NCBI GenBank assembly: GCA_018435055.1
Contig: JAHDOA010000015.1
Location: forward strand, 1 to 64,000
DNA length: 64,000 nucleotides
Reading direction: 5' to 3'
Origin: Pelotomaculum sp.
GTDB lineage: Bacteria; Bacillota; Desulfotomaculia; Desulfotomaculales; Pelotomaculaceae
Positions within the stretch are counted from its first letter, which is position 1. Each line of letters begins with the position of its first letter. The translations under genes were made by a program, and so were the position numbers. Below, in pieces: positions 1 through 64,000 of this stretch. The notes beneath the pieces were generated by a model. That model was given only the letters and a program-made list of their open reading frames with translations, did not search any database and was not told the origin of the DNA.

Positions 1-57
1 GCCAAAGACTTTTCAATGCGTGAGGTATACGGATTAGATAAAACACTTAGTGAATAG
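1..57 (+). CDS. C-terminal end of an unidentified ORF, probably a transposition gene
   Basis: An open frame enters from the left edge and ends at a TAG at 55-57, giving 18 residues ending DKTLSE. It stops about 70 bases before what looks like the end of an insertion element, so it is probably the last gene of that element. The fragment is too short to assign a family from its own sequence. Confidence 0.35.
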   Translation, partial: AKDFSMREVYGLDKTLSE

Positions 58-128
58 TTAACAATTAGGGTGGATCAGTGGTTCCGGACGGGTGGCTCAC
101 GCTACACCGGAACTACGGCTCCACCACA
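58..128 (+). mobile_element. Right end of an insertion sequence, IS21-like
   Basis: After the ORF stop comes a GC-richer block with repeated sub-motifs (GGATCAGTGG, GGTGGCTCA, CACCGGAA), ending CCACCACA at 128. IS21-family ends carry several short internal repeats and finish in CA. Beyond this point the AT-rich ferredoxin-like gene resumes, so the junction is placed at 128/129. The family is inferred from end architecture and from decayed istA and istB genes nearby; no intact transposase is in view. Confidence 0.5.
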
Positions 129-579
129 CCGGAATATCCAAATCGTTTATATCACTCTGAACATATTTTGATTTTCTATATTTATCAATTTCATCCAACG
201 AGTGAACATGAGAATGAATTACCCTTAACTGGTCATCAAACTGGGCTCCAAATATAACAAAATTGTCTTTACAATAAGCATTTACAACAGCAGAAAATAC
301 TCCTCCTGAAGCACTTTTGTGGACAATCGCTTCATTTTTGTTTATTGCCATGAAGGCTTTAGGCAAATTGCCTGATTCCTTGTAATCTATTTTTTCTTTA
401 TGAATTGAAGGACATACGCTTTCGCACAAACCACAGTCTGTACATAAATCATCTTGTTTTAAAGGATAATAAAATCCTTCCTCATCCTCTGTCATTGTTA
501 TACATTTTTGGGGGCAAATAGTTTCACAAGCTCTACAGCCACAACATATTTCTTTAATTCCTGTATTTAAATAGAACAT
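97..579 (-). pseudogene. Truncated FrhB/FdhB-like bis-4Fe-4S protein (N-terminal fragment)
   Basis: The first about 150 residues resemble the N-terminus of coenzyme F420 hydrogenase/dehydrogenase beta-subunit family proteins that occur in polysaccharide clusters, often with pyruvyl transferases. Two ferredoxin motifs CxxCxxCxxxCP are visible (cysteines 12, 15, 18 and 22, and a second set near 46-56), followed by the family segment HKSASGGVFSA. Members are usually about 400 residues. Here the native frame ends near base 129 and the last ten residues (VWWSRSSGVA) are read from the insertion-sequence end, so the protein lacks its C-terminal domain and is probably non-functional. It is the distal gene of the leftward polysaccharide cluster. 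Confidence 0.75.
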
Positions 580-678
580 GAATAAATTATCTCCAAACTA
601 TTTTTTTTACTATACTTAACAAATCATAATTTTATTTCAGTAACTCCACGATGCGGTACATATTACATAATTTATCTT

Positions 679-2148
679 TCATGAACGGTCAACTATTGAT
701 TTTTTAGTTGCAAATATCTCTTTGGTTGTTGTAAGTAAATATCTAAAACTCTCTAATTTAAATATCCAAGCCATCCATGAATAAGCTATAATCCCTACTA
801 ATATTTGAAAAATCAGTGTAGCCCATACAGACATTCCCGTCCACTTAATACTATAAACTATTGCGCCCATCACCAGAGATAATATTATTGATGGCATAAC
901 GTCATTCCATTGCTCAATATAACTATAATTGAGCAGTTTTTTGTTTGGATACGCATTAATAAAAGTTGATATTACTCCACTTAAAACTTGTCCTAAGGCA
1001 ATAGCATAAACACCGTAAAATACAGACACTGCCAATATAGAAAAGCCCAGAGTCTTCTTAATGATTTCAAGCTTTAAATATATATCGCTACGCCCCAATG
1101 CATTTATAGCCTGAAGATTAGCTGTATGTATTGGCCAAAAAGCATAAACTGCACAAAATATCTGTATAAATGGAACACACGGCAGCCATTTATCGGTTAG
1201 TAAGATTTTCACTAACGACTCAGCTATAACAGCTAATCCCACCATCATCGGAAAAATGACAAAGGAACTGGTAACAATCGAACGTCTCATCATATCTTTT
1301 ACACGAAGCTTATTATCCTGTTGGGATGCTAAAACTGGAAGCATCACCGACTGTATAGATCCGTTAATGTTTGCAACTATTAATAATGGGAATTGTTGAC
1401 CTCTGTTAAAAAAACCTAACATCGCATGATTATAAATTTTACCAATTATAAGATTACGTATATCACTATAAATGGAGCTAATCAATGACGAAACCAATAA
1501 TTTCCATCCAAAGGAGAAAAGTATTTTCAGTCTTCCCAGTGATAATTGTAGTTGTGGCCGCCATTTCACAGTAAACCATAAAATTAATGTAACTAACAGT
1601 TGATTGCTTATCTGCTGCCCTACTAAAGCCCATACACCAAATCCTGTATAAGCCATATAAATTCCAACTGCACCTGATATTAGTATTGCACCTGTACTAC
1701 TGAAAAACAACTTTTTAAATTGCAAATTTCTTGCTACAACCGCGTTCTGAATTGAATTAAATGCTCCTAGGAATAAGGTAATAGACAACACTCTAATCAA
1801 TGGTATAATCTGAGCTTCCTCATAAAATGTAGCAATAAATGGTGCAACCGAAAACAAAATTATATATATTAAGAAAGCTACTAAGAAACTCAAATAAAAT
1901 ACTGAGGAAAAATCCACTTCATCTGCATCTTTTTTTTGAATAAGAGCTGTATTCAATCCACTTTGGACAAATACACTAGCAATTGAAGTAAATACTACGA
2001 TCAAAGCGATTAGTCCATAATCTTTAGGTAAAAGCATCCGTGCTAAGATAATTTGAATTATAAACTGTATCACTTGAGTTCCACTGCGCTCCATGAGTTT
2101 CCAAAACAGAGAGATTAATACTCTTAATTTCAAATTGTGATCAGTCAT
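679..2148 (-). CDS. Wzx-type oligosaccharide flippase (MOP superfamily)
   Basis: This 489-residue polytopic membrane protein starts with the typical flippase N-terminus (a short basic stretch, then an amphipathic helix and ARMLLPKDYGLIAL). Hydrophobic segments recur through the whole length, fitting the 12-14 helices of the polysaccharide transport/MATE-like fold; it is closest in style to WzxC/TuaB. The family moves undecaprenyl-diphosphate-linked repeat units from the inner to the outer membrane face. An AAGGA Shine-Dalgarno lies about 7 bases before the ATG. It is the only flippase in the cluster and works with the Wzy-like polymerase at 7466. Sugar specificity cannot be read from sequence. 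Confidence 0.88.
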   Translation of the reverse strand: MTDHNLKLRVLISLFWKLMERSGTQVIQFIIQIILARMLLPKDYGLIALIVVFTSIASVFVQSGLNTALIQKKDADEVDFSSVFYLSFLVAFLIYIILFSVAPFIATFYEEAQIIPLIRVLSITLFLGAFNSIQNAVVARNLQFKKLFFSSTGAILISGAVGIYMAYTGFGVWALVGQQISNQLLVTLILWFTVKWRPQLQLSLGRLKILFSFGWKLLVSSLISSIYSDIRNLIIGKIYNHAMLGFFNRGQQFPLLIVANINGSIQSVMLPVLASQQDNKLRVKDMMRRSIVTSSFVIFPMMVGLAVIAESLVKILLTDKWLPCVPFIQIFCAVYAFWPIHTANLQAINALGRSDIYLKLEIIKKTLGFSILAVSVFYGVYAIALGQVLSGVISTFINAYPNKKLLNYSYIEQWNDVMPSIILSLVMGAIVYSIKWTGMSVWATLIFQILVGIIAYSWMAWIFKLESFRYLLTTTKEIFATKKSIVDRS

Positions 2149-2299
2149 ATTTTAGATTCCTTACATTTTTTGTTTTCTATTGTTTTCTCTACTTTTCTCA
2201 TTGTAGATATAACAATAATTTTGTTTTTTAGTAACATTCTATCACCTTTGACTACCTGCTTAAATCTTTCATTGTTATTGTTTAGCTTCAATATCACTT

Positions 2300-2648
2300 A
2301 AAAGTCATTGTCTTAACAATGTAAAATTCTATACAGTTGCCAATTTTCTAACGAGCTAATTGACGCCCATGGATACAAGAAACTTCGTATGTTAGAAAAA
2401 CATATAGTCATTGCAGAACTCCTTATTATTGATGAATTCAGCGATTACCGTTAAATCTCTATCAATCCGAGCTTTTGTTTAAAGTCATTGTTGACCAGTC
2501 AGAACGCTAACCTGTCATAGTATCGAAGAATCTCAAAATCTCAGACTGGATCACAATGTTTGAAAACACCACTATGGTGACAGTTTAAATTGAAAGGTTA
2601 ACATTTATTCCTCATGTATTGAATATGAATTCAGAGCATCCCTGGTAA
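2300..2648 (+). pseudogene. istB: Decayed istB (IS21 helper ATPase), C-terminal half
   Basis: Reading the plus strand across frames recovers IstB in the right order: VKFYTVANFL, then with a frameshift NELIDAHGYKKLRMLEK and LLIIDEF (Walker B region), then after another shift SELLFKVIVDQSER, stop, PVIVSKNLKISDWITMFE, stop, and IERLTFIPHVLNMNSE. Each block matches the IstB pattern (FYTVA-LvnEL, LLIIDELGY, SELLFeVi-dRyERrSviiTtNL-fseW-eiF, iDRL-hh-hiLemnGeSyR). At least two in-frame stops and two frameshifts are present, and the N-terminal half with Walker A is not recognisable. The region from 2160 to 2300 shows no gene. Confidence 0.8.
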
Positions 2649-2724
2649 AAAATTTAATATTGAGGTAGAAAAGACATGATTTCGTTTAAATTTATCCACT
2701 ATTTTGTTAGTTTCGAATTCAACA

Positions 2725-2785
2725 AAAAAGTTTATCAAACATGATACCGAATTTGCTATCCATATGATACTGAAAAAGTTTACCA
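2725..2785. repeat. Direct repeat pair, likely terminal repeats of the decayed IS21 element
   Basis: The motif AAAAAGTTTAYCA occurs at 2725-2737 and 2773-2785, 48 bases apart, with ATGATACYGA repeated between the copies. Short direct repeats near the ends are a habit of IS21 elements, and the pair lies just downstream of the istB relic. The 61-codon open frame across this stretch is probably not a gene. Confidence 0.4.
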
Positions 2786-2878
2786 CCAGGGAGTTAATAA
2801 GGAGGAAAGACTCCTGGGAGTCATTTCTCTTTACGGAATCCTTAGGTCAAGTTAGGTTCTTCTCTGTACATTCCAACA

Positions 2879-3715
2879 CTAGATTTTGACTTCAAAAATT
2901 CCATGGTGTGGATGCCGTTTTTCTTCAGGAGGCAACTTCATATAATCTCCATAATTTTTAGTTAATACATCATGGTAATCCATAGGTATTGGAAATAAGT
3001 GGCCCTCAAATTCTGCTTCCATGATATTATAAAAACTTTCCTTTTCTCTTAAATATTTTTTCAGCCGTTCCTTGCTTGCACCATTAGTTAAGTGGTTAAC
3101 ATATTTAGTTTCTACATTTTCATATATACGTAGAATACTTTGCATTGGCTTGTCTATTAACGACTTTGGGATTAACTTGAATAAATAATAAAATGCTAAC
3201 CTGACTACTTTGTTAAATAAATTCTTTGTATTTTTAGCCCTGTTTTCCAACCTAGAAATGCTCACCATATAAAGCATATTGAATAATTTAGGTTGCAACA
3301 ATCCAAATAGGCTATTAAGTTTAACATTATCAAGAGGAAAAATATCAATATAAATTCCATGATGCATTCCACTATCTTTTTCCATGTGATTGATAAATAT
3401 TGTATTGTTTTTCCTAATTTTTGCAAACTGTAATATAGTATTTTTATCTGAATTACGATCTTGTAAAAAATATTTACTGTCTAAATCTTTTTTACAACAA
3501 TCGATGAATTTCTCATAGTCTTTTCGCAGCATGCAAACATCTATATCATCATCCCATGGAATAAAACCTTTATGTCTTATGGCACCCAGTAATGTCCCGG
3601 CAAATAGTTGATATGTAATATTGTTTTTCTTGCAAATTCTATCAAATTCTAGAAGTATTTCGAGTTCTATTTTCTGAACATCCCTTATTTTAATATTAGT
3701 TCCACTGTATTTCAT
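2879..3715 (-). CDS. LicD family phosphotransferase (copy 1)
   Basis: This 278-residue protein carries the LicD signature near residues 40-65: GTLLGAIRHKGFIPWDDDID, a nucleotidyltransferase-fold core with the acidic DDD triplet. The C-terminus ends with the family segment LPPEEKRHPHH. LicD proteins transfer phosphocholine or other phospho-substituents from a nucleotide-activated donor onto cell-surface glycans. Nothing for choline uptake or activation is visible here, so the transferred group is unknown. A second paralogue lies upstream at 3892. Both are flanked by IS21 relics, which suggests this sub-block was added or rearranged after the rest of the cluster. Confidence 0.85.
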   Translation of the reverse strand: MKYSGTNIKIRDVQKIELEILLEFDRICKKNNITYQLFAGTLLGAIRHKGFIPWDDDIDVCMLRKDYEKFIDCCKKDLDSKYFLQDRNSDKNTILQFAKIRKNNTIFINHMEKDSGMHHGIYIDIFPLDNVKLNSLFGLLQPKLFNMLYMVSISRLENRAKNTKNLFNKVVRLAFYYLFKLIPKSLIDKPMQSILRIYENVETKYVNHLTNGASKERLKKYLREKESFYNIMEAEFEGHLFPIPMDYHDVLTKNYGDYMKLPPEEKRHPHHGIFEVKI

Positions 3716-3891
3716 AAGTCACCACCAATTGAAGATATTAGAAAATTTTCCCCTATGATAACTGCTAATAAAAAGATTTTTCTTTCATATAACTAATGAT
3801 AGAACAAAAACTATCCAATTATAACCACATTCTGCTTATGTACTTTTAAAAAATATACATACTTTTGGAATTAACATTCTTAGGAGATTTT

Positions 3892-4746
3892 TTAATAGTT
3901 TTTTGTAAAGATCTCGTCAAGTTTATCATTATAATTACCATAATCTACTCGGACTAAATTATGTCCAATATATCGTTTGTCCTCTGGTGGCAACTTCCAG
4001 TAATCATTATATAGACGTTTCAATACTACTTCGTATTTATCAGGTGAATTAAAATAAAGGCCTTCAAACTCAAGCCTAACACCACGACCAAAGACTTCAT
4101 TTGAAAATAATTGTTTTTTCCATCCATAACCGCTTAGAAAACTTGTTGTATATGGGTTATTTTTGTTTTTATCAGCGATGCATAACCTGTCTATTGCCCA
4201 GTTTATTAACCTTTGTGGTATTAAAAAGGTAAATCTACTCACTATCTTTTTCGTATATTTTTTCCATTTAACCATATCGAAATGTGTGCTCACATGTGCT
4301 GTTTTATAAGCTAGTAACAATCTAATAAGCCAACCCCTGATTTCTAACCATAAACCACCCTTTTTATTTACTTTATCTAATGGAAAAATATCTATATAGA
4401 TCCCTTGGTGCATAGCGATACCATCAAACCCTTTTTCAATTTGTAATGTACCATTAAGCCTTATTTTACAAATAAACCTAGTATAATTTTTATCAGTATA
4501 TGAATTTTGGACAAAATACTTCTCTGAATGGTCCTTTTTTATAATCTTTTGTACCAATTCATAATCTTCGCGGTACATGGCAATATCTAAATCATCATCC
4601 CAGGGGATGAAGCCTTTATGTCTTACTGCTCCTAAAAGAGTTCCTCCTATTAAATAGTAGGTCAATCCATGTTTACTGCATATTTTATCAATATCCTTCA
4701 ATATTTCTAATTGTAATAATTGAAGTTTCCTAATACAATAGTCCAT
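3892..4746 (-). CDS. LicD family phosphotransferase (copy 2)
   Basis: This 284-residue paralogue of the protein at 2879 has the same core, GTLLGAVRHKGFIPWDDDLD, near residues 36-55, the FVQNSYTDKNY/ICKIR region, and the C-terminal LPPEDKRYIGHN. The two copies share the family motifs but diverge elsewhere, so they look like functional paralogues and not a recent duplication. A phospho-substituent transfer onto the cluster's polysaccharide is inferred from the family. The 176-base gap between the two genes shows no other gene. Confidence 0.85.
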   Translation of the reverse strand: MDYCIRKLQLLQLEILKDIDKICSKHGLTYYLIGGTLLGAVRHKGFIPWDDDLDIAMYREDYELVQKIIKKDHSEKYFVQNSYTDKNYTRFICKIRLNGTLQIEKGFDGIAMHQGIYIDIFPLDKVNKKGGLWLEIRGWLIRLLLAYKTAHVSTHFDMVKWKKYTKKIVSRFTFLIPQRLINWAIDRLCIADKNKNNPYTTSFLSGYGWKKQLFSNEVFGRGVRLEFEGLYFNSPDKYEVVLKRLYNDYWKLPPEDKRYIGHNLVRVDYGNYNDKLDEIFTKNY

Positions 4747-4799
4747 AATATATACCTTCCTAAGCTTGTTTTTTGCTAATCATGGTTATATTTGCTTTG

Positions 4800-6165
4800 A
4801 TTGAGAGAATCTTTTTATAGTAGACAGGTAGAAAAGTTTAAGCTTAATACTCTCAACTGCAGATAGGACTTCTTCTAAGTTAAACTCATGGTTGAGAAGT
4901 AGTATCTTAGCAGATCCATAGCCTTCGGGTTCCTTACCACACAGATGTACTCTAAGCCTTTGATAAACCTCAGGTAGTTTGCGTATTCACTGATGCAATT
5001 TTTACTGCCCGCGGTTTATGTGCTAAAAGCGGAAGGTAATGTTCATGTTGCATAACTTTTTCTCCACGTTTATAACAACGCGCATGAACTGCGACCAGTT
5101 TAATAAAGTCGTAAACCTCTATCCGTTCTACAAATGATTCGATCCGCAGCCTTCGAAAGCCGTACTCAACAGGGAAAGAGTAGCGATTAAGGTTAAATTG
5201 AAATAACAGCAGACGGCTTGTGGAAACAATTCTAAAAGCTTTTTATTAAACCCTCCTAAAGATTTACTTTGGGAACGGGAACAATAGAATTACGCAAAAC
5301 AAACTTAACTAAATTATCAACCGTACCTTTTTCATTTCCACTGGTTGGGTTACATACTCGCTATCAAATAAGCAATGAGCTTTAAGGCTTGTAAATACGG
5401 TATGTTCTTGGCGGTAAAGACCTTTTTAATAATCTTAGTAACCTCGGTTTTTGGATTGTCATAAACCAGAGTACCGAAACAACCGCCAAACCACTCGAAT
5501 ACTTGCTTATGTCCTTTAAGAAACCCTCCAGCTCTCTATTGGTGAGACCTAGACAAACTGAACCAGGCTAGTTTTGAATCTCAAGCAGAATAGTGATACT
5601 TCGGTAGTTTCCCGTCTAAATATACTTTAGCTCTACCACAGTCGAACCTAAGCTTGTTTTCCCCAGTCCGCAGTAAGGGGTATAAACATTTCTACCTGCC
5701 GTTTATTTTCATCACTTACAAACCTGCGAACAGTAAATTCGCTACCGGTAAACTCATACTCGTTAAAAAACTTTTCATAAGTAGCTCTTGCCGTAAGATG
5801 CTGTTTCTTAGGAGCTGTTTCATCCTTATTAAGCCACTCGCATATAACACCTTTATATGGATCAAAAACTGACAGTTTTATTTGGGATGGATTGTATCTG
5901 GACAATTAAACACTACTAAGTGCTTTTCGTCCACTTTACCTAAATTTTTTGAAGGTTGTGGCTAATCTTACCAATTGATCAACCTTCAATGAGTGCTTTT
6001 TTCTGATATACTTAATGTCGACCATTCTGGGCAAATTCCTTTCCTTCTGTACGATGATGTCTAAGCAACTTCAATCACACAGGAAATGGACTCTCAGGGT
6101 GATGGTCAATTTTTTCATGCTTATTTGTATTTAAAGTGGTCAATTATTACATTAGCACTACTAAT
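4800..6165 (-). mobile_element. IS21-family relic
   Basis: The stretch holds a broken istA read leftward and, at its right edge, two direct copies of TGGTCAATT (6103-6111 and 6138-6146, 35 bases apart), the kind of repeated end motif found in IS21-type elements. The left boundary is only approximate, where recognisable IstA coding ends near 4800-4830. No matching istB follows on this strand, so the element is a remnant. It separates the glycosyltransferase at 6212 from the LicD genes. Confidence 0.65.
4830..6025 (-). pseudogene. istA: Decayed istA (IS21 transposase)
   Basis: The minus strand from an ATG at 6025 gives MVDIKYIRKKHSLKVDQLVR (HTH start), then in the best-preserved block (5648-5905) the pattern SRYNPSQIK, YKGVICEW, TARATYEKFF and EFTGSEFTVRRFV of IstA. 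Further on come DWGKQA, AKVYLDGKLPKYHYSA, EWFGGCFGTLVYDNPKTEV, SGNEKGTVDNLVKFVLRN followed by IVPVPKV, and YKRGEKVMQHEHYLP. These correspond in order to the DDE catalytic region and C-terminus of IstA. Several stops and frameshifts interrupt the frame, so the gene is inactive. Confidence 0.85.
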
Positions 6166-6211
6166 AGCACTTATATATATTATATCTAAATTTTTTGGAA
6201 CTTCTCTAAAT

Positions 6212-7336
6212 TTAATTATTTGTTATTTGTCTTAATACTCTTGACCATCTGTCTTCCCATAATTGTTTTGAAAAAGCCTGGGAAACTGAATGGTATGCAT
6301 TGGAAGCTAACCTATTTCGTAATTTCTCATCAATAATTAGAGTTTTTATTGCTTCATACAGTTCTTGCTCTTCTGGATTAATTAACAATCCATTATATTT
6401 ATCTAATATGATATTGGTCATACCGCCAACATTTGTAGCAATAACGGCACATTTTGCTGCCATCGCCTCTAATAGGGATAATGAGGTCCCCTCTGAACCT
6501 ATTGATGGAACAACTACTATATCATATTTTTTATGTATATTAAGACTTTCTTCGCTACTATATTCTATAAATTCAATCCTATCCAGATTTTTAAAATAAT
6601 TTTTTAGAAATTCCTCATCAGGGCCTTTTCCTGCAAAGGTTACCTTAACATTTGTATATTCCTTCAGTATTCTTTTAATAACATTTGCAAACAACCTAGT
6701 TCCCCTATATTTTTCAAACCTTCTAGCAAACATAATTTTTATGTTGCCGTCTTTAAATTCCTTATTAAACTCATCAATATCAGTACAATTCGGTATAACA
6801 TATACAGGCCTTTCTATATATCCTACCTTTGTTCTTAACCAGTTTAAAAAATTATAATCTACTGCTACGACTAAATTAAAATTATTTAATTGTAGCACAG
6901 TCCTGTATGAATTAATTGCCCTTAATATGCCAAATAATATATTCTTCACATGTGATGACCTTTCATATCTTTTGATATCGCATGTAATTCCATGTTGTAT
7001 CCCAATAATTCTTTTTTCTTTATTCTTTACACCCATTGAGTGTGTTGCAAATACTATTATGTCTTTATCTGCATCATATTCAGCCTTACATGCGTTAAAT
7101 AATATTTTACTTTTTTTACTTATTCCCCAAGATTTGTTTGTTCTAATGCCTTTTACTGTAATTCCTTGAAAATCTTTTATAAAGCTTTGATTAGCGCATT
7201 GATAAATTATAGGTATCATTCCATTTTTAATTACTACCTTACATAGCATTCTAATATATGTGGCTATTCCTCCTATTTTTAATTCTTTTCCATAATAATC
7301 GTAGAAACTCTGGTTAAGGATGATTACCTTTCTCAT
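6212..7336 (-). CDS. GT4-type glycosyltransferase
   Basis: The 374-residue protein has a two-domain GT-B layout. The N-terminus (LKIGGIATYIRMLC) fits the acceptor domain. The C-terminal half holds the Glycos_transf_1 pattern: VIPNCTDIDEFN, IMFARRFEKYRGTRLF, VTFAGKGPDEEF, and the E-x7-E element EGTSLSLLEA followed by ATNVGGMTNII near residues 285-310. It should transfer a sugar from a nucleotide donor to the lipid-linked repeat unit on the cytoplasmic side. Donor and acceptor cannot be told from sequence. The ATG at 7336 follows GGAGGGATAG. The gene lies between the polymerase and the istA relic. Confidence 0.85.
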   Translation of the reverse strand: MRKVIILNQSFYDYYGKELKIGGIATYIRMLCKVVIKNGMIPIIYQCANQSFIKDFQGITVKGIRTNKSWGISKKSKILFNACKAEYDADKDIIVFATHSMGVKNKEKRIIGIQHGITCDIKRYERSSHVKNILFGILRAINSYRTVLQLNNFNLVVAVDYNFLNWLRTKVGYIERPVYVIPNCTDIDEFNKEFKDGNIKIMFARRFEKYRGTRLFANVIKRILKEYTNVKVTFAGKGPDEEFLKNYFKNLDRIEFIEYSSEESLNIHKKYDIVVVPSIGSEGTSLSLLEAMAAKCAVIATNVGGMTNIILDKYNGLLINPEEQELYEAIKTLIIDEKLRNRLASNAYHSVSQAFSKQLWEDRWSRVLRQITNN

Positions 7337-7465
7337 TCTATCCCTCCATTGGACTGCCCATATATTTAGAATTTTTCCGTGCTAACTAGTTATTTGATCT
7401 TTTCGAAATTCTAAACATCGACAAATTTGATTTATATTTATACAACACTATTAATATATACCACA

Positions 7466-8725
7466 TTAAACTTTTAAAAATACTTTTTTATTCACCCCAG
7501 CCGATACAAAAGACATAATTGTAACAAACGTTAATGAATGATGAGCACTTGAATATAAACCAACAGCCATCAAAAAAATAATCATTATTTTTGAAAATTC
7601 TGTAGACACTTTGTAAAACCTATAAAATATTAATAAGTATATAAAAAATCCAAGTAACCCTGTCCCTACCAATACAAATGCAAGTGAATTAGTCCACGCA
7701 GCTCCGGTTATTATTTCATAATTTATTGCTAAAGAACTGTTAAGAACATAACTACTATAATTAGCATAACCTACGCCAATAAGTTTATGAACAAATGGAA
7801 GATCAATAAATATCTTAAAAGGTCTCAAAACCCGAATATTTAAAGTTGACGTTTCACTAATTTTTGTTATTCTTTCAAATCCTTTACTTAGAAAAGGAGT
7901 GTGGTACATATACAAAATACATGATAAAGCTACTGGTGTAAGAGTAACAGCATATACCCAATCTTTAATTTTTTTCCTTTTCTTAATAAACATCCTGATT
8001 ACATACATTCCGATTATAAAAACTAATAGTCCTGCACCTGCACCTGCTCCACTTAACAACATGGTAATGCTATATAACGAAATTAGTATACCTTTTTTTA
8101 ATTTACTATATTTTAAGTGATCCAAATTATAAAAAATAAGGGTAACCAATGCAACCCCAATATATAGTGCTAATTGCGCTGGTTCTGAAAATAATCCTGA
8201 AAATCTATAACCAAAACTTTCAAAATAATTATCCTGAAATTCAATTAATTTTCCCCCACTCTTAATACCAAAAAATGGCAAATACCAAGGAAGTGCTATT
8301 TTGTATAGATAGTATATAAAATATTGTAGAAGACCATATATAGAATTCAATGTTGCTACGGCCATTAAAATTTTTATGCCTAAATCAAAATTAAAAAAAT
8401 TTTTCGTAATAAAAATTATAACCATAAAATAGTATATGTATCTGATAAAGCTTGTAATTAATATATTAATATCAAAAGTGCTTCTTATAAATATATTTAT
8501 GCAACTTAAAAAGATTGCGGCAAATAAGTATATCACTATATTCCTATTAAACATCAGTTTTTTTTGCTTCATACATAAACTTAGCACCAGCAAGGGGGCT
8601 AATAACAATTCTGGCAATATTATGGAATGGCTAAATATATAATATTGCGATAACATTGGAGCTAATACCAAAATAAGGGTCCCATATTTCTCAAGAGTTC
8701 TTATTTTATTATCACTTTCATGCAA
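7466..8725 (-). CDS. O-antigen polymerase/ligase-like membrane protein (Wzy candidate)
   Basis: The 419-residue protein has about ten to twelve hydrophobic segments and a larger polar loop in the second half (about residues 275-335), the layout of Wzy polymerases and O-antigen ligases. The loop contains RVLRPFKIFIDLPF and GVGYANYSSY, resembling the Wzy_C region. In a cluster with a Wzx flippase, the usual partner is a Wzy polymerase that joins repeat units on the outer membrane face, so that role is inferred. Wzy proteins diverge strongly and no catalytic residue can be pointed to. Base composition is among the most AT-rich of the window. Confidence 0.75.
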   Translation of the reverse strand: MHESDNKIRTLEKYGTLILVLAPMLSQYYIFSHSIILPELLLAPLLVLSLCMKQKKLMFNRNIVIYLFAAIFLSCINIFIRSTFDINILITSFIRYIYYFMVIIFITKNFFNFDLGIKILMAVATLNSIYGLLQYFIYYLYKIALPWYLPFFGIKSGGKLIEFQDNYFESFGYRFSGLFSEPAQLALYIGVALVTLIFYNLDHLKYSKLKKGILISLYSITMLLSGAGAGAGLLVFIIGMYVIRMFIKKRKKIKDWVYAVTLTPVALSCILYMYHTPFLSKGFERITKISETSTLNIRVLRPFKIFIDLPFVHKLIGVGYANYSSYVLNSSLAINYEIITGAAWTNSLAFVLVGTGLLGFFIYLLIFYRFYKVSTEFSKIMIIFLMAVGLYSSAHHSLTFVTIMSFVSAGVNKKVFLKV

Positions 8726-8810
8726 ATTATTCCCCTGCTCTCAACATATCATAAATTTTGCTTAATAAGTTTAACTACATAACTACATAAATCCAAAAAT
8801 GAACAATAAA

Positions 8811-9857
8811 TTATAATTTTATAAAATCGTTTAAAACGTTTTTAAATCTCTGATTTTCCGCTATTATGTAATCAAGAAATCCTTTTCTATTTCCTCTGTA
8901 TTTCACATAATCAAGTTTTTTTATATATTTAATAATTTTTGTCTCTGCATCGTTAAACGAATCTAAAGCTATACCTAATCCATAATGTTCTGTAACAGAG
9001 GCACAATAACTTCCTTTTAAGGTAACAATTGGTCTGCAATTAATAACAGCATTATATAAACGGTTTGGTAAAAGGGTTCGACTATTTATATCGTTACTAG
9101 GTATTAACATATTAACCATGTTACAATCCTCGTATAACTTTATTTCCTCTTCTGGCTCATACCTTCCGGTTAACAATACATTATTAATTCTATTTTTACT
9201 TATATGAAGATACAGGTTTCTATTAATACTTCCCTCCCCATGAAAATGCAAATTTATTACCTTACTGTTAGAAAGTGAATTAATAAATCTTTTTTGCACT
9301 TTAAAATCCCTAACAGCACCAATATAGGATATTACCAGTTTTTTGTTTATGTCTAAAGGATCATAATCAATCTCAGTAAAATTAGAAATTCTGGTATTAT
9401 GATTTATTATTATTTTTTTACTTTTTGGAAGCCATTCTTTAAACCCTGTAGAAGATATTACTGTAAAGTAAGAATCATCAATTAGTCTCTTTATGTCAAA
9501 AAAATTAATAACCTTATTGTAATCTCTAATATCAAATATGTATTTTCCTTTATACTCTCTGTAGAGATATTTACTTAAGAAAAAGCCAAGTTGAATCCCA
9601 AAAATAATAATTTTATCATATTTTGTCTTAGATAATTTTGAAATCAAATATTCTCTATATTTGTAATAATCAATATAATTTCTTTTATGTCCACTCTTTT
9701 TGTCTCTGTATGTGTTTACTTTTTCTGGATACTCAATATTCAGTCGATCCCAATTAAAAATATCATATTCAATTATTTTTGCATCAAATTCTTCTGTATA
9801 ATTTTTTACATACGGCATAAACTTTAAATTTGCTGGACAAAGCAATCCTATTCTCAA
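8811..9857 (-). CDS. Glycosyltransferase, GT4-like, divergent
   Basis: This 348-residue protein has GT-B features: an N-terminal half with IIIFGIQLGFFLSKYL and FDIRDY, and a C-terminal half with KLVISYIGAVRDFK, HFHGEGS, NVLLTGRYEPEEEI and LLPNRLYNAVINCRPIVT. The usual E-x7-E element is not clear, so it is a divergent member. Its ATG overlaps the stop of the epimerase gene by four bases (ATGA at 9854-9857), implying translational coupling. It is presumably one of the assembly transferases of the repeat unit; specificity is unknown. Confidence 0.7.
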   Translation of the reverse strand: MRIGLLCPANLKFMPYVKNYTEEFDAKIIEYDIFNWDRLNIEYPEKVNTYRDKKSGHKRNYIDYYKYREYLISKLSKTKYDKIIIFGIQLGFFLSKYLYREYKGKYIFDIRDYNKVINFFDIKRLIDDSYFTVISSTGFKEWLPKSKKIIINHNTRISNFTEIDYDPLDINKKLVISYIGAVRDFKVQKRFINSLSNSKVINLHFHGEGSINRNLYLHISKNRINNVLLTGRYEPEEEIKLYEDCNMVNMLIPSNDINSRTLLPNRLYNAVINCRPIVTLKGSYCASVTEHYGLGIALDSFNDAETKIIKYIKKLDYVKYRGNRKGFLDYIIAENQRFKNVLNDFIKL

Positions 9858-10984
9858 GTCTTAATCCCCCAAACCACTCTATTGGCATAATCTGTATAGG
9901 AAATAATTATCCTCAAAACTTTATCCGATACATTAGGCATGCTATAATCTTCTACAAGTCTTAACGGATTTTTCTCCTGTGTTTCTAAAATTGTAAGTCC
10001 CTGTATAATTCGTTCTTTATTCAATCCAACCATCATTACCGCCGCTTCTTCCATTGCCTCCGGCCTTTCATGGGCTTGTCTGATATTTAATGCCTTAAAA
10101 CCAAGGATTGATGCTTCCTCACTAATAGTACCGCTATCGCTTAGTACTGCTTTTGCATACTTTTGAAGCTTCACATAATCAATGAAACCCAATGGTTTCA
10201 TTGTTCTTACTAACGGATTAAACACTATTTCTTTAGTTTCAATCATTTTTCTAGTTCTAGGATGTGTCGTAATGATTAATGGCATATGGTACTTATCAGC
10301 AATTGTGTTTAAACTATTTACTAAGTCCATGAAGTTCTGTTCCGAGTTAATATTCTCTTCTCTATGAGCAGATACTACAAAATACTTTCCTTGTTCAAGT
10401 CTTAATCTTTCAAGTACATCTGACTTGCCAATATCTTCTTTTATCGAATTAAGCACTTCAAACATAGGACTGCCTGTTTTTATTATTCTATCCGGTGGTA
10501 ACCCTTCTCTTAACAGATATTCTCTTGCTATATCACTATATGTTAAATTTATATCTGCAATATGGTCTACTATTTTTCTGTTCGTCTCTTCCGGTACTCT
10601 CTGATCAAAACATCTATTCCCTGCTTCCATATGAAAAATCGGAATATGCCTTCTTTTGGCAGCAATCGCACAAAGACAACTATTCGTGTCTCCTAATACT
10701 AGAAAAGCATCCGGATTTACTTCTTCAATAATCGGATCTATTTCTAAAAGGATATTTCCAATAGTTTCAACTGCAGTACCGGTAGCCGCATTAAGGAAAT
10801 AATCTGGTTTTTTTAAATTAAGATCCTTGAAAAACACTTCATTAAGTTCATAATCATAATTCTGTCCGGTGTGAACCAAGGTATGATCTATGGCTTCTGA
10901 TTTTTCTAATTTATTTATAACAGCTGACAGTCTAATAATCTCAGGTCTTGTCCCTATTACTGTCATAACCTTTAACTTCTTCAT
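9854..10984 (-). CDS. capG: UDP-GlcNAc-type 2-epimerase, CapG/FnlC class
   Basis: The 376-residue protein has the WecB fold signatures: GTRPEIIRLSAVI at the N-terminus, HTGQNYDYELNEVFF, VLGDTNSCLCAIAAKRR, HMEAGNRCFDQRVPEE, SAHREENI, and near the C-terminus DSGTISEEASILGFKALNIR. The FDQRVPEETNRK variant is typical of the enzyme that acts last in UDP-N-acetyl-L-fucosamine synthesis and not of housekeeping MnaA. It lies immediately downstream of the CapE and CapF homologues, only 3 bases from capF. Together they would convert UDP-GlcNAc to UDP-L-FucNAc. Confidence 0.88.
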   Translation of the reverse strand: MKKLKVMTVIGTRPEIIRLSAVINKLEKSEAIDHTLVHTGQNYDYELNEVFFKDLNLKKPDYFLNAATGTAVETIGNILLEIDPIIEEVNPDAFLVLGDTNSCLCAIAAKRRHIPIFHMEAGNRCFDQRVPEETNRKIVDHIADINLTYSDIAREYLLREGLPPDRIIKTGSPMFEVLNSIKEDIGKSDVLERLRLEQGKYFVVSAHREENINSEQNFMDLVNSLNTIADKYHMPLIITTHPRTRKMIETKEIVFNPLVRTMKPLGFIDYVKLQKYAKAVLSDSGTISEEASILGFKALNIRQAHERPEAMEEAAVMMVGLNKERIIQGLTILETQEKNPLRLVEDYSMPNVSDKVLRIIISYTDYANRVVWGIKT

Positions 10985-10987
10985 AAG

Positions 10988-12094
10988 TTATACCTCCAAA
11001 TAGTACGTATCTGGCTTTTCTGGGTCAAAAGGCTCATTAGCCCACATGATGGTAATCATATCTGTATCCCCAAGATTTTCAATATTGTGAGTATAGCCAG
11101 TTGGTATATCTATTACTTCCATTTTTTCTCCGCTAACGAAATACTCTATCACTTTATCGGAATCAATTTTTCTAAAACGGATAACCCCTTTACCACTCAC
11201 AACTAAGAACTTCTCATTTTTTGTGTGGTGCCAGTGATTCCCTTTAGTAATACCAGGCTTAGAAATATTAACTGAGACCTGTCCTCTGTCCGGAGTTTTA
11301 ATATATTCAGTAAATGAACCTCTGTTATCTATATTCATTTTCAGTTCATAACTGAATTTATCTTCAGGTAAATAACTTAAATATGTACTATATAATTTCT
11401 TAGTAAATTCATCTGCCATATTAGGAATTGAACGTTCCCCACGGCTATTTTTAAATGAATAAATCAAATCAACAATTTCTCCTAAGGTAATGGTATGTAC
11501 CACCGGAACATAACAGAAATTTCCCTTCCTGTTCTCTTTACCTTCAAGAGCATTAATCATTTCATTTACAACATCATCTATATATACTAGGTTCATTACT
11601 ACACTTGGGTCATTTACAGTTATAGGCATATCATGAGCAATATTATGGCAAAACGTTGCAACAGCACTATTATAGTTAGGTTTGCACCATTTCCCAAAAA
11701 CATTAGGAAAACGATAAATCAAAACTTTTGCACCGGTTTCTTTGCTATAATCAAGCAGCAAATCTTCTCCGGCCTTCTTACTCTTTCCATAAGGATTGTT
11801 TAGTTCAGCCTGAATTGAAGATGAAATCATAATAGGGCAAGTATTATTCCTCTTCAGCGTATCAAGCAAAGTTGAAATAAAACTGAAGTTCCCTTCCATA
11901 AACTCAGACTGCACTTTGGGTCGATTTACTCCCGCAAGATGAAATACAAAGTCAGCGTCTTTGCAATACTCTTCTAGCAAAGATGGTTCAGTGTCCATAT
12001 CATATACATAAATATCCGTATATTTTCTGTTTCTTAATTCAGCAATAAGATTTTTACCTATAAACCCTTTTGCTCCTGTTACAAGTATTTTCAT
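10988..12094 (-). CDS. capF: CapF-like bifunctional UDP-sugar epimerase/reductase
   Basis: The 368-residue protein combines two modules. Residues 1 to about 245 form a short-chain dehydrogenase with GAKGFIGKN at the start, FHLAGVNRP, and the active-site pattern SSSIQAELNNPYGKSK (YxxxK). Residues about 250-368 form a cupin with WHHTKNEKFLVVSGKG, matching the CapF C-terminal domain. In the known pathway the cupin epimerises C3 of the CapE product and the SDR domain reduces C4 with NADPH. Gene order CapE-CapF-CapG is as in Staphylococcus capsule loci. Homologues are also called FnlB or WbjC. Confidence 0.9.
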   Translation of the reverse strand: MKILVTGAKGFIGKNLIAELRNRKYTDIYVYDMDTEPSLLEEYCKDADFVFHLAGVNRPKVQSEFMEGNFSFISTLLDTLKRNNTCPIMISSSIQAELNNPYGKSKKAGEDLLLDYSKETGAKVLIYRFPNVFGKWCKPNYNSAVATFCHNIAHDMPITVNDPSVVMNLVYIDDVVNEMINALEGKENRKGNFCYVPVVHTITLGEIVDLIYSFKNSRGERSIPNMADEFTKKLYSTYLSYLPEDKFSYELKMNIDNRGSFTEYIKTPDRGQVSVNISKPGITKGNHWHHTKNEKFLVVSGKGVIRFRKIDSDKVIEYFVSGEKMEVIDIPTGYTHNIENLGDTDMITIMWANEPFDPEKPDTYYLEV

Positions 12095-12117
12095 AATTTG
12101 GCTTCAGCCTTTCAGAT

Positions 12118-13173
12118 TTATTTTGAAGACTCTTTAGTAACTGCTGCCTCATTTCTAGCAGTGAAATACTCTAATTCTTGTCTTACATATTCAAGAGATA
12201 GTAATTTTTCTTTAATTTGTTTTATATTTAATCGTTCTGTGTTGTCAGAATTATACTCCCCATTAGAAGATAACTGATGACTTCCTTCTACGAAATACTT
12301 ATCATAATTAAGATCTCTTTTATCAGCAGGCACTCTGAAAAAGCATCCTAGATCTTCAGCTTTAATATACTCTTCTTTAGTAAGTAACGTTTCGTATCTT
12401 TTCTCACCATGACGAGTTCCAATGATCTTAATTTCATTATTTGAATTAAAAAGTTCTTTTATTGCCTGAGCCAAATCGCCAATGGTTGACGCTGGTGATT
12501 TCTGTACCATTATGTCCCCAGCTTCAGCTTTTTGGAATGCAAACACTACTAACTCAACAGCTTCTTCAAGGCTCATTAGAAACCTTGTCATATTTGGATC
12601 TGTAACCGTCAAAGGTTGTCCACTTTTTATCTGTTCAATAAATAATGGAATTACAGAACCACGTGATGCCATAACATTTCCATAACGAGTACCACATATA
12701 AGAGTTTTGTTTGGATCTACAGTCTTGGATTTTGCAATAAAGACTTTTTCCATCATGGCTTTGGAAATACCCATTGCATTAATTGGATAAGCAGCCTTAT
12801 CTGTAGAAAGGCATATTACTTTCTTAACACCATATTCAATAGCCGCAGTAAGTACATTATCTGTACCTAAAATATTAGTTTTAACTGCTTCTAAAGGAAA
12901 GAATTCGCAAGACGGAACTTGTTTAAGTGCTGCAGCATGAAATATATAATCAACACCATGCATTGCATTCTTTACGCTACTTATGTCTCTAACATCGCCT
13001 ATATAAAACTTGAGCTTATCGTTTTTGTAAAGCTTTCGCATATCATCTTGTTTCTTCTCATCACGGGAAAATATGCGAATCTCTTTTATATTTGTATTTA
13101 GAAATCGCTTCATAACAGCATTCCCAAATGAACCTGTCCCACCTGTGATTAATAAAGTTTTATCTTTAAACAT
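12118..13173 (-). CDS. capE: CapE-like UDP-GlcNAc 4,6-dehydratase/5-epimerase
   Basis: The 351-residue extended SDR begins LLITGGTGSFGNAVMKRF (NADP-binding glycine motif) and has the active-site stretch STDKAAYPINAMGISK. The usual catalytic YxxxK is replaced by MxxxK (M134, K138 with S123), which is characteristic of the CapE/FlaA1 group. The TRYGNVMASRGSV and GEKRYETLL segments also match. The reaction is the first step from UDP-GlcNAc toward UDP-L-FucNAc. The gene leads the capE-capF-capG trio, separated from capF by 23 bases. Homologues are also named FnlA or WbjB. Confidence 0.9.
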   Translation of the reverse strand: MFKDKTLLITGGTGSFGNAVMKRFLNTNIKEIRIFSRDEKKQDDMRKLYKNDKLKFYIGDVRDISSVKNAMHGVDYIFHAAALKQVPSCEFFPLEAVKTNILGTDNVLTAAIEYGVKKVICLSTDKAAYPINAMGISKAMMEKVFIAKSKTVDPNKTLICGTRYGNVMASRGSVIPLFIEQIKSGQPLTVTDPNMTRFLMSLEEAVELVVFAFQKAEAGDIMVQKSPASTIGDLAQAIKELFNSNNEIKIIGTRHGEKRYETLLTKEEYIKAEDLGCFFRVPADKRDLNYDKYFVEGSHQLSSNGEYNSDNTERLNIKQIKEKLLSLEYVRQELEYFTARNEAAVTKESSK

Positions 13174-13191
13174 TTTGATTCCTCGCTTATA

Positions 13192-14421
13192 TCAGCTATT
13201 AAAGTGCTTTTCTAAAATATCTACAGAATTCTCAACTCTGAAATTATCTTCAATATACTTACGACCATTTTTACCTTGCTTAACTAACTCTTTACTCCTT
13301 GCCATTTCCTTTATCTTATTGACAACCCCATCTATATCGCCAGACCACACCCATTCACCAAATTGAGCATCCTCAATCAGTTCTTTAATATCGGTAACAT
13401 TATCTGTAGCAGCCAAAACCGGCTTTGCATACTCCATATATGAAAGTATTCGCGATGGATAATTCGGGATAGTAAATCGAGGATCAAGCACTATCAACCC
13501 TACATCACATTCTTTTATTATCTGTTCGTACTCATCTCGTGGTAGGTTTTCAATCACAAGAGCATTTTTAATATCATTTTTTACTATCGTTTGCTCTAAT
13601 TTATATCTATCGGTTCCCCTGCCTATAAAGAGAAAATATATTCTAACTTCGTCCTTACATTTTTTAACTGCGTTACAGAGTAAATCAATACATTGTGGTC
13701 TACCCATATTCCCACCAAATAAAAAAACACATGCTTCTTTAGGAATACCATAACGCTCTCTCATTTGGAATTCATTGGGCTCAATATCATTGGTAATCTT
13801 CTTTGTATTTGGAAATAGTTCAACCTTATCTGAATCCAGCCAAGGATTATTATTTAATACATATTGCATATTTGCGGGGGACATACAACCAATATAATTT
13901 GCAGTCTGGTACAGCTTCTTCTCTTTAGCTTTAAAATATCGAAATAACAAACTTTTACGTTTAATAATGCCTAAATCAACTGTGTTCTGCGGAAAGATAT
14001 CTTTGAGCATTAAATATGCTGAACAATTGAAATATTTCTTAGCCCACCCTACCAAATCGGCATTCGTTACCGGAGGTGCTTCGAATAAGATAACGTCAAA
14101 CTTCTTATTTCTTAAAAATTTTTTAATGCCTTGCCGCATTAAAATTGGTATTTTTAGAGTTGTAATACCTTTTTCAATCAAACCTACATCATAATAATTA
14201 CCTGTAACAATTCGCAACACATCAAAGCCACGTTCAGTATTCATTACAGTTCGCTTTTTATTTCTTATTTGTTCAGATACAGCAACTGTAATATCATGGC
14301 CAGATTTTCTTAGTGCTTCTGCTAAATCAGTATATATTGTCGAGCCTTTTGCAGGCTCAGGAAAAGAAGTTGCAATATACAATACTCTCAATCTCTTAAA
14401 CTCCCTCGGTTTTTTGAACAC
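13192..14421 (-). CDS. WbuB-like glycosyltransferase, probable FucNAc transferase
   Basis: The 409-residue GT4 enzyme starts RLRVLYIATSFPEPAKGS and continues with the WbuB-type segments FEAPPVTNADLVGWAKK, LMLKDIFPQNTVDLGI, and FLFGGNMGRPQCIDLL. The donor-domain part IPNYPSRILSYMEYAKPVLA lies near residues 320-345. WbuB-type enzymes occur beside the UDP-FucNAc genes and are thought to add FucNAc to the growing repeat unit, which fits its position just upstream of capE. The substrate assignment rests on this context, not on residues that can be inspected. Confidence 0.8.
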   Translation of the reverse strand: MFKKPREFKRLRVLYIATSFPEPAKGSTIYTDLAEALRKSGHDITVAVSEQIRNKKRTVMNTERGFDVLRIVTGNYYDVGLIEKGITTLKIPILMRQGIKKFLRNKKFDVILFEAPPVTNADLVGWAKKYFNCSAYLMLKDIFPQNTVDLGIIKRKSLLFRYFKAKEKKLYQTANYIGCMSPANMQYVLNNNPWLDSDKVELFPNTKKITNDIEPNEFQMRERYGIPKEACVFLFGGNMGRPQCIDLLCNAVKKCKDEVRIYFLFIGRGTDRYKLEQTIVKNDIKNALVIENLPRDEYEQIIKECDVGLIVLDPRFTIPNYPSRILSYMEYAKPVLAATDNVTDIKELIEDAQFGEWVWSGDIDGVVNKIKEMARSKELVKQGKNGRKYIEDNFRVENSVDILEKHFNS

Positions 14422-14442
14422 ACTATTTTAAACGGTTTCCAT

Positions 14443-15174
14443 TTATAAATTCCATAAGTGATAAACTTGATGGCATCCCACTTGCTTGCATCCAACCTTA
14501 TGATAAAAATTAATTGCCCCCACGTTTCGTACTTGAGTGCCAACTTTAATCTCACGACACCCACATTGATAGGCTGAATATTCTATAGCTTTAAATAAGT
14601 TGGTTCCAATGCCGCCTTTAGCCCTATTACTTGATACGGCAACCAACTCAACGATACAAGTTCTATCAGAATAAGAGTGTAGTAAGTACCCATCTATGCC
14701 TCCATTGCCTCCTTCAGCTAAAGCATAGAATTTATTCTGTTTTTCAAAAGAGTTTATCAACCACTGCCGATAGACTTCACCGCCACCCCTTTTAGCTAGT
14801 TCAGGGTCTTCAGTGAACTTTGAGAAGGGGAATTCTGCCATATTAACGATTCGTTCATCTCGCTCCATTGCTTGATAAATCTTAAGATTCTCTGGCATAA
14901 TAGAACCAACATCTACCTTTTTTATGAACTGTATATTTACATCAGCTAGGAATGCTGTTGTATCTTTTCCAATAAGCAAAGCATTGGCTGGTTCTGAATT
15001 AAGGTTCTGAATAGATATAAACTGGTAGTTTCTGAATTTCTCTAATAAGTCTTTCCATTCTAATCTTGTAACTGGCTTATGTAGTATCGCTTTAGCACAG
15101 CTCACCCCAAAGAACTCGGTATCCCATTGCAACTCACTGAAGGTGACTGCACTCCCTATGTTCTCATGCTTCAT
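14443..15174 (-). CDS. GNAT family acetyltransferase, WecD-like
   Basis: The 243-residue protein has a C-terminal GNAT domain (about residues 150-243) with VELVAVSSNRAKGGIGTNL, the acetyl-CoA pyrophosphate loop, and VRNVGAINFYHKVGCKQ near the end. The N-terminal part begins with LQWDTEFFGVSCAKAI, which resembles WecD, the enzyme that N-acetylates a 4-amino sugar nucleotide. Lying between the initiating transferase and a glycosyltransferase, it most likely acetylates the amino sugar made by the DegT aminotransferase at 15916. Acetylation of another acceptor is possible. Confidence 0.75.
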   Translation of the reverse strand: MKHENIGSAVTFSELQWDTEFFGVSCAKAILHKPVTRLEWKDLLEKFRNYQFISIQNLNSEPANALLIGKDTTAFLADVNIQFIKKVDVGSIMPENLKIYQAMERDERIVNMAEFPFSKFTEDPELAKRGGGEVYRQWLINSFEKQNKFYALAEGGNGGIDGYLLHSYSDRTCIVELVAVSSNRAKGGIGTNLFKAIEYSAYQCGCREIKVGTQVRNVGAINFYHKVGCKQVGCHQVYHLWNL

Positions 15175-15189
15175 TGTTATCCCGACTCC

Positions 15190-15852
15190 TCACGTCCCAA
15201 CCCCAACGTTCTCATCATTTTCTACTTGATCTTCAATACTTGCTGCCATTTCTATATTATTAGTCGGTACCACATAGATATTTTTATGCTTTAAAACCGA
15301 TACAATCGTCTTGAAGAAAATTTTTATATCAAACCATAAAGACAAATGATCAATATAATAAATATCGTGTTGAATGCGCTCTTTCCAGGGGACCGTGTTT
15401 CTATAATATGCTTGATTATATCCTGATACTCCCGGTCTCACTTCCAACTTCCTCTCTTCGTTTCCCTCATATAGTTCTTGTTGCTCCGGCAAATCTGGTC
15501 TTGGTCCGATAATGCTCATATCTCCTTTTAATACGTTCAATATCTGCGGAGTCTCATCTAAACTAGTCATGCGTATAAACTTCCCTATCTTGGTCAATCT
15601 TGCATCGTCCTCAGCATTATAAGTTGAACCGTCTTCATTTCTTATGTCTGCTGCATTCATTTTCATGGAACGAAACTTATACATTTTAAAAACTTTACCG
15701 TCTTTGCCTAAGCGTGGAGCGATATAGAATATTGAGCCTTTGTCTTGGAAGTAAATACATGGAGCAATTATGATAAAAACAATTGCCCAAAGAGGTAGCG
15801 CAATTATGCAAACAATTATATCTAATACTCTTTTAAAACATTTGCTGTACAC
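15190..15852 (-). CDS. Bacterial sugar transferase (PglC/WcaJ-like phosphoglycosyl transferase)
   Basis: The 220-residue protein has one N-terminal membrane-associated segment (residues 8-32) followed by the catalytic domain pattern: FYIAPRLGKDGKVFKMYKFR, MTSLDETPQILNVLKGDMS, IIGPRPDLPEQ, RPGVSGYNQAYYRN and HDIYYIDHLSLWFDIKI. These enzymes transfer a sugar-1-phosphate from a UDP-sugar to undecaprenyl phosphate and so start repeat-unit assembly. The short form without extra helices resembles PglC, which fits an N-acetylated amino sugar as first sugar, given the aminotransferase and acetyltransferase on either side. Confidence 0.88.
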   Translation of the reverse strand: MYSKCFKRVLDIIVCIIALPLWAIVFIIIAPCIYFQDKGSIFYIAPRLGKDGKVFKMYKFRSMKMNAADIRNEDGSTYNAEDDARLTKIGKFIRMTSLDETPQILNVLKGDMSIIGPRPDLPEQQELYEGNEERKLEVRPGVSGYNQAYYRNTVPWKERIQHDIYYIDHLSLWFDIKIFFKTIVSVLKHKNIYVVPTNNIEMAASIEDQVENDENVGVGT

Positions 15853-15915
15853 TTTATTTATACCCCTTAAGATACATTGATTCCTATTTTCAAAAACAAT
15901 TATACTTTTACCTTT

Positions 15916-17124
15916 CTAAACGATCTCATTAATACATTGTTTAAAGTTCTCTATTACATACTTCACATCCTCATCACTTAACAGAGTATGGATGGGTAAA
16001 GATATTTCATTTTGATATTGTAAAAAAGCGTTAGGATAATCCTTTATATTAAATCCTAACTTCTTATAAGCACTCATCATTGGTAAAGGCTTATAATGAA
16101 CTAATGTTGCGATACCTTTATCTGCCATCTTAAAAAAGATTGAATCACGTTGCTCCGCATTGACACCATCAATACGCACTAAATATAAATGCATACTTGA
16201 AACACTCTCTTCTTTTATGTGTTGAATAGGATTTACATTAATATCTTTGAGTCCTTCATTATACAACTCAGTGATTTCCCTTCTTCTTTTTAGTAACTTA
16301 GGATACCGTTTAAGTTGCTCCCGGCCTATAGCTGCCATGATATCCGTCATATTGTATTTGTATCCCAGAAATTCGATATCGAACTCCCAACCACCAAATT
16401 GCATTTTACTTAAAGCGTCTTTTGTCTGTCCGTGCAGGGATAGTAACATAAACCTTCTGTATATTTCATCGTCATCTATGCCTGGTATACCAAGCCAGGT
16501 ACAAGCACCGCCTTCGGCTGTCGTCAGATTTTTTACAGCATGAAATGAAAAACAAGTAAAATCTGCAACTGTTCCACTCAAACGTTTGTTATATGTTGCC
16601 CCAAAGGAATGTGCCGCATCGGCTACAATAGCAATACGCCCCATAGCCTTTTGTATACTATTACTACCTTTAAATAGGTGCTTTTTTTTCTCAATAATCT
16701 TTAACATACGATCGTAGTCACACATAACACCCGCAATATCTACCGGTATGATTGCCTTGGTATTAAAATTGATAGCTTTCTCTAATTGATCGTAATCCAT
16801 TTCATAACTGTTTGCAGCAGTATCAATTAGAATGATTTTGGCGCCAACGTGGTGTATAACACTTGCAGAAGCCGTATATGTATAAGCGGAAGTTATTACC
16901 TCGTCTCCAGGACCAATACCCAACAAACGCAGGCATAACTCTAAGGCGGCTGTTGCTGAGTTTACACATACTGCACTATGCGTCCCACAATAAGTTGCTA
17001 TTTCTTTTTCAAATTGCTTAGTTTGAGGGCCAGTTGTTATCCAACCGGATCGCATAACCTCAACAACTGCATTAATTTCGTCTTCAGTAATATCTGGAGG
17101 GGATAATTTTATCTCTCTTTTCAT
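15916..17124 (-). CDS. DegT/DnrJ/EryC1/StrS family sugar aminotransferase
   Basis: The 402-residue PLP enzyme starts with the family N-terminus (LSPPDITEDEINAVVEVMRSGW) and has the substrate loop TGPQTKQFE, VCVNSATAALELCL, VADAAHSFGATY, and the PLP-lysine motif CFSFHAVKNLTTAEGG near residues 192-207. It converts a 4-keto (or 3-keto) nucleotide sugar to the amino sugar using glutamate. CapE makes a keto sugar but of the FucNAc branch; a separate PglF-type dehydratase is not in this window, so the substrate may come from elsewhere. It ends 63 bases before the initiating transferase. Confidence 0.88.
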   Translation of the reverse strand: MKREIKLSPPDITEDEINAVVEVMRSGWITTGPQTKQFEKEIATYCGTHSAVCVNSATAALELCLRLLGIGPGDEVITSAYTYTASASVIHHVGAKIILIDTAANSYEMDYDQLEKAINFNTKAIIPVDIAGVMCDYDRMLKIIEKKKHLFKGSNSIQKAMGRIAIVADAAHSFGATYNKRLSGTVADFTCFSFHAVKNLTTAEGGACTWLGIPGIDDDEIYRRFMLLSLHGQTKDALSKMQFGGWEFDIEFLGYKYNMTDIMAAIGREQLKRYPKLLKRRREITELYNEGLKDINVNPIQHIKEESVSSMHLYLVRIDGVNAEQRDSIFFKMADKGIATLVHYKPLPMMSAYKKLGFNIKDYPNAFLQYQNEISLPIHTLLSDEDVKYVIENFKQCINEIV

Positions 17125-17137
17125 TAATATCTACTCC

Positions 17138-17959
17138 CTAACTCAGCTTTTCTATATTAAAATTAATGGGAATCAAATATCCATCTATTAATTTTATTTC
17201 ACCTTCGTTTTTATTAGTTTTTGCTGACCAAATTCTAATAATCTTATCGCCATCATTATAAAAAGCTCCGGGATATGGATATGTTACAGCTCTTACTAAT
17301 TTATCTGCTTCATCCATAGTCATTTTGCTAAAAATTTCGCCGTCCTCCGGTTTCCTTTCCGGCCATTCTGTAGCATAAGCTTCATTTTGACTAGTAAGTG
17401 TAATACTGTTATTCACAATATCATTCCAATACTTTGAGATTAGCTTTACATGCATGTCGTTTACCTTTTTATATAGTTCAGTAGCGGTAGAATTCTTCTC
17501 AAGTTCGATAACACCTTGTCCGATAATATCTCCGGTATCCACACCTTCATCAAGCTTAAACATCGTTACACCCGTCTGATTTAAGCCTTTAATAATGGCC
17601 CATGGGATGGCTGCTCTTCCTCTTCCAACAGGAAGTAACGTGGGATGCATCCCAATGCATCCTTTGGTAGGCGTTTCAAGGACTTCTTTTTTAGCAATCT
17701 GTGACCACCCAATAATGAAAAGCCAATCAATCTCATGCTTTTTGAGAGCTTCGATTACTTCTAAATCATTAATGTTATGAATTTTTAATAGTGGAACATA
17801 ATGTTTTTCTGCAATCTCATCAAGATAGATTCTGCCAGATTTGCTCTTAGCTTTTTCATCTTTAAGGGTTATGAGTAAGTCTAATTTTCCATTAATGTTA
17901 TATATTTCCTCAATGCAACTTAAGCCCAATTGAACGCAAGTTGCAAATGCTATTTTCAT
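17138..17959 (-). CDS. Formyltransferase, sugar N-formyltransferase candidate
   Basis: This protein of about 273 residues belongs to the methionyl-tRNA formyltransferase superfamily: DWLFIIGWSQI, GCIGMHPTLLPVGRGRAAIP (substrate histidine and loop), and TGVTMFKLDEGVDTGDI with the catalytic aspartate. A housekeeping Fmt would sit beside def. Here it lies between a PIG-L deacetylase and a sugar aminotransferase, so N-formylation of a 4-amino sugar (as in VioF/FdtF enzymes) is the likely role. The longest frame begins at 18022 inside the upstream gene; the ATG at 17959 after GGGGGAG is chosen because MKIAFAT starts the Rossmann fold. Confidence 0.78.
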   Translation of the reverse strand: MKIAFATCVQLGLSCIEEIYNINGKLDLLITLKDEKAKSKSGRIYLDEIAEKHYVPLLKIHNINDLEVIEALKKHEIDWLFIIGWSQIAKKEVLETPTKGCIGMHPTLLPVGRGRAAIPWAIIKGLNQTGVTMFKLDEGVDTGDIIGQGVIELEKNSTATELYKKVNDMHVKLISKYWNDIVNNSITLTSQNEAYATEWPERKPEDGEIFSKMTMDEADKLVRAVTYPYPGAFYNDGDKIIRIWSAKTNKNEGEIKLIDGYLIPINFNIEKLS

Positions 17960-17981
17960 CTTCACAATGCTCCCCCCTGGC

Positions 17982-18662
17982 CTAAAACCCTCTCCTAAAT
18001 ACACTTTCAAAACTCTCAGCATAAATCATTCCAGCTTGACCCCCTCGGTAAGCAGCCAATCCTTTTAGTGCTTCTCTACTTCTTGGATGAGGATAATTTC
18101 TCATAACGCCCCTGTACTGTTCCAGGGCTTCTATCTTTTTATTGATAGCTTCTTCTCCAACTTCAATAAATGTGTTTGGATTGAACTGATTTATAGCTTT
18201 ATTCAATGACCATTCTGTCGCTGATGGTACTTCCATATAGAGCAGTTCCTTTAATGGCTTAGTTTCTGGCCTTCTTTGAAATAATCTTGCTGCTGCTTGA
18301 CAAGCAAGAGAGGTATGTAAGTGATCATTATTTAGGTCTGCCGGGTGATGTGTAAAAATTACTTCAGTTTCAGTCTCAATTATTGATTCTTCAATGAACT
18401 GCACAAGATTTAAGTGCGGCGCTGTATTAAACTGAATATTGGGATATTCACCTTTAATAACTCTTTTAACGCCTAATATATTTAATGAATTATTTACGTC
18501 TTCATAAAGCTCTTTAGTTGATGGACGGTGATTTCTTGCGTTCACTTCACCAGAAAGGATACAAACGTTTACTGAGTGACCTTCCTTTGCAAGTTTATAC
18601 ATAGTAGCGCCAGCCCCCAAAACTTCATCATCTGGATGAGCTACAACAATTAAATAATTCAT
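17982..18662 (-). CDS. PIG-L/LmbE family N-deacetylase
   Basis: The 226-residue enzyme has the zinc motif AHPDDEVLGAGATM at residues 8-21 and the second metal histidine in FTHHPADLNNDHLHTSL. The family removes N-acetyl groups from GlcNAc-type sugars, as in GlcNAc-PI, mycothiol and bacillithiol synthesis. As first gene of the cluster it likely acts on a sugar nucleotide or lipid-linked sugar before formylation or acetylation. The ATG at 18662 follows GAGGTGG with good spacing and is preferred over an in-frame GTG nine bases upstream. It leaves 22 bases to the formyltransferase start. Confidence 0.83.
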   Translation of the reverse strand: MNYLIVVAHPDDEVLGAGATMYKLAKEGHSVNVCILSGEVNARNHRPSTKELYEDVNNSLNILGVKRVIKGEYPNIQFNTAPHLNLVQFIEESIIETETEVIFTHHPADLNNDHLHTSLACQAAARLFQRRPETKPLKELLYMEVPSATEWSLNKAINQFNPNTFIEVGEEAINKKIEALEQYRGVMRNYPHPRSREALKGLAAYRGGQAGMIYAESFESVFRRGF

Positions 18663-18688
18663 TTTGACCACCTCATTGATGCAAACTA

Positions 18689-18889
18689 TTATATTCCTAC
18701 TTCAAAACTATATCCCTGGGTTTCTAAATTAACTTTTCTTTTATGTATTGCTTCATCTATAATGTAGGCTTTAATGCGATTGTTTTCATCTTTGGTATGT
18801 ATTGTTAGACTTTCAATCTTCATTTTTAAATCGGCTTCGGAGTTATCTATTTCAAGGTTCAATTCTTAAATCAAGTCCCTGATCTTCAT
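18689..18889 (-). pseudogene. Small unidentified ORF with an in-frame stop
   Basis: From an ATG at 18889, preceded by AAAGAGG, a 66-codon frame reads MKIRDLI, stop (TAA at 18866-18868), ELNLEIDNSEADLKMKIES and so on to KVNLETQGYSFEVGI with its own stop, 27 bases before the PIG-L gene. The residues on both sides of the stop read as one charged, probably helical protein. Either the gene is inactivated or translation restarts at the internal ATG at 18823 (44 residues). No family is recognised. The 270 bases upstream (18890-19160) show no gene. Confidence 0.4.
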
Positions 18890-19160
18890 ATTTATAAACC
18901 TCTTTATATCGCTCTTAACCAGCATGACATATCAAGAAGCAAAGGATTTTTCTGCAACCCTTGTCATTACTGGCTTAGAGTCCTATTTATCCATTTCCCA
19001 TACTCACGGCTTAAATTTCGGGTGCTAACCACCCCCGTTTATGCCATATGTTGTATATGGGCATATGCTCCCTACAATATGTTGGTTTGCAAAATTGCAA
19101 TTCTTATTTGTTTTTCAAGAAACATCAAGATCTGTTTGGCTAACTGTGGGTTATTTAGCT

Positions 19161-19547
19161 TTATAGATAAGGAACACTTCCATTGTCTCCACCGTCATCA
19201 GTTCCATTAGTTTTATCTTTAAAATGCAAATTACAACGAACCATCCCGTTCGCATATTTTATTTCCCCATTAGTGGGACATATGCTACCCCCACATTTTT
19301 GTAGATAATCCTTAAATTCATAAGCTGTGTGCTCCTTATTCTCCATAAGTAAATGGCTATGATACATCCCTTCAAACTGAACACAATTAGCATTACATGT
19401 TTGCCTAATGGCTTTTTCTATATAACCTTTATATAAAAAAATTGTTCCTGAAAATATAATTACACCAATAACCATAACAACTGTAAGTTCAACTAAAGTA
19501 AAACCCTGGTCATGGGCTATTCTGCTTTTCTCCAATTTTAACCTCAT
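19161..19547 (-). CDS. Type IV prepilin-like protein
   Basis: The protein has the prepilin cleavage and assembly motif GFTLVELTVVMVIGVIIFSG: a short basic leader, glycine-phenylalanine cleavage site, glutamate at +5 and a hydrophobic helix. The remaining about 85 residues form a small globular domain with four cysteines. The frame can start at the ATG at 19547, which lacks a Shine-Dalgarno, or at a TTG at 19535, which follows GAGG. The second gives an 11-residue leader, typical of prepilins. No pilus assembly gene is nearby, so it must use machinery encoded elsewhere. A candidate riboswitch and hairpin lie upstream. Confidence 0.75.
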   Translation of the reverse strand: MRLKLEKSRIAHDQGFTLVELTVVMVIGVIIFSGTIFLYKGYIEKAIRQTCNANCVQFEGMYHSHLLMENKEHTAYEFKDYLQKCGGSICPTNGEIKYANGMVRCNLHFKDKTNGTDDGGDNGSVPYL

Positions 19548-19556
19548 GCAAAACAA

Positions 19557-19579
19557 GGAACGTCATCATCATGACGTCC
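19557..19579 (-). terminator. Perfect-arm hairpin before the prepilin gene, attenuator candidate
   Basis: On the minus strand GGACGTCAT and ATGACGTTCC form a 9-10 bp stem around a four-base loop, followed directly by TTGTTTTG. It sits immediately before the prepilin start and about 80 bases after the candidate c-di-GMP aptamer, the position expected for a riboswitch-controlled terminator. The T-tract is short, so termination strength is uncertain. Confidence 0.5.
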
Positions 19580-19659
19580 TGGATTTAAGACTGTTGTAAG
19601 CTCCCAAGCCACATACAGTCTCTATCAGCTTATTAAATTGTGATCGGGTTGTTTTGAGC

Positions 19660-19735
19660 AAAAGAAACTAATCCTCCTGGTAGCACTAAATAGGTTTTAT
19701 CCCATTATTCGACAGTGGTTTTGCTAATTCCTTCT
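19660..19735 (-). promoter_or_regulatory. Candidate c-di-GMP-I (GEMM) riboswitch aptamer, degenerate
   Basis: Read on the minus strand, GGAATTA can pair with TAGTTTC (7 bp, two wobble pairs), enclosing GCAAAACC, a hairpin CCACTGT-CGAA-TAATGG, GGGATAAAACC and GCTACCAGGAGG. This resembles the order GCAAACC, P2 with GNRA-like loop, GGGACGCAAAGCC and the CAGG-containing third stem of GEMM-I aptamers. The conserved GACGCAAAGC is changed, so it may be a decayed or distant member. GEMM riboswitches often precede pilin genes in Clostridia, which supports the reading. Confidence 0.33.
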
Positions 19736-19778
19736 TTTTAGTGAAGGATTATGAAAAATCTTGGCGCACAAATATTAC

Positions 19779-20573
19779 TTATCTTGTAAATATTTGTTTT
19801 AAAAATTGCGAAATACCACGACCGGCGGGTTTTATATTCTTAATCTCGCCGGTTTTAATGCCCAGGCCCTGTATTGCCCGGTGCGGGTTTCCGGCTACCA
19901 GGTTTTGGGTTTCATCCGTACCTACCAGCCGCGAGGCTTCTTTTAACGCGTCCGTTAGGACAGGCGCCCTTCCGCCGCTGCTGTGCGCGTCGGAGGCGAT
20001 AAAGTGGACGCAGCCCTGCTTGAGAAAGGTCCTGGCGGTAGTTGCGGCGGCAGTTCCCATCAGCCCGGTCAGGCTGCCGCTGGTAACTTGCGCCAGGGCG
20101 CCGCGTCTAACCAGCTCGTGGAGGTGGCGCGGGCTCCGGGCAAAAGCGGCGTTGCGCTCCGGATGGGCGATGACCGGCGTCACGCCCTGCAACTGCAGTT
20201 CGTAGAACACCAGGTCCGTATGATCGGGCACTAAATCGGCGGGGAGTTCTACCAGCAGGTAGCGACCGGTATCGTTGATGGTCAGGAGTTCGCCCCGGCT
20301 CATCCGCTGGGGCAGATCGGACTCCAGGCGGTATTCCGCGCCGGGTAGGATATCCAGGGGTATGCTGTTGTCTGCAAAAGCCCTGCGGAGTTGCGCCGTC
20401 GCCTCCAGGATTGTTTCCCTGCTGTGGGGATACAGTCCTGTGATCACATGGGGCGTGGCTACTATCGCGCGGATGCCGTCAGCGGCGGCAAGCCGCCCCA
20501 TGGCCAGGGACTCCTGCAGGCTGCCGGCGCCGTCGTCGAGCTCCGGCAGGATATGGCTGTGTATATCAATCAT
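19779..20573 (-). CDS. CpsB/YwqE-type PHP-domain protein tyrosine phosphatase
   Basis: The 264-residue PHP protein begins MIDIHSHILPELDDGA and has all metal motifs of the CpsB group: ATPHVI, GAEYRLESDL, VIAHPERN and FIASDAHSS. CpsB enzymes dephosphorylate the tyrosine-rich tail of the BY-kinase that controls capsule polymerisation. No BY-kinase or Wzz-type gene is in the window; one may exist elsewhere or may have been lost. The gene sits at the edge of the polysaccharide cluster but has the high GC of the genome backbone. Confidence 0.85.
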   Translation of the reverse strand: MIDIHSHILPELDDGAGSLQESLAMGRLAAADGIRAIVATPHVITGLYPHSRETILEATAQLRRAFADNSIPLDILPGAEYRLESDLPQRMSRGELLTINDTGRYLLVELPADLVPDHTDLVFYELQLQGVTPVIAHPERNAAFARSPRHLHELVRRGALAQVTSGSLTGLMGTAAATTARTFLKQGCVHFIASDAHSSGGRAPVLTDALKEASRLVGTDETQNLVAGNPHRAIQGLGIKTGEIKNIKPAGRGISQFLKQIFTR

Positions 20574-20785
20574 TTCAGAATGCTCCTTATAAAAAATTGC
20601 GGCAGCGCGGTAAAAATTGCTGTGTTATTAATATTTTAACATACCTCGAAAATGATAAAAAGGGAATTTTTGCCGGTCTTGTCCCTCTTTGGAAAAGTAT
20701 AATTTTAATAATGCAGTATACATGGGATTAATAGCTTGTATATATTAGCAAATATAGTTACAATTCTATAAAAGGAGTGAAGTAA

Positions 20786-21421
20786 ATGTTTGTACGCGAT
20801 TATATGGCGAGGGCGCCGATCTCTATCCCTGTGGATACCCCGGTTTTCAAAGCTCTGGCAATAATGAAAAACAATAAAATCAGACATTTGCCGGTTGTTT
20901 CGGACAAAGGCAAACTCCTGGGAATGGTTACAGAAAAAAACCTGTTCTATCTGGCGCCGTCGCCGGCAACATCCCTCAGTATTTTTGAGATAAATTCCCT
21001 GATGGCCGAAATCAAGGTGGCCGAAGCAATGAAGGAAATACCGCCGGTATCGCCCGACACCACCCTGGAGGAAGCCGCGCTGCTGATGAGGGAACAGAGG
21101 ACTAACGGCATCCCGGTGGTCGAAGGGGATACCCTGGTCGGGCTGATCACCGAAAGTGACATCTTTGAAGCGTTGGCCAAGTTATTCGGCTACGGCAAGC
21201 CGGGTATCAGGATGGTTGTCGAGGCCAAGGACAGTCTGGGACTAATCGCCGACATCACAAAGATTATTAAGGATTTTGACATTGTCATCAGGAGCATCGT
21301 CACGATTCCGAAAGAAGATTTCAAAACAGACGTTGTGCTCAGGCTCAGTATTACTGATCCGGCCCCCCTGGTTGAGGTTCTGGAGAAGAATGGGTTTACG
21401 GTGTCAAATATTTTGGGGTAA
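20786..21421 (+). CDS. CBS-pair and ACT domain protein (AcuB-like)
   Basis: The 211-residue protein has two CBS domains (about residues 1-60 and 72-130; IRHLPVVSDKGKLLGMVTE and TNGIPVVEGDTLVGLITESD) followed by an ACT-like domain (about 138-211; DSLGLIADITKIIKDFDI). The same arrangement is found in AcuB, which binds adenine nucleotides and affects acetoin or acetyl-CoA metabolism in Bacillus. No acetoin genes lie nearby, so the ligand and role are open. AAAGGAGTG precedes the ATG by about 7 bases. It is transcribed divergently from the CpsB-like gene across a 212-base gap. Confidence 0.8.
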   Translation: MFVRDYMARAPISIPVDTPVFKALAIMKNNKIRHLPVVSDKGKLLGMVTEKNLFYLAPSPATSLSIFEINSLMAEIKVAEAMKEIPPVSPDTTLEEAALLMREQRTNGIPVVEGDTLVGLITESDIFEALAKLFGYGKPGIRMVVEAKDSLGLIADITKIIKDFDIVIRSIVTIPKEDFKTDVVLRLSITDPAPLVEVLEKNGFTVSNILG

Positions 21422-21535
21422 ATTTCCTTGCAGCCAATAAAAAATACCAAAGTAGTAACCAAAATATTTCCATTATCATACCATAACATATACACACATT
21501 ATTTCGTGTAATACTGGTAGAAGGAGGTTGCTATA

Positions 21536-21649
21536 ATGGCTTTTGGAACCGGTGTGGGGACTGGCGCAGGCTGTGGCGGCGGCAGCTCAGTATTTATCAT
21601 TTTCTTGATTCTCATTTTACTGGTAATGAGCATGGGCTTTTTTATTTAA
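21536..21649 (+). CDS. YjcZ-like 37-residue sporulation miniprotein
   Basis: A strong Shine-Dalgarno (AGAAGGAGG) precedes an ATG at 21536. The 37 residues consist of a glycine-rich head (FGTGVGTGAGCGGGSS) and one hydrophobic helix (VFIIFLILILLVMSMGFF), the hallmark of YjcZ-family small membrane proteins linked with sporulation. A bidirectional terminator follows 40 bases later, so it may be a single-gene transcript. The role is known only by family association. Confidence 0.75.
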   Translation: MAFGTGVGTGAGCGGGSSVFIIFLILILLVMSMGFFI

Positions 21650-21689
21650 CCGGTAGGCGCAACTAGCCGGCAAAAATGGTAAGGCGGGC

Positions 21690-21728
21690 AAAAAGACTGA
21701 TCTGATGGCAAATCCGATCAGTCTTTTT
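21690..21728. terminator. Bidirectional rho-independent terminator
   Basis: AAAAAGACTGATC at 21690-21702 pairs perfectly with GATCAGTCTTTTT at 21716-21728 around a 13-base loop. The A-run and T-run serve both strands: the miniprotein gene from the left and the chaperone operon from the right. Confidence 0.9.
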
Positions 21729-21776
21729 GGATATAGCCGCAATTTGGACAGGGGATTTAAGATCTATTTTTTTCAT

Positions 21777-22073
21777 CTAAATTCTTCTCAGGCGGTCGAT
21801 TTCTTCCTGGAGGGCTTCGATTCTTTCCAGCAGGTCCAGGATTATGGCTGCGCCGCTGAGGTTAACGCCCAGGCTGCGGCGCAGGCGCTGCAGTTTGGCC
21901 AGGCGCGCCGCGTGCCTGAGCCTGATATGGCCCTCTTTTATATCCAGGATGCCGTACTCGGCCAGCAGCTGCGCCATTTCCGGGTGGATTTCCAGGCTGC
22001 CCAGGTCAATCCAGGCATCGTCATCACCGGTGGATAGGACATGGCGGTATATTTGCAGATAATATTTTTCCAC
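21777..22073 (-). CDS. CbpM-like chaperone modulator
   Basis: The 98-residue protein has a MerR-like helical layout: WIDLGSLEIHPEMAQLLAEYG, then LRHAARLAKLQRLRRSLGVNL and a C-terminal coiled coil (LLERIEALQEEIDRLRR). This matches CbpM, which binds the J-domain of CbpA in Enterobacteria and controls its activity. It follows the dnaJ-like gene by four bases, as cbpM follows cbpA. The start codon and coupling are clear; the modulating function is inferred from family and position. Confidence 0.75.
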   Translation of the reverse strand: MEKYYLQIYRHVLSTGDDDAWIDLGSLEIHPEMAQLLAEYGILDIKEGHIRLRHAARLAKLQRLRRSLGVNLSGAAIILDLLERIEALQEEIDRLRRI

Positions 22074-22077
22074 CCGA

Positions 22078-23076
22078 TCACACCCCTTTCCTGAGCGAAG
22101 CCAGTTCCCGGTAGAGCTTCTCTTCTTCAGCCGATAGGCGTTCGGGGATATCTATTTTAACCACCACATACTCATCGCCCCGCCCTTTTTGATAGGGCAG
22201 GCCTTTGCCCCTCAGGCGCAGCCGTTTGCCGGCCCGTGCCCCCGGTGGTACTTTCATCAACACAGGCCCGTCGAGGGTGGGCACGGAAACCCGATCTCCC
22301 AGCACGGCCTGCTCCGGGCGCAGGACGACTTCTGTTTCCAGATCCTCGCCGCGGACCTTGAATACCTGGTGGGGCAGCAGTTTTACCTTGAGGTAAAGGT
22401 CGCCTCTGGTTCCGCCGCTTATTCCTTCTCCGCCCTGGCCTTTGAGCCGGATCCTGCTGCCGTCGCGTACACCCGGGGGGATTTTTACCGCCAGCGTCCT
22501 GGCGCCGGCGGTTTCACCGGCGCCGCCGCAACGCCGGCAGAAGGCGTTGTTCTCTATGCCGGTACCGCCGCATTCCCGGCATATTTCCCGGGTGGACAGC
22601 TGCAGCGATTTTTCCCCGCCGCGGTATGCTTCCTCCAGTGATAGTTCAAGTTCGCTTTCAATATCCTGCCCGCGCGCCGGACCGGCCCTGCGGGCAGTCC
22701 TGGTCGCGCGGCCGAATGGTGATCCCCCGCCAAACAGTGTTTCAAAAAAGTCGCTGAAGCCGCTGGCGCCTGCCCCGTCGCCGGTACTGGTATAGAAATG
22801 GAATCCCTCCATATCCGGCGGCGGCCGGAAATCCTGGCCGTCCCGCCAGTTTTGGCCTAACTGATCGTATTTGGCCCGCTTCTCCTTGTCACTCAAAACT
22901 TCGTATGCTTCGTTAATCTGCTTGATCTTTTCCTCGGCTGTTTCCTTGTCCTTGCCGGTGTGCAGATCGGGATGCCACTTGCGGGCTAATTTCCGGTAGG
23001 CCGTTTTGATCTCTTTTTCTGTTGCGCTGCGGCTTACGCCCAGGATCTCGTAATAATCGCGAAATGATACGCTCAT
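22078..23076 (-). CDS. DnaJ/CbpA-type co-chaperone with a half zinc finger
   Basis: The 332-residue J-protein has an N-terminal J-domain (residues 7-70, HPD at 35-37), a G/F-rich linker (about 98-122) and two C-terminal substrate-binding domains ([36 protein letters not shown]). Between them are only two CxxCxGxG motifs, at 166-173 and 180-187; classical DnaJ has four and CbpA has none. It is therefore intermediate and can hold at most one zinc site of this type. It stimulates DnaK ATPase through HPD. The gene lies three bases after dnaK and before cbpM. Confidence 0.85.
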
Positions 23077-23079
23077 TTG

Positions 23080-24972
23080 CTATTTTTCCTCAAATTCGGC
23101 GTCGACGACATCTTCACCGCCCTGTGGCGCGGCGCCGCCTCCGCCGGGCGCGCCGCCCGGTGTACCGCCGGCCTGCCCGTAAGCCGCTTGCGATAGTGAA
23201 TAGGCCGCCTGCTGCAGGTCGCTCTGCAGGGAGCGGATGCGGTCGACGGGCGCGTTTTCTTTCAAAGCGGCCCGCAGGTCGCCCAGCAGCTGCTCCGCGC
23301 GGGCTTTCTCGTGCACCGGTATTTTGTCCCCCAGATCCTTCAGCTGGCGGTCTACCTGGTAGGCCAGTGAGTCTGCCTCGTTGCGGGCTTCTATTTCTTC
23401 TTTTCTTTTTTTGTCTTCGGCCGCGTTTACAGCGGCATCGTTGATCATCCGGTCGATTTCCGATTTGTCCAGGCTGGTCGAACCGCTGATGGTAATGTTC
23501 TGCTCCTTGCCGGTACCTTTGTCCCTGGCGCCGACTTTTAAAATGCCGTTGGCGTCGATATCAAAGGTCACTTCAATTTGCGGTACGCCCCTGGGCGCCA
23601 TCGGGATGCCGTCCAGTTTAAACTGGCCCAGAGACCGGTTATCCCGCGCCATTTCACGCTCGCCCTGCAGGACGTTGATATCAACTGCAGGCTGGTTGTC
23701 GTCAGCTGTGCTGAAAACCTGGCTGCGCCGCACGGGAATAGTGGTATTGCGTTCAATTATTTTGGACATAATCCCGCCCAGTGTTTCCACGCCCAGCGAC
23801 AGGGGTGTAACGTCAAGCAGCAGCACGTCTTTTACTTCTCCCGCCAGCACGCCGCCCTGGATGGAGGCGCCGATGGCCACGACCTCGTCGGGGTTCACAC
23901 CCATGTGCGGGTCCTTGCCGCCGGTCAGCGAGCGCACCAGCTTTTGCACCGCCGGTATACGGGTGGAACCACCCACTAATATAACTTCGTCGATATCCTT
24001 TTCAGTCAGTTTGGCGTCAGCCAGGGCGGCTGTTACCGGCCCGCGGCAGCGTTCCACCAGATGGGCGGTAAGGTCGTCGAATTTGGCGCGGGTTAATTTC
24101 ATATCAAGGTGTTTGGGGCCGTTGGCGTCGGCCGTGATGAAGGGCAGGTTGATCGCGGTTTCCATAGTTGCGGAAAGCTCCATTTTAGCTTTTTCCGCTG
24201 CCTCGATCAGACGCTGCAGAGCCTGCTTGTCATTGCGCAGGTCAATGCCGTAATCCCTCTTAAACCCGTCGGCCAGCCAGTCGACCACCGCCTTGTCAAA
24301 ATTGTCGCCGCCCAGGTGGGTGTCGCCGTTTGTCGATTTCACCTCAAAAACTCCGTCCCCCACCTCCAGGATGGACACGTCGAATGTCCCGCCGCCGAGG
24401 TCAAAAACCATGATCGTCTCGTTCGCCTGTTTATCCAGGCCATAGGCCAGCGCCGCCGCCGTCGGCTCATTGATGATGCGCAGGACGTTCAGCCCGGCTA
24501 TCTTCCCGGCGTCTTTGGTGGCGCTGCGCTGGGAGTCATTGAAGTAAGCCGGCACCGTAATCACAGCGTCGGTGATTTTTTCACCCAGGTATTTGGAAGC
24601 GTCGTCCACCAGCTTGCGCATCACCAGGGCGGAGATTTCCTCCGGGGCCATATCTCTGCCGCGAATATCAAAACGGACGGCGTCGTTTGACCCGGATTTG
24701 ATTTTATATGGAACCAGTTTTCGCTCGTCTGCCACTTCGGAAAAGCGGCGACCGATAAAACGTTTTATAGAATAGAGAGTATTCTCCGGGTTTAACACGG
24801 ATTGGCGGCGGGCTACCTTGCCGGCCAGCCTTTCTCCGTCTTCTTTAAAGGCAACAACGGAAGGCGTGGTCCGGTCGCCTTCGCTGTTTACTATAACTGT
24901 TGGTTTTCCTCCTTCCATTACCGCTATTACTGAGTTTGTAGTGCCAAGGTCAATTCCTACAGTTTTTCCCAT
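23080..24972 (-). CDS. dnaK: Hsp70 chaperone DnaK
   Basis: The 630-residue protein is full length. The nucleotide-binding domain shows [67 protein letters not shown] and [14 protein letters not shown]; the substrate domain has [16 protein letters not shown] and the C-terminus ends [10 protein letters not shown]. It leads an operon dnaK-dnaJ-cbpM without hrcA or grpE, unlike the usual Firmicutes heat-shock operon. No CIRCE inverted repeat is visible in the 160-base leader, so control by HrcA is unlikely. The genome probably has another hrcA-grpE-dnaK-dnaJ locus, making this a paralogue; this is an inference. Confidence 0.95.
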
Positions 24973-25139
24973 TGCCCCAACCCTCCTAAAAATTAGACTA
25001 TCTTATTTGGTAGCATACCCCAATTTTATAGAAAAGTTATTAAAAAATAATAACAAAAATCTTAAGTACTGATTAATTTTTACCTTTGAGGAGGGTTGGG
25101 GACATCATCTGCTGTCATCCAACCGCCGGCTGAACATTA

Positions 25140-27164
<2,025 letters not shown>

Positions 27165-27218
27165 CTGATGATCCTCACTTTTATTATTTTTAATTTCGCC
27201 GCCTTAAATTTCACCGCC

Positions 27219-27380
27219 TTACTTGTAGCTTATTTCATTATCCTCGCGCCATTCGACGGCGATTTGTTTTAACGCTTCGTCCCGATATTTGTACCAGTGC
27301 CCGGCTATATTATATTTATGTATATTATCTTGCGATTCCATTCCCTGAATAATTTCATCCAGGTCGACAACAATTTTCAT
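27219..27380 (-). CDS. Small conserved-looking hypothetical protein, 53 residues
   Basis: From the ATG at 27380, after GGGAGTG, the frame reads MKIVVDLDEIIQGMESQDNI and ends EWREDNEISYK. The longer frame reported from 27425 has no ribosome site. The protein is acidic, has no membrane segment, and no family is recognised. Its clear ribosome site and codon use like the neighbouring genes support it as real. It stands alone between transketolase and the MacB permease. Confidence 0.55.
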   Translation of the reverse strand: MKIVVDLDEIIQGMESQDNIHKYNIAGHWYKYRDEALKQIAVEWREDNEISYK

Positions 27381-27493
27381 GTAAATCACTCCCGGCCAAA
27401 AAAAATGGTGTCTGTGCAGGCACAATACACCATAATTATACAGGTTATCATAGTATCGTTCAATATGCCGTGTTCTGTCCCGTCTCTGGCCAC

Positions 27494-27566
27494 CTTATAC
27501 TATTGCACTTTTCTTTACTACTCCCAGTCCGGCCCTTATACTTTTACACTTTTCATTACTACTCCC
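27494..27566. repeat. Two-copy direct repeat overlapping the permease stop
   Basis: A 32-base unit running CTTATACT...TTTACTACTCCC is present at 27494-27525 and 27535-27566, 41 bases apart, with four differences. The second copy contains the stop codon of the MacB-type permease (27559-27561), so the first copy is a duplicate of the gene's 3' end. Confidence 0.75.
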
Positions 27567-28740
27567 TGCGCAGCGCTTCGATGGGGTTCAACCGGGCCGC
27601 CTTATTGGCGGGCAGGATGCCGAAAACCACGCCAATGGCCGCGGAAAACACGAAGGCCAGCAGCGCCGTCCACCAGGAAACCAGGGGCGGCCACTTGGCG
27701 ATCCTGGCGATCAGGTAAGCCCCGCCGATGCCCAGGGCCGTGCCGATTAGCCCGCCCAGCAGGCATAAGACCACCGCCTCGATCAGGAACTGGACCAGGA
27801 TATCCCTGCGCCTGGCGCCCAGGGCCATGCGGATGCCAATTTCCCTGGTGCGCTCCGTCACTGAAACCAGCATGATGTTCATTACGCCGATACCGCCTAC
27901 AAAGAGCGAAATCCCGGCAATCGTGCCGATCACTATGGTCATGACGCCGGTTATCCTATTGGCTGTCTGCATCTCCTGTTCCATGCTCTGACCGGCGTAT
28001 TTGCCCGGGTCATGGTGGCGGCGTTCCAGCAATTTCACAGCCTGGCCCATAGCTTCATCGACTTTTTCCCTGGCGGAGGCGCTGCCTTCAATCATCCCAA
28101 TATGTTCACCGAACATTACCTGCCAGGCCTGGATAGGGATATATACACTGGGGTTTTCACTGAAACCCAGGGCTGAATCGCCTTTGGCAATTATACCCAC
28201 CACCAGAAAAGGGGTATTTTCCAGGGTGATTTTATTTCCCAACGCCTGTGATCTGCCGAACATCTGGACGGCCAGATCCTCGTCAAGCACCGCCACCCGG
28301 CGCTTGCCCGCGTCGTCTTCATCTGTAAAGAAACGGCCCTCTTTCATGTTTATTTTTCTAATATATGAATAATCAGACGAGACTCCTGTTATCTGAGAAT
28401 ACTTCTTGTCTTTTGTCCCCCTTACGTCCCCCATAGTCTGGCTGCTGGGGGAGAGGTGGGTAATATCCGGGATGCTATCCTTGATCACCGCTACATCATT
28501 GAGGTTAAACTCCCGGCCGGTGACCGGCTTGTCGCTGCGCCAGTTTATATAAATGGCAAATATATTGGTACCGATTTTCTCCAGCTCGGACATTAAAACC
28601 GCCCTGCCGCCCTGACCGATGGCTACCACCGCGATCACGGCGGCGATGCCGATAACAATACCCAGCGTGGTCAGGAACGAGCGCAGCTTGCTCACCATGA
28701 TCCCTTCCAGGGCTACTCTGATGCTCTCCAGCAGGTTCAA
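27559..28740 (-). CDS. MacB-type ABC transporter permease
   Basis: The 393-residue protein has the MacB/FtsX arrangement: one N-terminal helix (FLTTLGIVIGIAAVIAVVAI, residues 23-42), a large extracytoplasmic domain (about 50-270) and three C-terminal helices that include GGIGVMNIMLVSVTERTREI and PLVSWWTALLAFVFSAAIGV. This group exports lipoproteins, peptides or macrolides by a mechanotransmission mechanism. The start overlaps the ATPase stop by four bases. Adaptor, ATPase and permease together form a complete tripartite-type operon; in a monoderm the partner outer-membrane channel would not be needed. Confidence 0.88.
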   Translation of the reverse strand: MNLLESIRVALEGIMVSKLRSFLTTLGIVIGIAAVIAVVAIGQGGRAVLMSELEKIGTNIFAIYINWRSDKPVTGREFNLNDVAVIKDSIPDITHLSPSSQTMGDVRGTKDKKYSQITGVSSDYSYIRKINMKEGRFFTDEDDAGKRRVAVLDEDLAVQMFGRSQALGNKITLENTPFLVVGIIAKGDSALGFSENPSVYIPIQAWQVMFGEHIGMIEGSASAREKVDEAMGQAVKLLERRHHDPGKYAGQSMEQEMQTANRITGVMTIVIGTIAGISLFVGGIGVMNIMLVSVTERTREIGIRMALGARRRDILVQFLIEAVVLCLLGGLIGTALGIGGAYLIARIAKWPPLVSWWTALLAFVFSAAIGVVFGILPANKAARLNPIEALRRE

Positions 28741-29657
28741 CGCGCCACCCCCCTGCCTGCGGCGTTGTCGCCGGCCGGTTCTGCCTCTGCAGCGCTGTTG
28801 CCGGACGATCCTGCCTGTTCGGCGCGACTGCCCGCCGGTCCTGCCTCTGCAGTAATGCTGCCGGCCAGCCTGGACTGTTCGACACTGCTGCCCGCCGGTC
28901 CCGCCTCTGCAGCGCTGTTGCTTGCCGGTCCCGCCTGCTCGGCCAGGCCCGGCGCCTCATTTACCAGGGCGCGCAACGGGTCGGCCACAGGTTCGTCATC
29001 CAGCAGCCGCCCGTCCCGGAATTGAAGGATCCGTGAGGTGTGCAGGGCGATATCCCGCTCGTGTGTGACAATCACAATGGTAGCGCCGCTGCGGTTTAGC
29101 TCCTGGAAAATAGCCATGATTTCCTCCCCCGAGCGGGTGTCCAGGTTTCCTGTGGGCTCATCCGCCAGGATAATGGCGGGGTTGTTCACCAGCGCCCGTG
29201 CTATGGCCACCCTTTGCACCTGGCCGCCCGACAATTCGCTCGGCTTGTGATGCATCCGCTCCGCCAGCCCCACCCTCGCCAGCGCTTCCTCCGCCCGCCT
29301 GGCCCGTTCACGGGGAGCCACCCCGGCATAGATCATGGGCAGTTCGACATTGCGCACGGCGCTGATGCGGGGCAGCAGGTTAAAAGTCTGGAATACAAAA
29401 CCGATTTTTTGGTTACGGATTTTTGCCAGCGCGGCATTGCCTGCGCCGCTGATTTCCATGCCGTCCAGGTGGTAGGAACCGGCGGTGGGAATGTCCAGGC
29501 AGCCCAGCAAGTTTAAGAGGGTGGATTTGCCCGACCCGGAAGGGCCCATTATCGCTACGAACTCCCCCGGCCCAACGTTTATATTTACATCTGCCAGGGC
29601 GGTTACCTGGTGCGCGCCCGTCCGGTATACCTTGCACAGGTTTGTGACCCTGATCAT
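28737..29657 (-). CDS. MacB/LolD-type ABC transporter ATPase with a repeat tail
   Basis: Residues 1 to about 225 form a standard ATPase: Walker [10 protein letters not shown] at 38-46, Q-loop in [10 protein letters not shown], signature [15 protein letters not shown], Walker [13 protein letters not shown] and H-loop VTHE. LolD/MacB-type ATPases normally end there. This one carries about 70 more residues, rich in Ala, Gly, Ser and Glu and built of imperfect 20-residue repeats ([16 protein letters not shown]-like). The tail matches a 60-base DNA repeat. It overlaps the adaptor gene upstream and the permease downstream by four bases each. Confidence 0.9.
28757..28945. repeat. About 60-base tandem repeat within the ATPase gene
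   Basis: Roughly three imperfect copies of a 60-base unit (each containing CTGCCCGCCGGTCC-GCCTCTGCAG) encode the C-terminal tail. Each unit is itself two related 30-base halves. All copies keep the reading frame. Confidence 0.8.
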
Positions 29658-30964
29658 TGAGCGCCGGCCCTCCCCGCCGCCAGTGGCGCACCGGGCAACT
29701 CTGCCACCCTGCCGCCGTCCATCAATCCCTGCGGCGGGCTGACAACCACCTTTTCACCCTCTGTTAGCCCTGACAGTATTTCTGTAAACAGCGCCGTTTC
29801 TACCCCGATAGTTACTTCCTTTAACTTTGCCACCCTGTCCTCAATCACAAAAACTTTGGTCCGGCCGTCCATTTCCACAATAGATTCGTACGGCGCCACC
29901 AGAGAGTTGTCACTCTCTACCGTTGTGATGCTTAGATCGACGGTGTAACCGGGGCGCAGCCCTTCTGTGTCGCCTTCTATTCTTACAATAACCGGCACTT
30001 CGATCTGGCCGCCCCGGTCCGTAGTCATTGTCGCCGCCACAGCGCCCGGGGAAACGCTCTGCAGTATGCCGCTGTACTCCCGGTCAGGCTGCGCCGCGGT
30101 AGTAACTTTCACTTTTTGCCCCGGACTCAGCCTGCCGCTGTCGGCTTCGTTCACCCCGGCAGTGACCTCCAGCTGCGTGGTGTCACCAATGGTAATCAGC
30201 CGTGTGCCGGGCTGGACGTAATCACCCAGCGCCACCTCCACCGCAGTCACCACGCCGTCCATTTCCGCGCGCAGCACGGTTTTTTTCAGTTTGTTCTCCT
30301 CCTGCTCCAACCGGTAACGGGCCTGTTCGATCTGGGCATTGAGGGCCGTCAGTTCATGGCCGACAGGACCGGACTCTTTTATTTTCAGCTTTTCCAGGGC
30401 GATGTTGTATTCCGCTTCCCTGGCGGACATGTCCAGCTCCGCCTCATCAAATTCTTTATCACTGATGGCGCCCTGCTCAAATAAGAGCTTTTTACGCTCG
30501 TAGTTCTTTTGGGCGTTTATGTATTCCGCTTCGGCTCTCCGGCAATTTGCTCTTTCCTGGGCTATCTCCTCCGCCCGCGGGTAGATGGCCTTGTTCAAGT
30601 TTGCCTCTGTGGCGATAAAGCTGGCCTTTGCTTCATTGTAATCGTCCTCGATTTCATCAGCGTTAAGCCTGCCGAGGACCTGTCCCTTGCTCACCCGGTC
30701 GCCGGGCTCAACATTCAGTTCCATCACCGTAGTGCCGGTAAAGGTGTAAAATTCCTGCTTTGCGCGCAGCCTTACCCTGCCGGAGGCGAAGACGTTGTCC
30801 TGTATGGGCTTGAACTCGGCTATGGCGGTTTTTACCGGAATGCCCTGGTTTTTATTCTTTGCTGTGCTCAAAGCGACGGCAAACACAATAAGACCGAGGA
30901 TTAGCCCCCCGGCAACGATCTTTTTCCTGGAAATCCTCCGCAGCATCTGCAAATTTATCCCCAA
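29654..30964 (-). CDS. HlyD/MacA-type efflux adaptor (membrane fusion protein)
   Basis: The 436-residue protein has one N-terminal membrane anchor (VAGGLILGLIVFAVALSTA), a first lipoyl half (VMELNVEPGDRVSKGQVLGRL), a long coiled-coil hairpin (about residues 115-235), a second lipoyl half (ARYRLEQEENKLKKTVLRAE then DGVVTAVEVALGDYVQPG) and beta-barrel and membrane-proximal domains. This is the MacA layout. The TTG at 30964 after AAGGGGG is used; an ATG at 30946 is the alternative. It is the first gene of the three-gene export operon. Confidence 0.88.
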   Translation of the reverse strand: MGINLQMLRRISRKKIVAGGLILGLIVFAVALSTAKNKNQGIPVKTAIAEFKPIQDNVFASGRVRLRAKQEFYTFTGTTVMELNVEPGDRVSKGQVLGRLNADEIEDDYNEAKASFIATEANLNKAIYPRAEEIAQERANCRRAEAEYINAQKNYERKKLLFEQGAISDKEFDEAELDMSAREAEYNIALEKLKIKESGPVGHELTALNAQIEQARYRLEQEENKLKKTVLRAEMDGVVTAVEVALGDYVQPGTRLITIGDTTQLEVTAGVNEADSGRLSPGQKVKVTTAAQPDREYSGILQSVSPGAVAATMTTDRGGQIEVPVIVRIEGDTEGLRPGYTVDLSITTVESDNSLVAPYESIVEMDGRTKVFVIEDRVAKLKEVTIGVETALFTEILSGLTEGEKVVVSPPQGLMDGGRVAELPGAPLAAGRAGAQ

Positions 30965-31137
30965 AACATAGACGCCCCCTTAACACCAAAATTCTCTCTG
31001 GCCCCTTTAATATTAACAGATTTGAAAGCCATTTTGTGACAACCCGGCAAATAAAATAATACTTTACTCCCTTTTCGTGATAAAATTGTTCATTATATGC
31101 AATTATATCTGCAAAAACTAGAGGGCGGAGGATTATT

Positions 31138-31572
31138 GTGAAGCATACTTTTTTATTTACTGAAGGCGTCTGGATCGCGAGCGGCGTTTACTATGATGAA
31201 AACAACAACCGGTTGAGTGTGGAGGGGCGGTCTGAAATTACACACAAGAAAAAGCTGTGGCTGAACAAGAGCATCATGACCCTGTCGGGAGATGAGCCTG
31301 TAGAAATAAGGAACGACTATGAAATCGCGCCTTTTGTCAATAATGTGGCCGGCTGGCAATCGGTAAATCCGCGGTTGGGAACATTGATCGGCAGGTTTGC
31401 GGTGATAGAAGACTCGATACTATCCTTATACAGCGCCGGCAGCGGTGAGTTTTTCGGCAGCGAGTCTTTAACGCAGGTAAGCGAATTTGAGTATACCGGT
31501 AAAGGCGTTTTATACGGCGTGGCGGGAAAAATTTATTCCTGGTCGGTACGCCTCGAAAAGGAAATTGGATGA
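31138..31572 (+). CDS. Hypothetical protein, 144 residues, beta-rich
   Basis: A GTG at 31138 follows GGGCGGAGG with good spacing. The product has no signal peptide or membrane segment and alternates short hydrophobic and polar stretches (WIASGVYYDENNNRLSVEG, LIGRFAVIEDSILSLYSAG), suggesting a beta barrel or sandwich, perhaps lipocalin-like. No family is recognised with confidence. It is transcribed away from the efflux operon, with a 173-base shared upstream region. Confidence 0.7.
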   Translation: MKHTFLFTEGVWIASGVYYDENNNRLSVEGRSEITHKKKLWLNKSIMTLSGDEPVEIRNDYEIAPFVNNVAGWQSVNPRLGTLIGRFAVIEDSILSLYSAGSGEFFGSESLTQVSEFEYTGKGVLYGVAGKIYSWSVRLEKEIG

Positions 31573-31994
31573 ATACCACCGCCGGGGACTGTCACCAGCA
31601 TCCCAATCATAATAGTTATGGCATTGTACCGCGGCAATCCGGAGAACGCGTCCACGGTGAATTAAATTTATTCCCGGTTATTGTCATATCGTGTCAGGGG
31701 GACTGTCACCCCGCGAGGGGACGGTTCTAAGATTGTGTCCGTCGGCGCCGCCGTTACCGGACCGGACTGTCCCCCCGCGAGGGGACGGTTCTCCGTGTCA
31801 GAGGGACAGTCCCCCTTGCGATGCACTAAGTTAAAACCAGGTCGGTATCCGTGTACGGGACTGTCCCCCGGGGATAAATGTCGATACCTGTATGGGAGAA
31901 TGCCCCCCGGGGATTAATGCCGGTTCCTGTATGGGGGACTGTCCCCCCGCTTGTCCCCCACTTTTCTGTCCAAAACTGGACTTTAGCTGACGCT
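31573..31994. repeat. Intergenic repeat cluster, with a 39-base tandem repeat
   Basis: This 420-base space has no gene. The unit GGACTGTCMCCCCGCGAGGG followed by GACGGTTCT occurs near 31701-31730 and 31763-31793, and GGGACAGTCCCCC near 31803-31815 is palindromic. At 31844-31882, 31883-31921 and 31922 to about 31950 stand three tandem 39-base units of the type GGTAYCTGTATGGG-GACTGTCCCCC-GGGGATTAATG. The repeat ends close to the diaminopimelate decarboxylase stop. Confidence 0.8.
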
Positions 31995-33263
31995 TCAGCC
32001 CTGACCAGTACACTCGTTCAGCATACTAAAATCAACGGTGGCAAAGTAGTCATCCAGTGTTTCCGCCCGGCGGATCAGTTTCACTTCTCCGTCCGGCCTC
32101 AGCAGCAGCTCGGCGGACCGCAGCTTGCCGTTATAATTGAACCCCATCGCGTGTCCATGAGCGCCGGTGTCATGGATAACCAGGATATCCCCCGGCTCAA
32201 TCTCCGGCAGGTTGCGGTCAATGGCAAACTTGTCGTTGTTTTCGCACAACGAACCGGTTACGTCATATACATAATCCAGCGGCCGGTTCTCTTTTCCCAG
32301 CACGGTGATATGATGGTAGGCGCCGTACAGGGCGGGGCGCATCAGATTGACCATACAGGCGTCGAGGCCGATGTAGCTTTTGTAGGTTTCCTTTTTGTGC
32401 AGGACTGTGCTGACTAAAAAGCCAAAAGGCCCGGTGATCATGCGGCCCAGTTCCATGTTGATACGCACGGGCGCCAGGCCCTGTTTTACTATTTTTTCTT
32501 CATAGGCCTTTTTAATTTCCCTGGAGACGAGGTTTATGTCCACCCTCTTCTCCTCCGGCCGGTAGGGAATGCCAATGCCGCCGCCGAGATTGACCACCTC
32601 TATCCTGATCCCGGTGTTTTGATAAATTTCCACCGCCAGATCAAAGAGCATTTCTGCTGTGGCAATATAACTGTAGGGGTCCAGCTCATTGGAAACTACC
32701 ATAGTATGGAGGCCGAACCGCTTGACCCCCTTGTCCCTGGCCATGCTGTAACCCTCAAACAGCTGCTTGCGGGTAAAACCGTATTTGGCTTCCTCGGGCA
32801 GGCCGATGATCGCGTTGCCGCCGCGCAGCGGGCCCGGGTTGTAACGGAAGGAGATAAATTCCGGCAGGCCCGCGTGTTTTTCCAGGTATTCGATATGGCT
32901 GACATCATCAAGATTGATAATGGCTCCCAGCCCTCTGGCTTTGATAAATTCATGGGCCGGCGTGTCGTTGGAAGAGAAGATGATGTCTTCTCCCGTCAGG
33001 CCTACTTTCTCAGCCAGGACCAGCTCCGCCAGTGAGCTGCAGTCCGCTCCAAACCCCTCCTCCTTGAGAATTTTTACTAAATAGGGATTTGGCGCGGCTT
33101 TCACCGCGAAGAATTCTTTGAATCCGGGCGCCCAGGCGAAAGCGGTCAGGAGCCTGCGGGCATTCTCGCGTATGGCTCTTTCGTCATAAATGTGAAAGGG
33201 TGTGGGATATTTCTCTATAATTCGCTCGATATCGTCCTTTGTAAATGGTAGCGCTTTGGTCAT
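31995..33263 (-). CDS. lysA: Diaminopimelate decarboxylase-like PLP enzyme, divergent
   Basis: The 422-residue fold-type III enzyme has the PLP lysine in FFAVKAAPNPYLVKIL (K55), CSSLAELVLA, LGGGIGIPYRPEE (phosphate loop) and C-terminal GSLCENNDKFA and GAHGHAMGFNYNGKLRSAE. The normal HIGSQ stretch is replaced by LHTMVVSNELDPYSY and the EPGR motif by ELGR, so it is an atypical branch. The expected reaction is meso-diaminopimelate to lysine, and dapF lies 2.6 kb away. A related decarboxylase activity is possible given the altered substrate loop. Confidence 0.75.
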   Translation of the reverse strand: MTKALPFTKDDIERIIEKYPTPFHIYDERAIRENARRLLTAFAWAPGFKEFFAVKAAPNPYLVKILKEEGFGADCSSLAELVLAEKVGLTGEDIIFSSNDTPAHEFIKARGLGAIINLDDVSHIEYLEKHAGLPEFISFRYNPGPLRGGNAIIGLPEEAKYGFTRKQLFEGYSMARDKGVKRFGLHTMVVSNELDPYSYIATAEMLFDLAVEIYQNTGIRIEVVNLGGGIGIPYRPEEKRVDINLVSREIKKAYEEKIVKQGLAPVRINMELGRMITGPFGFLVSTVLHKKETYKSYIGLDACMVNLMRPALYGAYHHITVLGKENRPLDYVYDVTGSLCENNDKFAIDRNLPEIEPGDILVIHDTGAHGHAMGFNYNGKLRSAELLLRPDGEVKLIRRAETLDDYFATVDFSMLNECTGQG

Positions 33264-33595
33264 GTCTGCCTCCCGTTCGAGTCCAAAGTGAAAAACACTG
33301 ATTTACACCAAATTTTAATATAAGCGGGCGCCCTTTTCAAGAAATTTAACTTTCCTGATGTGTTTGTTCTGCTATTATGGCGCCATGAAATTTTCCGGGA
33401 AAAGGCAGGCCGGGGTTAATCCCATTTTTCAGGGGAAGCATTATTTACCTGTAATATATTGGTGAACACTGGGGATGGGTGCAAAACAATTTGCCTGCCG
33501 TTGGCGGAATTTTTTTCGCCGCGTAAACTGCTGGCTACAATTTATAAATTTTGATACAATAATTCCAATAAAAAGGAATGGTGGGAAGGTTTATA
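33264..33595. other. Intergenic stretch without recognisable gene
   Basis: The 332 bases between the divergent decarboxylase and the protein at 33596 hold no convincing ORF or strong hairpin. The right end (TTGATACAATAATTCC) may include promoter elements for the gene at 33596. No lysine riboswitch was recognised. Confidence 0.5.
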
Positions 33596-34282
33596 GTGCG
33601 TAGTAAAAAAAGCATTAAAAGAATCACGGCGGTGGCTGTCGTCCTCATCGTAATCGCCGGGGTGGCGGCGCTGGCGCTGACACGTTACCCGGATTATCTG
33701 GCCGGTGTAGCTCTGCGCTTCATGCTCAAGCCGGATGACAGCGTTAAACAGCAGCTAGTGCAGGAAGTAGGCCGGGAAAAAGCTGAAGAACTACTGAAAG
33801 AAATTCAAAACGCGAGTTCTGGCGTCGCAGCCAAACCCGGAGATTTTTTGGGAGCGCTGGAAAATGTCATTTCTAAAACGCGGCTGGAGGAAAAAGATGG
33901 CGCTGAAAATGTGCAATATGAAGCGTACAGCAGCATTATGGAAAAGTACCAGGCTGAGTTCGGCAGCTTACAAGAGGGGTATGTGCAAGAGCTAAACGCC
34001 CTTGTCGGCTCGGCAAAGCAGGAGTACCGGCAGGCGGTGAGCAAAAACCCCGGGGCGGCCAGGGAACTGTTTGAAAGATACAAGGCGTCCGGAGAGGCGC
34101 TAGAAGCGGAATGCGACCAGCGCTTCAATGCCTCCCTGTCCGCTATGGAAGCAGAACTGCGGGCGAACAACCTGCCCACCGAAGCGGTGTTATACGCCAG
34201 AAGCGCTTACATCGTCATGAAAGAAAATTATCGTGATGAAATTCTTAATAAGGCGCTGGGGTCATTACAAAGAAGCAAATAA
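33596..34282 (+). CDS. Membrane-anchored helical hypothetical protein
   Basis: The protein of about 228 residues begins with a basic stretch and one hydrophobic helix (AVAVVLIVIAGVAALALT), then an extracytoplasmic, mostly alpha-helical domain rich in Glu, Lys, Gln and Ala (KQQLVQEVGREKAEELLKEI, FGSLQEGYVQELNALVGSAK) with coiled-coil character. The GTG at 33596 after GGTGGGAAGG is preferred to the ATG at 33578, which lacks room for a ribosome site. No family is recognised. It may be a secreted or spore-coat-type helical protein, but this is only a guess. Confidence 0.65.
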   Translation: MRSKKSIKRITAVAVVLIVIAGVAALALTRYPDYLAGVALRFMLKPDDSVKQQLVQEVGREKAEELLKEIQNASSGVAAKPGDFLGALENVISKTRLEEKDGAENVQYEAYSSIMEKYQAEFGSLQEGYVQELNALVGSAKQEYRQAVSKNPGAARELFERYKASGEALEAECDQRFNASLSAMEAELRANNLPTEAVLYARSAYIVMKENYRDEILNKALGSLQRSK

Positions 34283-34307
34283 TTAAGAGTGCCGGGGTGT
34301 CAGGGGT

Positions 34308-34391
34308 GTCAGGGGGACGGGGTTGTTGACACCTTTTGTGTCAAGGGTGTGTCAAGGGTGTGTCTGTCAAGGGGACGGGGTTGTTGACACC
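34308..34391. repeat. Direct repeat GTCARGGGGACGGGG...TTGTTGACACC
   Basis: A 26-base unit is present at 34308-34333 and 34366-34391 with one mismatch. Between them GTGTCAAGGGT is repeated as well. The unit can pair with itself (GTCA with TGAC, GTGTCA with TGACAC), so it is a palindrome-forming repeat downstream of the gene at 33596. Confidence 0.75.
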
Positions 34392-34712
34392 CCCATCCAA
34401 TCAGAACAAGGTCTTGAAAGTGGCCAGATAAATTAATTTGGCCAGAGCAATATCTGTTGGATATGGCCATTTTGGTCTTGGTAACTTTCCTTAGCAGCTT
34501 ATAACAACCTTGAATGACATAGGTTAAGTGAATCCCGGATTAATCTCGTTATGGAACCCGAAATAAGCCACTATTTCAAGCCAATTCTTCCTCTTAGCGA
34601 CTGGGGCATGTTGATACACCTCGGCCGCAGAACTGTTTCACCCATATTGCAGAACTATTTCACCCATATTATGGAACGGCTTATGATTTCTTTCACGGCT
34701 TAGGTTTTCTTG
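34392..34712. other. Intergenic stretch, possible insertion-sequence remnant
   Basis: No ORF is supported here. Near 34630-34680 the unit GCAGAACTRTTTCACCCATATT stands in tandem (two copies plus a partial ATGGAAC copy), which resembles the multiple repeats at IS21- or IS481-type ends. The rest, including a TGGCCAGATAAATTAATTTGGCCAG stretch near 34420-34445, may be decayed transposon DNA, but no transposase residues could be recovered. Confidence 0.35.
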
Positions 34713-34763
34713 TCTCACACAACAGCGTCACGGTGAGACAAAAGGAACGTCCCCTTGTCTCGC
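34713..34763. repeat. Palindromic repeat, copy 1, with its 5' tag
   Basis: TCTCACACAACAGCGTCA followed by GGTGAGACAAAAGGAACG and TCCCCTTGTCTC. The core GAGACAA...TTGTCTC is an inverted repeat. A near-identical 48-base copy, tag included, lies on the other side of the next gene at 35783-35832. Confidence 0.85.
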
Positions 34764-34783
34764 TAGCTACCCCTGTCTCACCA

Positions 34784-35725
34784 TTAATAAGATTTTTTTC
34801 TGTCTTTTCTCCTTGCCAGTTCACTGGCATATTTTACACCCAGTGTATCTGCGTTTTGCTTTGCCCATTCTGTTAATCTGGTTGAGCCTGCGGGTGATGA
34901 ATCTGTGTAAAGCAGATCTGCTTTCAGCCCTTTTATCTCTTCTTCAGTAATGGTAATGTCTCCGGCCAGCCACCCGATTAACCGGCCAGTACAGTAACCG
35001 AAAAAATCAGGCATAGAGATAATTGGCCTCTCTTTTCCAATTATTTCACCTATTTTTTTCACCAGCCCACGATAACTGAAGGTTTCCGGGCCGATAGCAT
35101 CAATAATCACATTTTCACTGCCCCCGCCCTGTTCAACCGCTAATTTGGCTAAATCATCAACATAAATTGGCTGCAGCCTGTAACTGCCATCCCCGAACAC
35201 ACCAAAAACGGGGAATTTTCTAAGCATCCAGGCTATATTATTGATCAGAATATCTTCTCTGCCAAATAAAACAGTAGGACGGAGTATGGCATAAGAAAGG
35301 CCAGAATTGATCAAAGCCCTTTCTAATTTTGCTTTGCCGCTGAAATATTCAAGGTGTGAGTCTTCTGAGGGATTGGTGATGCTGATATGGACGATACGCC
35401 TGACTCCCGCCGCCCTGGCGGCATTGAACAATTTCAGGGTGTTTTCAACTGCTATATTATGTTTGAATTTTACTTTTCTGCCGGAATAATTAAAACGGAC
35501 CCAGTACGTGTTGTATAAAACATCTGCTCCTCTGAGCAATTTAACAAGTTTGCCGGGGTTATCAAAATTAAATGGGAAAGCCTTCACCCGATCTTTAAAG
35601 GGATTTGCACGCTGCCAGGAATTCGTTAGCGTTATCACTTCCCTGCCTTCGTCCAATAATCTTCTGGCTATATATTTCCCCGAATAACCAAACGCCCCGG
35701 TGACAACGTGAATTGCGTTACTCAT
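34784..35725 (-). CDS. NmrA/NDUFA9-like NAD(P)-binding SDR protein
   Basis: The 313-residue atypical SDR begins VVTGAFGYSGKYIARRLLDE, the GxxGxxG dinucleotide motif. It continues with VRRIVHISITNPSEDSHLEY, FSGKAKLERALINSGLSYAI and LRPTVLFGREDILINNIAW, and the QPIYVDDLAKL segment common to NDUFA9-like proteins. The catalytic YxxxK is replaced by a F/YSGKAKLE arrangement, so it may bind rather than turn over nucleotide. The target is unknown. It stands between two direct copies of the palindromic repeat and slightly lower GC marks it off from dapF. Confidence 0.75.
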   Translation of the reverse strand: MSNAIHVVTGAFGYSGKYIARRLLDEGREVITLTNSWQRANPFKDRVKAFPFNFDNPGKLVKLLRGADVLYNTYWVRFNYSGRKVKFKHNIAVENTLKLFNAARAAGVRRIVHISITNPSEDSHLEYFSGKAKLERALINSGLSYAILRPTVLFGREDILINNIAWMLRKFPVFGVFGDGSYRLQPIYVDDLAKLAVEQGGGSENVIIDAIGPETFSYRGLVKKIGEIIGKERPIISMPDFFGYCTGRLIGWLAGDITITEEEIKGLKADLLYTDSSPAGSTRLTEWAKQNADTLGVKYASELARRKDRKKSY

Positions 35726-35739
35726 AATGATCTCCTTCC

Positions 35740-35833
35740 ATGAGACAGAAGGAACGTCTCCTTATCTCATCCCCTTATCTCATCACACAACAGCGTCATC
35801 GGTGAAACAAAAGGAACGTCCCCTTGTCTTGTC
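35740..35833. repeat. Palindromic repeats, copies 2 and 3
   Basis: Copy 2 (35740-35770) reads ATGAGACAGAAGGAACG then TCTCCTTATCTCAT, an inverted repeat. Copy 3 (35783-35832) repeats the tag CACACAACAGCGTCA and GGTGAAACAAAAGGAACG seen at 34713. They fill the space between the SDR gene and dapF. Confidence 0.85.
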
Positions 35834-35853
35834 TCTCACTCCCCTTGTCTCAC

Positions 35854-36684
35854 TCAGTAGGAGCCGGTGAAGACTTCCGTGGCGGGGCCGGTCATGTAGA
35901 CGTGGTTATCTGCGGCCCATTCGATGAGGAGGTCTCCGCCTTTCAGGCGCACGGTTACTTTGCGTTCGGTGAGGCGGTTTAGAGCGCAGGCCACGGCGGC
36001 GGCGCAGGCGCCTGTGCCGCAGGCCATTGTTTCCCCGGCGCCCCTTTCCCAGACTCTCATTTTTACTTCGTCACGGTTCAGGACCTGGATAAATTCCACG
36101 TTAGTTTTGCGGGGAAAAACATCATGCCTTTCTATGCGGGGGCCGATCTCCCGCAGAGGTACACTGTCCGCATCCGGCACGAAAATCACGCAATGGGGAT
36201 TGCCCATGGAAACCCCCGTCACATCATAGCTGGCGCCGCCTACTACCAGGGGCTCGCCGACAACCCGGCCAGGGGGACCGGCCATCGGGATCTCCGAACG
36301 TCCCAGGCGGGGCTCGCCCATATCAACCCGTACAGATTTAACCAGGCCGTTTTCCAGTATCAGCTCCGGCGCCATCATCCCGGCCAGTGTCTCCACCCGG
36401 ATCCTGTCTTTTTTTGTCATATTATGTTCATACATGTATTTGGCCACACAGCGGATGGCGTTGCCGCACATCTCCGCCTCGCTGCCGTCGGAGTTAAAGA
36501 TGCGCATGCGGACATCACCCCGCTCCGGGGGCAGCAGCAGGACCAGCCCGTCCGCCCCGACCCCGCAGCAGCGGCGGCACATGGCTACTGCCAGCGCAGG
36601 CGCTTTTTCCGGATCTATTTTTTCTTCGTAACAATTGACCAGGATGAAATCGTTGCCCAAACCGTGCATCTTGGTAAAACGCAA
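35854..36684 (-). CDS. dapF: Diaminopimelate epimerase
   Basis: The enzyme has the family start [16 protein letters not shown], the first catalytic cysteine in [14 protein letters not shown] and the second in [14 protein letters not shown], plus [11 protein letters not shown]. It interconverts LL- and meso-diaminopimelate for lysine and peptidoglycan. The TTG at 36684 is chosen as start because GGGGAGGAG lies 8 bases upstream and the family begins just before MHG; an upstream ATG at 36702 has no ribosome site. This gives 276 residues, the usual length. Confidence 0.93.
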
Positions 36685-36758
36685 GACGAAGCTCCTCCCC
36701 ATTCACTGCCGGCTACCCGGCGATTTGCATTGCGAATCGCAACATTATTTTACAGCAG

Positions 36759-39503
36759 TTAAACCTTGAGGTACATAACTTTTTTCCTGGCTCCCCCGAT
36801 AAGGTGATGGTAAATAATACCGAGGACAGTGGGGGCTGCGGAAATGAGCAGTATAATTGCCCACTGCAGGCCGCTCAAAGGTACCACGTGGAAGACGGCC
36901 TGCAGAAACGGCACGTAGTTGATCAACAGCTGCAGCGTTGCCGAAATTGACACCGCTCCCACCAGGTAGGTGTTGGTAAACAGGCCTATTTCCAGGATGG
37001 TGTGCGACTCTGAACGGCAGGCAAATACATAGAACATCTGTAAAAGGACCAGAGTGTTAAAAGCCATCGTGCGGGCCAGTTCCACATCGCCCATGAACAG
37101 CCCGCACCGGAACGCGGCCAGGGCGCCGAGGCCGATGATGGTCCCGCTGGTGATAATCCGCCAGGTCATACCGTGGGAAAAAACGCTTTCTCTGGGATGG
37201 CGCGGGCGGCGGGTCATGATGTCACTGTCGTGGGGATCCACCCCCAGAGCCATAGCAGGCAGCCCGTCGGTAACCAGGTTCATCCACAGGATCTGGATCG
37301 GTACCAGCGGCAGCGGCAATCCGGCCAGCAAGGCTAGAAACATGGTCAGCACTTCACCCACGTTACAGGAAAGCAGATAACGGATAAACTTGCGTATATT
37401 ATCGTAGATACCGCGTCCTTCCTCTACCGCAGCCACGATACTGCTGAAGTTATCGTCGGTGAGGACCATCGCCGAGGCCTCCTTGGTGACGTCGGTCCCC
37501 GTAATGCCCATGGCAATGCCGATATCCGCTTCCTTGATCGCCGGCGCGTCGTTTACCCCGTCTCCGGTCATGGCTACCACGTGGCCCGCCTGTTTCAGCG
37601 CTTTTACTATCTTCAGCTTGTGCCTTGGCGAAACCCTGGCGTAAACCGATACCTTTTCCACATGCGCGGCAAACTCATCGTCGGACATTGTATCCAGGTC
37701 ACGGCCGGTCAGGATTTCACCGCCCCTGGGAAGGATACTCAGTTCCCTGGCAATGGCGCGCGCGGTAAGTTTGTGGTCACCGGTAATCATCACCACCTTT
37801 ATGCCGGCCCTGCGGCAGGTCAGCGCCGCCTTGACGGCCGCCGGCCTGGGGGGGTCGATCATGCCGGCCATGCCAAGAAAGATTAGTCTTTGTTCAACAT
37901 TTTCCTCTGAAAAATCTGCCGTATCCGCCGGCAGTTCACGATAAGCAAAGGCTATCACCCGCAGCGCTTGATCAGCCAGATCGGAATTCCGGTTCAGTAT
38001 TTCCTCCCTTTCCCATTTTGCCAGCGGTACAGCCAGGCCTCCCTTCAGGCTGTGCGTACACAGATCCAGGATTACATCCGGCGCGCCCTTCACATAAACC
38101 GCCAGTTCTCCGCCAGGTTGGCGGTATAACACGCTCATGCGCTTGCGGTCGGAATCAAAGGGAATTTCAGTCTCCCTTGCTTCTCTCATTTCCAGCCTTT
38201 CCCGCCACAAACCGGCTTTGGCGGCCATAACCAGCAGCGCTCCCTCAGTGGGGTCTCCCAGGATAGACCACTCCCTGGCCGGCTGGCCCCTGGTCACGCC
38301 ACGGAAAAGCCCTTTGACGCTGACGCGGCCGCGCTCCAGGACAGAGTTGTTGCAGAGGGCGGCGGCTTTCATCATCAGATTAAAATGCCGATCCTGCTTG
38401 TCCACCCCGCCTGTAAATTCACCCTTGGGGTCGTATCCTTCACCTTTCACACCGATGGTCCGCTCATTAACAATTATTTTGCGTACGGTCATCTCGTTCT
38501 GTGTAAGCGTCCCGGTTTTATCCGAACAGATTACCGTCGAACAGCCCAGAGTTTCAACTGCGGGCAGCTTGCGGATCACGGCCTGGCGCTTGATCATCCG
38601 CTGCACGCCCAGGGCCAGCGCCACGGTCACTATGGCGGGCAGGCCTTCCGGTATGGCGGCGACAGCCAGGCTGACCCCGGCCAGAAACATTTGGTAGGCT
38701 GCCTCGCCTCTCGCTATCCCCAATAAGACTACCACGGCGCAGATAAAAAGACAAAATGCTACCAGCCACCGGCCCAACTGGGCCAGGCGATGCTGCAGGG
38801 GGGTCTCTACCCGGGCCGTTTCCTGGATCATGCCGGCAATCTGGCCCATTTCGGTGGCCATACCGGTGCTCACAACGACACCACGACCCCGTCCCCTGGT
38901 GACGACCGTGCCCAAATAGGCCATATTCGTGGCGTCACCCGGCGCCAGTCCGTACGCAGGCAGGGCTTCCGGCAGCTTTAGTACCGGCAGGGATTCGCCG
39001 GTAAGGGCTGATTCCTCTATTTCAAGACTGGCTGTTTGCAGCAGCCGCAGGTCGGCCGGTACCCGGTCACCTCCCTCCAGGAGGACGATATCGCCGGGGA
39101 CCAGGGCCGCCGCCTGCAGCCTGCGCTCCTGGCCGTTTCTGATTACCCTGGCTTCCGGCGACGTCAGTTTCTTCAGCGCCTCCAGGGAGCGCTCGGCCCG
39201 GTACTCCTGGACAAAACCCAGTATGGCGTTGACTAGAACAATGATGGCAATAGTTATGGCGTCGGCGTACTCTCCCAAAAGGCCTGAGATAGCGGTGGCG
39301 GCCAAAAGCACTAACACCATAAAATCCTTGAACTGGGCTAGAAAAAGCTTCCAGGCCGGGTCTCCGGGCGCTCTGGCCAACTCATTGGGGCCATATCCCT
39401 GTTCCCTTTCTTTGGCTTCCTTATCTGACAGACCTTTTTGCGGGTCTGTTTTGAGTTTCGCTAAAACCTCCTGTGTGTTTAGAGTATACCAGCGGCTGGA
39501 CAT
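36759..39503 (-). CDS. P2A-type Ca2+-transporting ATPase
   Basis: The protein of about 914 residues has the N-terminal cation ATPase domain ([13 protein letters not shown]), TGESLPV in the actuator, the Ca-type transmembrane motif [17 protein letters not shown], the phosphorylation site [31 protein letters not shown] and [18 protein letters not shown] in helix 6. PEGLP and NLVTDGLPA residues fit calcium and not sodium/potassium or heavy metals. It pumps Ca2+ out of the cytoplasm. Two ATGs six bases apart compete; the second has better spacing to GAGGTG. It is divergent to rqcH. Confidence 0.92.
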
Positions 39504-39864
39504 AACCATTCACCTCGTGTAAAAGATTTCCTGATTATTCCAAGCATATTCGCCGGCAGTCTGATATATAACCATTTTCGCTGAGCGGACTAAATGATTT
39601 ACTTTAATCATGTTGACAAGCTGGACGCGCCGCACAATTCCCCGGTATTTTGCCTTCCCGCAAAAGGCATGTCCCCCTTGTAGAAATTGAAATCCAATTC
39701 TACATGCGGCACGCAGGTGCTTTTTACCGCGCCGGCCAAGCACAAAGAGCCTGTTTCAACTTTTAACAATAACCTTTCGTTAGCAGTTTGCTGCTTTCAT
39801 TGGTTGGGTCATTTGTATATAATGAAACAGAATCAATACCAACGACTCAACTGGAGGAAACACA
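39504..39864. promoter_or_regulatory. Divergent intergenic region with hairpin and extended -10
   Basis: The 361-base gap contains a hairpin at 39679-39704 (TGTAGAAATTG with CAATTCTACA, one bulge). Near the right end TTTGTATATAATG (TATAAT at 39818-39823) looks like an extended -10 element for rqcH, without a good -35 box. No gene is supported. Confidence 0.4.
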
Positions 39865-41646
39865 ATGCCTTTTGACGGTCTCGTGCTGGCCTCGGTACGC
39901 GGCGAGCTTGAAGATAAGCTTGCCGGCGGGCGCATCGAAAGGATCTACCAGCCCGGCAAAATGGAACTGGTCATCCTGGTTTACAAGCCGGGATCGCGGT
40001 CCAGACTGCTGCTTTCAGCGGACCCCCAAAACGCGCGCGCGCACCTCACTTACGCCGCCGGGGAAAACCCCGCCACCCCCCCTCTTTTCTGCATGGTCCT
40101 GCGCAAACACCTTGAAGGCGGGCGGATCGCCGGTTTTTCCCAGCCGCGTCTGGAAAGGGTGCTGGTAATCAAAATAGAGGCACGGGACGAACTGGGCTTC
40201 CCTGCGGAAAAACACCTTATTTGTGAGATCATGGGGAAGCACAGCAATATAATCCTGTATGATCCGGCAACTGAAACAGTTATTGACGGCATTAAACGTT
40301 ATTCACATGCTGTAAGCAGGTTCAGGGAGGTCCTGCCGGGCCGTCCCTACCTGTCCCCGCCGGCCCAGGGCAAATTAGACCCCCTGACACTGGGAGAAGG
40401 ACAGTTTCGCCGGGCCTGTCTGGAAGCGCACTTAAGCGACCCGCTGCCGCATGTGCTGCAGAAACGCTTTGAGGGCTTGAGCACTATTACCTGCAGGGAA
40501 ATAGTCTACCGTGCCGGTTTGTCCCCGGATACGCTCCTGGACCACTGCGGTGATTACGAATTCAGGATTATTTGGGAGGCTTTACACAAGGTCATGGAAC
40601 AGGCCGGCCGCGGCGTGTTTGAGCCCTGTCTGGCTGCCGGTAAAAAAGGTGAGCTGCTGGATTTTGCGGCCTTAGACCTCAGCCACCTGGGACAAATCAA
40701 CAGGCACGGCGAAATGAACGAGCTGCTCGATTGTTTTTTCACGGCCAGGAATACTCTGGACAAGCTTTCGAAGGAAAAGAACTCGGTCATTTCCCTTTTG
40801 AATAAAGAAATGGCTAAGCTGGAAAAGAAGCTGGGTCTCTACAGCGAGGACTATGACAATACTGCCGGGGCGGAAAAACATAAGCTTTTCGGCGAATTGC
40901 TGACAGCCAACCTCTACCGCCTGGAGAAAGGTTTTCTGGAAATCACCCTGGAAAATTACCAGGAAGAAGACGCCCCGCCCGTAACTATCCCGTTAGACAC
41001 GCAGCGCACTCCGGTAGAAAACGCCCAGGCTTATTTCAAAAAGTACAACAAGGCCAAAAGGACCCGGCAGGCCCTGACATTGCTGATCAAGCAGGCCCGC
41101 GAGGAGCTGGCTTACCTGGAAGGGATCAAAGCGGCGGTTGATTACGCCTCTGACCTGAACGAATTGAACGAAATAAGGCAGGAGTTGGTTGAGCAGGGTT
41201 ATCTTAAGCAGCCCCCGCCCGGCAGGACAAAAATTAAACATAAAAAGGAAAAGCGCGTGGCCAGGCCATTGTCTTTTGTATCCACTGACGGCTTCCAGCT
41301 GTTTGTCGGCAAAAACAACAAGCAGAACGACTTTCTCACCACAAAAATGGCCCGGGCGGAAGATATCTGGCTGCACGCCAAAGATATTCCCGGCGCCCAT
41401 GTAATCATCCGCACGGAGGGGAAAGAGGCGCCCCCGGCAACGCTGATGGAGGCGGCCGGGCTGGCTGCATTGTTCAGCAAGGCGGGAAGGTCGAAAAGCG
41501 CGCCGATAGACTACACCCTGAAAAAACATGTGCACAAGCCAAAGGGGGCCAGGCCCGGCATGGTGATCTACGAACATCAAAAAACCATCATGGCGGCGCC
41601 AGATGAAGAACTGCCGGAAAGGCTGCGCCAACCATCCAAACCTTGA
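39865..41646 (+). CDS. rqcH: NFACT protein, Rqc2 homologue RqcH
   Basis: The 593-residue protein begins MPFDGLVLASVRGELEDKL, the NFACT-N start, with IYQPGKMELVILVYKPGSRS and FCMVLRKHLEGGRI. A coiled-coil region follows (about 280-440; RNTLDKLSKEKNSVISLLNK), then NFACT-R (about 465-580) with DIWLHAKDIPGAHVIIRTEG and HVHKPKGARPGMVIYEH. RqcH binds stalled 50S-peptidyl-tRNA complexes and recruits tRNA-Ala to add alanine tails for degradation. It was formerly called fibronectin-binding protein. GGAGGAAAC precedes the ATG. Confidence 0.93.
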   Translation: MPFDGLVLASVRGELEDKLAGGRIERIYQPGKMELVILVYKPGSRSRLLLSADPQNARAHLTYAAGENPATPPLFCMVLRKHLEGGRIAGFSQPRLERVLVIKIEARDELGFPAEKHLICEIMGKHSNIILYDPATETVIDGIKRYSHAVSRFREVLPGRPYLSPPAQGKLDPLTLGEGQFRRACLEAHLSDPLPHVLQKRFEGLSTITCREIVYRAGLSPDTLLDHCGDYEFRIIWEALHKVMEQAGRGVFEPCLAAGKKGELLDFAALDLSHLGQINRHGEMNELLDCFFTARNTLDKLSKEKNSVISLLNKEMAKLEKKLGLYSEDYDNTAGAEKHKLFGELLTANLYRLEKGFLEITLENYQEEDAPPVTIPLDTQRTPVENAQAYFKKYNKAKRTRQALTLLIKQAREELAYLEGIKAAVDYASDLNELNEIRQELVEQGYLKQPPPGRTKIKHKKEKRVARPLSFVSTDGFQLFVGKNNKQNDFLTTKMARAEDIWLHAKDIPGAHVIIRTEGKEAPPATLMEAAGLAALFSKAGRSKSAPIDYTLKKHVHKPKGARPGMVIYEHQKTIMAAPDEELPERLRQPSKP

Positions 41647-41658
41647 GACGCAATAAAT

Positions 41659-41711
41659 TGTAGGTGCGACTTTAGTCGCACTCTTTCGGCGGGTTAAAAC
41701 CCGCCCTACAT
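41659..41711. repeat. Palindromic repeat with three-way-junction symmetry
   Basis: TGTAGG and CCTACA form an outer stem. Inside are two further hairpins: GTGCGACT-TT-AGTCGCAC (8 bp) and GCGGGTT-AA-AACCCGC (7 bp). All three stems are perfect. Related copies are at 45195, and partial ones near 41738, 41830, 41882, 47072, 47157 and 53704. Confidence 0.9.
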
Positions 41712-41737
41712 ATGCTCAAACGAAACGGGGACAAATG

Positions 41738-41968
41738 CCCTGTAGATGCGGCTTTAGTCGTTTAGCGGAACGGGGACACACCTCTATTATGGGTATTCCT
41801 TTATTGACGAGGTATGGCCCCCAACTGGAATGGCGGGATAAATCCTGCCCTACAGCTGCATGACACCGAGTGCGGTGAATTGCAGGTGCGGCTTCAACCG
41901 CACATTGAAGAAGGGACTGTCACCCTATGAAAAGACAATGAGACAAAAAGAACGTCCCCTTGTCTCAT
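41738..41968. repeat. Mixed intergenic palindromes after rqcH
   Basis: This stretch holds half copies of the three-way repeat (GATGCGGCTTTAGTCG; GGCGGGATAAATCCTGCCC; GTGCGGCTTCAACCGCAC near 41886-41903), one GGGGACACACCTC...GAGGTATGGCCCC hairpin at 41772-41822, and one GAGACAA...TTGTCTC palindrome at 41938-41968. The last ends exactly one base before the metallophosphoesterase stop codon. No gene is present. Confidence 0.85.
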
Positions 41969-43186
41969 TTACCATAGCCTGCCCATTGTCCGCATTACCG
42001 GTCCAACATCATTCGCGTTTTGTCCTGCGGTATCGATAAACTGTATATTGATATCCACTATTTCCGGCATATTGCCCACCCTGATCGGCGGGCCCCAGGT
42101 GCCAAAGCCGCAGGAGACGATGAGCTGGAAGTCACTCTTGCGCAGGTAGCCCCAGTCAGTTTCAAACAACAGACCGGTAAAAATGTTAAGGGGAAACAGC
42201 TGCCCGAGGTGGGTATGCCCCGAGATCTGCAGGTCGACCCCCTGTTCCTGGGCTTCATTAAGATTCGAAGGCTGGTGATCCAGCATGATCACCGGCAGTG
42301 AACGGTCTACTCCTGCCATGACCTGTGTCAGCTTCCGGCGGCCCGCCCCGCCAAATCTTTCCCCGTACTGGTAATCACGTCCCACCAGGTAAAAACTCCC
42401 GGCTATTTCCTGGTACTCGTCGCGCAAAACTATAATACCCGCTTCCTGCAGATAACGGTAGATATCCTCCGCCTGTCCCCCGATATATTCATGGTTGCCG
42501 AATATGGCAAATGTGCCGTATTTTGCTTTCAGCATGCGCAGGCTGCCGGACATATTATGCCTTACAAACGTGGTGACGCTCTCTTCAACCGTGTCACCGG
42601 GGAGCAGGATCAGATCAGGGTTAAGATTGTTGACCTGTTGCACTAAAGGCAGCAGCCTGCCGTTGTGTATTATTTTTCCCAGGTGGATATCCGATACTGC
42701 CACGACATGCAGTTCATTTAAGCTGCCGGCGGATTTTGGTATGGTGATGTCATAGTGGACAAGCCGGGGATGCCTGGCGTTCCAGGCGCCATAAATAATA
42801 ACGCCTGTGACGAGCAGTACAACAGCCAGGCCGGTCAGTTCCGGGCGCTGCATAACTGGAGCGGGGATAAAATTTAGCACCCGGTTTAAAAGCCTGATTA
42901 TATCGACCAGGACCAGGGTTAAAAATAAATAGTTTATGGCCGCCAGCCAGTATGAACCGATGATGGTAAATAGGCCGGCCAGCGAGCCGGGCAGGTAATT
43001 TTCCGCGAACCTGCCGGCGATAAAAGATAAAGCCAGCGCAATCAATATCGCCCAGTAGATTATCCCGCAGCCTTGCGGCAAAAACCTGCCGAAAGCCTGC
43101 CAGCCGCGCATTCCGATATAAAAATTAATCAAACCGTAAACCGTGAAATATACCCCGAAAAAGATCAAGTACCAGATTTTCATCAC
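41969..43186 (-). CDS. Membrane-anchored metallophosphoesterase (YkuE/YaeI-like)
   Basis: The 405-residue protein has four to five N-terminal membrane helices (residues 1-135) followed by a calcineurin-type domain: VAVSDIHLGKIIHNGRLL, LILLPGDTVEES, AIFGNHEYIGG, VIMLDHQPSNLNEAQEQGVD and LQISGHTHLGQLFPL. All metal ligands are present. YkuE-type enzymes act at the cell surface or on lipid substrates such as UDP-2,3-diacyl-GlcN relatives; the substrate here is unknown. It stands alone between repeat-rich gaps. Confidence 0.88.
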   Translation of the reverse strand: MMKIWYLIFFGVYFTVYGLINFYIGMRGWQAFGRFLPQGCGIIYWAILIALALSFIAGRFAENYLPGSLAGLFTIIGSYWLAAINYLFLTLVLVDIIRLLNRVLNFIPAPVMQRPELTGLAVVLLVTGVIIYGAWNARHPRLVHYDITIPKSAGSLNELHVVAVSDIHLGKIIHNGRLLPLVQQVNNLNPDLILLPGDTVEESVTTFVRHNMSGSLRMLKAKYGTFAIFGNHEYIGGQAEDIYRYLQEAGIIVLRDEYQEIAGSFYLVGRDYQYGERFGGAGRRKLTQVMAGVDRSLPVIMLDHQPSNLNEAQEQGVDLQISGHTHLGQLFPLNIFTGLLFETDWGYLRKSDFQLIVSCGFGTWGPPIRVGNMPEIVDINIQFIDTAGQNANDVGPVMRTMGRLW

Positions 43187-43342
43187 TGCCTCAATAACGG
43201 TTAAAATAAATACTAAAGGTTATTATAATTCAGCGCATAATATTTTGCTATAATACAGAAGAGACATTTATATATGTAAAATATCTACCACAAGGGCAAA
43301 TTTATTAATATCATAATAATAATTTCAAGGGAGGGTCAGCTT

Positions 43343-43852
43343 ATGAAGTTTGCCGAGTTAATACAGAAAAGGTACAGCGTCAGGTCATATAAGCCGGATA
43401 TGGTGGAGGAGGATAAGCTTGGGCAGGTGCTCGAAGCGGCGTGCCTTGCGCCTACCGCGTGCAATCGCCAGCCCTTTCAGTTTATTGTGATTAAGACAGC
43501 CGGCAGAGAAGGGGAATTGAAACGTATTTACAACAGAAGCTTTTTTACTGAAGCGCCCCTGGTCATCTGCGCCTGCGCGGTGCCCGGCCGGGCATGGTCG
43601 CGCATGGATGGGGTAAACTATAGCTTTGTGGATGCGACGATCGCGATGGATCACCTGATCCTGGCCGCGACAGAGCTGGGGCTGGGCACCTGCTGGATAG
43701 CAGCTTTTGATCCGGCTGCCGCGCGGGAAATTCTAAAGCTGCCGCAGGGTGTGGAGCCTGTCGCTTTTACCCCGCTGGGCTATCCCGCTGAAACACCGGG
43801 AATTAAAAGCCGCAAGCCTCTGTCTGAGATAGTCAGGTACGAACGCTGGTGA
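43343..43852 (+). CDS. Nitroreductase family protein
   Basis: The 169-residue FMN-dependent protein starts FAELIQKRYSVRSYKPD (FMN phosphate contact RYSVR) with LEAACLAPTACNRQPFQFIV, DATIAMDHLILAATELGLGT and CWIAAFDPAAAREIL. It is in the short class without extra insertions and may reduce quinones, nitro compounds or flavin cofactors; the physiological substrate is unknown. AAGGGAGGGTC precedes the ATG. It is transcribed alone. Confidence 0.88.
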   Translation: MKFAELIQKRYSVRSYKPDMVEEDKLGQVLEAACLAPTACNRQPFQFIVIKTAGREGELKRIYNRSFFTEAPLVICACAVPGRAWSRMDGVNYSFVDATIAMDHLILAATELGLGTCWIAAFDPAAAREILKLPQGVEPVAFTPLGYPAETPGIKSRKPLSEIVRYERW

Positions 43853-44201
43853 CACCCTCCCCTCATTGAAATGAGGGGCATCCTTAAAACGCAGGATACA
43901 AGAGGTTAGCCAGCATTCCCCGGGTTGTCCCGGATCATCACCTTGGCCGTAAGGGGCGCCACACTCCCTTATCCGGCAGGGTTATACCCCGCCGGCATAG
44001 ACCGCTTTTGTGGCGATGTTTAACGCTCCTGTCAAAAAAAGTATTGTTGGACAGTACCGCATGTTCACCAATCCCAGGGTCAACAACAATTCTTTGGTGG
44101 TAGAATATGTTTCCTCGTTAAGTTTAGCCCTGCTGGTAGTAGCTAATTTCATTGTCAGAACTTCTGGCAAGAATATTTCTGGCGCCGCCCACGTCCAACC
44201 G
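43853..44201. other. Intergenic stretch without supported gene
   Basis: A 110-codon minus-strand frame extends from inside pyrF to 43982 and ends ALNIATKAVYAGGV, faintly like a TnpB C-terminus. It has no ribosome site and is mostly overlap or spacer. CCCTCATTGAAATGAGGG at 43859-43876 is a short perfect palindrome just after the nitroreductase stop. Confidence 0.4.
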
Positions 44202-44939
44202 TCAGTTGTCTGACGCTGAAGAAAGTCTAATTTCGTCAAGTATCGTGCGCAGAGCCATGACCGGATCCGGCGCCGCGGTGACTGGCCGGCCCACCACCAG
44301 GTAAGTGGCGCCAAGCTTTACGGCCTCCCCGGGGGTCATGGTCCTTTTCTGGTCGTTTGCCGCAGAGCCTGCCGGGCGCACGCCGGGTGTGATAATCACA
44401 AAGTCTTTGCCGCAGGCCTCCCTGATAGGCGTGATTTCCAAAGGAGACGCTACCACCCCGTCCAACCCGGCCTCTTTGGCCAGCAGGGCCCATTTCACAA
44501 CCTGCTCCTTGATCGGGCCCGTGATACCGATCTCTTTGTTAAACACGTCCTGGCTGACGCTTGTGAGGACTGTCACAGCGATCACAAGCGGTGGTTTGCT
44601 GCCGGCCCGGGCCGCCTCATCACGTGAAGCGTTCACCGCGGCCGCCATCATGGCCGCGCCGCCGGCGGCGTGTACGTTCAAAATAGAGGCGCCGTGCCTG
44701 GTCAGCACCCGGGCGGCCCCCGCCACGGTATTGGGAATGTCGTGCAGCTTGAGGTCGACAAAAACCGGCGCCCTTTTTTCTCTCAGCCTGTGCACAGCCC
44801 CGGGGCCGACACTGTTGTAGAGCTGCATGCCCACCTTAAAGCCACCGGCGTATGGGCCAAGGATATCCACGAAGTACTCCGCCTGTGCTATGGTATCTAC
44901 GTCCAGGGCGATAATAAGCGGATTTTTAAAAGAGAGCAT
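44202..44939 (-). CDS. pyrF: Orotidine 5'-phosphate decarboxylase
   Basis: The enzyme of about 245 residues has IIALDVDTIAQAEYFVDIL, the catalytic FVDLKLHDIPNTVAGA (Lys and two Asp) and the phosphate-binding GVRPAGSAANDQKR, plus YLVVGRPVTAAPDP. It catalyses the last step to UMP. The ATG at 44939 is chosen after a GGGGGG stretch; the longer frame from 44981 starts without a ribosome site. It lies last in the pyr gene order, separated from pyrD by a repeat-filled 367-base gap. Confidence 0.95.
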   Translation of the reverse strand: MLSFKNPLIIALDVDTIAQAEYFVDILGPYAGGFKVGMQLYNSVGPGAVHRLREKRAPVFVDLKLHDIPNTVAGAARVLTRHGASILNVHAAGGAAMMAAAVNASRDEAARAGSKPPLVIAVTVLTSVSQDVFNKEIGITGPIKEQVVKWALLAKEAGLDGVVASPLEITPIREACGKDFVIITPGVRPAGSAANDQKRTMTPGEAVKLGATYLVVGRPVTAAPDPVMALRTILDEIRLSSASDN

Positions 44940-45306
44940 ATTAACCCCCCCTGAGTTTATTAGGAATAGGGACACATCCATATTTCCGGCAACTTGTTAT
45001 CAGCCATAAGAATGGGGACAAATCTTCGTTTCTGCAACATTATACCGTTGCATGATACCAGACAGCGGAACGGAGACACACCTCTGTTTAAGGCCTGGCT
45101 TTGGGGCTGAGGAATGTCCCCGGTTTAAGGTTCAGTAAATGTCCCCATTTTAGGTTCGAGGTATGTCCTTGATCGTCGTAATTGGTCATACCACCTGTAG
45201 GCGCGGCTTCAGCCGCACATCTTTGGCGAAGGATAAATTCCGCCTACAGCGGACATGATTCCTAAACCGTTAAAATTAGCCGTACAAGGATATGTCTCCT
45301 TGTTTC
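44940..45306. repeat. Repeat-filled gap between pyrD and pyrF
   Basis: One GGAGACACACCTC...GAGGAATGTCCCC hairpin occupies 45072-45121 and its preceding tag GTTGCATGATACCAGACAGCGGAAC matches copies at 53770 and 53887. A full three-way repeat lies at 45195-45249: outer CTGTAGGC/GCCTACAG, inner GCGGCTTCAGCCGC. No gene or promoter is evident. Confidence 0.85.
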
Positions 45307-46254
45307 TCAGCGGTGGGCGGCGCCTACCAGTTCATTAATGTCCTGCACGTCATTTTCGATTATGTATTGTTTAATACCTGACAGCACGTCCATAGTCGCC
45401 TGCGGATTGACAAAATTGGCTGTGCCGACGGCGATAGCCGTGGCCCCGGCCAGGATGAATTCGATGGCGTCCTCCGCTGTGATAATACCGCCCATGCCGA
45501 TGATCGGCAGCCCTGTTTCCCGGTATACCTGCCAGACCGCCCGCACCGCCACCGGCTTGACCGCCGGGCCGGAAAGACCGCCCAGCACATTGCCGAGTAC
45601 CGGACGCCTTGACTTCACATCGATAGCCATACCAAGCAGGGTGTTGATCATGGACAGCGCGTCCGCCCCGGCGCTTGCGACCTTTTCGGCCACAGCCTCA
45701 ATACTGGTGACGTTTGGCGAAAGCTTTACGATTACCGTCTTGTCCGTGCCGGCTTTTACCGCTCTGGTCACCTCCGCCGCCATGTCCGGGTCGCTGCCGA
45801 ACTGCATGCCCCCTTTTTTCACATTGGGGCAGGAAATGTTTACCTCGAGGCCGGCCACGCCGCTAACCCGGTCCAGCCTGGCGGCCAGCCTGCCGTAATC
45901 CTGCACGGTATCTCCCGCGATATTGACAATCACGGGCAGGTCGAAACAGGCCAGGCCGGGCAGCAGTTCCCCAATGAATCTTTCCACACCGGGGTTCTGC
46001 AGGCCTATTGAATTCAGGACGCCGGCAGCCGTTTCCACCAGCCGCGGGGTGGGGTTGCCCGCCCGGGGCTGCAAAGTTATCCCTTTGACTACCAATGCGC
46101 CGAGCTGGTTTAAATCGATATAGGGGGCATATTCGGAACCGAAACCGAATGTTCCGGAAGCGGTGGCCACGGGATTTTTCATGGCTATGCCGCCGATTTT
46201 CACCGCCAGTTTGCTTTTCGTTTCGTTAATGACGCCGACGTTTTGCGGTATCAT
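45307..46254 (-). CDS. pyrD: Dihydroorotate dehydrogenase, class 1B catalytic subunit
   Basis: The protein of about 315 residues has [47 protein letters not shown], the catalytic cysteine region [12 protein letters not shown] and [19 protein letters not shown]. Class 1B enzymes pair with PyrK and use NAD+. The ATG at 46254 overlaps the pyrK stop (ATGA), and GGGAGG is upstream; the longer frame inside pyrK is rejected. Confidence 0.95.
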
Positions 46255-47027
46255 TCCCACACCACCTCCCCGGCGGTGAAAACCGGTCCCTCCGCGCAAA
46301 CCCGGCTGTAACGGTAGTTCCCCTCTTCATCCACAGTTTTACAGGCGCAGGACAGGCAGGCGCCCACGCCGCAGCCCATCCTTTCTTCCAGGGATACCTC
46401 ACCCCGGATATTATATTTTTTAATAGTCTGGCAGAGGCTCCTCAACATCCCGGCGGGCCCGCAGCCGTAGACACTATCCGACAGGTTTTGCGCAAAAAGC
46501 TCAACCACATTGCCGTAGTAGCCTGCCGTGCCGTCATCGGTGGCCGGGAAAACATTGTGCCCGAGGGCTTCGATCCCGCCGCTGAAAAACAATTGTTTCT
46601 TTGTTGCCGCCCCTAAAAATACATTCGCGCAAATTTTTATAACACTCAGTTCCTGCAGGAAAAAATAAAGGGGAGCGATGCCGATACCGCCGGCTACGAC
46701 GGCAACCCCGCCGTTACCTTCGGGCATGGTGAAGCCTTTGCCGAGCGGCCCTAAAACGTTTACCCGGTCTCCTTTTTCCCTGTCGGCCAGTAAAGCCGTA
46801 CCCCTGCCGACAACCCGGTAAAAAAGGGATACCTCTCCCTTCTCCCGGTCCACGGCGTGAATGCTGATGGGCCTGCGCAGGAGCGGGTCGAGTGTGTCAG
46901 CGCAGCGCACATGCAAAAACTGGCCGGGCCGGGCGTTTTTTGCCGCTTCTCCGGCGGAAAGAGTGATCCGGTGGAACCCCGGTATAATTTCCTCTTGTTT
47001 TATGATCAGAGCGTCGGTAATCAGCAA
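46251..47027 (-). CDS. pyrK: Dihydroorotate dehydrogenase electron transfer subunit
   Basis: The protein of about 258 residues has an FAD domain ([20 protein letters not shown]), an NAD domain ([33 protein letters not shown]) and the 2Fe-2S cluster cysteines in [17 protein letters not shown] and SRVCAEGPV. It passes electrons from PyrD to NAD+. A TTG at 47027, nine bases after GGAGAG, is the better start than a TTG at 47051, which has no ribosome site. Confidence 0.93.
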
Positions 47028-47071
47028 TCCAAGCGTCTCTCCTTTTGCCAACAGTTCAGGTCGCCCAAAAT

Positions 47072-47203
47072 GTGCGGCTTAAAGCCGCACCGGTCGTACA
47101 ACCGGGGGACATATAAAGTTGCAGAAATAGAGTTGTGTCCCATTCCGCTTTTGAGCAGGTTGCAACCCGCCAAAGGAGTGCGGCTGAAGCCGCCCCTGCA
47201 ATT
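47072..47203. repeat. Palindromic repeats between pyrC and pyrK
   Basis: GTGCGGCTT-A-AAGCCGCAC at 47072-47090 and a larger copy at 47157-47203 (outer TTGCA/TGCAA, inner GCGGCT-GA-AGCCGC) belong to the three-way repeat family. They sit inside the operon, in the 250-base gap between pyrC and pyrK. Confidence 0.85.
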
Positions 47204-47279
47204 GCTCAATCCTCTGCGTCGGAGAAATACTCACTCTACGCCTTTAATTCTTAGCATTCCATAAAAACGGGGGGAATTG

Positions 47280-48584
47280 TTACTGCTGCTGGTTTTCTTC
47301 CAACAGTACTCCCCCGCGCATGACGATTTTGCCGCTGATCATGGTTAGCCAGGGAAGGCCTTTCAGCACGCGTCCGGCAAAAGGTGTATTGCGGCCTTTA
47401 CCGGCAAATTTGGCCGGATCTACCACCCCGGCCAGCGCGGGGTCAATAATGGTAATATCGGCGTCCGATCCCGGCGCCAGGGCGCCTTTGGGGATGCCCA
47501 GGATCCGGGCCGGGTTCAGGGTCATACATGTGATCGCCCGCAGCGGCGTCAGCACGCCTGTGGCTACCAGTTCTGTCCAGACCAGGCCTACCGCTGTTTC
47601 CAGACCGGCCAGGCCAAAGGGGGCCCGTTCATATTCAACATCCTTCTCCTCCGCCGTATGCGGGGCGTGGTCGGTGGCGATCACGTCGATAACGCCGTCC
47701 GCCAGTCCCTGTTTTACGGCTGCCAGATCATCCTCTGTACGCAGGGGCGGGTTGACTTTGGTAAAAGTGTCGAAGCCCATTACAGCCTCGTCGGTGAGGG
47801 TAAAATGGTGCGGCGTGGCCTCCGCGCTCACCCTGACGCCTCTCGCCCTGGCCTCCCGCAGCAGGCGTACCGAACCGGCTGTGCTGACATGGGCAATGTG
47901 CACCCGGCAGCCTGTTTCTTCGGCTAAAAGGATATCCCGCGCGACCATGACCTCCTCGGCACAGGCGGGAATACCCTTTAAACCAAGTATTGTGGATACG
48001 CGGCCCTCGTGCATACTGCCGCCGGCGGAAAGGCTTTTTTCCTCGCTGTGGGATATTAAGGGCTTGTCCAGCATCGCGGCGTACTGCATGGCCCGGCGCA
48101 TCAGGCCGGCGTTCGCCACCGGCGTACCGTCGTCAGAGAAGGCTACCGCGCCGGCTTCGGCCATATCGCCCATCTCAGCCAGCTCTTCTCCCCTGCTGCC
48201 GCGGGTAATCGCCCCCACCGGGTAGACATGGACCAGCCCGCCGCTGCGGGCGCTGTTAATCACCGAGCCAACCAGAGCCGCGTTGTCAATCACCGGGTTG
48301 GTGTTCGGCATGCAGGCCACCGCGGTAAAACCGCCCCTGGCCGCCGCGCGGGTACCGGTATAAATTGTTTCTTTGGCTTCAAATCCGGGTTCTCTCAGGT
48401 GGACATGCATATCGATCAAACCCGGCGCCACCAGCCGGCCGGCGGCGTCAATCACAGCGGCGCCGTCCACGCTTAAATTTGATCCAATGCGGGCTACTTT
48501 GCCGTCAACCACCAGGATATCTTTTTTCAATACGCTCCCGGCAACCGGGTCAACCACCAAACCACCTTTAATTATCAGTTTCAT
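47280..48584 (-). CDS. pyrC: Dihydroorotase
   Basis: The 434-residue class I enzyme has the zinc pair in [41 protein letters not shown] and [14 protein letters not shown]. It cyclises carbamoyl aspartate to dihydroorotate. Its ATG overlaps the pyrB stop by four bases (48581-48584), so the two are translationally coupled. A weaker aspartate transcarbamoylase-association role is known in other bacteria. Confidence 0.96.
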
Positions 48585-49507
48585 CTAGCGCCACCCCCGA
48601 TCAAGAGATAAAGCAGGGCCATCCGGACCGCCACCCCGTTTGTGACCTGTTCGGTGATCACCGACTGCAGGCCGTCCGCCACGTCCGGCGATATTTCTAT
48701 ACCGCGGTTCATGGGACCCGGATGCATCAGCAGGGCATCCGGCGCGGCCAGCCTCAGTCTTTCCCGGTTAACGCAAAACATCCTGCTGTACTCCCGCAAG
48801 CCGGGAAACAGTCCCTGCTGCTGTCTTTCCGTTTGGATCCGCAGGACATTGATCACGTCGGCGTCCGCCAGCGCCTCTTCAATATTGCCGCAAACCTTCG
48901 CTCCCATTTTTTCAATGTCTTTAGGCATTAACGTCGACGGTCCGGCCAGCCTTACCTCTGCGCCCATCCTGGTATAACCCCATATATCCGAGCGGGCCAC
49001 CCTGCTGTGCATGATGTCTCCAATAATGGCCACCTTGAGTCCCTCCAGACGGCCCTTCTTTTCCCTGGCTGTAAACAAATCCAGCAGCCCCTGGGAAGGA
49101 TGCTCGTGGGCGCCGTCACCGGCGTTTATCACCGAGGCTTTGAGGGTACCTGCCAGCAATTCTGCGGCGCCGGCCATCGGATGCCTCAGCACCACCACGT
49201 CCGCGCCCATCGCGGCTATGTTGCGGGCTGTGTCCTTGAGGCTTTCCCCTTTGCTGACACTGCTCGTCGCCGCGGCTACTCCCACAGTGTCCGCGCTCAA
49301 ATACTTCGCCGCCAGTTCAAAAGAGGTCCTGGTACGGGTGCTGGCCTCGTAGAATACTGTTATGACGGTCCTCCCTCTTAAAGTGGGTACTTTTTTTATC
49401 TGCCTGTTCACTATTCCTTTCATTGCTTCAGCTGTATTCAGGATTAGCTCGATTTCCTGGGCAGTGGAGTTGCGCAGTCCAACCATGTCCTTACCGCGCA
49501 GTCGCAT
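48581..49507 (-). CDS. pyrB: Aspartate carbamoyltransferase catalytic subunit
   Basis: The protein of about 308 residues has the carbamoyl-phosphate site [47 protein letters not shown], and [13 protein letters not shown]. It makes carbamoyl aspartate. The ATG at 49507 after GGGGGGAAG starts the usual N-terminus ([11 protein letters not shown]); a longer frame to 49546 runs into the leader. No pyrI regulatory subunit is present, as in other Firmicutes, where PyrR controls expression instead. Confidence 0.96.
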
Positions 49508-49547
49508 TAACTTCCCCCCCGTGATTTTAAATTCGCCATTTAACAAT

Positions 49548-49645
49548 AATAAAAAATAAAAACCTCCGCCCGGACGGCGCCGGACTGAGGCCAGCTCAAA
49601 AGGGAATTTTACCGGTTCCCCTTGCCGGCCTCACGGGACCGTTTT
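49548..49645 (-). promoter_or_regulatory. PyrR-dependent attenuator between pyrR and pyrB
   Basis: The minus strand carries GGTCCCGTGAGGCC (49627-49640), close to the PyrR RNA-binding consensus ARUCCNGNGAGGYU, within a stem CGGT...ACCG. About 40 bases later CCTCAGTCCGG pairs with CCGGGCGGAGG and is followed by TTTTTATTTTTT at about 49550, a strong terminator. This is the classic arrangement in which PyrR with UMP favours termination. Confidence 0.8.
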
Positions 49646-49663
49646 TAAAGGTGGATCGTCTGT

Positions 49664-50227
<564 letters not shown>

Positions 50228-50239
50228 TTACTTAACAAG

Positions 50240-50335
50240 CAAAAATGCCTCCTTGGATCAGTAAGCAGGCATAGCACTCCAATAAAAACCGTACATATGA
50301 AATCCTTACCGATCTCACCGGATCGATTTCAAGGT
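50240..50335 (-). promoter_or_regulatory. Second PyrR-type attenuator, in the pyrR leader
   Basis: The leader contains GATCCGGTGAGATC (50311-50324), close to the PyrR-binding consensus, enclosed by a GAAATC/GATTTC stem, and further on ATGCCT...AGGCAT followed by TTTTTGC (about 50241-50271). The second motif also holds GATCCAAGGAGGCA. Together they form a plausible anti-antiterminator and terminator ahead of pyrR, giving autoregulation. Confidence 0.6.
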
Positions 50336-50350
50336 CATTTTGTTCTACAT

Positions 50351-50379
50351 ATTTTACATTGATTATTAATTCATGTCAA
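50351..50379 (-). promoter_or_regulatory. Sigma-A-type promoter of the pyr operon
   Basis: On the minus strand TTGACA (50374-50379) and TAAAAT (50351-50356) are 17 bases apart, an almost ideal sigma-A promoter just upstream of the pyrR leader. It sits right before the FapA gene's stop at 50397. Confidence 0.8.
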
Positions 50380-50396
50380 TCAGCAATGCGGGTCTA

Positions 50397-52184
50397 TTAT
50401 GAAAAAACCAGTGCGCCCTCGTCGTCCAGCTCCGCTTTAATGTTATTTTGCAGCTCTTTAATGCTGGCCGAGCGCCCGCCAATTTGCACATGGACGCCCT
50501 CGTGGGCTTTCCTGATCATAATCTTTTTTTTGCTATCGGTCTTCAGCAACGTCCTGGCGCCCATTTCCGACCCGGCCACGTTTATGATAATATTGCCGCC
50601 GGCATGGATTTCTCCTCCCCTGAAAACCCCTTTAATACTAACGTCTCCCCCGGCTTTGATGTTTGTGTTTATACAGCCGCCGCCCTCTACCTTGACGTCG
50701 CCGGTGGCCTCTATCCGGCTGTTCACAGAATAAGCAAAGGTAATATTGGCCTTGTCCTGAGCCATGTTTTCAATATTATTCCGCACGTCTTTAATATCGT
50801 CAATAATCCTGTTAAATTCCCCGCGTGAACTAATTTTCAATACATTTAACCCGCTCAATTTTTTTTCAATAGTACCCAGCAGGTCAATCATATCCCCGGA
50901 AATTATAAAACTATTCTGCTCTGACATTTTAGTTATTTCAGATATTAGATTTGGCACCCTGGCATATTTTTTATCTATTAAATGCCGGATCAGCTGCCCC
51001 GTTTTAATATTTTTCTGTTTGGCCTGTCCGGCTATTTCCGATATAATGCCGCCGACCCCGGACAGGTCGGACTGCAGGGCGTTCAGGTGTTTGTAAATAG
51101 CGCTTAAAAAGCTGTTATTGCCGCCGGCGACCAGATTGCTGCCCGTAATATTCTTACCTACAGTAATGTTTCCCTGCGCCGCGACTTGCGCCCCGAAAAT
51201 CATACCGGATATATTAACTTTGCCGGCCGCCTGGACGATCATTCCTTCACAAACGTTCCCACGGACGACCACGTCGCCTTTAAACCGGATGTTGCCGGAG
51301 CGGATGTCAACATCACCATTTTTTTGAAAAACAGGCTCCACGTCAATAACCAGCCCTTTCCCCAGCCTTTTAGCCGTCGGCCGGCCGCTGAATTTAGAAA
51401 TAACGCGCAGCCCGTCGCCGGTAACTTCCGCTCCTTTGCCGGGAATAATGTCACAGGGGACAGGTTTTGGCGGGACAATCATTTCCCCGTTAACCTTCCT
51501 GCCGGGTTTCCCCCGGCGCCCCGCGAATTTTTCCGCCAGCAATGTTCCCGCGTCAACAGACGGTATTTCCCAAAGATCTCTAAAATCTACCCTGTCACTG
51601 GTATCATCAATTTTTTGTTCTCCCTGCCCGGCGTTAAATTTTAGTTCAACCCGGTCGTCAACAGTTTCACCAGGCGCCTCGCCTTCCGCTATAAGGTAGG
51701 AACCTTCTTCAACCCTGTCCAGGATAGCTGCGATTTCACCATGCTTGATGCCAAAGGTAATGTTTTTTTCAGATAACGCCTGTAAAATATCAACCAGCGC
51801 GCAGGGGCATTTTTTTTCAGCTTTGGACACCGTTCTCAAGCGCAGGTTGGTTTGCGGCCCTGTGTCCACTATTTTGTAGCTGGTTGTTGTCCCCGGTACA
51901 ATTTCAAGTTTTACCGACAGGTAATCCGGAGCGACTTTAATGTTGTATGAACCCGGCTCTTCCACCGTGAGAGGCTTCAAGACAATCTCATCCTTCTCCC
52001 TGATGATAGTACCGCCTGTGGCGACGACGCCGTTTATAACTACCTCAACTCCCTCGCAGGGAACTACGGAGAGTATTATGTTGTCATCATCCGGGTCTTT
52101 TACATACAGCTTGCCGTCTTTGACCCATACCCCGCCCGGGACCGATTTCAGGCCGTTATCCGCCATGCTAGCGTTATCTGTCAT
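50397..52184 (-). CDS. FapA family protein (DUF342)
   Basis: The 595-residue protein has the DUF342/FapA core: LAEKFAGRRGKPGRKVNGEM, then a right-handed beta-helix of repeats with G-D-V or G-N-I steps (GNIRFKGDVVVRGNVCEGM, AQVAAQGNITVGKNITGS), a coiled-coil insertion (about 390-480) and more beta-helix turns (GDVSIKGVFRGGEIHAGGNI). FapA is called flagellar assembly protein A in some genomes, but many species with it lack flagella, and its role is not settled. It is convergent with nothing and ends at the pyr promoter. Confidence 0.8.
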   Translation of the reverse strand: MTDNASMADNGLKSVPGGVWVKDGKLYVKDPDDDNIILSVVPCEGVEVVINGVVATGGTIIREKDEIVLKPLTVEEPGSYNIKVAPDYLSVKLEIVPGTTTSYKIVDTGPQTNLRLRTVSKAEKKCPCALVDILQALSEKNITFGIKHGEIAAILDRVEEGSYLIAEGEAPGETVDDRVELKFNAGQGEQKIDDTSDRVDFRDLWEIPSVDAGTLLAEKFAGRRGKPGRKVNGEMIVPPKPVPCDIIPGKGAEVTGDGLRVISKFSGRPTAKRLGKGLVIDVEPVFQKNGDVDIRSGNIRFKGDVVVRGNVCEGMIVQAAGKVNISGMIFGAQVAAQGNITVGKNITGSNLVAGGNNSFLSAIYKHLNALQSDLSGVGGIISEIAGQAKQKNIKTGQLIRHLIDKKYARVPNLISEITKMSEQNSFIISGDMIDLLGTIEKKLSGLNVLKISSRGEFNRIIDDIKDVRNNIENMAQDKANITFAYSVNSRIEATGDVKVEGGGCINTNIKAGGDVSIKGVFRGGEIHAGGNIIINVAGSEMGARTLLKTDSKKKIMIRKAHEGVHVQIGGRSASIKELQNNIKAELDDEGALVFS

Positions 52185-52284
52185 GGGGATCCCTCCGTTG
52201 CTAAAATTTTCATTTTAATATGATTTATTATAGTCATTATTGGATTTTCCTCTAAATTGTTTATCGTTTTTCAATATTTTCACA

Positions 52285-52326
52285 TAAAAATAAAAACTCC
52301 TGCCGGTGTGCAGGGGCCTTTTTTGT
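52285..52326. terminator. Bidirectional terminator between the YqhV-like gene and fapA
   Basis: CCTGC and GCAGG (52299-52303 and 52310-52314) form a short stem around CGGTGT, flanked by a T-rich tract on both strands (AAAAATAAAAA to the left, TTTTTT to the right). It follows the YqhV-like gene in its direction of transcription. Confidence 0.65.
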
Positions 52327-52332
52327 CAGCTG

Positions 52333-52608
52333 CTAAATTTTATTGATGCCAATAAATATTAATATTACACCCAGAATAACTATCATCATGCCGGAAGGCG
52401 CGATCTTGCCGGCCAGCCCGATCAGTCCCAGGGTGGTGACGGTAAGCAGCACCATCGGCCCCACCATAGCCAGCAGCGCGTTTATTTTAAAGGCGGTTTC
52501 CACCCGGCCGTACATCAGCATCAGCAGCGCCGCTGTAAATTCAATGGAAGCGGATAAAAACCTGAGACCGGCCATGCCAAGAACAATTTTATCCTGTATT
52601 AAAAACAC
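52333..52608 (-). CDS. YqhV-like small membrane protein
   Basis: The 91-residue protein has three hydrophobic segments (IVLGMAGLRFLSASIEFTAA, INALLAMVGPMVLLTVTTLG, MMIVILGVILIFIGINKI) with the LRFLSA-IE-AALLML pattern of YqhV (DUF2619). In Bacillus yqhV stands next to spoIIIA, and the protein is linked with sporulation, but no biochemical role is known. Here it is alone between fapA and the ComA-like gene. Confidence 0.75.
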   Translation of the reverse strand: MFLIQDKIVLGMAGLRFLSASIEFTAALLMLMYGRVETAFKINALLAMVGPMVLLTVTTLGLIGLAGKIAPSGMMIVILGVILIFIGINKI

Positions 52609-52822
52609 GGTAACACCCCTTGTACACTGCCAATATCTAAAGACTAATATGCGGGGACCAGTTGATAAATGACTGACAGATTATCCCTGCTTCTAATCAC
52701 GTTAGCCGGGGTAATACCTGGAAAACCCTGAAGGTAACGCTTTTATTTTTCTATGAATATTTTAAGAATAGAATTTATAAGGCGGCGGCCGTGGAAAGGC
52801 AAACGCCGGAAGGAGACCTTAT

Positions 52823-53644
52823 ATGAGTGAAAACACATCGCGCAACCTGTGGTTGGAGGTAATTACCATGCCCCTGGGCGAAAGGTCAAAAAAACCGAGG
52901 AACCACGGTTTGACTATGGTTATTGACAAAGGCCTGGGACTAAATGAAACAAAAGATTTGTTTACCGTGGCGGGAGATTATATCGATTTTCTGAAACTTG
53001 GTTTCGGCACTTCGGCATTATACAACCGGGGTGTGCTGGAAGAAAAAATAAAGCTGGCCAAATGTTTCGGCATCGATATTTACCCTGGCGGGACTTTTCT
53101 CGAAATCGCCATTATGCAGAACAAACTGAAGGAATTCATAAAGATGGCCGGGACCATCGGCTACTCTACCCTCGAGGTTTCCGACGGTACAATTAATTTA
53201 TCCCAGGAGGTGCGAGAGCGGGCCATATCAATGGCTCTCGACGCAGGCTTTAAAGTCCTTACTGAAGTAGGCAAGAAAAACATGCAGGATAAAGAAATAA
53301 TAGGCCATTACTTAAGGCAGGTTAAGCGCGATCTGGATTGCGGGGCTTACCGGGTGATCATTGAAGGGAGGGAATCAGGCAAAAACGCCGGCTTTTATGA
53401 TGAGCTGGGACGGTTTATCGAGGATGAGTGGGAACAGCTCCTTGTCGCTGCCGGCGATCAGCGCCTGCTGATCTGGGAGGCGCCCTTAAAGCAGCAGCAG
53501 CAGGATTTGATTTCCCGTTTTGGACCCAATGTCAACCTGGGCAATATTGCGGCAAGTGAAGCGCTGGCCCTGGAGGCGCTGCGGGTCGGCCTGCGCGGCG
53601 ACACCTTGCGCCCGGTTTATCTCAGAGAAAGCAGCTACAAGTAA
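52823..53644 (+). CDS. Phosphosulfolactate synthase-like protein (ComA/YitD)
   Basis: The 273-residue TIM-barrel protein contains the ComA hallmarks: GLTMVIDKGLGLNETKDLF, DYIDFLKLGFGTSALY, IDIYPGGTFLEIAIMQNKL, STLEVSDGTINLSQEVRER and KVLTEVGKK. ComA makes phosphosulfolactate from PEP and sulfite in coenzyme M synthesis; Bacillus homologue YitD works in spore sulfolactate formation. The comB-comC-comDE genes are not in the window, so sulfolactate or another role is more likely than coenzyme M. AAGGAGACC precedes the ATG. Confidence 0.87.
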   Translation: MSENTSRNLWLEVITMPLGERSKKPRNHGLTMVIDKGLGLNETKDLFTVAGDYIDFLKLGFGTSALYNRGVLEEKIKLAKCFGIDIYPGGTFLEIAIMQNKLKEFIKMAGTIGYSTLEVSDGTINLSQEVRERAISMALDAGFKVLTEVGKKNMQDKEIIGHYLRQVKRDLDCGAYRVIIEGRESGKNAGFYDELGRFIEDEWEQLLVAAGDQRLLIWEAPLKQQQQDLISRFGPNVNLGNIAASEALALEALRVGLRGDTLRPVYLRESSYK

Positions 53645-54009
53645 CTTTCTGAAAAATATGTCCCGGATTGCCTGAAAACCGGGTGGGTGGCCTGAAAATT
53701 GTAGGTGCGGTTTTAACCGCACATCTTTTGGCGGGGGAAGCACCTCTGTTTCTGCGGCGTTGCATCGATCTGTGATACTCTGACTGAGGAATGGGGACAC
53801 ACCTCTGTTTTGGGATTGGCTTTGACGCCGAGGTATGTCCCCGATCGGGATTGGTTGGATCTTTTCTGCGAGCTTGTATTGTTTTGTGATGCTCTGACAG
53901 TGGAACGGGGACACACCTCTGTTTGGGGATTGGCTTTGTAGATGAGGAATGTCCCCGATTGGCGGGGCATATATTATAAAACCAATAATTTGCAAAGCAG
54001 GTAAGCATT
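53645..54009. repeat. Tandem 114-base repeat and hairpins
   Basis: After GTGCGGTT-TT-AACCGCAC (53704-53722) a 114-base unit is repeated about twice: TGATRCTCTGACWG...GGGGACACACCTCTGTTT-GGGATTGGCTTTG...GAGGWATGTCCCCGAT. The hairpin arms are 53793-53805 with 53830-53842, and 53907-53919 with 53944-53956. The minus-strand open frame across it (about 53486-53995) is read from the repeats and is not a gene. Confidence 0.88.
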
Positions 54010-54465
54010 TTGCCAGGGGTAAACTTACTGGTGGCGCTGCTGCTGATCGGCATCATCGCCCAATCCAACTTGATAGCGACGGCAGCCAGCCTCCTGTTAA
54101 TTGTAGAATTCACCAACCTCAATTTTATCTATACCCTGCTGGACAGGCGGGGCCTGGAACTCGGCCTGCTTTTTTTGATGCTTACGATTATGGTACCGCT
54201 GGCCAACGGTACCGTATTACCCGGAGATATCACGCGCAACCTGGTTTCATTGCCTGGTATCCTGGCAGTCGCGGGCGGGGCCGGCGCGACTTATTTAAAC
54301 GCCCGCGGCCTGACCCTGTTAAAAATTGACCCGGAAATAATATTCGGCATGGTGCTGGGGTCCATTCTCGGCATTGTCTTTTTGCATGGCGTTCCTGTCG
54401 GGCCGTTGATGGCGGCGGGCATAACGGCTTTATTTATGCCGGTATTGCGTTTATTCAGGCGCTAA
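54010..54465 (+). CDS. DUF441 (UPF0756) membrane protein
   Basis: The 151-residue protein has four to five membrane segments (LLVALLLIGIIAQSNLIATA, GLELGLLFLMLTIMVPLANG, SLPGILAVAGGAGATYLNA, GMVLGSILGIVFLHGVPVGP). The G-x-P-V-G-P-L-x-AAGI ending and overall length fit the UPF0756/YeaL family, whose function is unknown. The start is a TTG at 54010 after GCAGGTAAG. Its 3' end overlaps the rluD stop on the opposite strand by 15 bases. Confidence 0.82.
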   Translation: MPGVNLLVALLLIGIIAQSNLIATAASLLLIVEFTNLNFIYTLLDRRGLELGLLFLMLTIMVPLANGTVLPGDITRNLVSLPGILAVAGGAGATYLNARGLTLLKIDPEIIFGMVLGSILGIVFLHGVPVGPLMAAGITALFMPVLRLFRR

Positions 54466-55368
54466 ACCGGACAGGACTGCTGCCAGTTCATCCGGCAGGG
54501 GCGCTGCAAATTCCATGTAAACACCTGTACGGGGATGTTTGAAGCCGATAACGGCAGCGTGGAGAAACTGCCCGGCCAGGTTAAAATGCGGCTTTGCCGG
54601 GCCATACTTGAGGTCGCCCACCACCGGGTGGCCGATAAAAGCCAGGTGTACCCTGATTTGGTGGGTACGCCCGGTTTCCAGCTGTAGCCGCAGGTATGTG
54701 TAGCCGGCATAACGGCTTTGCACATGGTAATTTGTCACCGCATGCCGGGAGTTTTTGTGGGTCACGGCCATTTTCTGCCTGTTTTTCGGGTCGCGCCCGA
54801 TGGGGGCGTCTATCACACCGGCCTCTTCCCTGACCTTCCCATGTACAAGCGCCAGATAGATGCGGGTGATACGGCGGTCTTTGAGCTGCCTGGCCAAACT
54901 GATATGGGCGGCGTCGTTTTTTGCCACCATCAAGAGGCCGGATGTGTCCTTATCCAGACGGTGTACTATACCCGGGCGCAGTACCCCGTTAATTCCGGAA
55001 AGATCGCTGCAGTGGTATAGCAGGGCGTTCACCACAGTACCGGAATAATTGCCGGCGGCGGGATGGACAACCATGCCCCTGGGCTTGTTTAAAACGATAA
55101 CATCATGGTCCTCATAGTATATATCGAGGGGGATTTTTTCCGCTCTGGCTTCCACTCCTACCGGTTCAGGGATTTCCAGCCTGGCTATGTCCCCCCGCTT
55201 TACCTTGTAACCGGCCTTGACAACAATACCGTTTATTGAGGCCAGTCCTTCCCCGATCAGCCTCTGGATATGCGAGCGGGTATAGTCCTCCGCCTCGCCG
55301 GCAAGGAAAACATCCAGCCTTTTCCCTGTGTCACCATCCCCGGCCTCATAATAATGTACCGGCGCCAC
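54451..55368 (-). CDS. rluD: RluD-type 23S rRNA pseudouridine synthase
   Basis: The 305-residue enzyme has an N-terminal S4 domain (GKRLDVFLAGEAEDYTRSHI) and the catalytic region PGIVHRLDKDTSGLLMVAK with the key aspartate, then GRTHQIRVHLAFIGHPVVGD. It isomerises uridines in the helix 69 region of 23S rRNA. The GTG start shares one base with the lspA stop (TAGTG), an lspA-rluD arrangement usual in Firmicutes. Confidence 0.92.
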   Translation of the reverse strand: MAPVHYYEAGDGDTGKRLDVFLAGEAEDYTRSHIQRLIGEGLASINGIVVKAGYKVKRGDIARLEIPEPVGVEARAEKIPLDIYYEDHDVIVLNKPRGMVVHPAAGNYSGTVVNALLYHCSDLSGINGVLRPGIVHRLDKDTSGLLMVAKNDAAHISLARQLKDRRITRIYLALVHGKVREEAGVIDAPIGRDPKNRQKMAVTHKNSRHAVTNYHVQSRYAGYTYLRLQLETGRTHQIRVHLAFIGHPVVGDLKYGPAKPHFNLAGQFLHAAVIGFKHPRTGVYMEFAAPLPDELAAVLSGLAPE

Positions 55369-55823
55369 TAGTGTTCACTGCCCTTGTCTGATTTGCCGCC
55401 GTCTTTCAGCAGTTCCCAGGCCAGCAGGAAGACCCCGATGAGGATGGCCGTGTCGGCCAGGTTGAATACCGGCCATACGCGAAAATCCAGAAAATCAACT
55501 ACTTTGCCTAAGCGCAGCCTGTCCGCCATGTTGCCCAGGGAACCCCCCAGGACCATAGCCAGAGCAATTTTTAATATTGTCTTTTCTGCAGGCAGTTTCC
55601 TGTATACGACCAGCGCCCCGGCTATGAGCAGCAGGCCCGTGGTTATAAAAAGGACATTCTGGTTGGGCAGGATGCCAAAGGCGGCGCCCGGGTTCATTAT
55701 ATAGGTCAGGTGGAAAACAGAAGGCAGCACGGGAATTGATTCACCCTGGTACATTAACATCCGGACCGCCGCTTTGGTCCCCTGGTCTACTAACAGTACC
55801 GCCATTATTATTGCAAGGAACAT
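55368..55823 (-). CDS. lspA: Lipoprotein signal peptidase (signal peptidase II)
   Basis: The 151-residue four-helix protein has the family motifs VFHLTYIMNPGAAFGIL, LGGSLGNMADRLRLGKVVDF and VWPVFNLADTAILIGV, with both catalytic aspartates (NMADR and NLADT). It cuts prolipoproteins before the lipidated cysteine. It is followed without a gap by rluD. The 121 bases between it and ileS hold an A-rich stretch on the minus strand but no clear terminator. Confidence 0.95.
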   Translation of the reverse strand: MFLAIIMAVLLVDQGTKAAVRMLMYQGESIPVLPSVFHLTYIMNPGAAFGILPNQNVLFITTGLLLIAGALVVYRKLPAEKTILKIALAMVLGGSLGNMADRLRLGKVVDFLDFRVWPVFNLADTAILIGVFLLAWELLKDGGKSDKGSEH

Positions 55824-55944
55824 ACCATCACCATAATTATATTACCACATATTTACATAAAAACATACGCGCATGATTTACAACAATCATTTCATGACTA
55901 CCATAAATTATTGTTTTTTTTTTAAAACCACCATGAAGCTTGTT

Positions 55945-58728
55945 TCAAATTTGTTTCATCACTTCCGCGCAGCGCGGGCACAAAGTCTTATGCTCATGGT
56001 TCGCGCCGACTTCCTTGTGGTACATCCAACAGCGTTCGCACTTTTCACCGGCGGCGGGCCGGACCGAAATAAACAGTCCGGGGATGGCGTCGCCGGCCTG
56101 CGCTCCCGGCGGAGCGTCCGCTAGAGGGGTCAGCTTTACCTCCGAGACAATGAAGAGGACAGGCAGGTCGCCGGCTAAAGGTTCAAGGAAGCTGCGCAGT
56201 TCTTTGCCCGGGTACAGATCAACCGCAGCTTCCAGAGAGTTGCCGATTACCTTGTCCCGGCGGGCCGATTCCAGCGCCCTGGTCACCTCGCCCCGTACAG
56301 CCAGCAGCCGTTCCCATTTTTCCTCCAGCTCGACATCTATATACTCTTCCATAACCTCCGGCATCTCGGCCAGCTGCACGCTGACCAACCCGGCCCGGCC
56401 GCCGGGCATATGTCGCCAGATTTCCTCAGTTGTAAATGTGAGGACCGGCGCCAGCAGGCGCACCAGAGCTGACAGGATTTCATACATCACAGTCTGCGCG
56501 GCGCGGCGCTCTTTGGAAGCGGCGGGCATTGTATAGAGCCGGTCTTTGATGATATCCAGGTAAAGAGAACTCATATCTACGGTGCAAAAGCTGTGGATGG
56601 CGTGGTAAACCACATGGTATTCATAATCCCGGTATCCCGCGGTCACCTTTTGGATCAGTTTCTGCAGCCTGAGCAAGGCCCAGCGGTCTATCTCCAGCAG
56701 CTGGTTATAACCAATTCTATCACCGGCCGGGTCAAAATCATAAAGGTTACCGAGCAGGAAGCGGCAGGTGTTTCTAATTTTACGGTAGGCCTCGGTGAGC
56801 TGTTTTAAGATACCGGGCGAGGCGGCCAGGTCGCTGCGGTAGTCGGCGGAACTGACCCAGAGGCGCAGGATGTCGGCGCCCATCTGCTTGATCACTTTGG
56901 CCGGATCCACCACGTTGCCCAGTGATTTTGACTGCTTGCGGCCCTGTTCGTCAACAACAAAACCGTGTGTCAGCACTGCCCGGTAAGGGGCCCTGCCGGT
57001 TACCGCCACCGAGGTGGAAAGGGAAGAGTTGAACCAGCCCCGGTGCTGGTCGCTTCCTTCCAGGTAAAGATCCGCCGGCCGGCGCAGGTCCGGCCAGACA
57101 GACGGTTCGTCCAGCACCCCGAAGTGACTGGTGCCGGAATCAAACCAGACATCCATAATATCCGTCTCTTTGGTAAACTCGCCGCAGCCGCACCCGCATT
57201 TTATACCCTGCGGCAGCAGGTCCCGGGCGGCCCTGGCAAACCAGACGTCAGATCCATTCTGCCTGAACAAGCCCTGCAGGCGCCGGATGGTCTCGTCATT
57301 TATTAATTCTTTCCCGCAGTCATTGCAATAGAATATGGGTATAGGCACCCCCCAGCTGCGCTGGCGGGAAATACACCAGTCACCGCGGCCCGCCACCATG
57401 TTGTAGATGCGCTCTTCACCCCAGCCGGGAATCCAGCGCACCGTGCGGATCGCGTCAAGGGTAGCCTGGCGGAATCCGTCAATTGAGGCAAACCACTGCT
57501 CGGTGGCCCGGAAAAAAACAGGCTTTTTGCAGCGCCAGCAGTGGGGATACTGGTGCATGATCGTAGATTGATTCATTAAGTGTCCCCGGCGGGTCAGCTC
57601 TTCGAGTACGCCGGCGTTGGCGTCCAGGTAAAATTGACCGGCGAAAATGCCGCCTTCTTCGGTAAAAATCCCCCTGGCGTTAACCGGAGACAGTACAGGC
57701 AGACCGTACTGTTTGCAAACATCAAAGTCTTCCATGCCGTGGCCCGGGGCAGTGTGCACACAGCCGGTGCCCTGGTCCAGGGTAACGTGCTCGCCCAGGA
57801 CTACCAGTGAAACCCTGTCCACAAAGGGGTGGCCGCACTCGATCAGTTCCAGTTCGGCGCCTTCAAAATCTCCAATCACTTCTGAACTTTCTATACCGGT
57901 GTTTTCCAGGAAACTATCCTTTAACTCTTCAGCTACCAGGTACTTTTCTTTCCCGGTTTTGACTAAAACATATTTGTACCCGGGGTGCAGGCAAATGGCC
58001 ATGTTGGCCGGCAGGGTCCAGGGCGTGGTGGTCCAGATCACCAGGTAAGCGTCTTCCTCAGGCAGAACGCCCCTGCCGTTTCTGATTGGAAACCGCACAT
58101 ATATGGATGCCGACTTTTTGTCTCCGTACTCGACTTCCGCCTCTGCCAGCGCCGTTTCGCAGGCGGCGCACCAGTAAACAGGTTTCAGGCCTTTATAAAT
58201 ATATCCCTTTTTGGCCATTTCTCCGAAAACGCCAATCTGGCGCGCTTCGAAATGCGGCATCAGGGTCAGATAGGGTTTATTCCACTCGCCTCTTACACCC
58301 AGCCTTTTGAATTCTTCCCGCTGGATATCAACAAACTTCAGGGCAAAGTCTTTACATTTGTTTCTGAACTCCACCGGGTCGATTTCGTGGCGGTCGATGC
58401 CAAAAGCCCTGATCGCCTGCTGTTCAATCGGCAGGCCGTGCGTATCCCAGCCCGGCACATAAGGCGCGTCGCAACCTGACATGGAGTGGTACTTGACAAC
58501 TATATCTTTTAAGACTTTATTTAAAACGTGGCCCAGGTGGATATGCCCGTTGGCGTAAGGCGGCCCATCGTGCAGAATGAACTTTTGCCGGCCGCGGTTC
58601 TTTTCCTGGACCTTGCTGTAAATGTCAATTTCATCCCAGAATTTCAGGAATTCCACTTCTCTTTCAGGCAGGTTGGCCCGCATCGGGAAGTCGGTTTTAG
58701 GTAAATTCAGGGTCTTACCGTAATCCAT
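55945..58728 (-). CDS. ileS: Isoleucyl-tRNA synthetase
   Basis: The 927-residue class I enzyme has the HIGH box in [20 protein letters not shown], the editing domain [18 protein letters not shown], the KMSKS variant [15 protein letters not shown], and a C-terminal zinc finger CERCW...CPRC (residues about 900-922). This is the bacterial type 1 form (short C-terminus, zinc finger). It is controlled by a T-box leader beginning about 490 bases upstream. Confidence 0.97.
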
Positions 58729-58821
58729 TTTAAAACACCTCTTTTTGAATCGTTATATCAAAACTAATCTAACTGCCTCAAACACTGTCAAAAGCAAGCA
58801 TAGCAAGGAAGAACGGCGCCT

Positions 58822-58943
58822 GCGTTAGCAAAAGCGAGTATGGCAAGGAAAGCGGGATCAGACGGGGCGGAGCGTACTCATCATCGTACGTGAGCACCCG
58901 GATGAACCCGATTGACGCAGCCAGACGAAGCTTCTCATAACGC
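58822..58943. repeat. 122-base imperfect palindromic element between T-box and ileS
   Basis: The ends GCGTTAGCAAAAGC and GCTTCTCATAACGC pair (10 of 14), then CGGGATCA with TGAACCCG, GGG with CCC, and GCGTAC with GTACGT around an 8-base tip. The left flank also repeats: AAAGCAAGCATAGCAAGGAAG (58791-58811) and AAAGCGAGTATGGCAAGGAAA (58831-58851). The element directly abuts the T-run of the T-box terminator. It could be a small palindromic mobile repeat or a structured part of the ileS leader RNA. Confidence 0.75.
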
Positions 58944-59215
58944 AAAAAGCCCGTCCCCCAAGGGACGGGACTATTACCCGCGGTACCACCCTAACTGCAG
59001 CCCGGCGCCGCCACAAGCACGGTCCGAAGCTTAACCACTCAAGCTGCCATATATCGGCGGCAAACCGGCCTTGCTTAATTTTCGAGTGAATTTCAGCAGG
59101 CGCCTCACGGGTGATTTTCAATGGTATGCCCGTGCCCGGTTTCCAGCATGCCCGGGCTCTCTATTCGGACAAAATCCGTTTACTCTTCCCGCTCATAGGA
59201 CTTTACATTATACGC
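58944..59215 (-). promoter_or_regulatory. T-box riboswitch of ileS
   Basis: On the minus strand the leader has AGAGTAAACGG (AGTA-like bulge), a stem with CTGGAAACCGGGC, the possible specifier GAA-ATT-CA (isoleucine codon ATT) near 59092, and the diagnostic T-box GGGTGGTACCGCGGG at 58977-58991. It ends with the terminator CCCGTCCCTTGGGGGACGGG and a T-run near 58944-58970. Uncharged tRNA-Ile would favour the antiterminator and read-through into ileS. Confidence 0.92.
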
Positions 59216-59226
59216 TAACAAGCAAT

Positions 59227-59255
59227 ATTATATAAAAAAGCCATATGGTAGTCAA
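59227..59255 (-). promoter_or_regulatory. Sigma-A-type promoter of the ileS leader
   Basis: TTGACT (59250-59255) and TATAAT (59227-59232) on the minus strand are separated by exactly 17 bases, placing the start of transcription close to the first stem of the T-box. Confidence 0.8.
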
Positions 59256-59323
59256 CTGAGCCCAAGTCTGGCTAGGGATATTTACCCTTTTGTCGTTTAT
59301 TTATAGCCCTAAACCCTGCTACC

Positions 59324-59611
59324 TTATGGCAGCAAAGCCTTTAAGGTTTTATCAGCACTCAAGCCGGACACCTTAATTACTTTATTGCGGCCGGTATGGC
59401 CGCTGATGATTTCCACCCGGGAACGAGGCACGCCTAAAGTCTTTGCTAAAAATACCCTGCAGGCTTCGTTGGCCTTGCCCTCTAAAGGAGCGGCGGTCAG
59501 CCTGATCTTGAGGGCGTCCTCGTAAATTCCCACAATACATTCCTTTGACGAGCGGGGCATGACCCTCACCTTGAACAGCACGTCTCCATTTACTTCTCTG
59601 ATCTGAAGCAA
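59324..59611 (-). CDS. DUF167 (YggU) family protein
   Basis: The 95-residue protein has the family pattern VRVMPRSSKECIVGIYEDAL, LTAAPLEGKANEACRVFLA and the SRVEIISGHTGRNKVIKVSG ending. Its function is unknown; in E. coli YggU lies with yggS, yggT and proC, and the same gene group is here (59,324-63,402). Confidence 0.9.
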   Translation of the reverse strand: MLQIREVNGDVLFKVRVMPRSSKECIVGIYEDALKIRLTAAPLEGKANEACRVFLAKTLGVPRSRVEIISGHTGRNKVIKVSGLSADKTLKALLP

Positions 59612-59636
59612 CCTTTATCCTCCAACATCAATTTTT

Positions 59637-60461
59637 CTAAGCTGGATTCAGCGCCTCCCTGAATGCTTTGGCCAGGGCGTATACCATGTCGACCAGTTGG
59701 TCACAGCCGGTGGGGCCGCCAATTCCCTCTGCAATTAGTTTTTTACTTGTGTTTCCCAGGAAAGTTCCCTCTAACACTGGGAGCGACGCAGTGTTTTCAA
59801 AACAAACCGGGTCCGGCGCCCGCAGGAAATTTCCCCGGCATGCAGTGACCATGCCCTCATCATTTAAACTCATGTTTAACGCTATTTCATGAAATGAATC
59901 ACTAAACACCCCGGCCGCCGTGTACCCCCCGGCAACCCTGAAGATGGAACAGTTTTTGCCCCGGGCAAATAGCTTATTGCCGGTGTAATAACCGCCGACA
60001 TACTCCGGCCATCTGCGGGTGATACGCTGCAGGTTGCTGTAATAACGGCATGAGTCCAGGTAAAATTTCTCCCAGTATTCACCGTAAGCCCCGGCTGTCG
60101 GGTAACCCCTGTCATGGTATAAAAATGTTTCCGCCTGGATTATGCCCCTGACACACTCAGCCAGCAATTCTCTGGCTAATCCACCGGCGATGCCTGCCGC
60201 CTCCCGCCGTAGAGCAGCGCCGGAGTCGAAATACGCGACTTCTCCTTTCAGCCCGGGCAGTATTCCACTCCCGTTTAAGCTCCCCCCGGGTGAACGGTTA
60301 ATCTCCCAGCCCGCGTCTTTTATAATAAAAGTTGACCTGTCGGTTACAAGCCGGCCTGCAGCTTCAAGTTTTGTGCCGACCAGGGTAGTCTCAGCCAGCA
60401 GATCTCCCCCATCTGTATTGTTTACAGAACAAAACCAGCTGTTTTGAAAAACACACTCCAC
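59637..60461 (-). CDS. DUF2889-like hypothetical protein
   Basis: The 274-residue protein has ETTLVGTKLEAAGRLVTDRS near the start, FHEIALNMSLNDEGMVTACR at about residues 188-207 and GPTGCDQLVDMVYALAKAF near the C-terminus. These fit the DUF2889 order (WEVEGRL...; FHEm-l-i-id; GC-HL-el), though the inserted middle region (about 90-180, with ETFLYHDRGYPTAGAYGEYW) is not typical. No activity is known. It stands in the divIVA-ileS neighbourhood, frequently found there in related genomes. Confidence 0.6.
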   Translation of the reverse strand: MECVFQNSWFCSVNNTDGGDLLAETTLVGTKLEAAGRLVTDRSTFIIKDAGWEINRSPGGSLNGSGILPGLKGEVAYFDSGAALRREAAGIAGGLARELLAECVRGIIQAETFLYHDRGYPTAGAYGEYWEKFYLDSCRYYSNLQRITRRWPEYVGGYYTGNKLFARGKNCSIFRVAGGYTAAGVFSDSFHEIALNMSLNDEGMVTACRGNFLRAPDPVCFENTASLPVLEGTFLGNTSKKLIAEGIGGPTGCDQLVDMVYALAKAFREALNPA

Positions 60462-60550
60462 CTGAAATACCTCCCGGCTAAACCTAAAAAAAATTCCCGA
60501 TCCCGCCTGGGGTCAAGGAACTACCTTCTTTGGCTTTCTATATAAATCGA

Positions 60551-61063
60551 TCAGGATGCTGTATCCGTCAAATCTTCTTCATCCGGCAGCTCCTCCGCAT
60601 GGTCCAGGATTCTGATCTGTAATTCCAGGAAAGACCTGAAGCGGGCTTTAAAAATGTGGGCTTCCTGTTTAATCTTTTCATATTCGGTTTTCATTGCGGA
60701 AACCTGCTTTTCAGCTTCGTAGAGCAACCCCGCCGCTTCCCGTTCAGCTTCACGCGTTAACTGATCGGCTTCGATCCGGCTCCGGTCGAGAAGGAGACGC
60801 GCTTCTTTTTCTGCGTTCTGCCTCAGTTCATCCGTGTTTTTTTGCGCCATCACCATAGCGTTTTTGATTGCTTCCTCGATTTCCCGGTAACGGGCGACGC
60901 TTTGTTCAGTCTGGGTAACCTTCTCTTTCAGTTCCTGGTTTTCACGGATCAGATTCTCAAATTCCTGAGCAACCTTGTCTAAAAAAGCATCGACCTCGTC
61001 TTCGCTGTAACCACGTAATACGTGCCGGAATTCTTTTTTCTGAATGTCCAGCGGCATCAGCAT
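60551..61063 (-). CDS. divIVA: DivIVA family cell-division protein
   Basis: The 170-residue protein has the conserved N-terminus MPLDIQKKEFRHVLRGYSED followed by VDAFLDKVAQEFENL, and a long coiled coil (residues 30-150) rich in Glu, Arg and Ala. DivIVA proteins bind negatively curved membrane at septa and poles and recruit partners in division, sporulation or growth. The position next to yggT and sepF is standard for Firmicutes. Confidence 0.92.
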   Translation of the reverse strand: MLMPLDIQKKEFRHVLRGYSEDEVDAFLDKVAQEFENLIRENQELKEKVTQTEQSVARYREIEEAIKNAMVMAQKNTDELRQNAEKEARLLLDRSRIEADQLTREAEREAAGLLYEAEKQVSAMKTEYEKIKQEAHIFKARFRSFLELQIRILDHAEELPDEEDLTDTAS

Positions 61064-61107
61064 TGTTTTTCACCTCCGGCTGAAGAGATTGCTATTTAAT
61101 TCAATAT

Positions 61108-61374
61108 CTAAAGAATTTGAATTAAAAGTTTTACAACGATCTGTTGAATAATACGTAAAACAAAAAATGCGATAATCGGGGAAAAATCAATCTGGCTGAA
61201 AGGCGGGATTATTCGCCTGAAGATACGCAAATACGGTTCAGTAGTCTCATAGATAAAACGGATAATAGGCTGGTAAGGGTTGTGTCTGATCCATGAAAGC
61301 AAAATCCGGATCAATAATAGAACAGCATACACCTCAAACGCCACATTAACCGCCCTTATTATTGTATAGCTCAT
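61108..61374 (-). CDS. YggT family membrane protein
   Basis: The 88-residue protein has two hydrophobic segments (VAFEVYAVLLLIRILLSW, PIIAFFVLRIIQQIVVKLLI) and the family signature LLSWIRHNPYQPIIRFIYET with EPYLRIFRRIIPP. It is thought to help in membrane protein or osmotic tolerance functions, and to support division with SepF; none is shown by sequence. Confidence 0.9.
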   Translation of the reverse strand: MSYTIIRAVNVAFEVYAVLLLIRILLSWIRHNPYQPIIRFIYETTEPYLRIFRRIIPPFSQIDFSPIIAFFVLRIIQQIVVKLLIQIL

Positions 61375-61397
61375 AATACCCCCACACTAATAACTTT

Positions 61398-62216
61398 TTA
61401 TCCGGACATCTCACGCGAGCGCCTGGTTGCCCCGGCGACAGCCTTCATCAAAACCGACCGCAGGGCGCCTTCTTCCAGGGCGAATAGTCCCGCCGCCGTA
61501 GTCCCGCCGGGAGTGGTTACCATATTTTTTAATTTAGCGGGATGCTCTTTTGTTTCCAGGACCATTTTTGCCGCGCCCAGCATGGTCTGGGCAGCCAGTT
61601 CCCCGGCAATATTAGCCGGCAGTCCGAGACGAACGGCGCCGTCAGCAAGGCTTTCCAGGATCAGGTACATATAGGCCGGACCGCTGCCGCTCAAACCTGT
61701 CACGCAGTCAAGCAGCGATTCGGGGACTTCTACCGCTTTCCCCGCCGCGTTGAAAATCGCCATCGCCGCTTTGACGCTGTCCTCTCCGGCGTACCTGCCG
61801 GCGCTTACCGCGCTGGCGCCCTCACCTACCAGGCAGGGTGTGTTCGGCATGACGCGAATTACCGGTATGGGCCCGGCCAGACAGGATTCGATCTGGCTGA
61901 TGGTCACACCGGCGGCTATAGAAATGAAGATTTGCTCCGGTCTGGCCACTGCCGCTATTTCCTTTAAAACTACAGTTGCGACATGGGGCTTCACAGAAAT
62001 AATGACAATATCCGCTGCCCCGGTGACGGCGCAGTTGTCAGCGGTCGTGTTGACGCCCAGCTTTTGTTCGAGCTGTTCACGGCGCTGTTCACTGACATCG
62101 CTGATGTAAATCTGGGACGGCGCTACCAGGCCGGTGCGGAAAAGGCCGGTAACAAGCGCCTCACACATGGCCCCCCCGCCGATAAATCCTATCTTTTGCT
62201 TGTTAAAAACGCGCAT
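61398..62216 (-). CDS. proC: Pyrroline-5-carboxylate reductase
   Basis: The protein of about 272 residues has KIGFIGGGAMCEALVTGLF (NAD(P) motif), VKPHVATVVLKEI, RVMPNTPCLVGEGASAVS and the C-terminal DCVTGLSGSGPAYMYLILES. It reduces pyrroline-5-carboxylate to proline. The longest frame (to 62324) lies inside sepF; the ATG at 62216 overlaps the sepF end by 14 bases and gives the normal N-terminus. Confidence 0.94.
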   Translation of the reverse strand: MRVFNKQKIGFIGGGAMCEALVTGLFRTGLVAPSQIYISDVSEQRREQLEQKLGVNTTADNCAVTGAADIVIISVKPHVATVVLKEIAAVARPEQIFISIAAGVTISQIESCLAGPIPVIRVMPNTPCLVGEGASAVSAGRYAGEDSVKAAMAIFNAAGKAVEVPESLLDCVTGLSGSGPAYMYLILESLADGAVRLGLPANIAGELAAQTMLGAAKMVLETKEHPAKLKNMVTTPGGTTAAGLFALEEGALRSVLMKAVAGATRRSREMSG

Positions 62217-62652
62217 TGGCAAACAAACCCTTCCCTTTTCCCAGATCTTTATAGTCGCCGGAGATATCCATGTTATTAGGGACAAAAAGGAAAATACCGC
62301 TGCCGACCTTTTGCATACTGCCATTTAAAGCATACGTGGCGCCGGTTAGAAAGTCAACGACCCGTTGGGCCAGCGCGGCATCAGCCTGTTCCAGGTTAAT
62401 AATGACCGGACGCCTGTTCTTGATGTTGTCGGTGATACCTTTTACTTCCTCAAAGGATCCCGGCTCTACAACAACAACCCTTATCTGGCGCTGGGCGTGC
62501 ATACTTATAACCGTGCCCTTTTCTTTTTCTTTGTCTTTTTTCTTCTTCCAGGGCTGTTCTTCACGTGGTTCCACACGGACGTTTTTTTCTTCCTCTTCTA
62601 TGACTTCCTCTTCAAAACCCATGAAATTAAGCACCTTATCGACAATCTTCAT
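62203..62652 (-). CDS. sepF: Cell division protein SepF
   Basis: The 149-residue protein has an N-terminal membrane-targeting stretch (MKIVDKVLNFMGFEEE), an acidic/basic linker and the SepF domain RPVIINLEQADAALAQRVVD, GATYALNGSMQKVGSGIFLF, VPNNMDISGDY. SepF forms rings that link FtsZ to the membrane. Upstream is yggS; downstream proC overlaps it. Confidence 0.93.
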   Translation of the reverse strand: MKIVDKVLNFMGFEEEVIEEEEKNVRVEPREEQPWKKKKDKEKEKGTVISMHAQRQIRVVVVEPGSFEEVKGITDNIKNRRPVIINLEQADAALAQRVVDFLTGATYALNGSMQKVGSGIFLFVPNNMDISGDYKDLGKGKGLFANARF

Positions 62653-62706
62653 GACATGAGCCTCCTTGATTGAAATTATTAAATAATCTATCGTATCCCG
62701 GCCATT

Positions 62707-63390
62707 TTAATTACGGGCGCCGAATAACGCGGCGCCGAGTCTGATTAGATTTGCGCCTTCCTCCAGGGCTATTTCAAAGTCTCCCGTCATGCCCATGGAA
62801 AGGATATCCATCTTTATTCCCCGAATATTATCTTTCATCCGCCGGGCCAACTCTGCCGCCTGCCGGAAAACATAACGGACCTCGCCCGGATCGTCGCATA
62901 CCGGGGCAATAGTCATTAAGCCGCACAGTTCCAATCCGGGCAGGGCGGCGGCGGCACGCGCAAAACCCCCGGCCTCCGCCGGGGAAAGACCGTATTTTGT
63001 AGCTTCCCCGGCAACATTAACCTGGATAAGCGCCCGGGCGGTTATACCGGCCTCACAGGCGGCCCGGCTGATTGCCTCCGCCAGGGACCAGCGGTCCAGG
63101 GAATGGATTAAACTGACTTTGTCAATAATCTTTTTAACTTTATTAGTCTGAAGATGTCCGATAAAATGCCATTCTATATCCTGGCGCAGCAGCGGCTGTT
63201 TGCACAAAAACTCCTGCGCCTTGTTTTCCCCCAGGCAAAAAACGCCCAGGTCCAGGGCCTCATTTATTATTTCCACAGGGATTGTTTTGGTTACCGCCAC
63301 CAGTTTAACATCCGCCGGGTCGCGGCCGGCGCGCCGGGCGGCGGCGTTAATCCGTTCTTGTACCCGGGCCAGATTTTCCTTTATATTCAC
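62707..63390 (-). CDS. YggS family PLP homeostasis protein
   Basis: The protein of about 227 residues has the PLP lysine in VKLVAVTKTIPVEIINEALD, GENKAQEFLCK, IEWHFIGHLQTNKVKKI, HSLDRWSLAEAI and LSMGMTGDFEIALEEGANLI. It is a single-domain fold-type III barrel that carries PLP but is not known to be an enzyme. The start at 63390 (GTG) fits better with AAAGG upstream than the GTG at 63402. Confidence 0.9.
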   Translation of the reverse strand: MNIKENLARVQERINAAARRAGRDPADVKLVAVTKTIPVEIINEALDLGVFCLGENKAQEFLCKQPLLRQDIEWHFIGHLQTNKVKKIIDKVSLIHSLDRWSLAEAISRAACEAGITARALIQVNVAGEATKYGLSPAEAGGFARAAAALPGLELCGLMTIAPVCDDPGEVRYVFRQAAELARRMKDNIRGIKMDILSMGMTGDFEIALEEGANLIRLGAALFGARN

Positions 63391-63406
63391 TATTATTGAC
63401 ACACCT

Positions 63407-64000
63407 TTATTCTACCAGCCATCCTTCTCTAACAAAAACAGGATTGCTGACAAAACTAACGCCCTCTTCAATCCCGTCTCCCGACACGGCAACTTTCCCG
63501 GACAGCGCCCCTTCTATCTCCACAGGCGTCCATACCGCTTTTCTCTTTATGGCCAGGTAAATGCCGGGTTTACCGTCTTTGTAGACAATCGCCCGCTCCG
63601 GCGTCAATAGACCTCTAAGCGCCCTGGTGGTTACACTAATACTAACCTTGCGGTGATGAATTATTTGCTCGGGAAAGCCCGACAACAGGAATAAACCCTT
63701 TACGTCGCCGGCGACATCATTTAGTTCGCCGGGTGTGATGCTGAAACTGAAATTTTTCCAGGAAGCCGTCAGAGATCCGGGTTCATCCCAATAACCGCCG
63801 GCAAAATCTGATTTTGGCATGGCGCCGTATATGTATACAGGAGAAAGGTTATCAATAATTTTAAATACAGGTTGTCCCTTGTCAACAATGGCGCCATCGG
63901 GGAGCGGCTGATCATCTATTTTTTCTATTGCCGGCATGGCCAATTCCCCGATGTTTGCGGGGGATAGGATGCTCTCGTAACCGTCCAGGTGGCTGCATAA
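63407..64000 (-). CDS. HlyD-type adaptor, C-terminal part, cut by the window edge
   Basis: The frame is open from beyond 64000 (LDGYESILSPANIGELAMPA) to a stop at 63407. It holds LPDGAIVDKGQPVFKIIDNL, resembling a lipoyl half, followed by a beta-barrel domain (KVSISVTTRALRGLLTPERA) and a membrane-proximal one (GDGIEEGVSFVSNPVFV). This pattern fits an efflux-adaptor-like protein often found upstream of yggS-sepF in this group. The real start lies outside the window; the ATG near 63943 is internal. Confidence 0.75.
   Translation of the reverse strand, partial: LCSHLDGYESILSPANIGELAMPAIEKIDDQPLPDGAIVDKGQPVFKIIDNLSPVYIYGAMPKSDFAGGYWDEPGSLTASWKNFSFSITPGELNDVAGDVKGLFLLSGFPEQIIHHRKVSISVTTRALRGLLTPERAIVYKDGKPGIYLAIKRKAVWTPVEIEGALSGKVAVSGDGIEEGVSFVSNPVFVREGWLVE

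Follow-up and report, generated by a model that had tools for sequence, protein, structure and literature searches.

A conserved bacterial J-protein with half of the DnaJ finger, encoded between a second DnaK and a CbpM/DafA-like protein

The window analyzed here, a stretch of 64,000 nucleotides from Pelotomaculum sp., encodes a J-protein with two CxxCxGxG motifs, where DnaJ has four. This half-finger J-protein is a real, conserved and functional-looking variant that recurs, with the same spacing of the motifs, in numerous genomes, and on the minus strand its gene is the second of three that lie close together. We consider it probable that the protein is a CbpA-type co-chaperone for the DnaK encoded next to it (DnaK2), with one four-cysteine zinc-knuckle hairpin, and that it is held by a CbpM/DafA-like partner. 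The features on which this reading is based are the following.

23080..24972, minus strand: dnaK2, 630 aa, directly upstream of the J gene
22078..23076, minus strand: half-finger J-protein gene (J domain, G/F region, CTD1 with the two-motif hairpin, CTD2, C-terminal helix)
22864..23058, minus strand: J domain, residues 7-71, HPD at 35-37 (Pfam)
22558..22581, minus strand: first CxxCxGxG motif, CRECGGTG, residues 166-173 (sequence and homolog alignment)
22516..22539, minus strand: second CxxCxGxG motif, CRRCGGAG, residues 180-187 (sequence and homolog alignment)
22144..22662, minus strand: DnaJ_C (PF01556), residues 139-311, interrupted by the half finger (Pfam)
21777..22073, minus strand: CbpM/DafA-like gene, 98 aa, GTG start (Pfam MerR_2; DafA and CbpM matches; model closest to CbpM 3ucs)

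The half-finger J-protein and its gene

The J gene (22078-23076, minus strand) is an intact open reading frame with an ATG start that encodes 332 aa. The only cysteines of the protein, C166, C169, C180 and C183, all lie inside the two motifs, which are separated by 6 residues; this agrees with the preliminary description, which had noted motifs only at 166-173 and 180-187, 6 residues apart. The other two minus-strand frames contain no extra CxxCxGxG motif over 21901-23300 and, therefore, no frameshift conceals a further one. The Pfam model of the DnaJ central domain (PF00684) gives 15.2 bits, below the cut-off of 32.7, compared with 60.5 bits for the DnaJ of the same genome, which served as the control. 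The NCBIfam models TIGR02349 (DnaJ_bact; 337.5 vs a cut-off of 377.2 bits) and PRK10266 (253.9 vs 403 bits) likewise score below their cut-offs.

J domains are found at two places in the genome in all, namely in the window protein and in the four-motif DnaJ, which is a separate gene on contig C42 (locus L001), beside another dnaK. The two J-proteins share 39% identity across 368 alignment columns, and DnaK2 shares 57% identity, across 321 aligned residues, with the portion of the other DnaK that lies within this locus.

Conservation of the two-motif finger among homologs

To place the protein among its homologs, we drew from 228 loci a set of 172 distinct J-proteins, all of which have a C-terminal domain. 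Excluded from this set were the hits above 90 bits that failed on the HPD or on length (L109, L126, L132, L197, L200), as well as hits of 55-90 bits that lacked the HPD or fell outside 270-450 aa. Two motifs are present in 78 of these proteins, four in 45, none in 44, one in three and three in two. Seventy proteins, the window protein counted, are at least 50% identical outside the finger; 64 of these contain two motifs, five none and one a single motif. Close homologs with four motifs, which the preliminary description had named as the sign of a sequencing or assembly deletion, are absent (0/70). The notion that the missing motifs reflect such a deletion is ruled out by the two-motif homologs, which occur in many independent genomes including the closest relatives, while the reading frame itself is intact.

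All four cysteines and the four motif glycines (C166, C169, G171, G173, C180, C183, G185 and G187) are invariant in 58 of the 58 aligned half-finger rows; the two-motif pattern is therefore not due to chance, and the feature picked out in the preliminary description is a conserved one. Of the 78 two-motif proteins, 77 have a linker of 6 residues between the motifs and one has a linker of 7. A search of 100 related genomes with the window protein returned 40 full-length half-finger matches, the window's own counted, and 30 of these (loci L054-L083) have exactly two motifs in every case. Among the 20 loci L003-L022, two motifs are present in 18 and none in two (L019 and L021). The nearest relatives in the named genome collection come from the Desulfotomaculaceae MAG STF2_125 (best segment 91% identical) and Pelotomaculum propionicicum (84%), followed by members of Sporotomaculum, Desulfoscipio, Desulfotruncus and Desulfocucumis.

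Spread across phyla

The breadth of the distribution was assessed by scanning four phylum samples with a DNA pattern for the CTD1 strand followed by a half finger. The reversed control pattern gave 0 hits in every listed genome; the pattern overlooks variants, and the counts below are lower bounds. Half-finger J-proteins are present in three of the four samples, nearly always with the 6-residue linker. In the phylum of the window, the pattern occurs in at least 34 of 398 genomes, and 29 of the 30 loci that were read encode two-motif J-proteins (four of the 34 hits came without a locus and are outside these 30). The phylum of genome G489, reached through a Tychonema locus, has at least 8 matching genomes among 117; complete half-finger J-proteins are encoded in six, and in G525 the gene is split over contig pieces. 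A Deltaproteobacteria MAG led to the phylum of G484, where at least 11 of 198 genomes match, with nine two-motif J-proteins. The Pseudomonadota sample (the phylum of G483, reached through Reyranella) yielded a single match to the pattern in 299 genomes, the four-motif protein L133, and thus no true half finger.

Several pattern hits were set aside: L089 (phylum of the window), L124 (phylum of G489) and L144 (phylum of G484) are not J-proteins, and L133 and L142 have four motifs and hence are not half-finger proteins. The frame at L144:1377-1763 encodes 128 aa that contain six CxxCxGxG motifs but lack a J domain. The genome of L133 (G625:C2, about 106458-110465) contains several J-like frames in a row with CxxCxGxG motifs; these frames are very divergent and one is broken by stops. 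In a Gastranaerophilales J-protein (L119:1492-2553), the finger is further shortened to CPYCGG-NPKTF-CSHCAGSG, with one exact motif and five cysteines, and may be a decaying half finger.

Phylogeny and the direction of finger change

All trees were built without the finger columns. The 172 proteins were thinned by identity to 111 rows for a quick tree and then to 95 for a more careful one, from which L028, L188_597, L133, L228_259 and L119 (long branches or odd composition) and 11 close rows were dropped; in the quick tree, the four-motif protein L133 falls inside the CbpA clade on a branch of length 2.79. In the 95-row tree, the window protein belongs to a CbpA clade of 52 rows (bootstrap 99, SH-aLRT 95). 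This clade comprises 35 two-motif rows, L176, and 16 fingerless rows including Rahnella CbpA, and contains no four-motif protein; L176 has four cysteines with one exact motif, so that 36 rows possess a four-cysteine finger. The deepest branches of the clade (L103 and the Tychonema-phylum group) are half-finger proteins. Parsimony rooted on DnaJ reconstructs two motifs at the base of the clade with each of four cost schemes, and does so in 196 of 200 bootstrap trees. The common ancestor of the window protein and Rahnella CbpA is assigned two motifs in 174 of 200 trees and zero in 7, with 19 ties. When Thermus DnaJ2 and Klebsiella CbpA are added, a single clade is again obtained (54 of 97 rows, support 79/82), and, of 200 bootstraps, 112 give two motifs as the sole optimum at its base, 85 give a tie and 3 give zero alone.

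The topology tests (AU), for which the groups were named after the tree had been seen, rejected a single clade of all half-finger rows including L136-L141 (p about 7e-64); therefore, the half finger arose at least twice. L136-L141 form a second half-finger clade from the phylum of G484, with linkers such as RAGRKG; the finger region lies within about 1040-2060 of each locus, and no CbpM-like or DnaK neighbor is marked for the rows of this group in the tree. The tests also rejected a single clade of all fingerless rows (p 0.00014), a result driven by L019 and L021. These two proteins still sit behind a dnaK and, therefore, the finger is dispensable there; the loss from two motifs to none in L019 and L021 is firm.

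For the deeper branches, encompassing enterobacterial CbpA and Thermus DnaJ2, stepwise loss from four motifs to two and then to none is favored, not proven. The alternative is that the CbpA ancestor was fingerless and that the half finger was regained by recombination with a dnaJ gene. This scenario would be compatible with the tests in which a single clade of the fingerless rows without L019 and L021 (p 0.188) and a single clade of the CbpA-clade half-finger rows (p 0.132) are not rejected, and with the ties between zero and two motifs at the base in 74 of 200 bootstraps once Thermus is added. We nevertheless consider regain unlikely, given that parsimony favors two motifs at the base on both trees and that the clade of all fingerless rows is rejected, albeit through L019 and L021. 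Moreover, a longer loop free of cysteines occupies the finger position in Klebsiella CbpA, Rahnella CbpA, L178, L179, L182 and L225, resembling, and possibly representing, a remnant of the finger; Thermus DnaJ2 has a short loop in this position. The median length of the G/F region is 49 residues in four-motif proteins, 61 in the main half-finger group and 69.5 in the fingerless members of the clade, so that the half-finger group is intermediate here as well, and G/F regions have been described as longer in CbpA than in class A (PMC12799103).

Returning to stepwise loss, we tentatively suggest, with somewhat less than even confidence, that the half finger is ancestral to the entire CbpM/DafA-associated CbpA lineage: the arm would have been cut to a one-zinc knuckle once the J-protein had come under a CbpM/DafA-type partner, enterobacterial CbpA and Thermus DnaJ2 would represent later, separate losses, and the L136-L141 group would have taken the same step independently, arriving at the same 6-residue linker. 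The preliminary description had proposed that the protein might represent an intermediate J-protein class, for which it had called for a phylogeny with a count of the motifs. The placement in the CbpA clade and the two-motif ancestor obtained by parsimony speak for an intermediate state, although the deep step is only favored, its direction being left unsettled by the topology tests that include Thermus DnaJ2. The word class fits less well, because the two-motif form includes the separate second clade, and truncated four-cysteine fingers have already been described in J-proteins of the endoplasmic reticulum (ER; PMC12799103).

Predicted structure of the half finger and the zinc question

The AlphaFold2 model of the J-protein, built from the 58-row alignment and free of metal, has a mean pLDDT of 83.6. 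Residues 161-190, with block means of 88, 91 and 92, are flanked by strands 154-165 and 188-199, so that in this model the motifs are confidently predicted to cap a hairpin at the place where DnaJ bears its arm. In structure comparisons, the model aligns with DnaJ 6jzb (Z 17.1, rmsd 3.5, 205 aligned residues), CbpA 3lz8 (Z 16.9, rmsd 3.1, 180 aligned) and Thermus DnaJ2 4j80 (Z 17.6, with an rmsd of 17.8 since the domains are turned). None of the PDB J-protein chains among the sequence and Foldseek matches is described with a half finger. From the motifs and the predicted hairpin, we infer that the four cysteines probably bind one zinc.

Which of the DnaJ motifs were retained is indicated differently by different lines of evidence. 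The multiple alignment puts the two motifs at the positions of DnaJ motifs I and IV, which favors descent from this pair. Motif profiles do not single out motif I, with only 8 of the 78 first motifs scoring best as such (without flanks). Descent from motifs III and IV is favored by the sub-threshold PF00684 match, which covers the III-IV half, and by the 6-residue linker, which has the III-IV length. The linker residues, in contrast, do not resemble those of a III-IV linker: they score -8.1 bits (main group), -4.7 (cyanobacterial) and -6.4 (L136-L141) under the III-IV model vs +9.9 for true III-IV linkers, and are nonetheless above most within-linker shuffles.

A rather improbable alternative to the zinc site is that the four cysteines are mainly a redox element, engaged in disulfides or thiol-disulfide exchange, as opposed to a permanent metal site. 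Two CxxC pairs are indeed present, but the invariance extends equally to the glycines of the motifs (58/58), which fits knuckle turns around a metal; redox sites that consist of CxxC alone are not known to need such glycines. Disulfides have been suggested to stabilize the short finger of ER J-proteins (PMC12799103), and DnaJ is a weak thiol reductase, an activity for which its Cys-rich domain is required (PMC4428491). However, the oxidoreductase activity of Salmonella DnaJ has been reported to rest on Zn2 and the CTD cysteines, not on Zn1: the Zn1-less form kept the activity and the Zn2 mutant lost it (PMC8262869). In DnaJ, site I has been assigned to substrate binding and site II to the interaction with DnaK (Linke 2003, cited in PMC4428491). 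By analogy with these reports on the two sites, a single proximal zinc site would be expected to support client binding more than thiol chemistry.

Gene neighborhood

Three bases separate the dnaK2 stop from the ATG of the J gene, and the CbpM/DafA-like gene begins 4 bases downstream of the latter. This arrangement, with dnaK2 upstream and the CbpM/DafA-like gene downstream, says the most about function and was absent from the preliminary description. Neighborhoods were compared across the set in loci of sufficient length, counting as a DnaK neighbor a gene within 700 bp upstream; the test for CbpM-like genes found three of three annotated plasmid CbpM controls, which were already among the hits of the initial profile. 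Among two-motif proteins of at least 55% identity, a CbpM-like gene comes next in 53 of 59 and a DnaK lies upstream in 49 of 60; below 55% identity, the respective neighbors are detected in 4 of 17 and 2 of 16. The corresponding counts are 7/16 and 5/16 for the fingerless members of the CbpA clade, 0/27 and 0/23 for the other fingerless J-proteins, and 2/45 and 27/38 for four-motif proteins.

The two four-motif J-proteins with an adjoining CbpM-like gene are encoded at L142:948-2045 and L192:1477-2676; it is possible that they are relatives of the state that preceded the shortening of the finger.

The small partner protein

In a search of the PDB with the single sequence of the 98-aa protein (E <= 1), Thermus DafA was the only match (8.6e-5). 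A profile of 48 homologs, from which annotated CbpM rows were excluded, matched both DafA (1.4e-9) and CbpM (2.4e-6); designed repeat proteins matched it as well, on one helix pair. The AlphaFold2 model (mean pLDDT 79.7), with a long helix at residues 72-97, is closest to CbpM 3ucs by structure alignment (Z 9.3, rmsd 2.7, 83 aligned residues); DafA scores Z 7.5, tied with GlnR (7.6), and Foldseek gave no match for the model at E <= 0.001.

CbpM binds the J domain of CbpA, where R26, R30 and V36 confer specificity (PMC4063869). The window J domain has R28, R32 and L38 in the corresponding positions. Leaving aside the L136-L141 group, where 2 of 6 proteins have this R-R-hydrophobic set, it occurs in 69 of 72 half-finger proteins, as well as in 13 of 16 fingerless clade members, in 2 of 28 other fingerless proteins and in 5 of 45 four-motif proteins. 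On the side of the partner, Glu62 of CbpM, which contacts the HPD of the J domain, has been reported to be essential for binding CbpA (PMC4063869). At the equivalent column, no more than 6 of 51 aligned homologs have an acidic residue and the 98-aa protein has Ser67, which counts against a simple equivalence of this protein and CbpM.

It seems unlikely that the 98-aa protein is instead an HspR-type repressor of the operon. HspR (NF047375) is its best NCBIfam match, at 25.7 bits, but the cut-off of that model is 105, the predicted structure with its long terminal helix is nearest to CbpM, and DafA is the only PDB match of the single sequence. HAIR and CIRCE are heat-shock operator sites; pattern searches allowing up to 3 mismatches found neither a HAIR-like nor a CIRCE site in the window, and the former result also argues against HspR. 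In favor of an HspR-type repressor, HspR is reported to be related to CbpM and to occur in some operons together with CbpA or DnaJ (PMC4063869). A partner of the CbpM/DafA type remains the preferred reading of the 98-aa protein. DafA assembles the DnaK3-DnaJ3-DafA3 complex in Thermus and has been termed a CbpM analog and a thermosensor (PMC3727329, PMC3125180).

Comparison with known systems

The window J-protein shares with enterobacterial CbpA, a class B protein, the J, G/F, CTD1 and CTD2 regions, membership in the same clade of the trees built without the finger, the R-R-hydrophobic contact set and a CbpM homolog encoded next door. It differs from CbpA, which has no CxxCxGxG motif, by its two motifs and by the presence of a DnaK gene in the same gene group, and its type of partner lacks a conserved acidic residue matching Glu62 of CbpM. 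CbpM has been described as conserved in gamma-proteobacteria and class B as fingerless (PMC8215388). Thermus DnaJ2 is the top PDB sequence match of the window J-protein (40-41% identity in the Foldseek rows), the small partner matches DafA of the DnaK3-DnaJ3-DafA3 complex, and in Thermus, too, the dnaK and J genes presumably lie close together, as they do in the window, where, unlike in Thermus, there is no grpE between them. In Thermus DnaJ2, the finger is wholly absent (PMC3727329). Class A DnaJ has the same J, G/F and CTD1/2 regions, and two of its four motifs share the insertion point of the half finger; the DnaJ arm, however, contains eight cysteines and two zincs vs the four cysteines of the half finger, PF00684 falls below its cut-off on the window protein, and the genome encodes a separate true DnaJ.

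Partial fingers are also found elsewhere. The ER J-proteins DNAJB11/ERdj3 and atDjA8 have a finger of about half length with four rather than eight cysteines (PMC12799103), but these are eukaryotic proteins of separate origin that are thought to use disulfides. A partial DnaJ-like finger with two CXXCXGXG repeats also occurs in HMO-2011-type phage DNA polymerases (PMC9038755), where it is part of the polymerase and not of a J-protein. Class A and class B are distinguished by the presence vs absence of the finger; the manner of its loss and the reasons for it have been presented as an open question in a source whose sections considered here make no mention of a bacterial half finger (PMC12799103). 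The literature searched, mostly outside subscription journals, contained no publication on a bacterial half-finger J-protein.

Other features of the window

A tandem repeat at 28770-28943 (30/60 bp, up to 5.6 copies) encodes the Ala/Gly-rich tail of the product of an ABC transporter ATPase gene (28737-29657), which lies beside a MacB_PCD/FtsX permease gene (27559-28740). A 114-bp tandem duplication at 53749-53959 and a separate short array at 45109-45168 share GAGGAATGTCCCCGAT in their consensus units and are perhaps pieces of a dispersed repeat. The gene at 20786-21421, for a CBS-CBS-ACT protein, is transcribed convergently to the dnaK2 gene group, to which it has no known link. At 19161-19556, adjoining a CpsB/CapC-type gene (19779-20573), lies the gene of a short protein whose sequence contains a prepilin-type N-methylation motif (PF07963).

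Proposed function and implications

Together, the gene neighborhood, the family relationships and the predicted hairpin point to the following probable mechanism. The J-protein would be dedicated to the DnaK2 encoded just upstream and would stimulate it through its J domain, while CTD1 and CTD2 would dimerize and probably bind clients. The shortened finger is predicted to consist of a beta-hairpin stem of CTD1 capped by two zinc knuckles, with the four cysteines presumably on one zinc. Such a short arm could stiffen CTD1 and add a small client-contact surface, the distal part of the DnaJ arm being absent. The CbpM/DafA homolog would bind the J domain and keep DnaK2 and the J-protein in a putative resting complex, from which they might be released by clients or heat, as with DafA in Thermus. 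In the CbpA lineage, the DnaJ finger would have been shortened from four motifs to two, with several fingerless members later losing all.

A widespread bacterial group of half-finger J-proteins with their own DnaK and a CbpM/DafA-type partner amounts to a set of natural half-way proteins, suited to asking how the effect of a single zinc knuckle differs from that of none or two. A count of finger or no finger misfiles them: a published filter retained sequences with at least two motifs as class A (eLife 2017, PMC5542770), whereas truncated fingers have been filed under class B by another rule (PMC12799103). The half-finger J-protein is a good test case for the loss of the finger in class B and, if the half finger is indeed ancestral to the CbpM/DafA-associated lineage, its present-day carriers would represent the missing intermediate that links the class A and class B J-proteins of bacteria.
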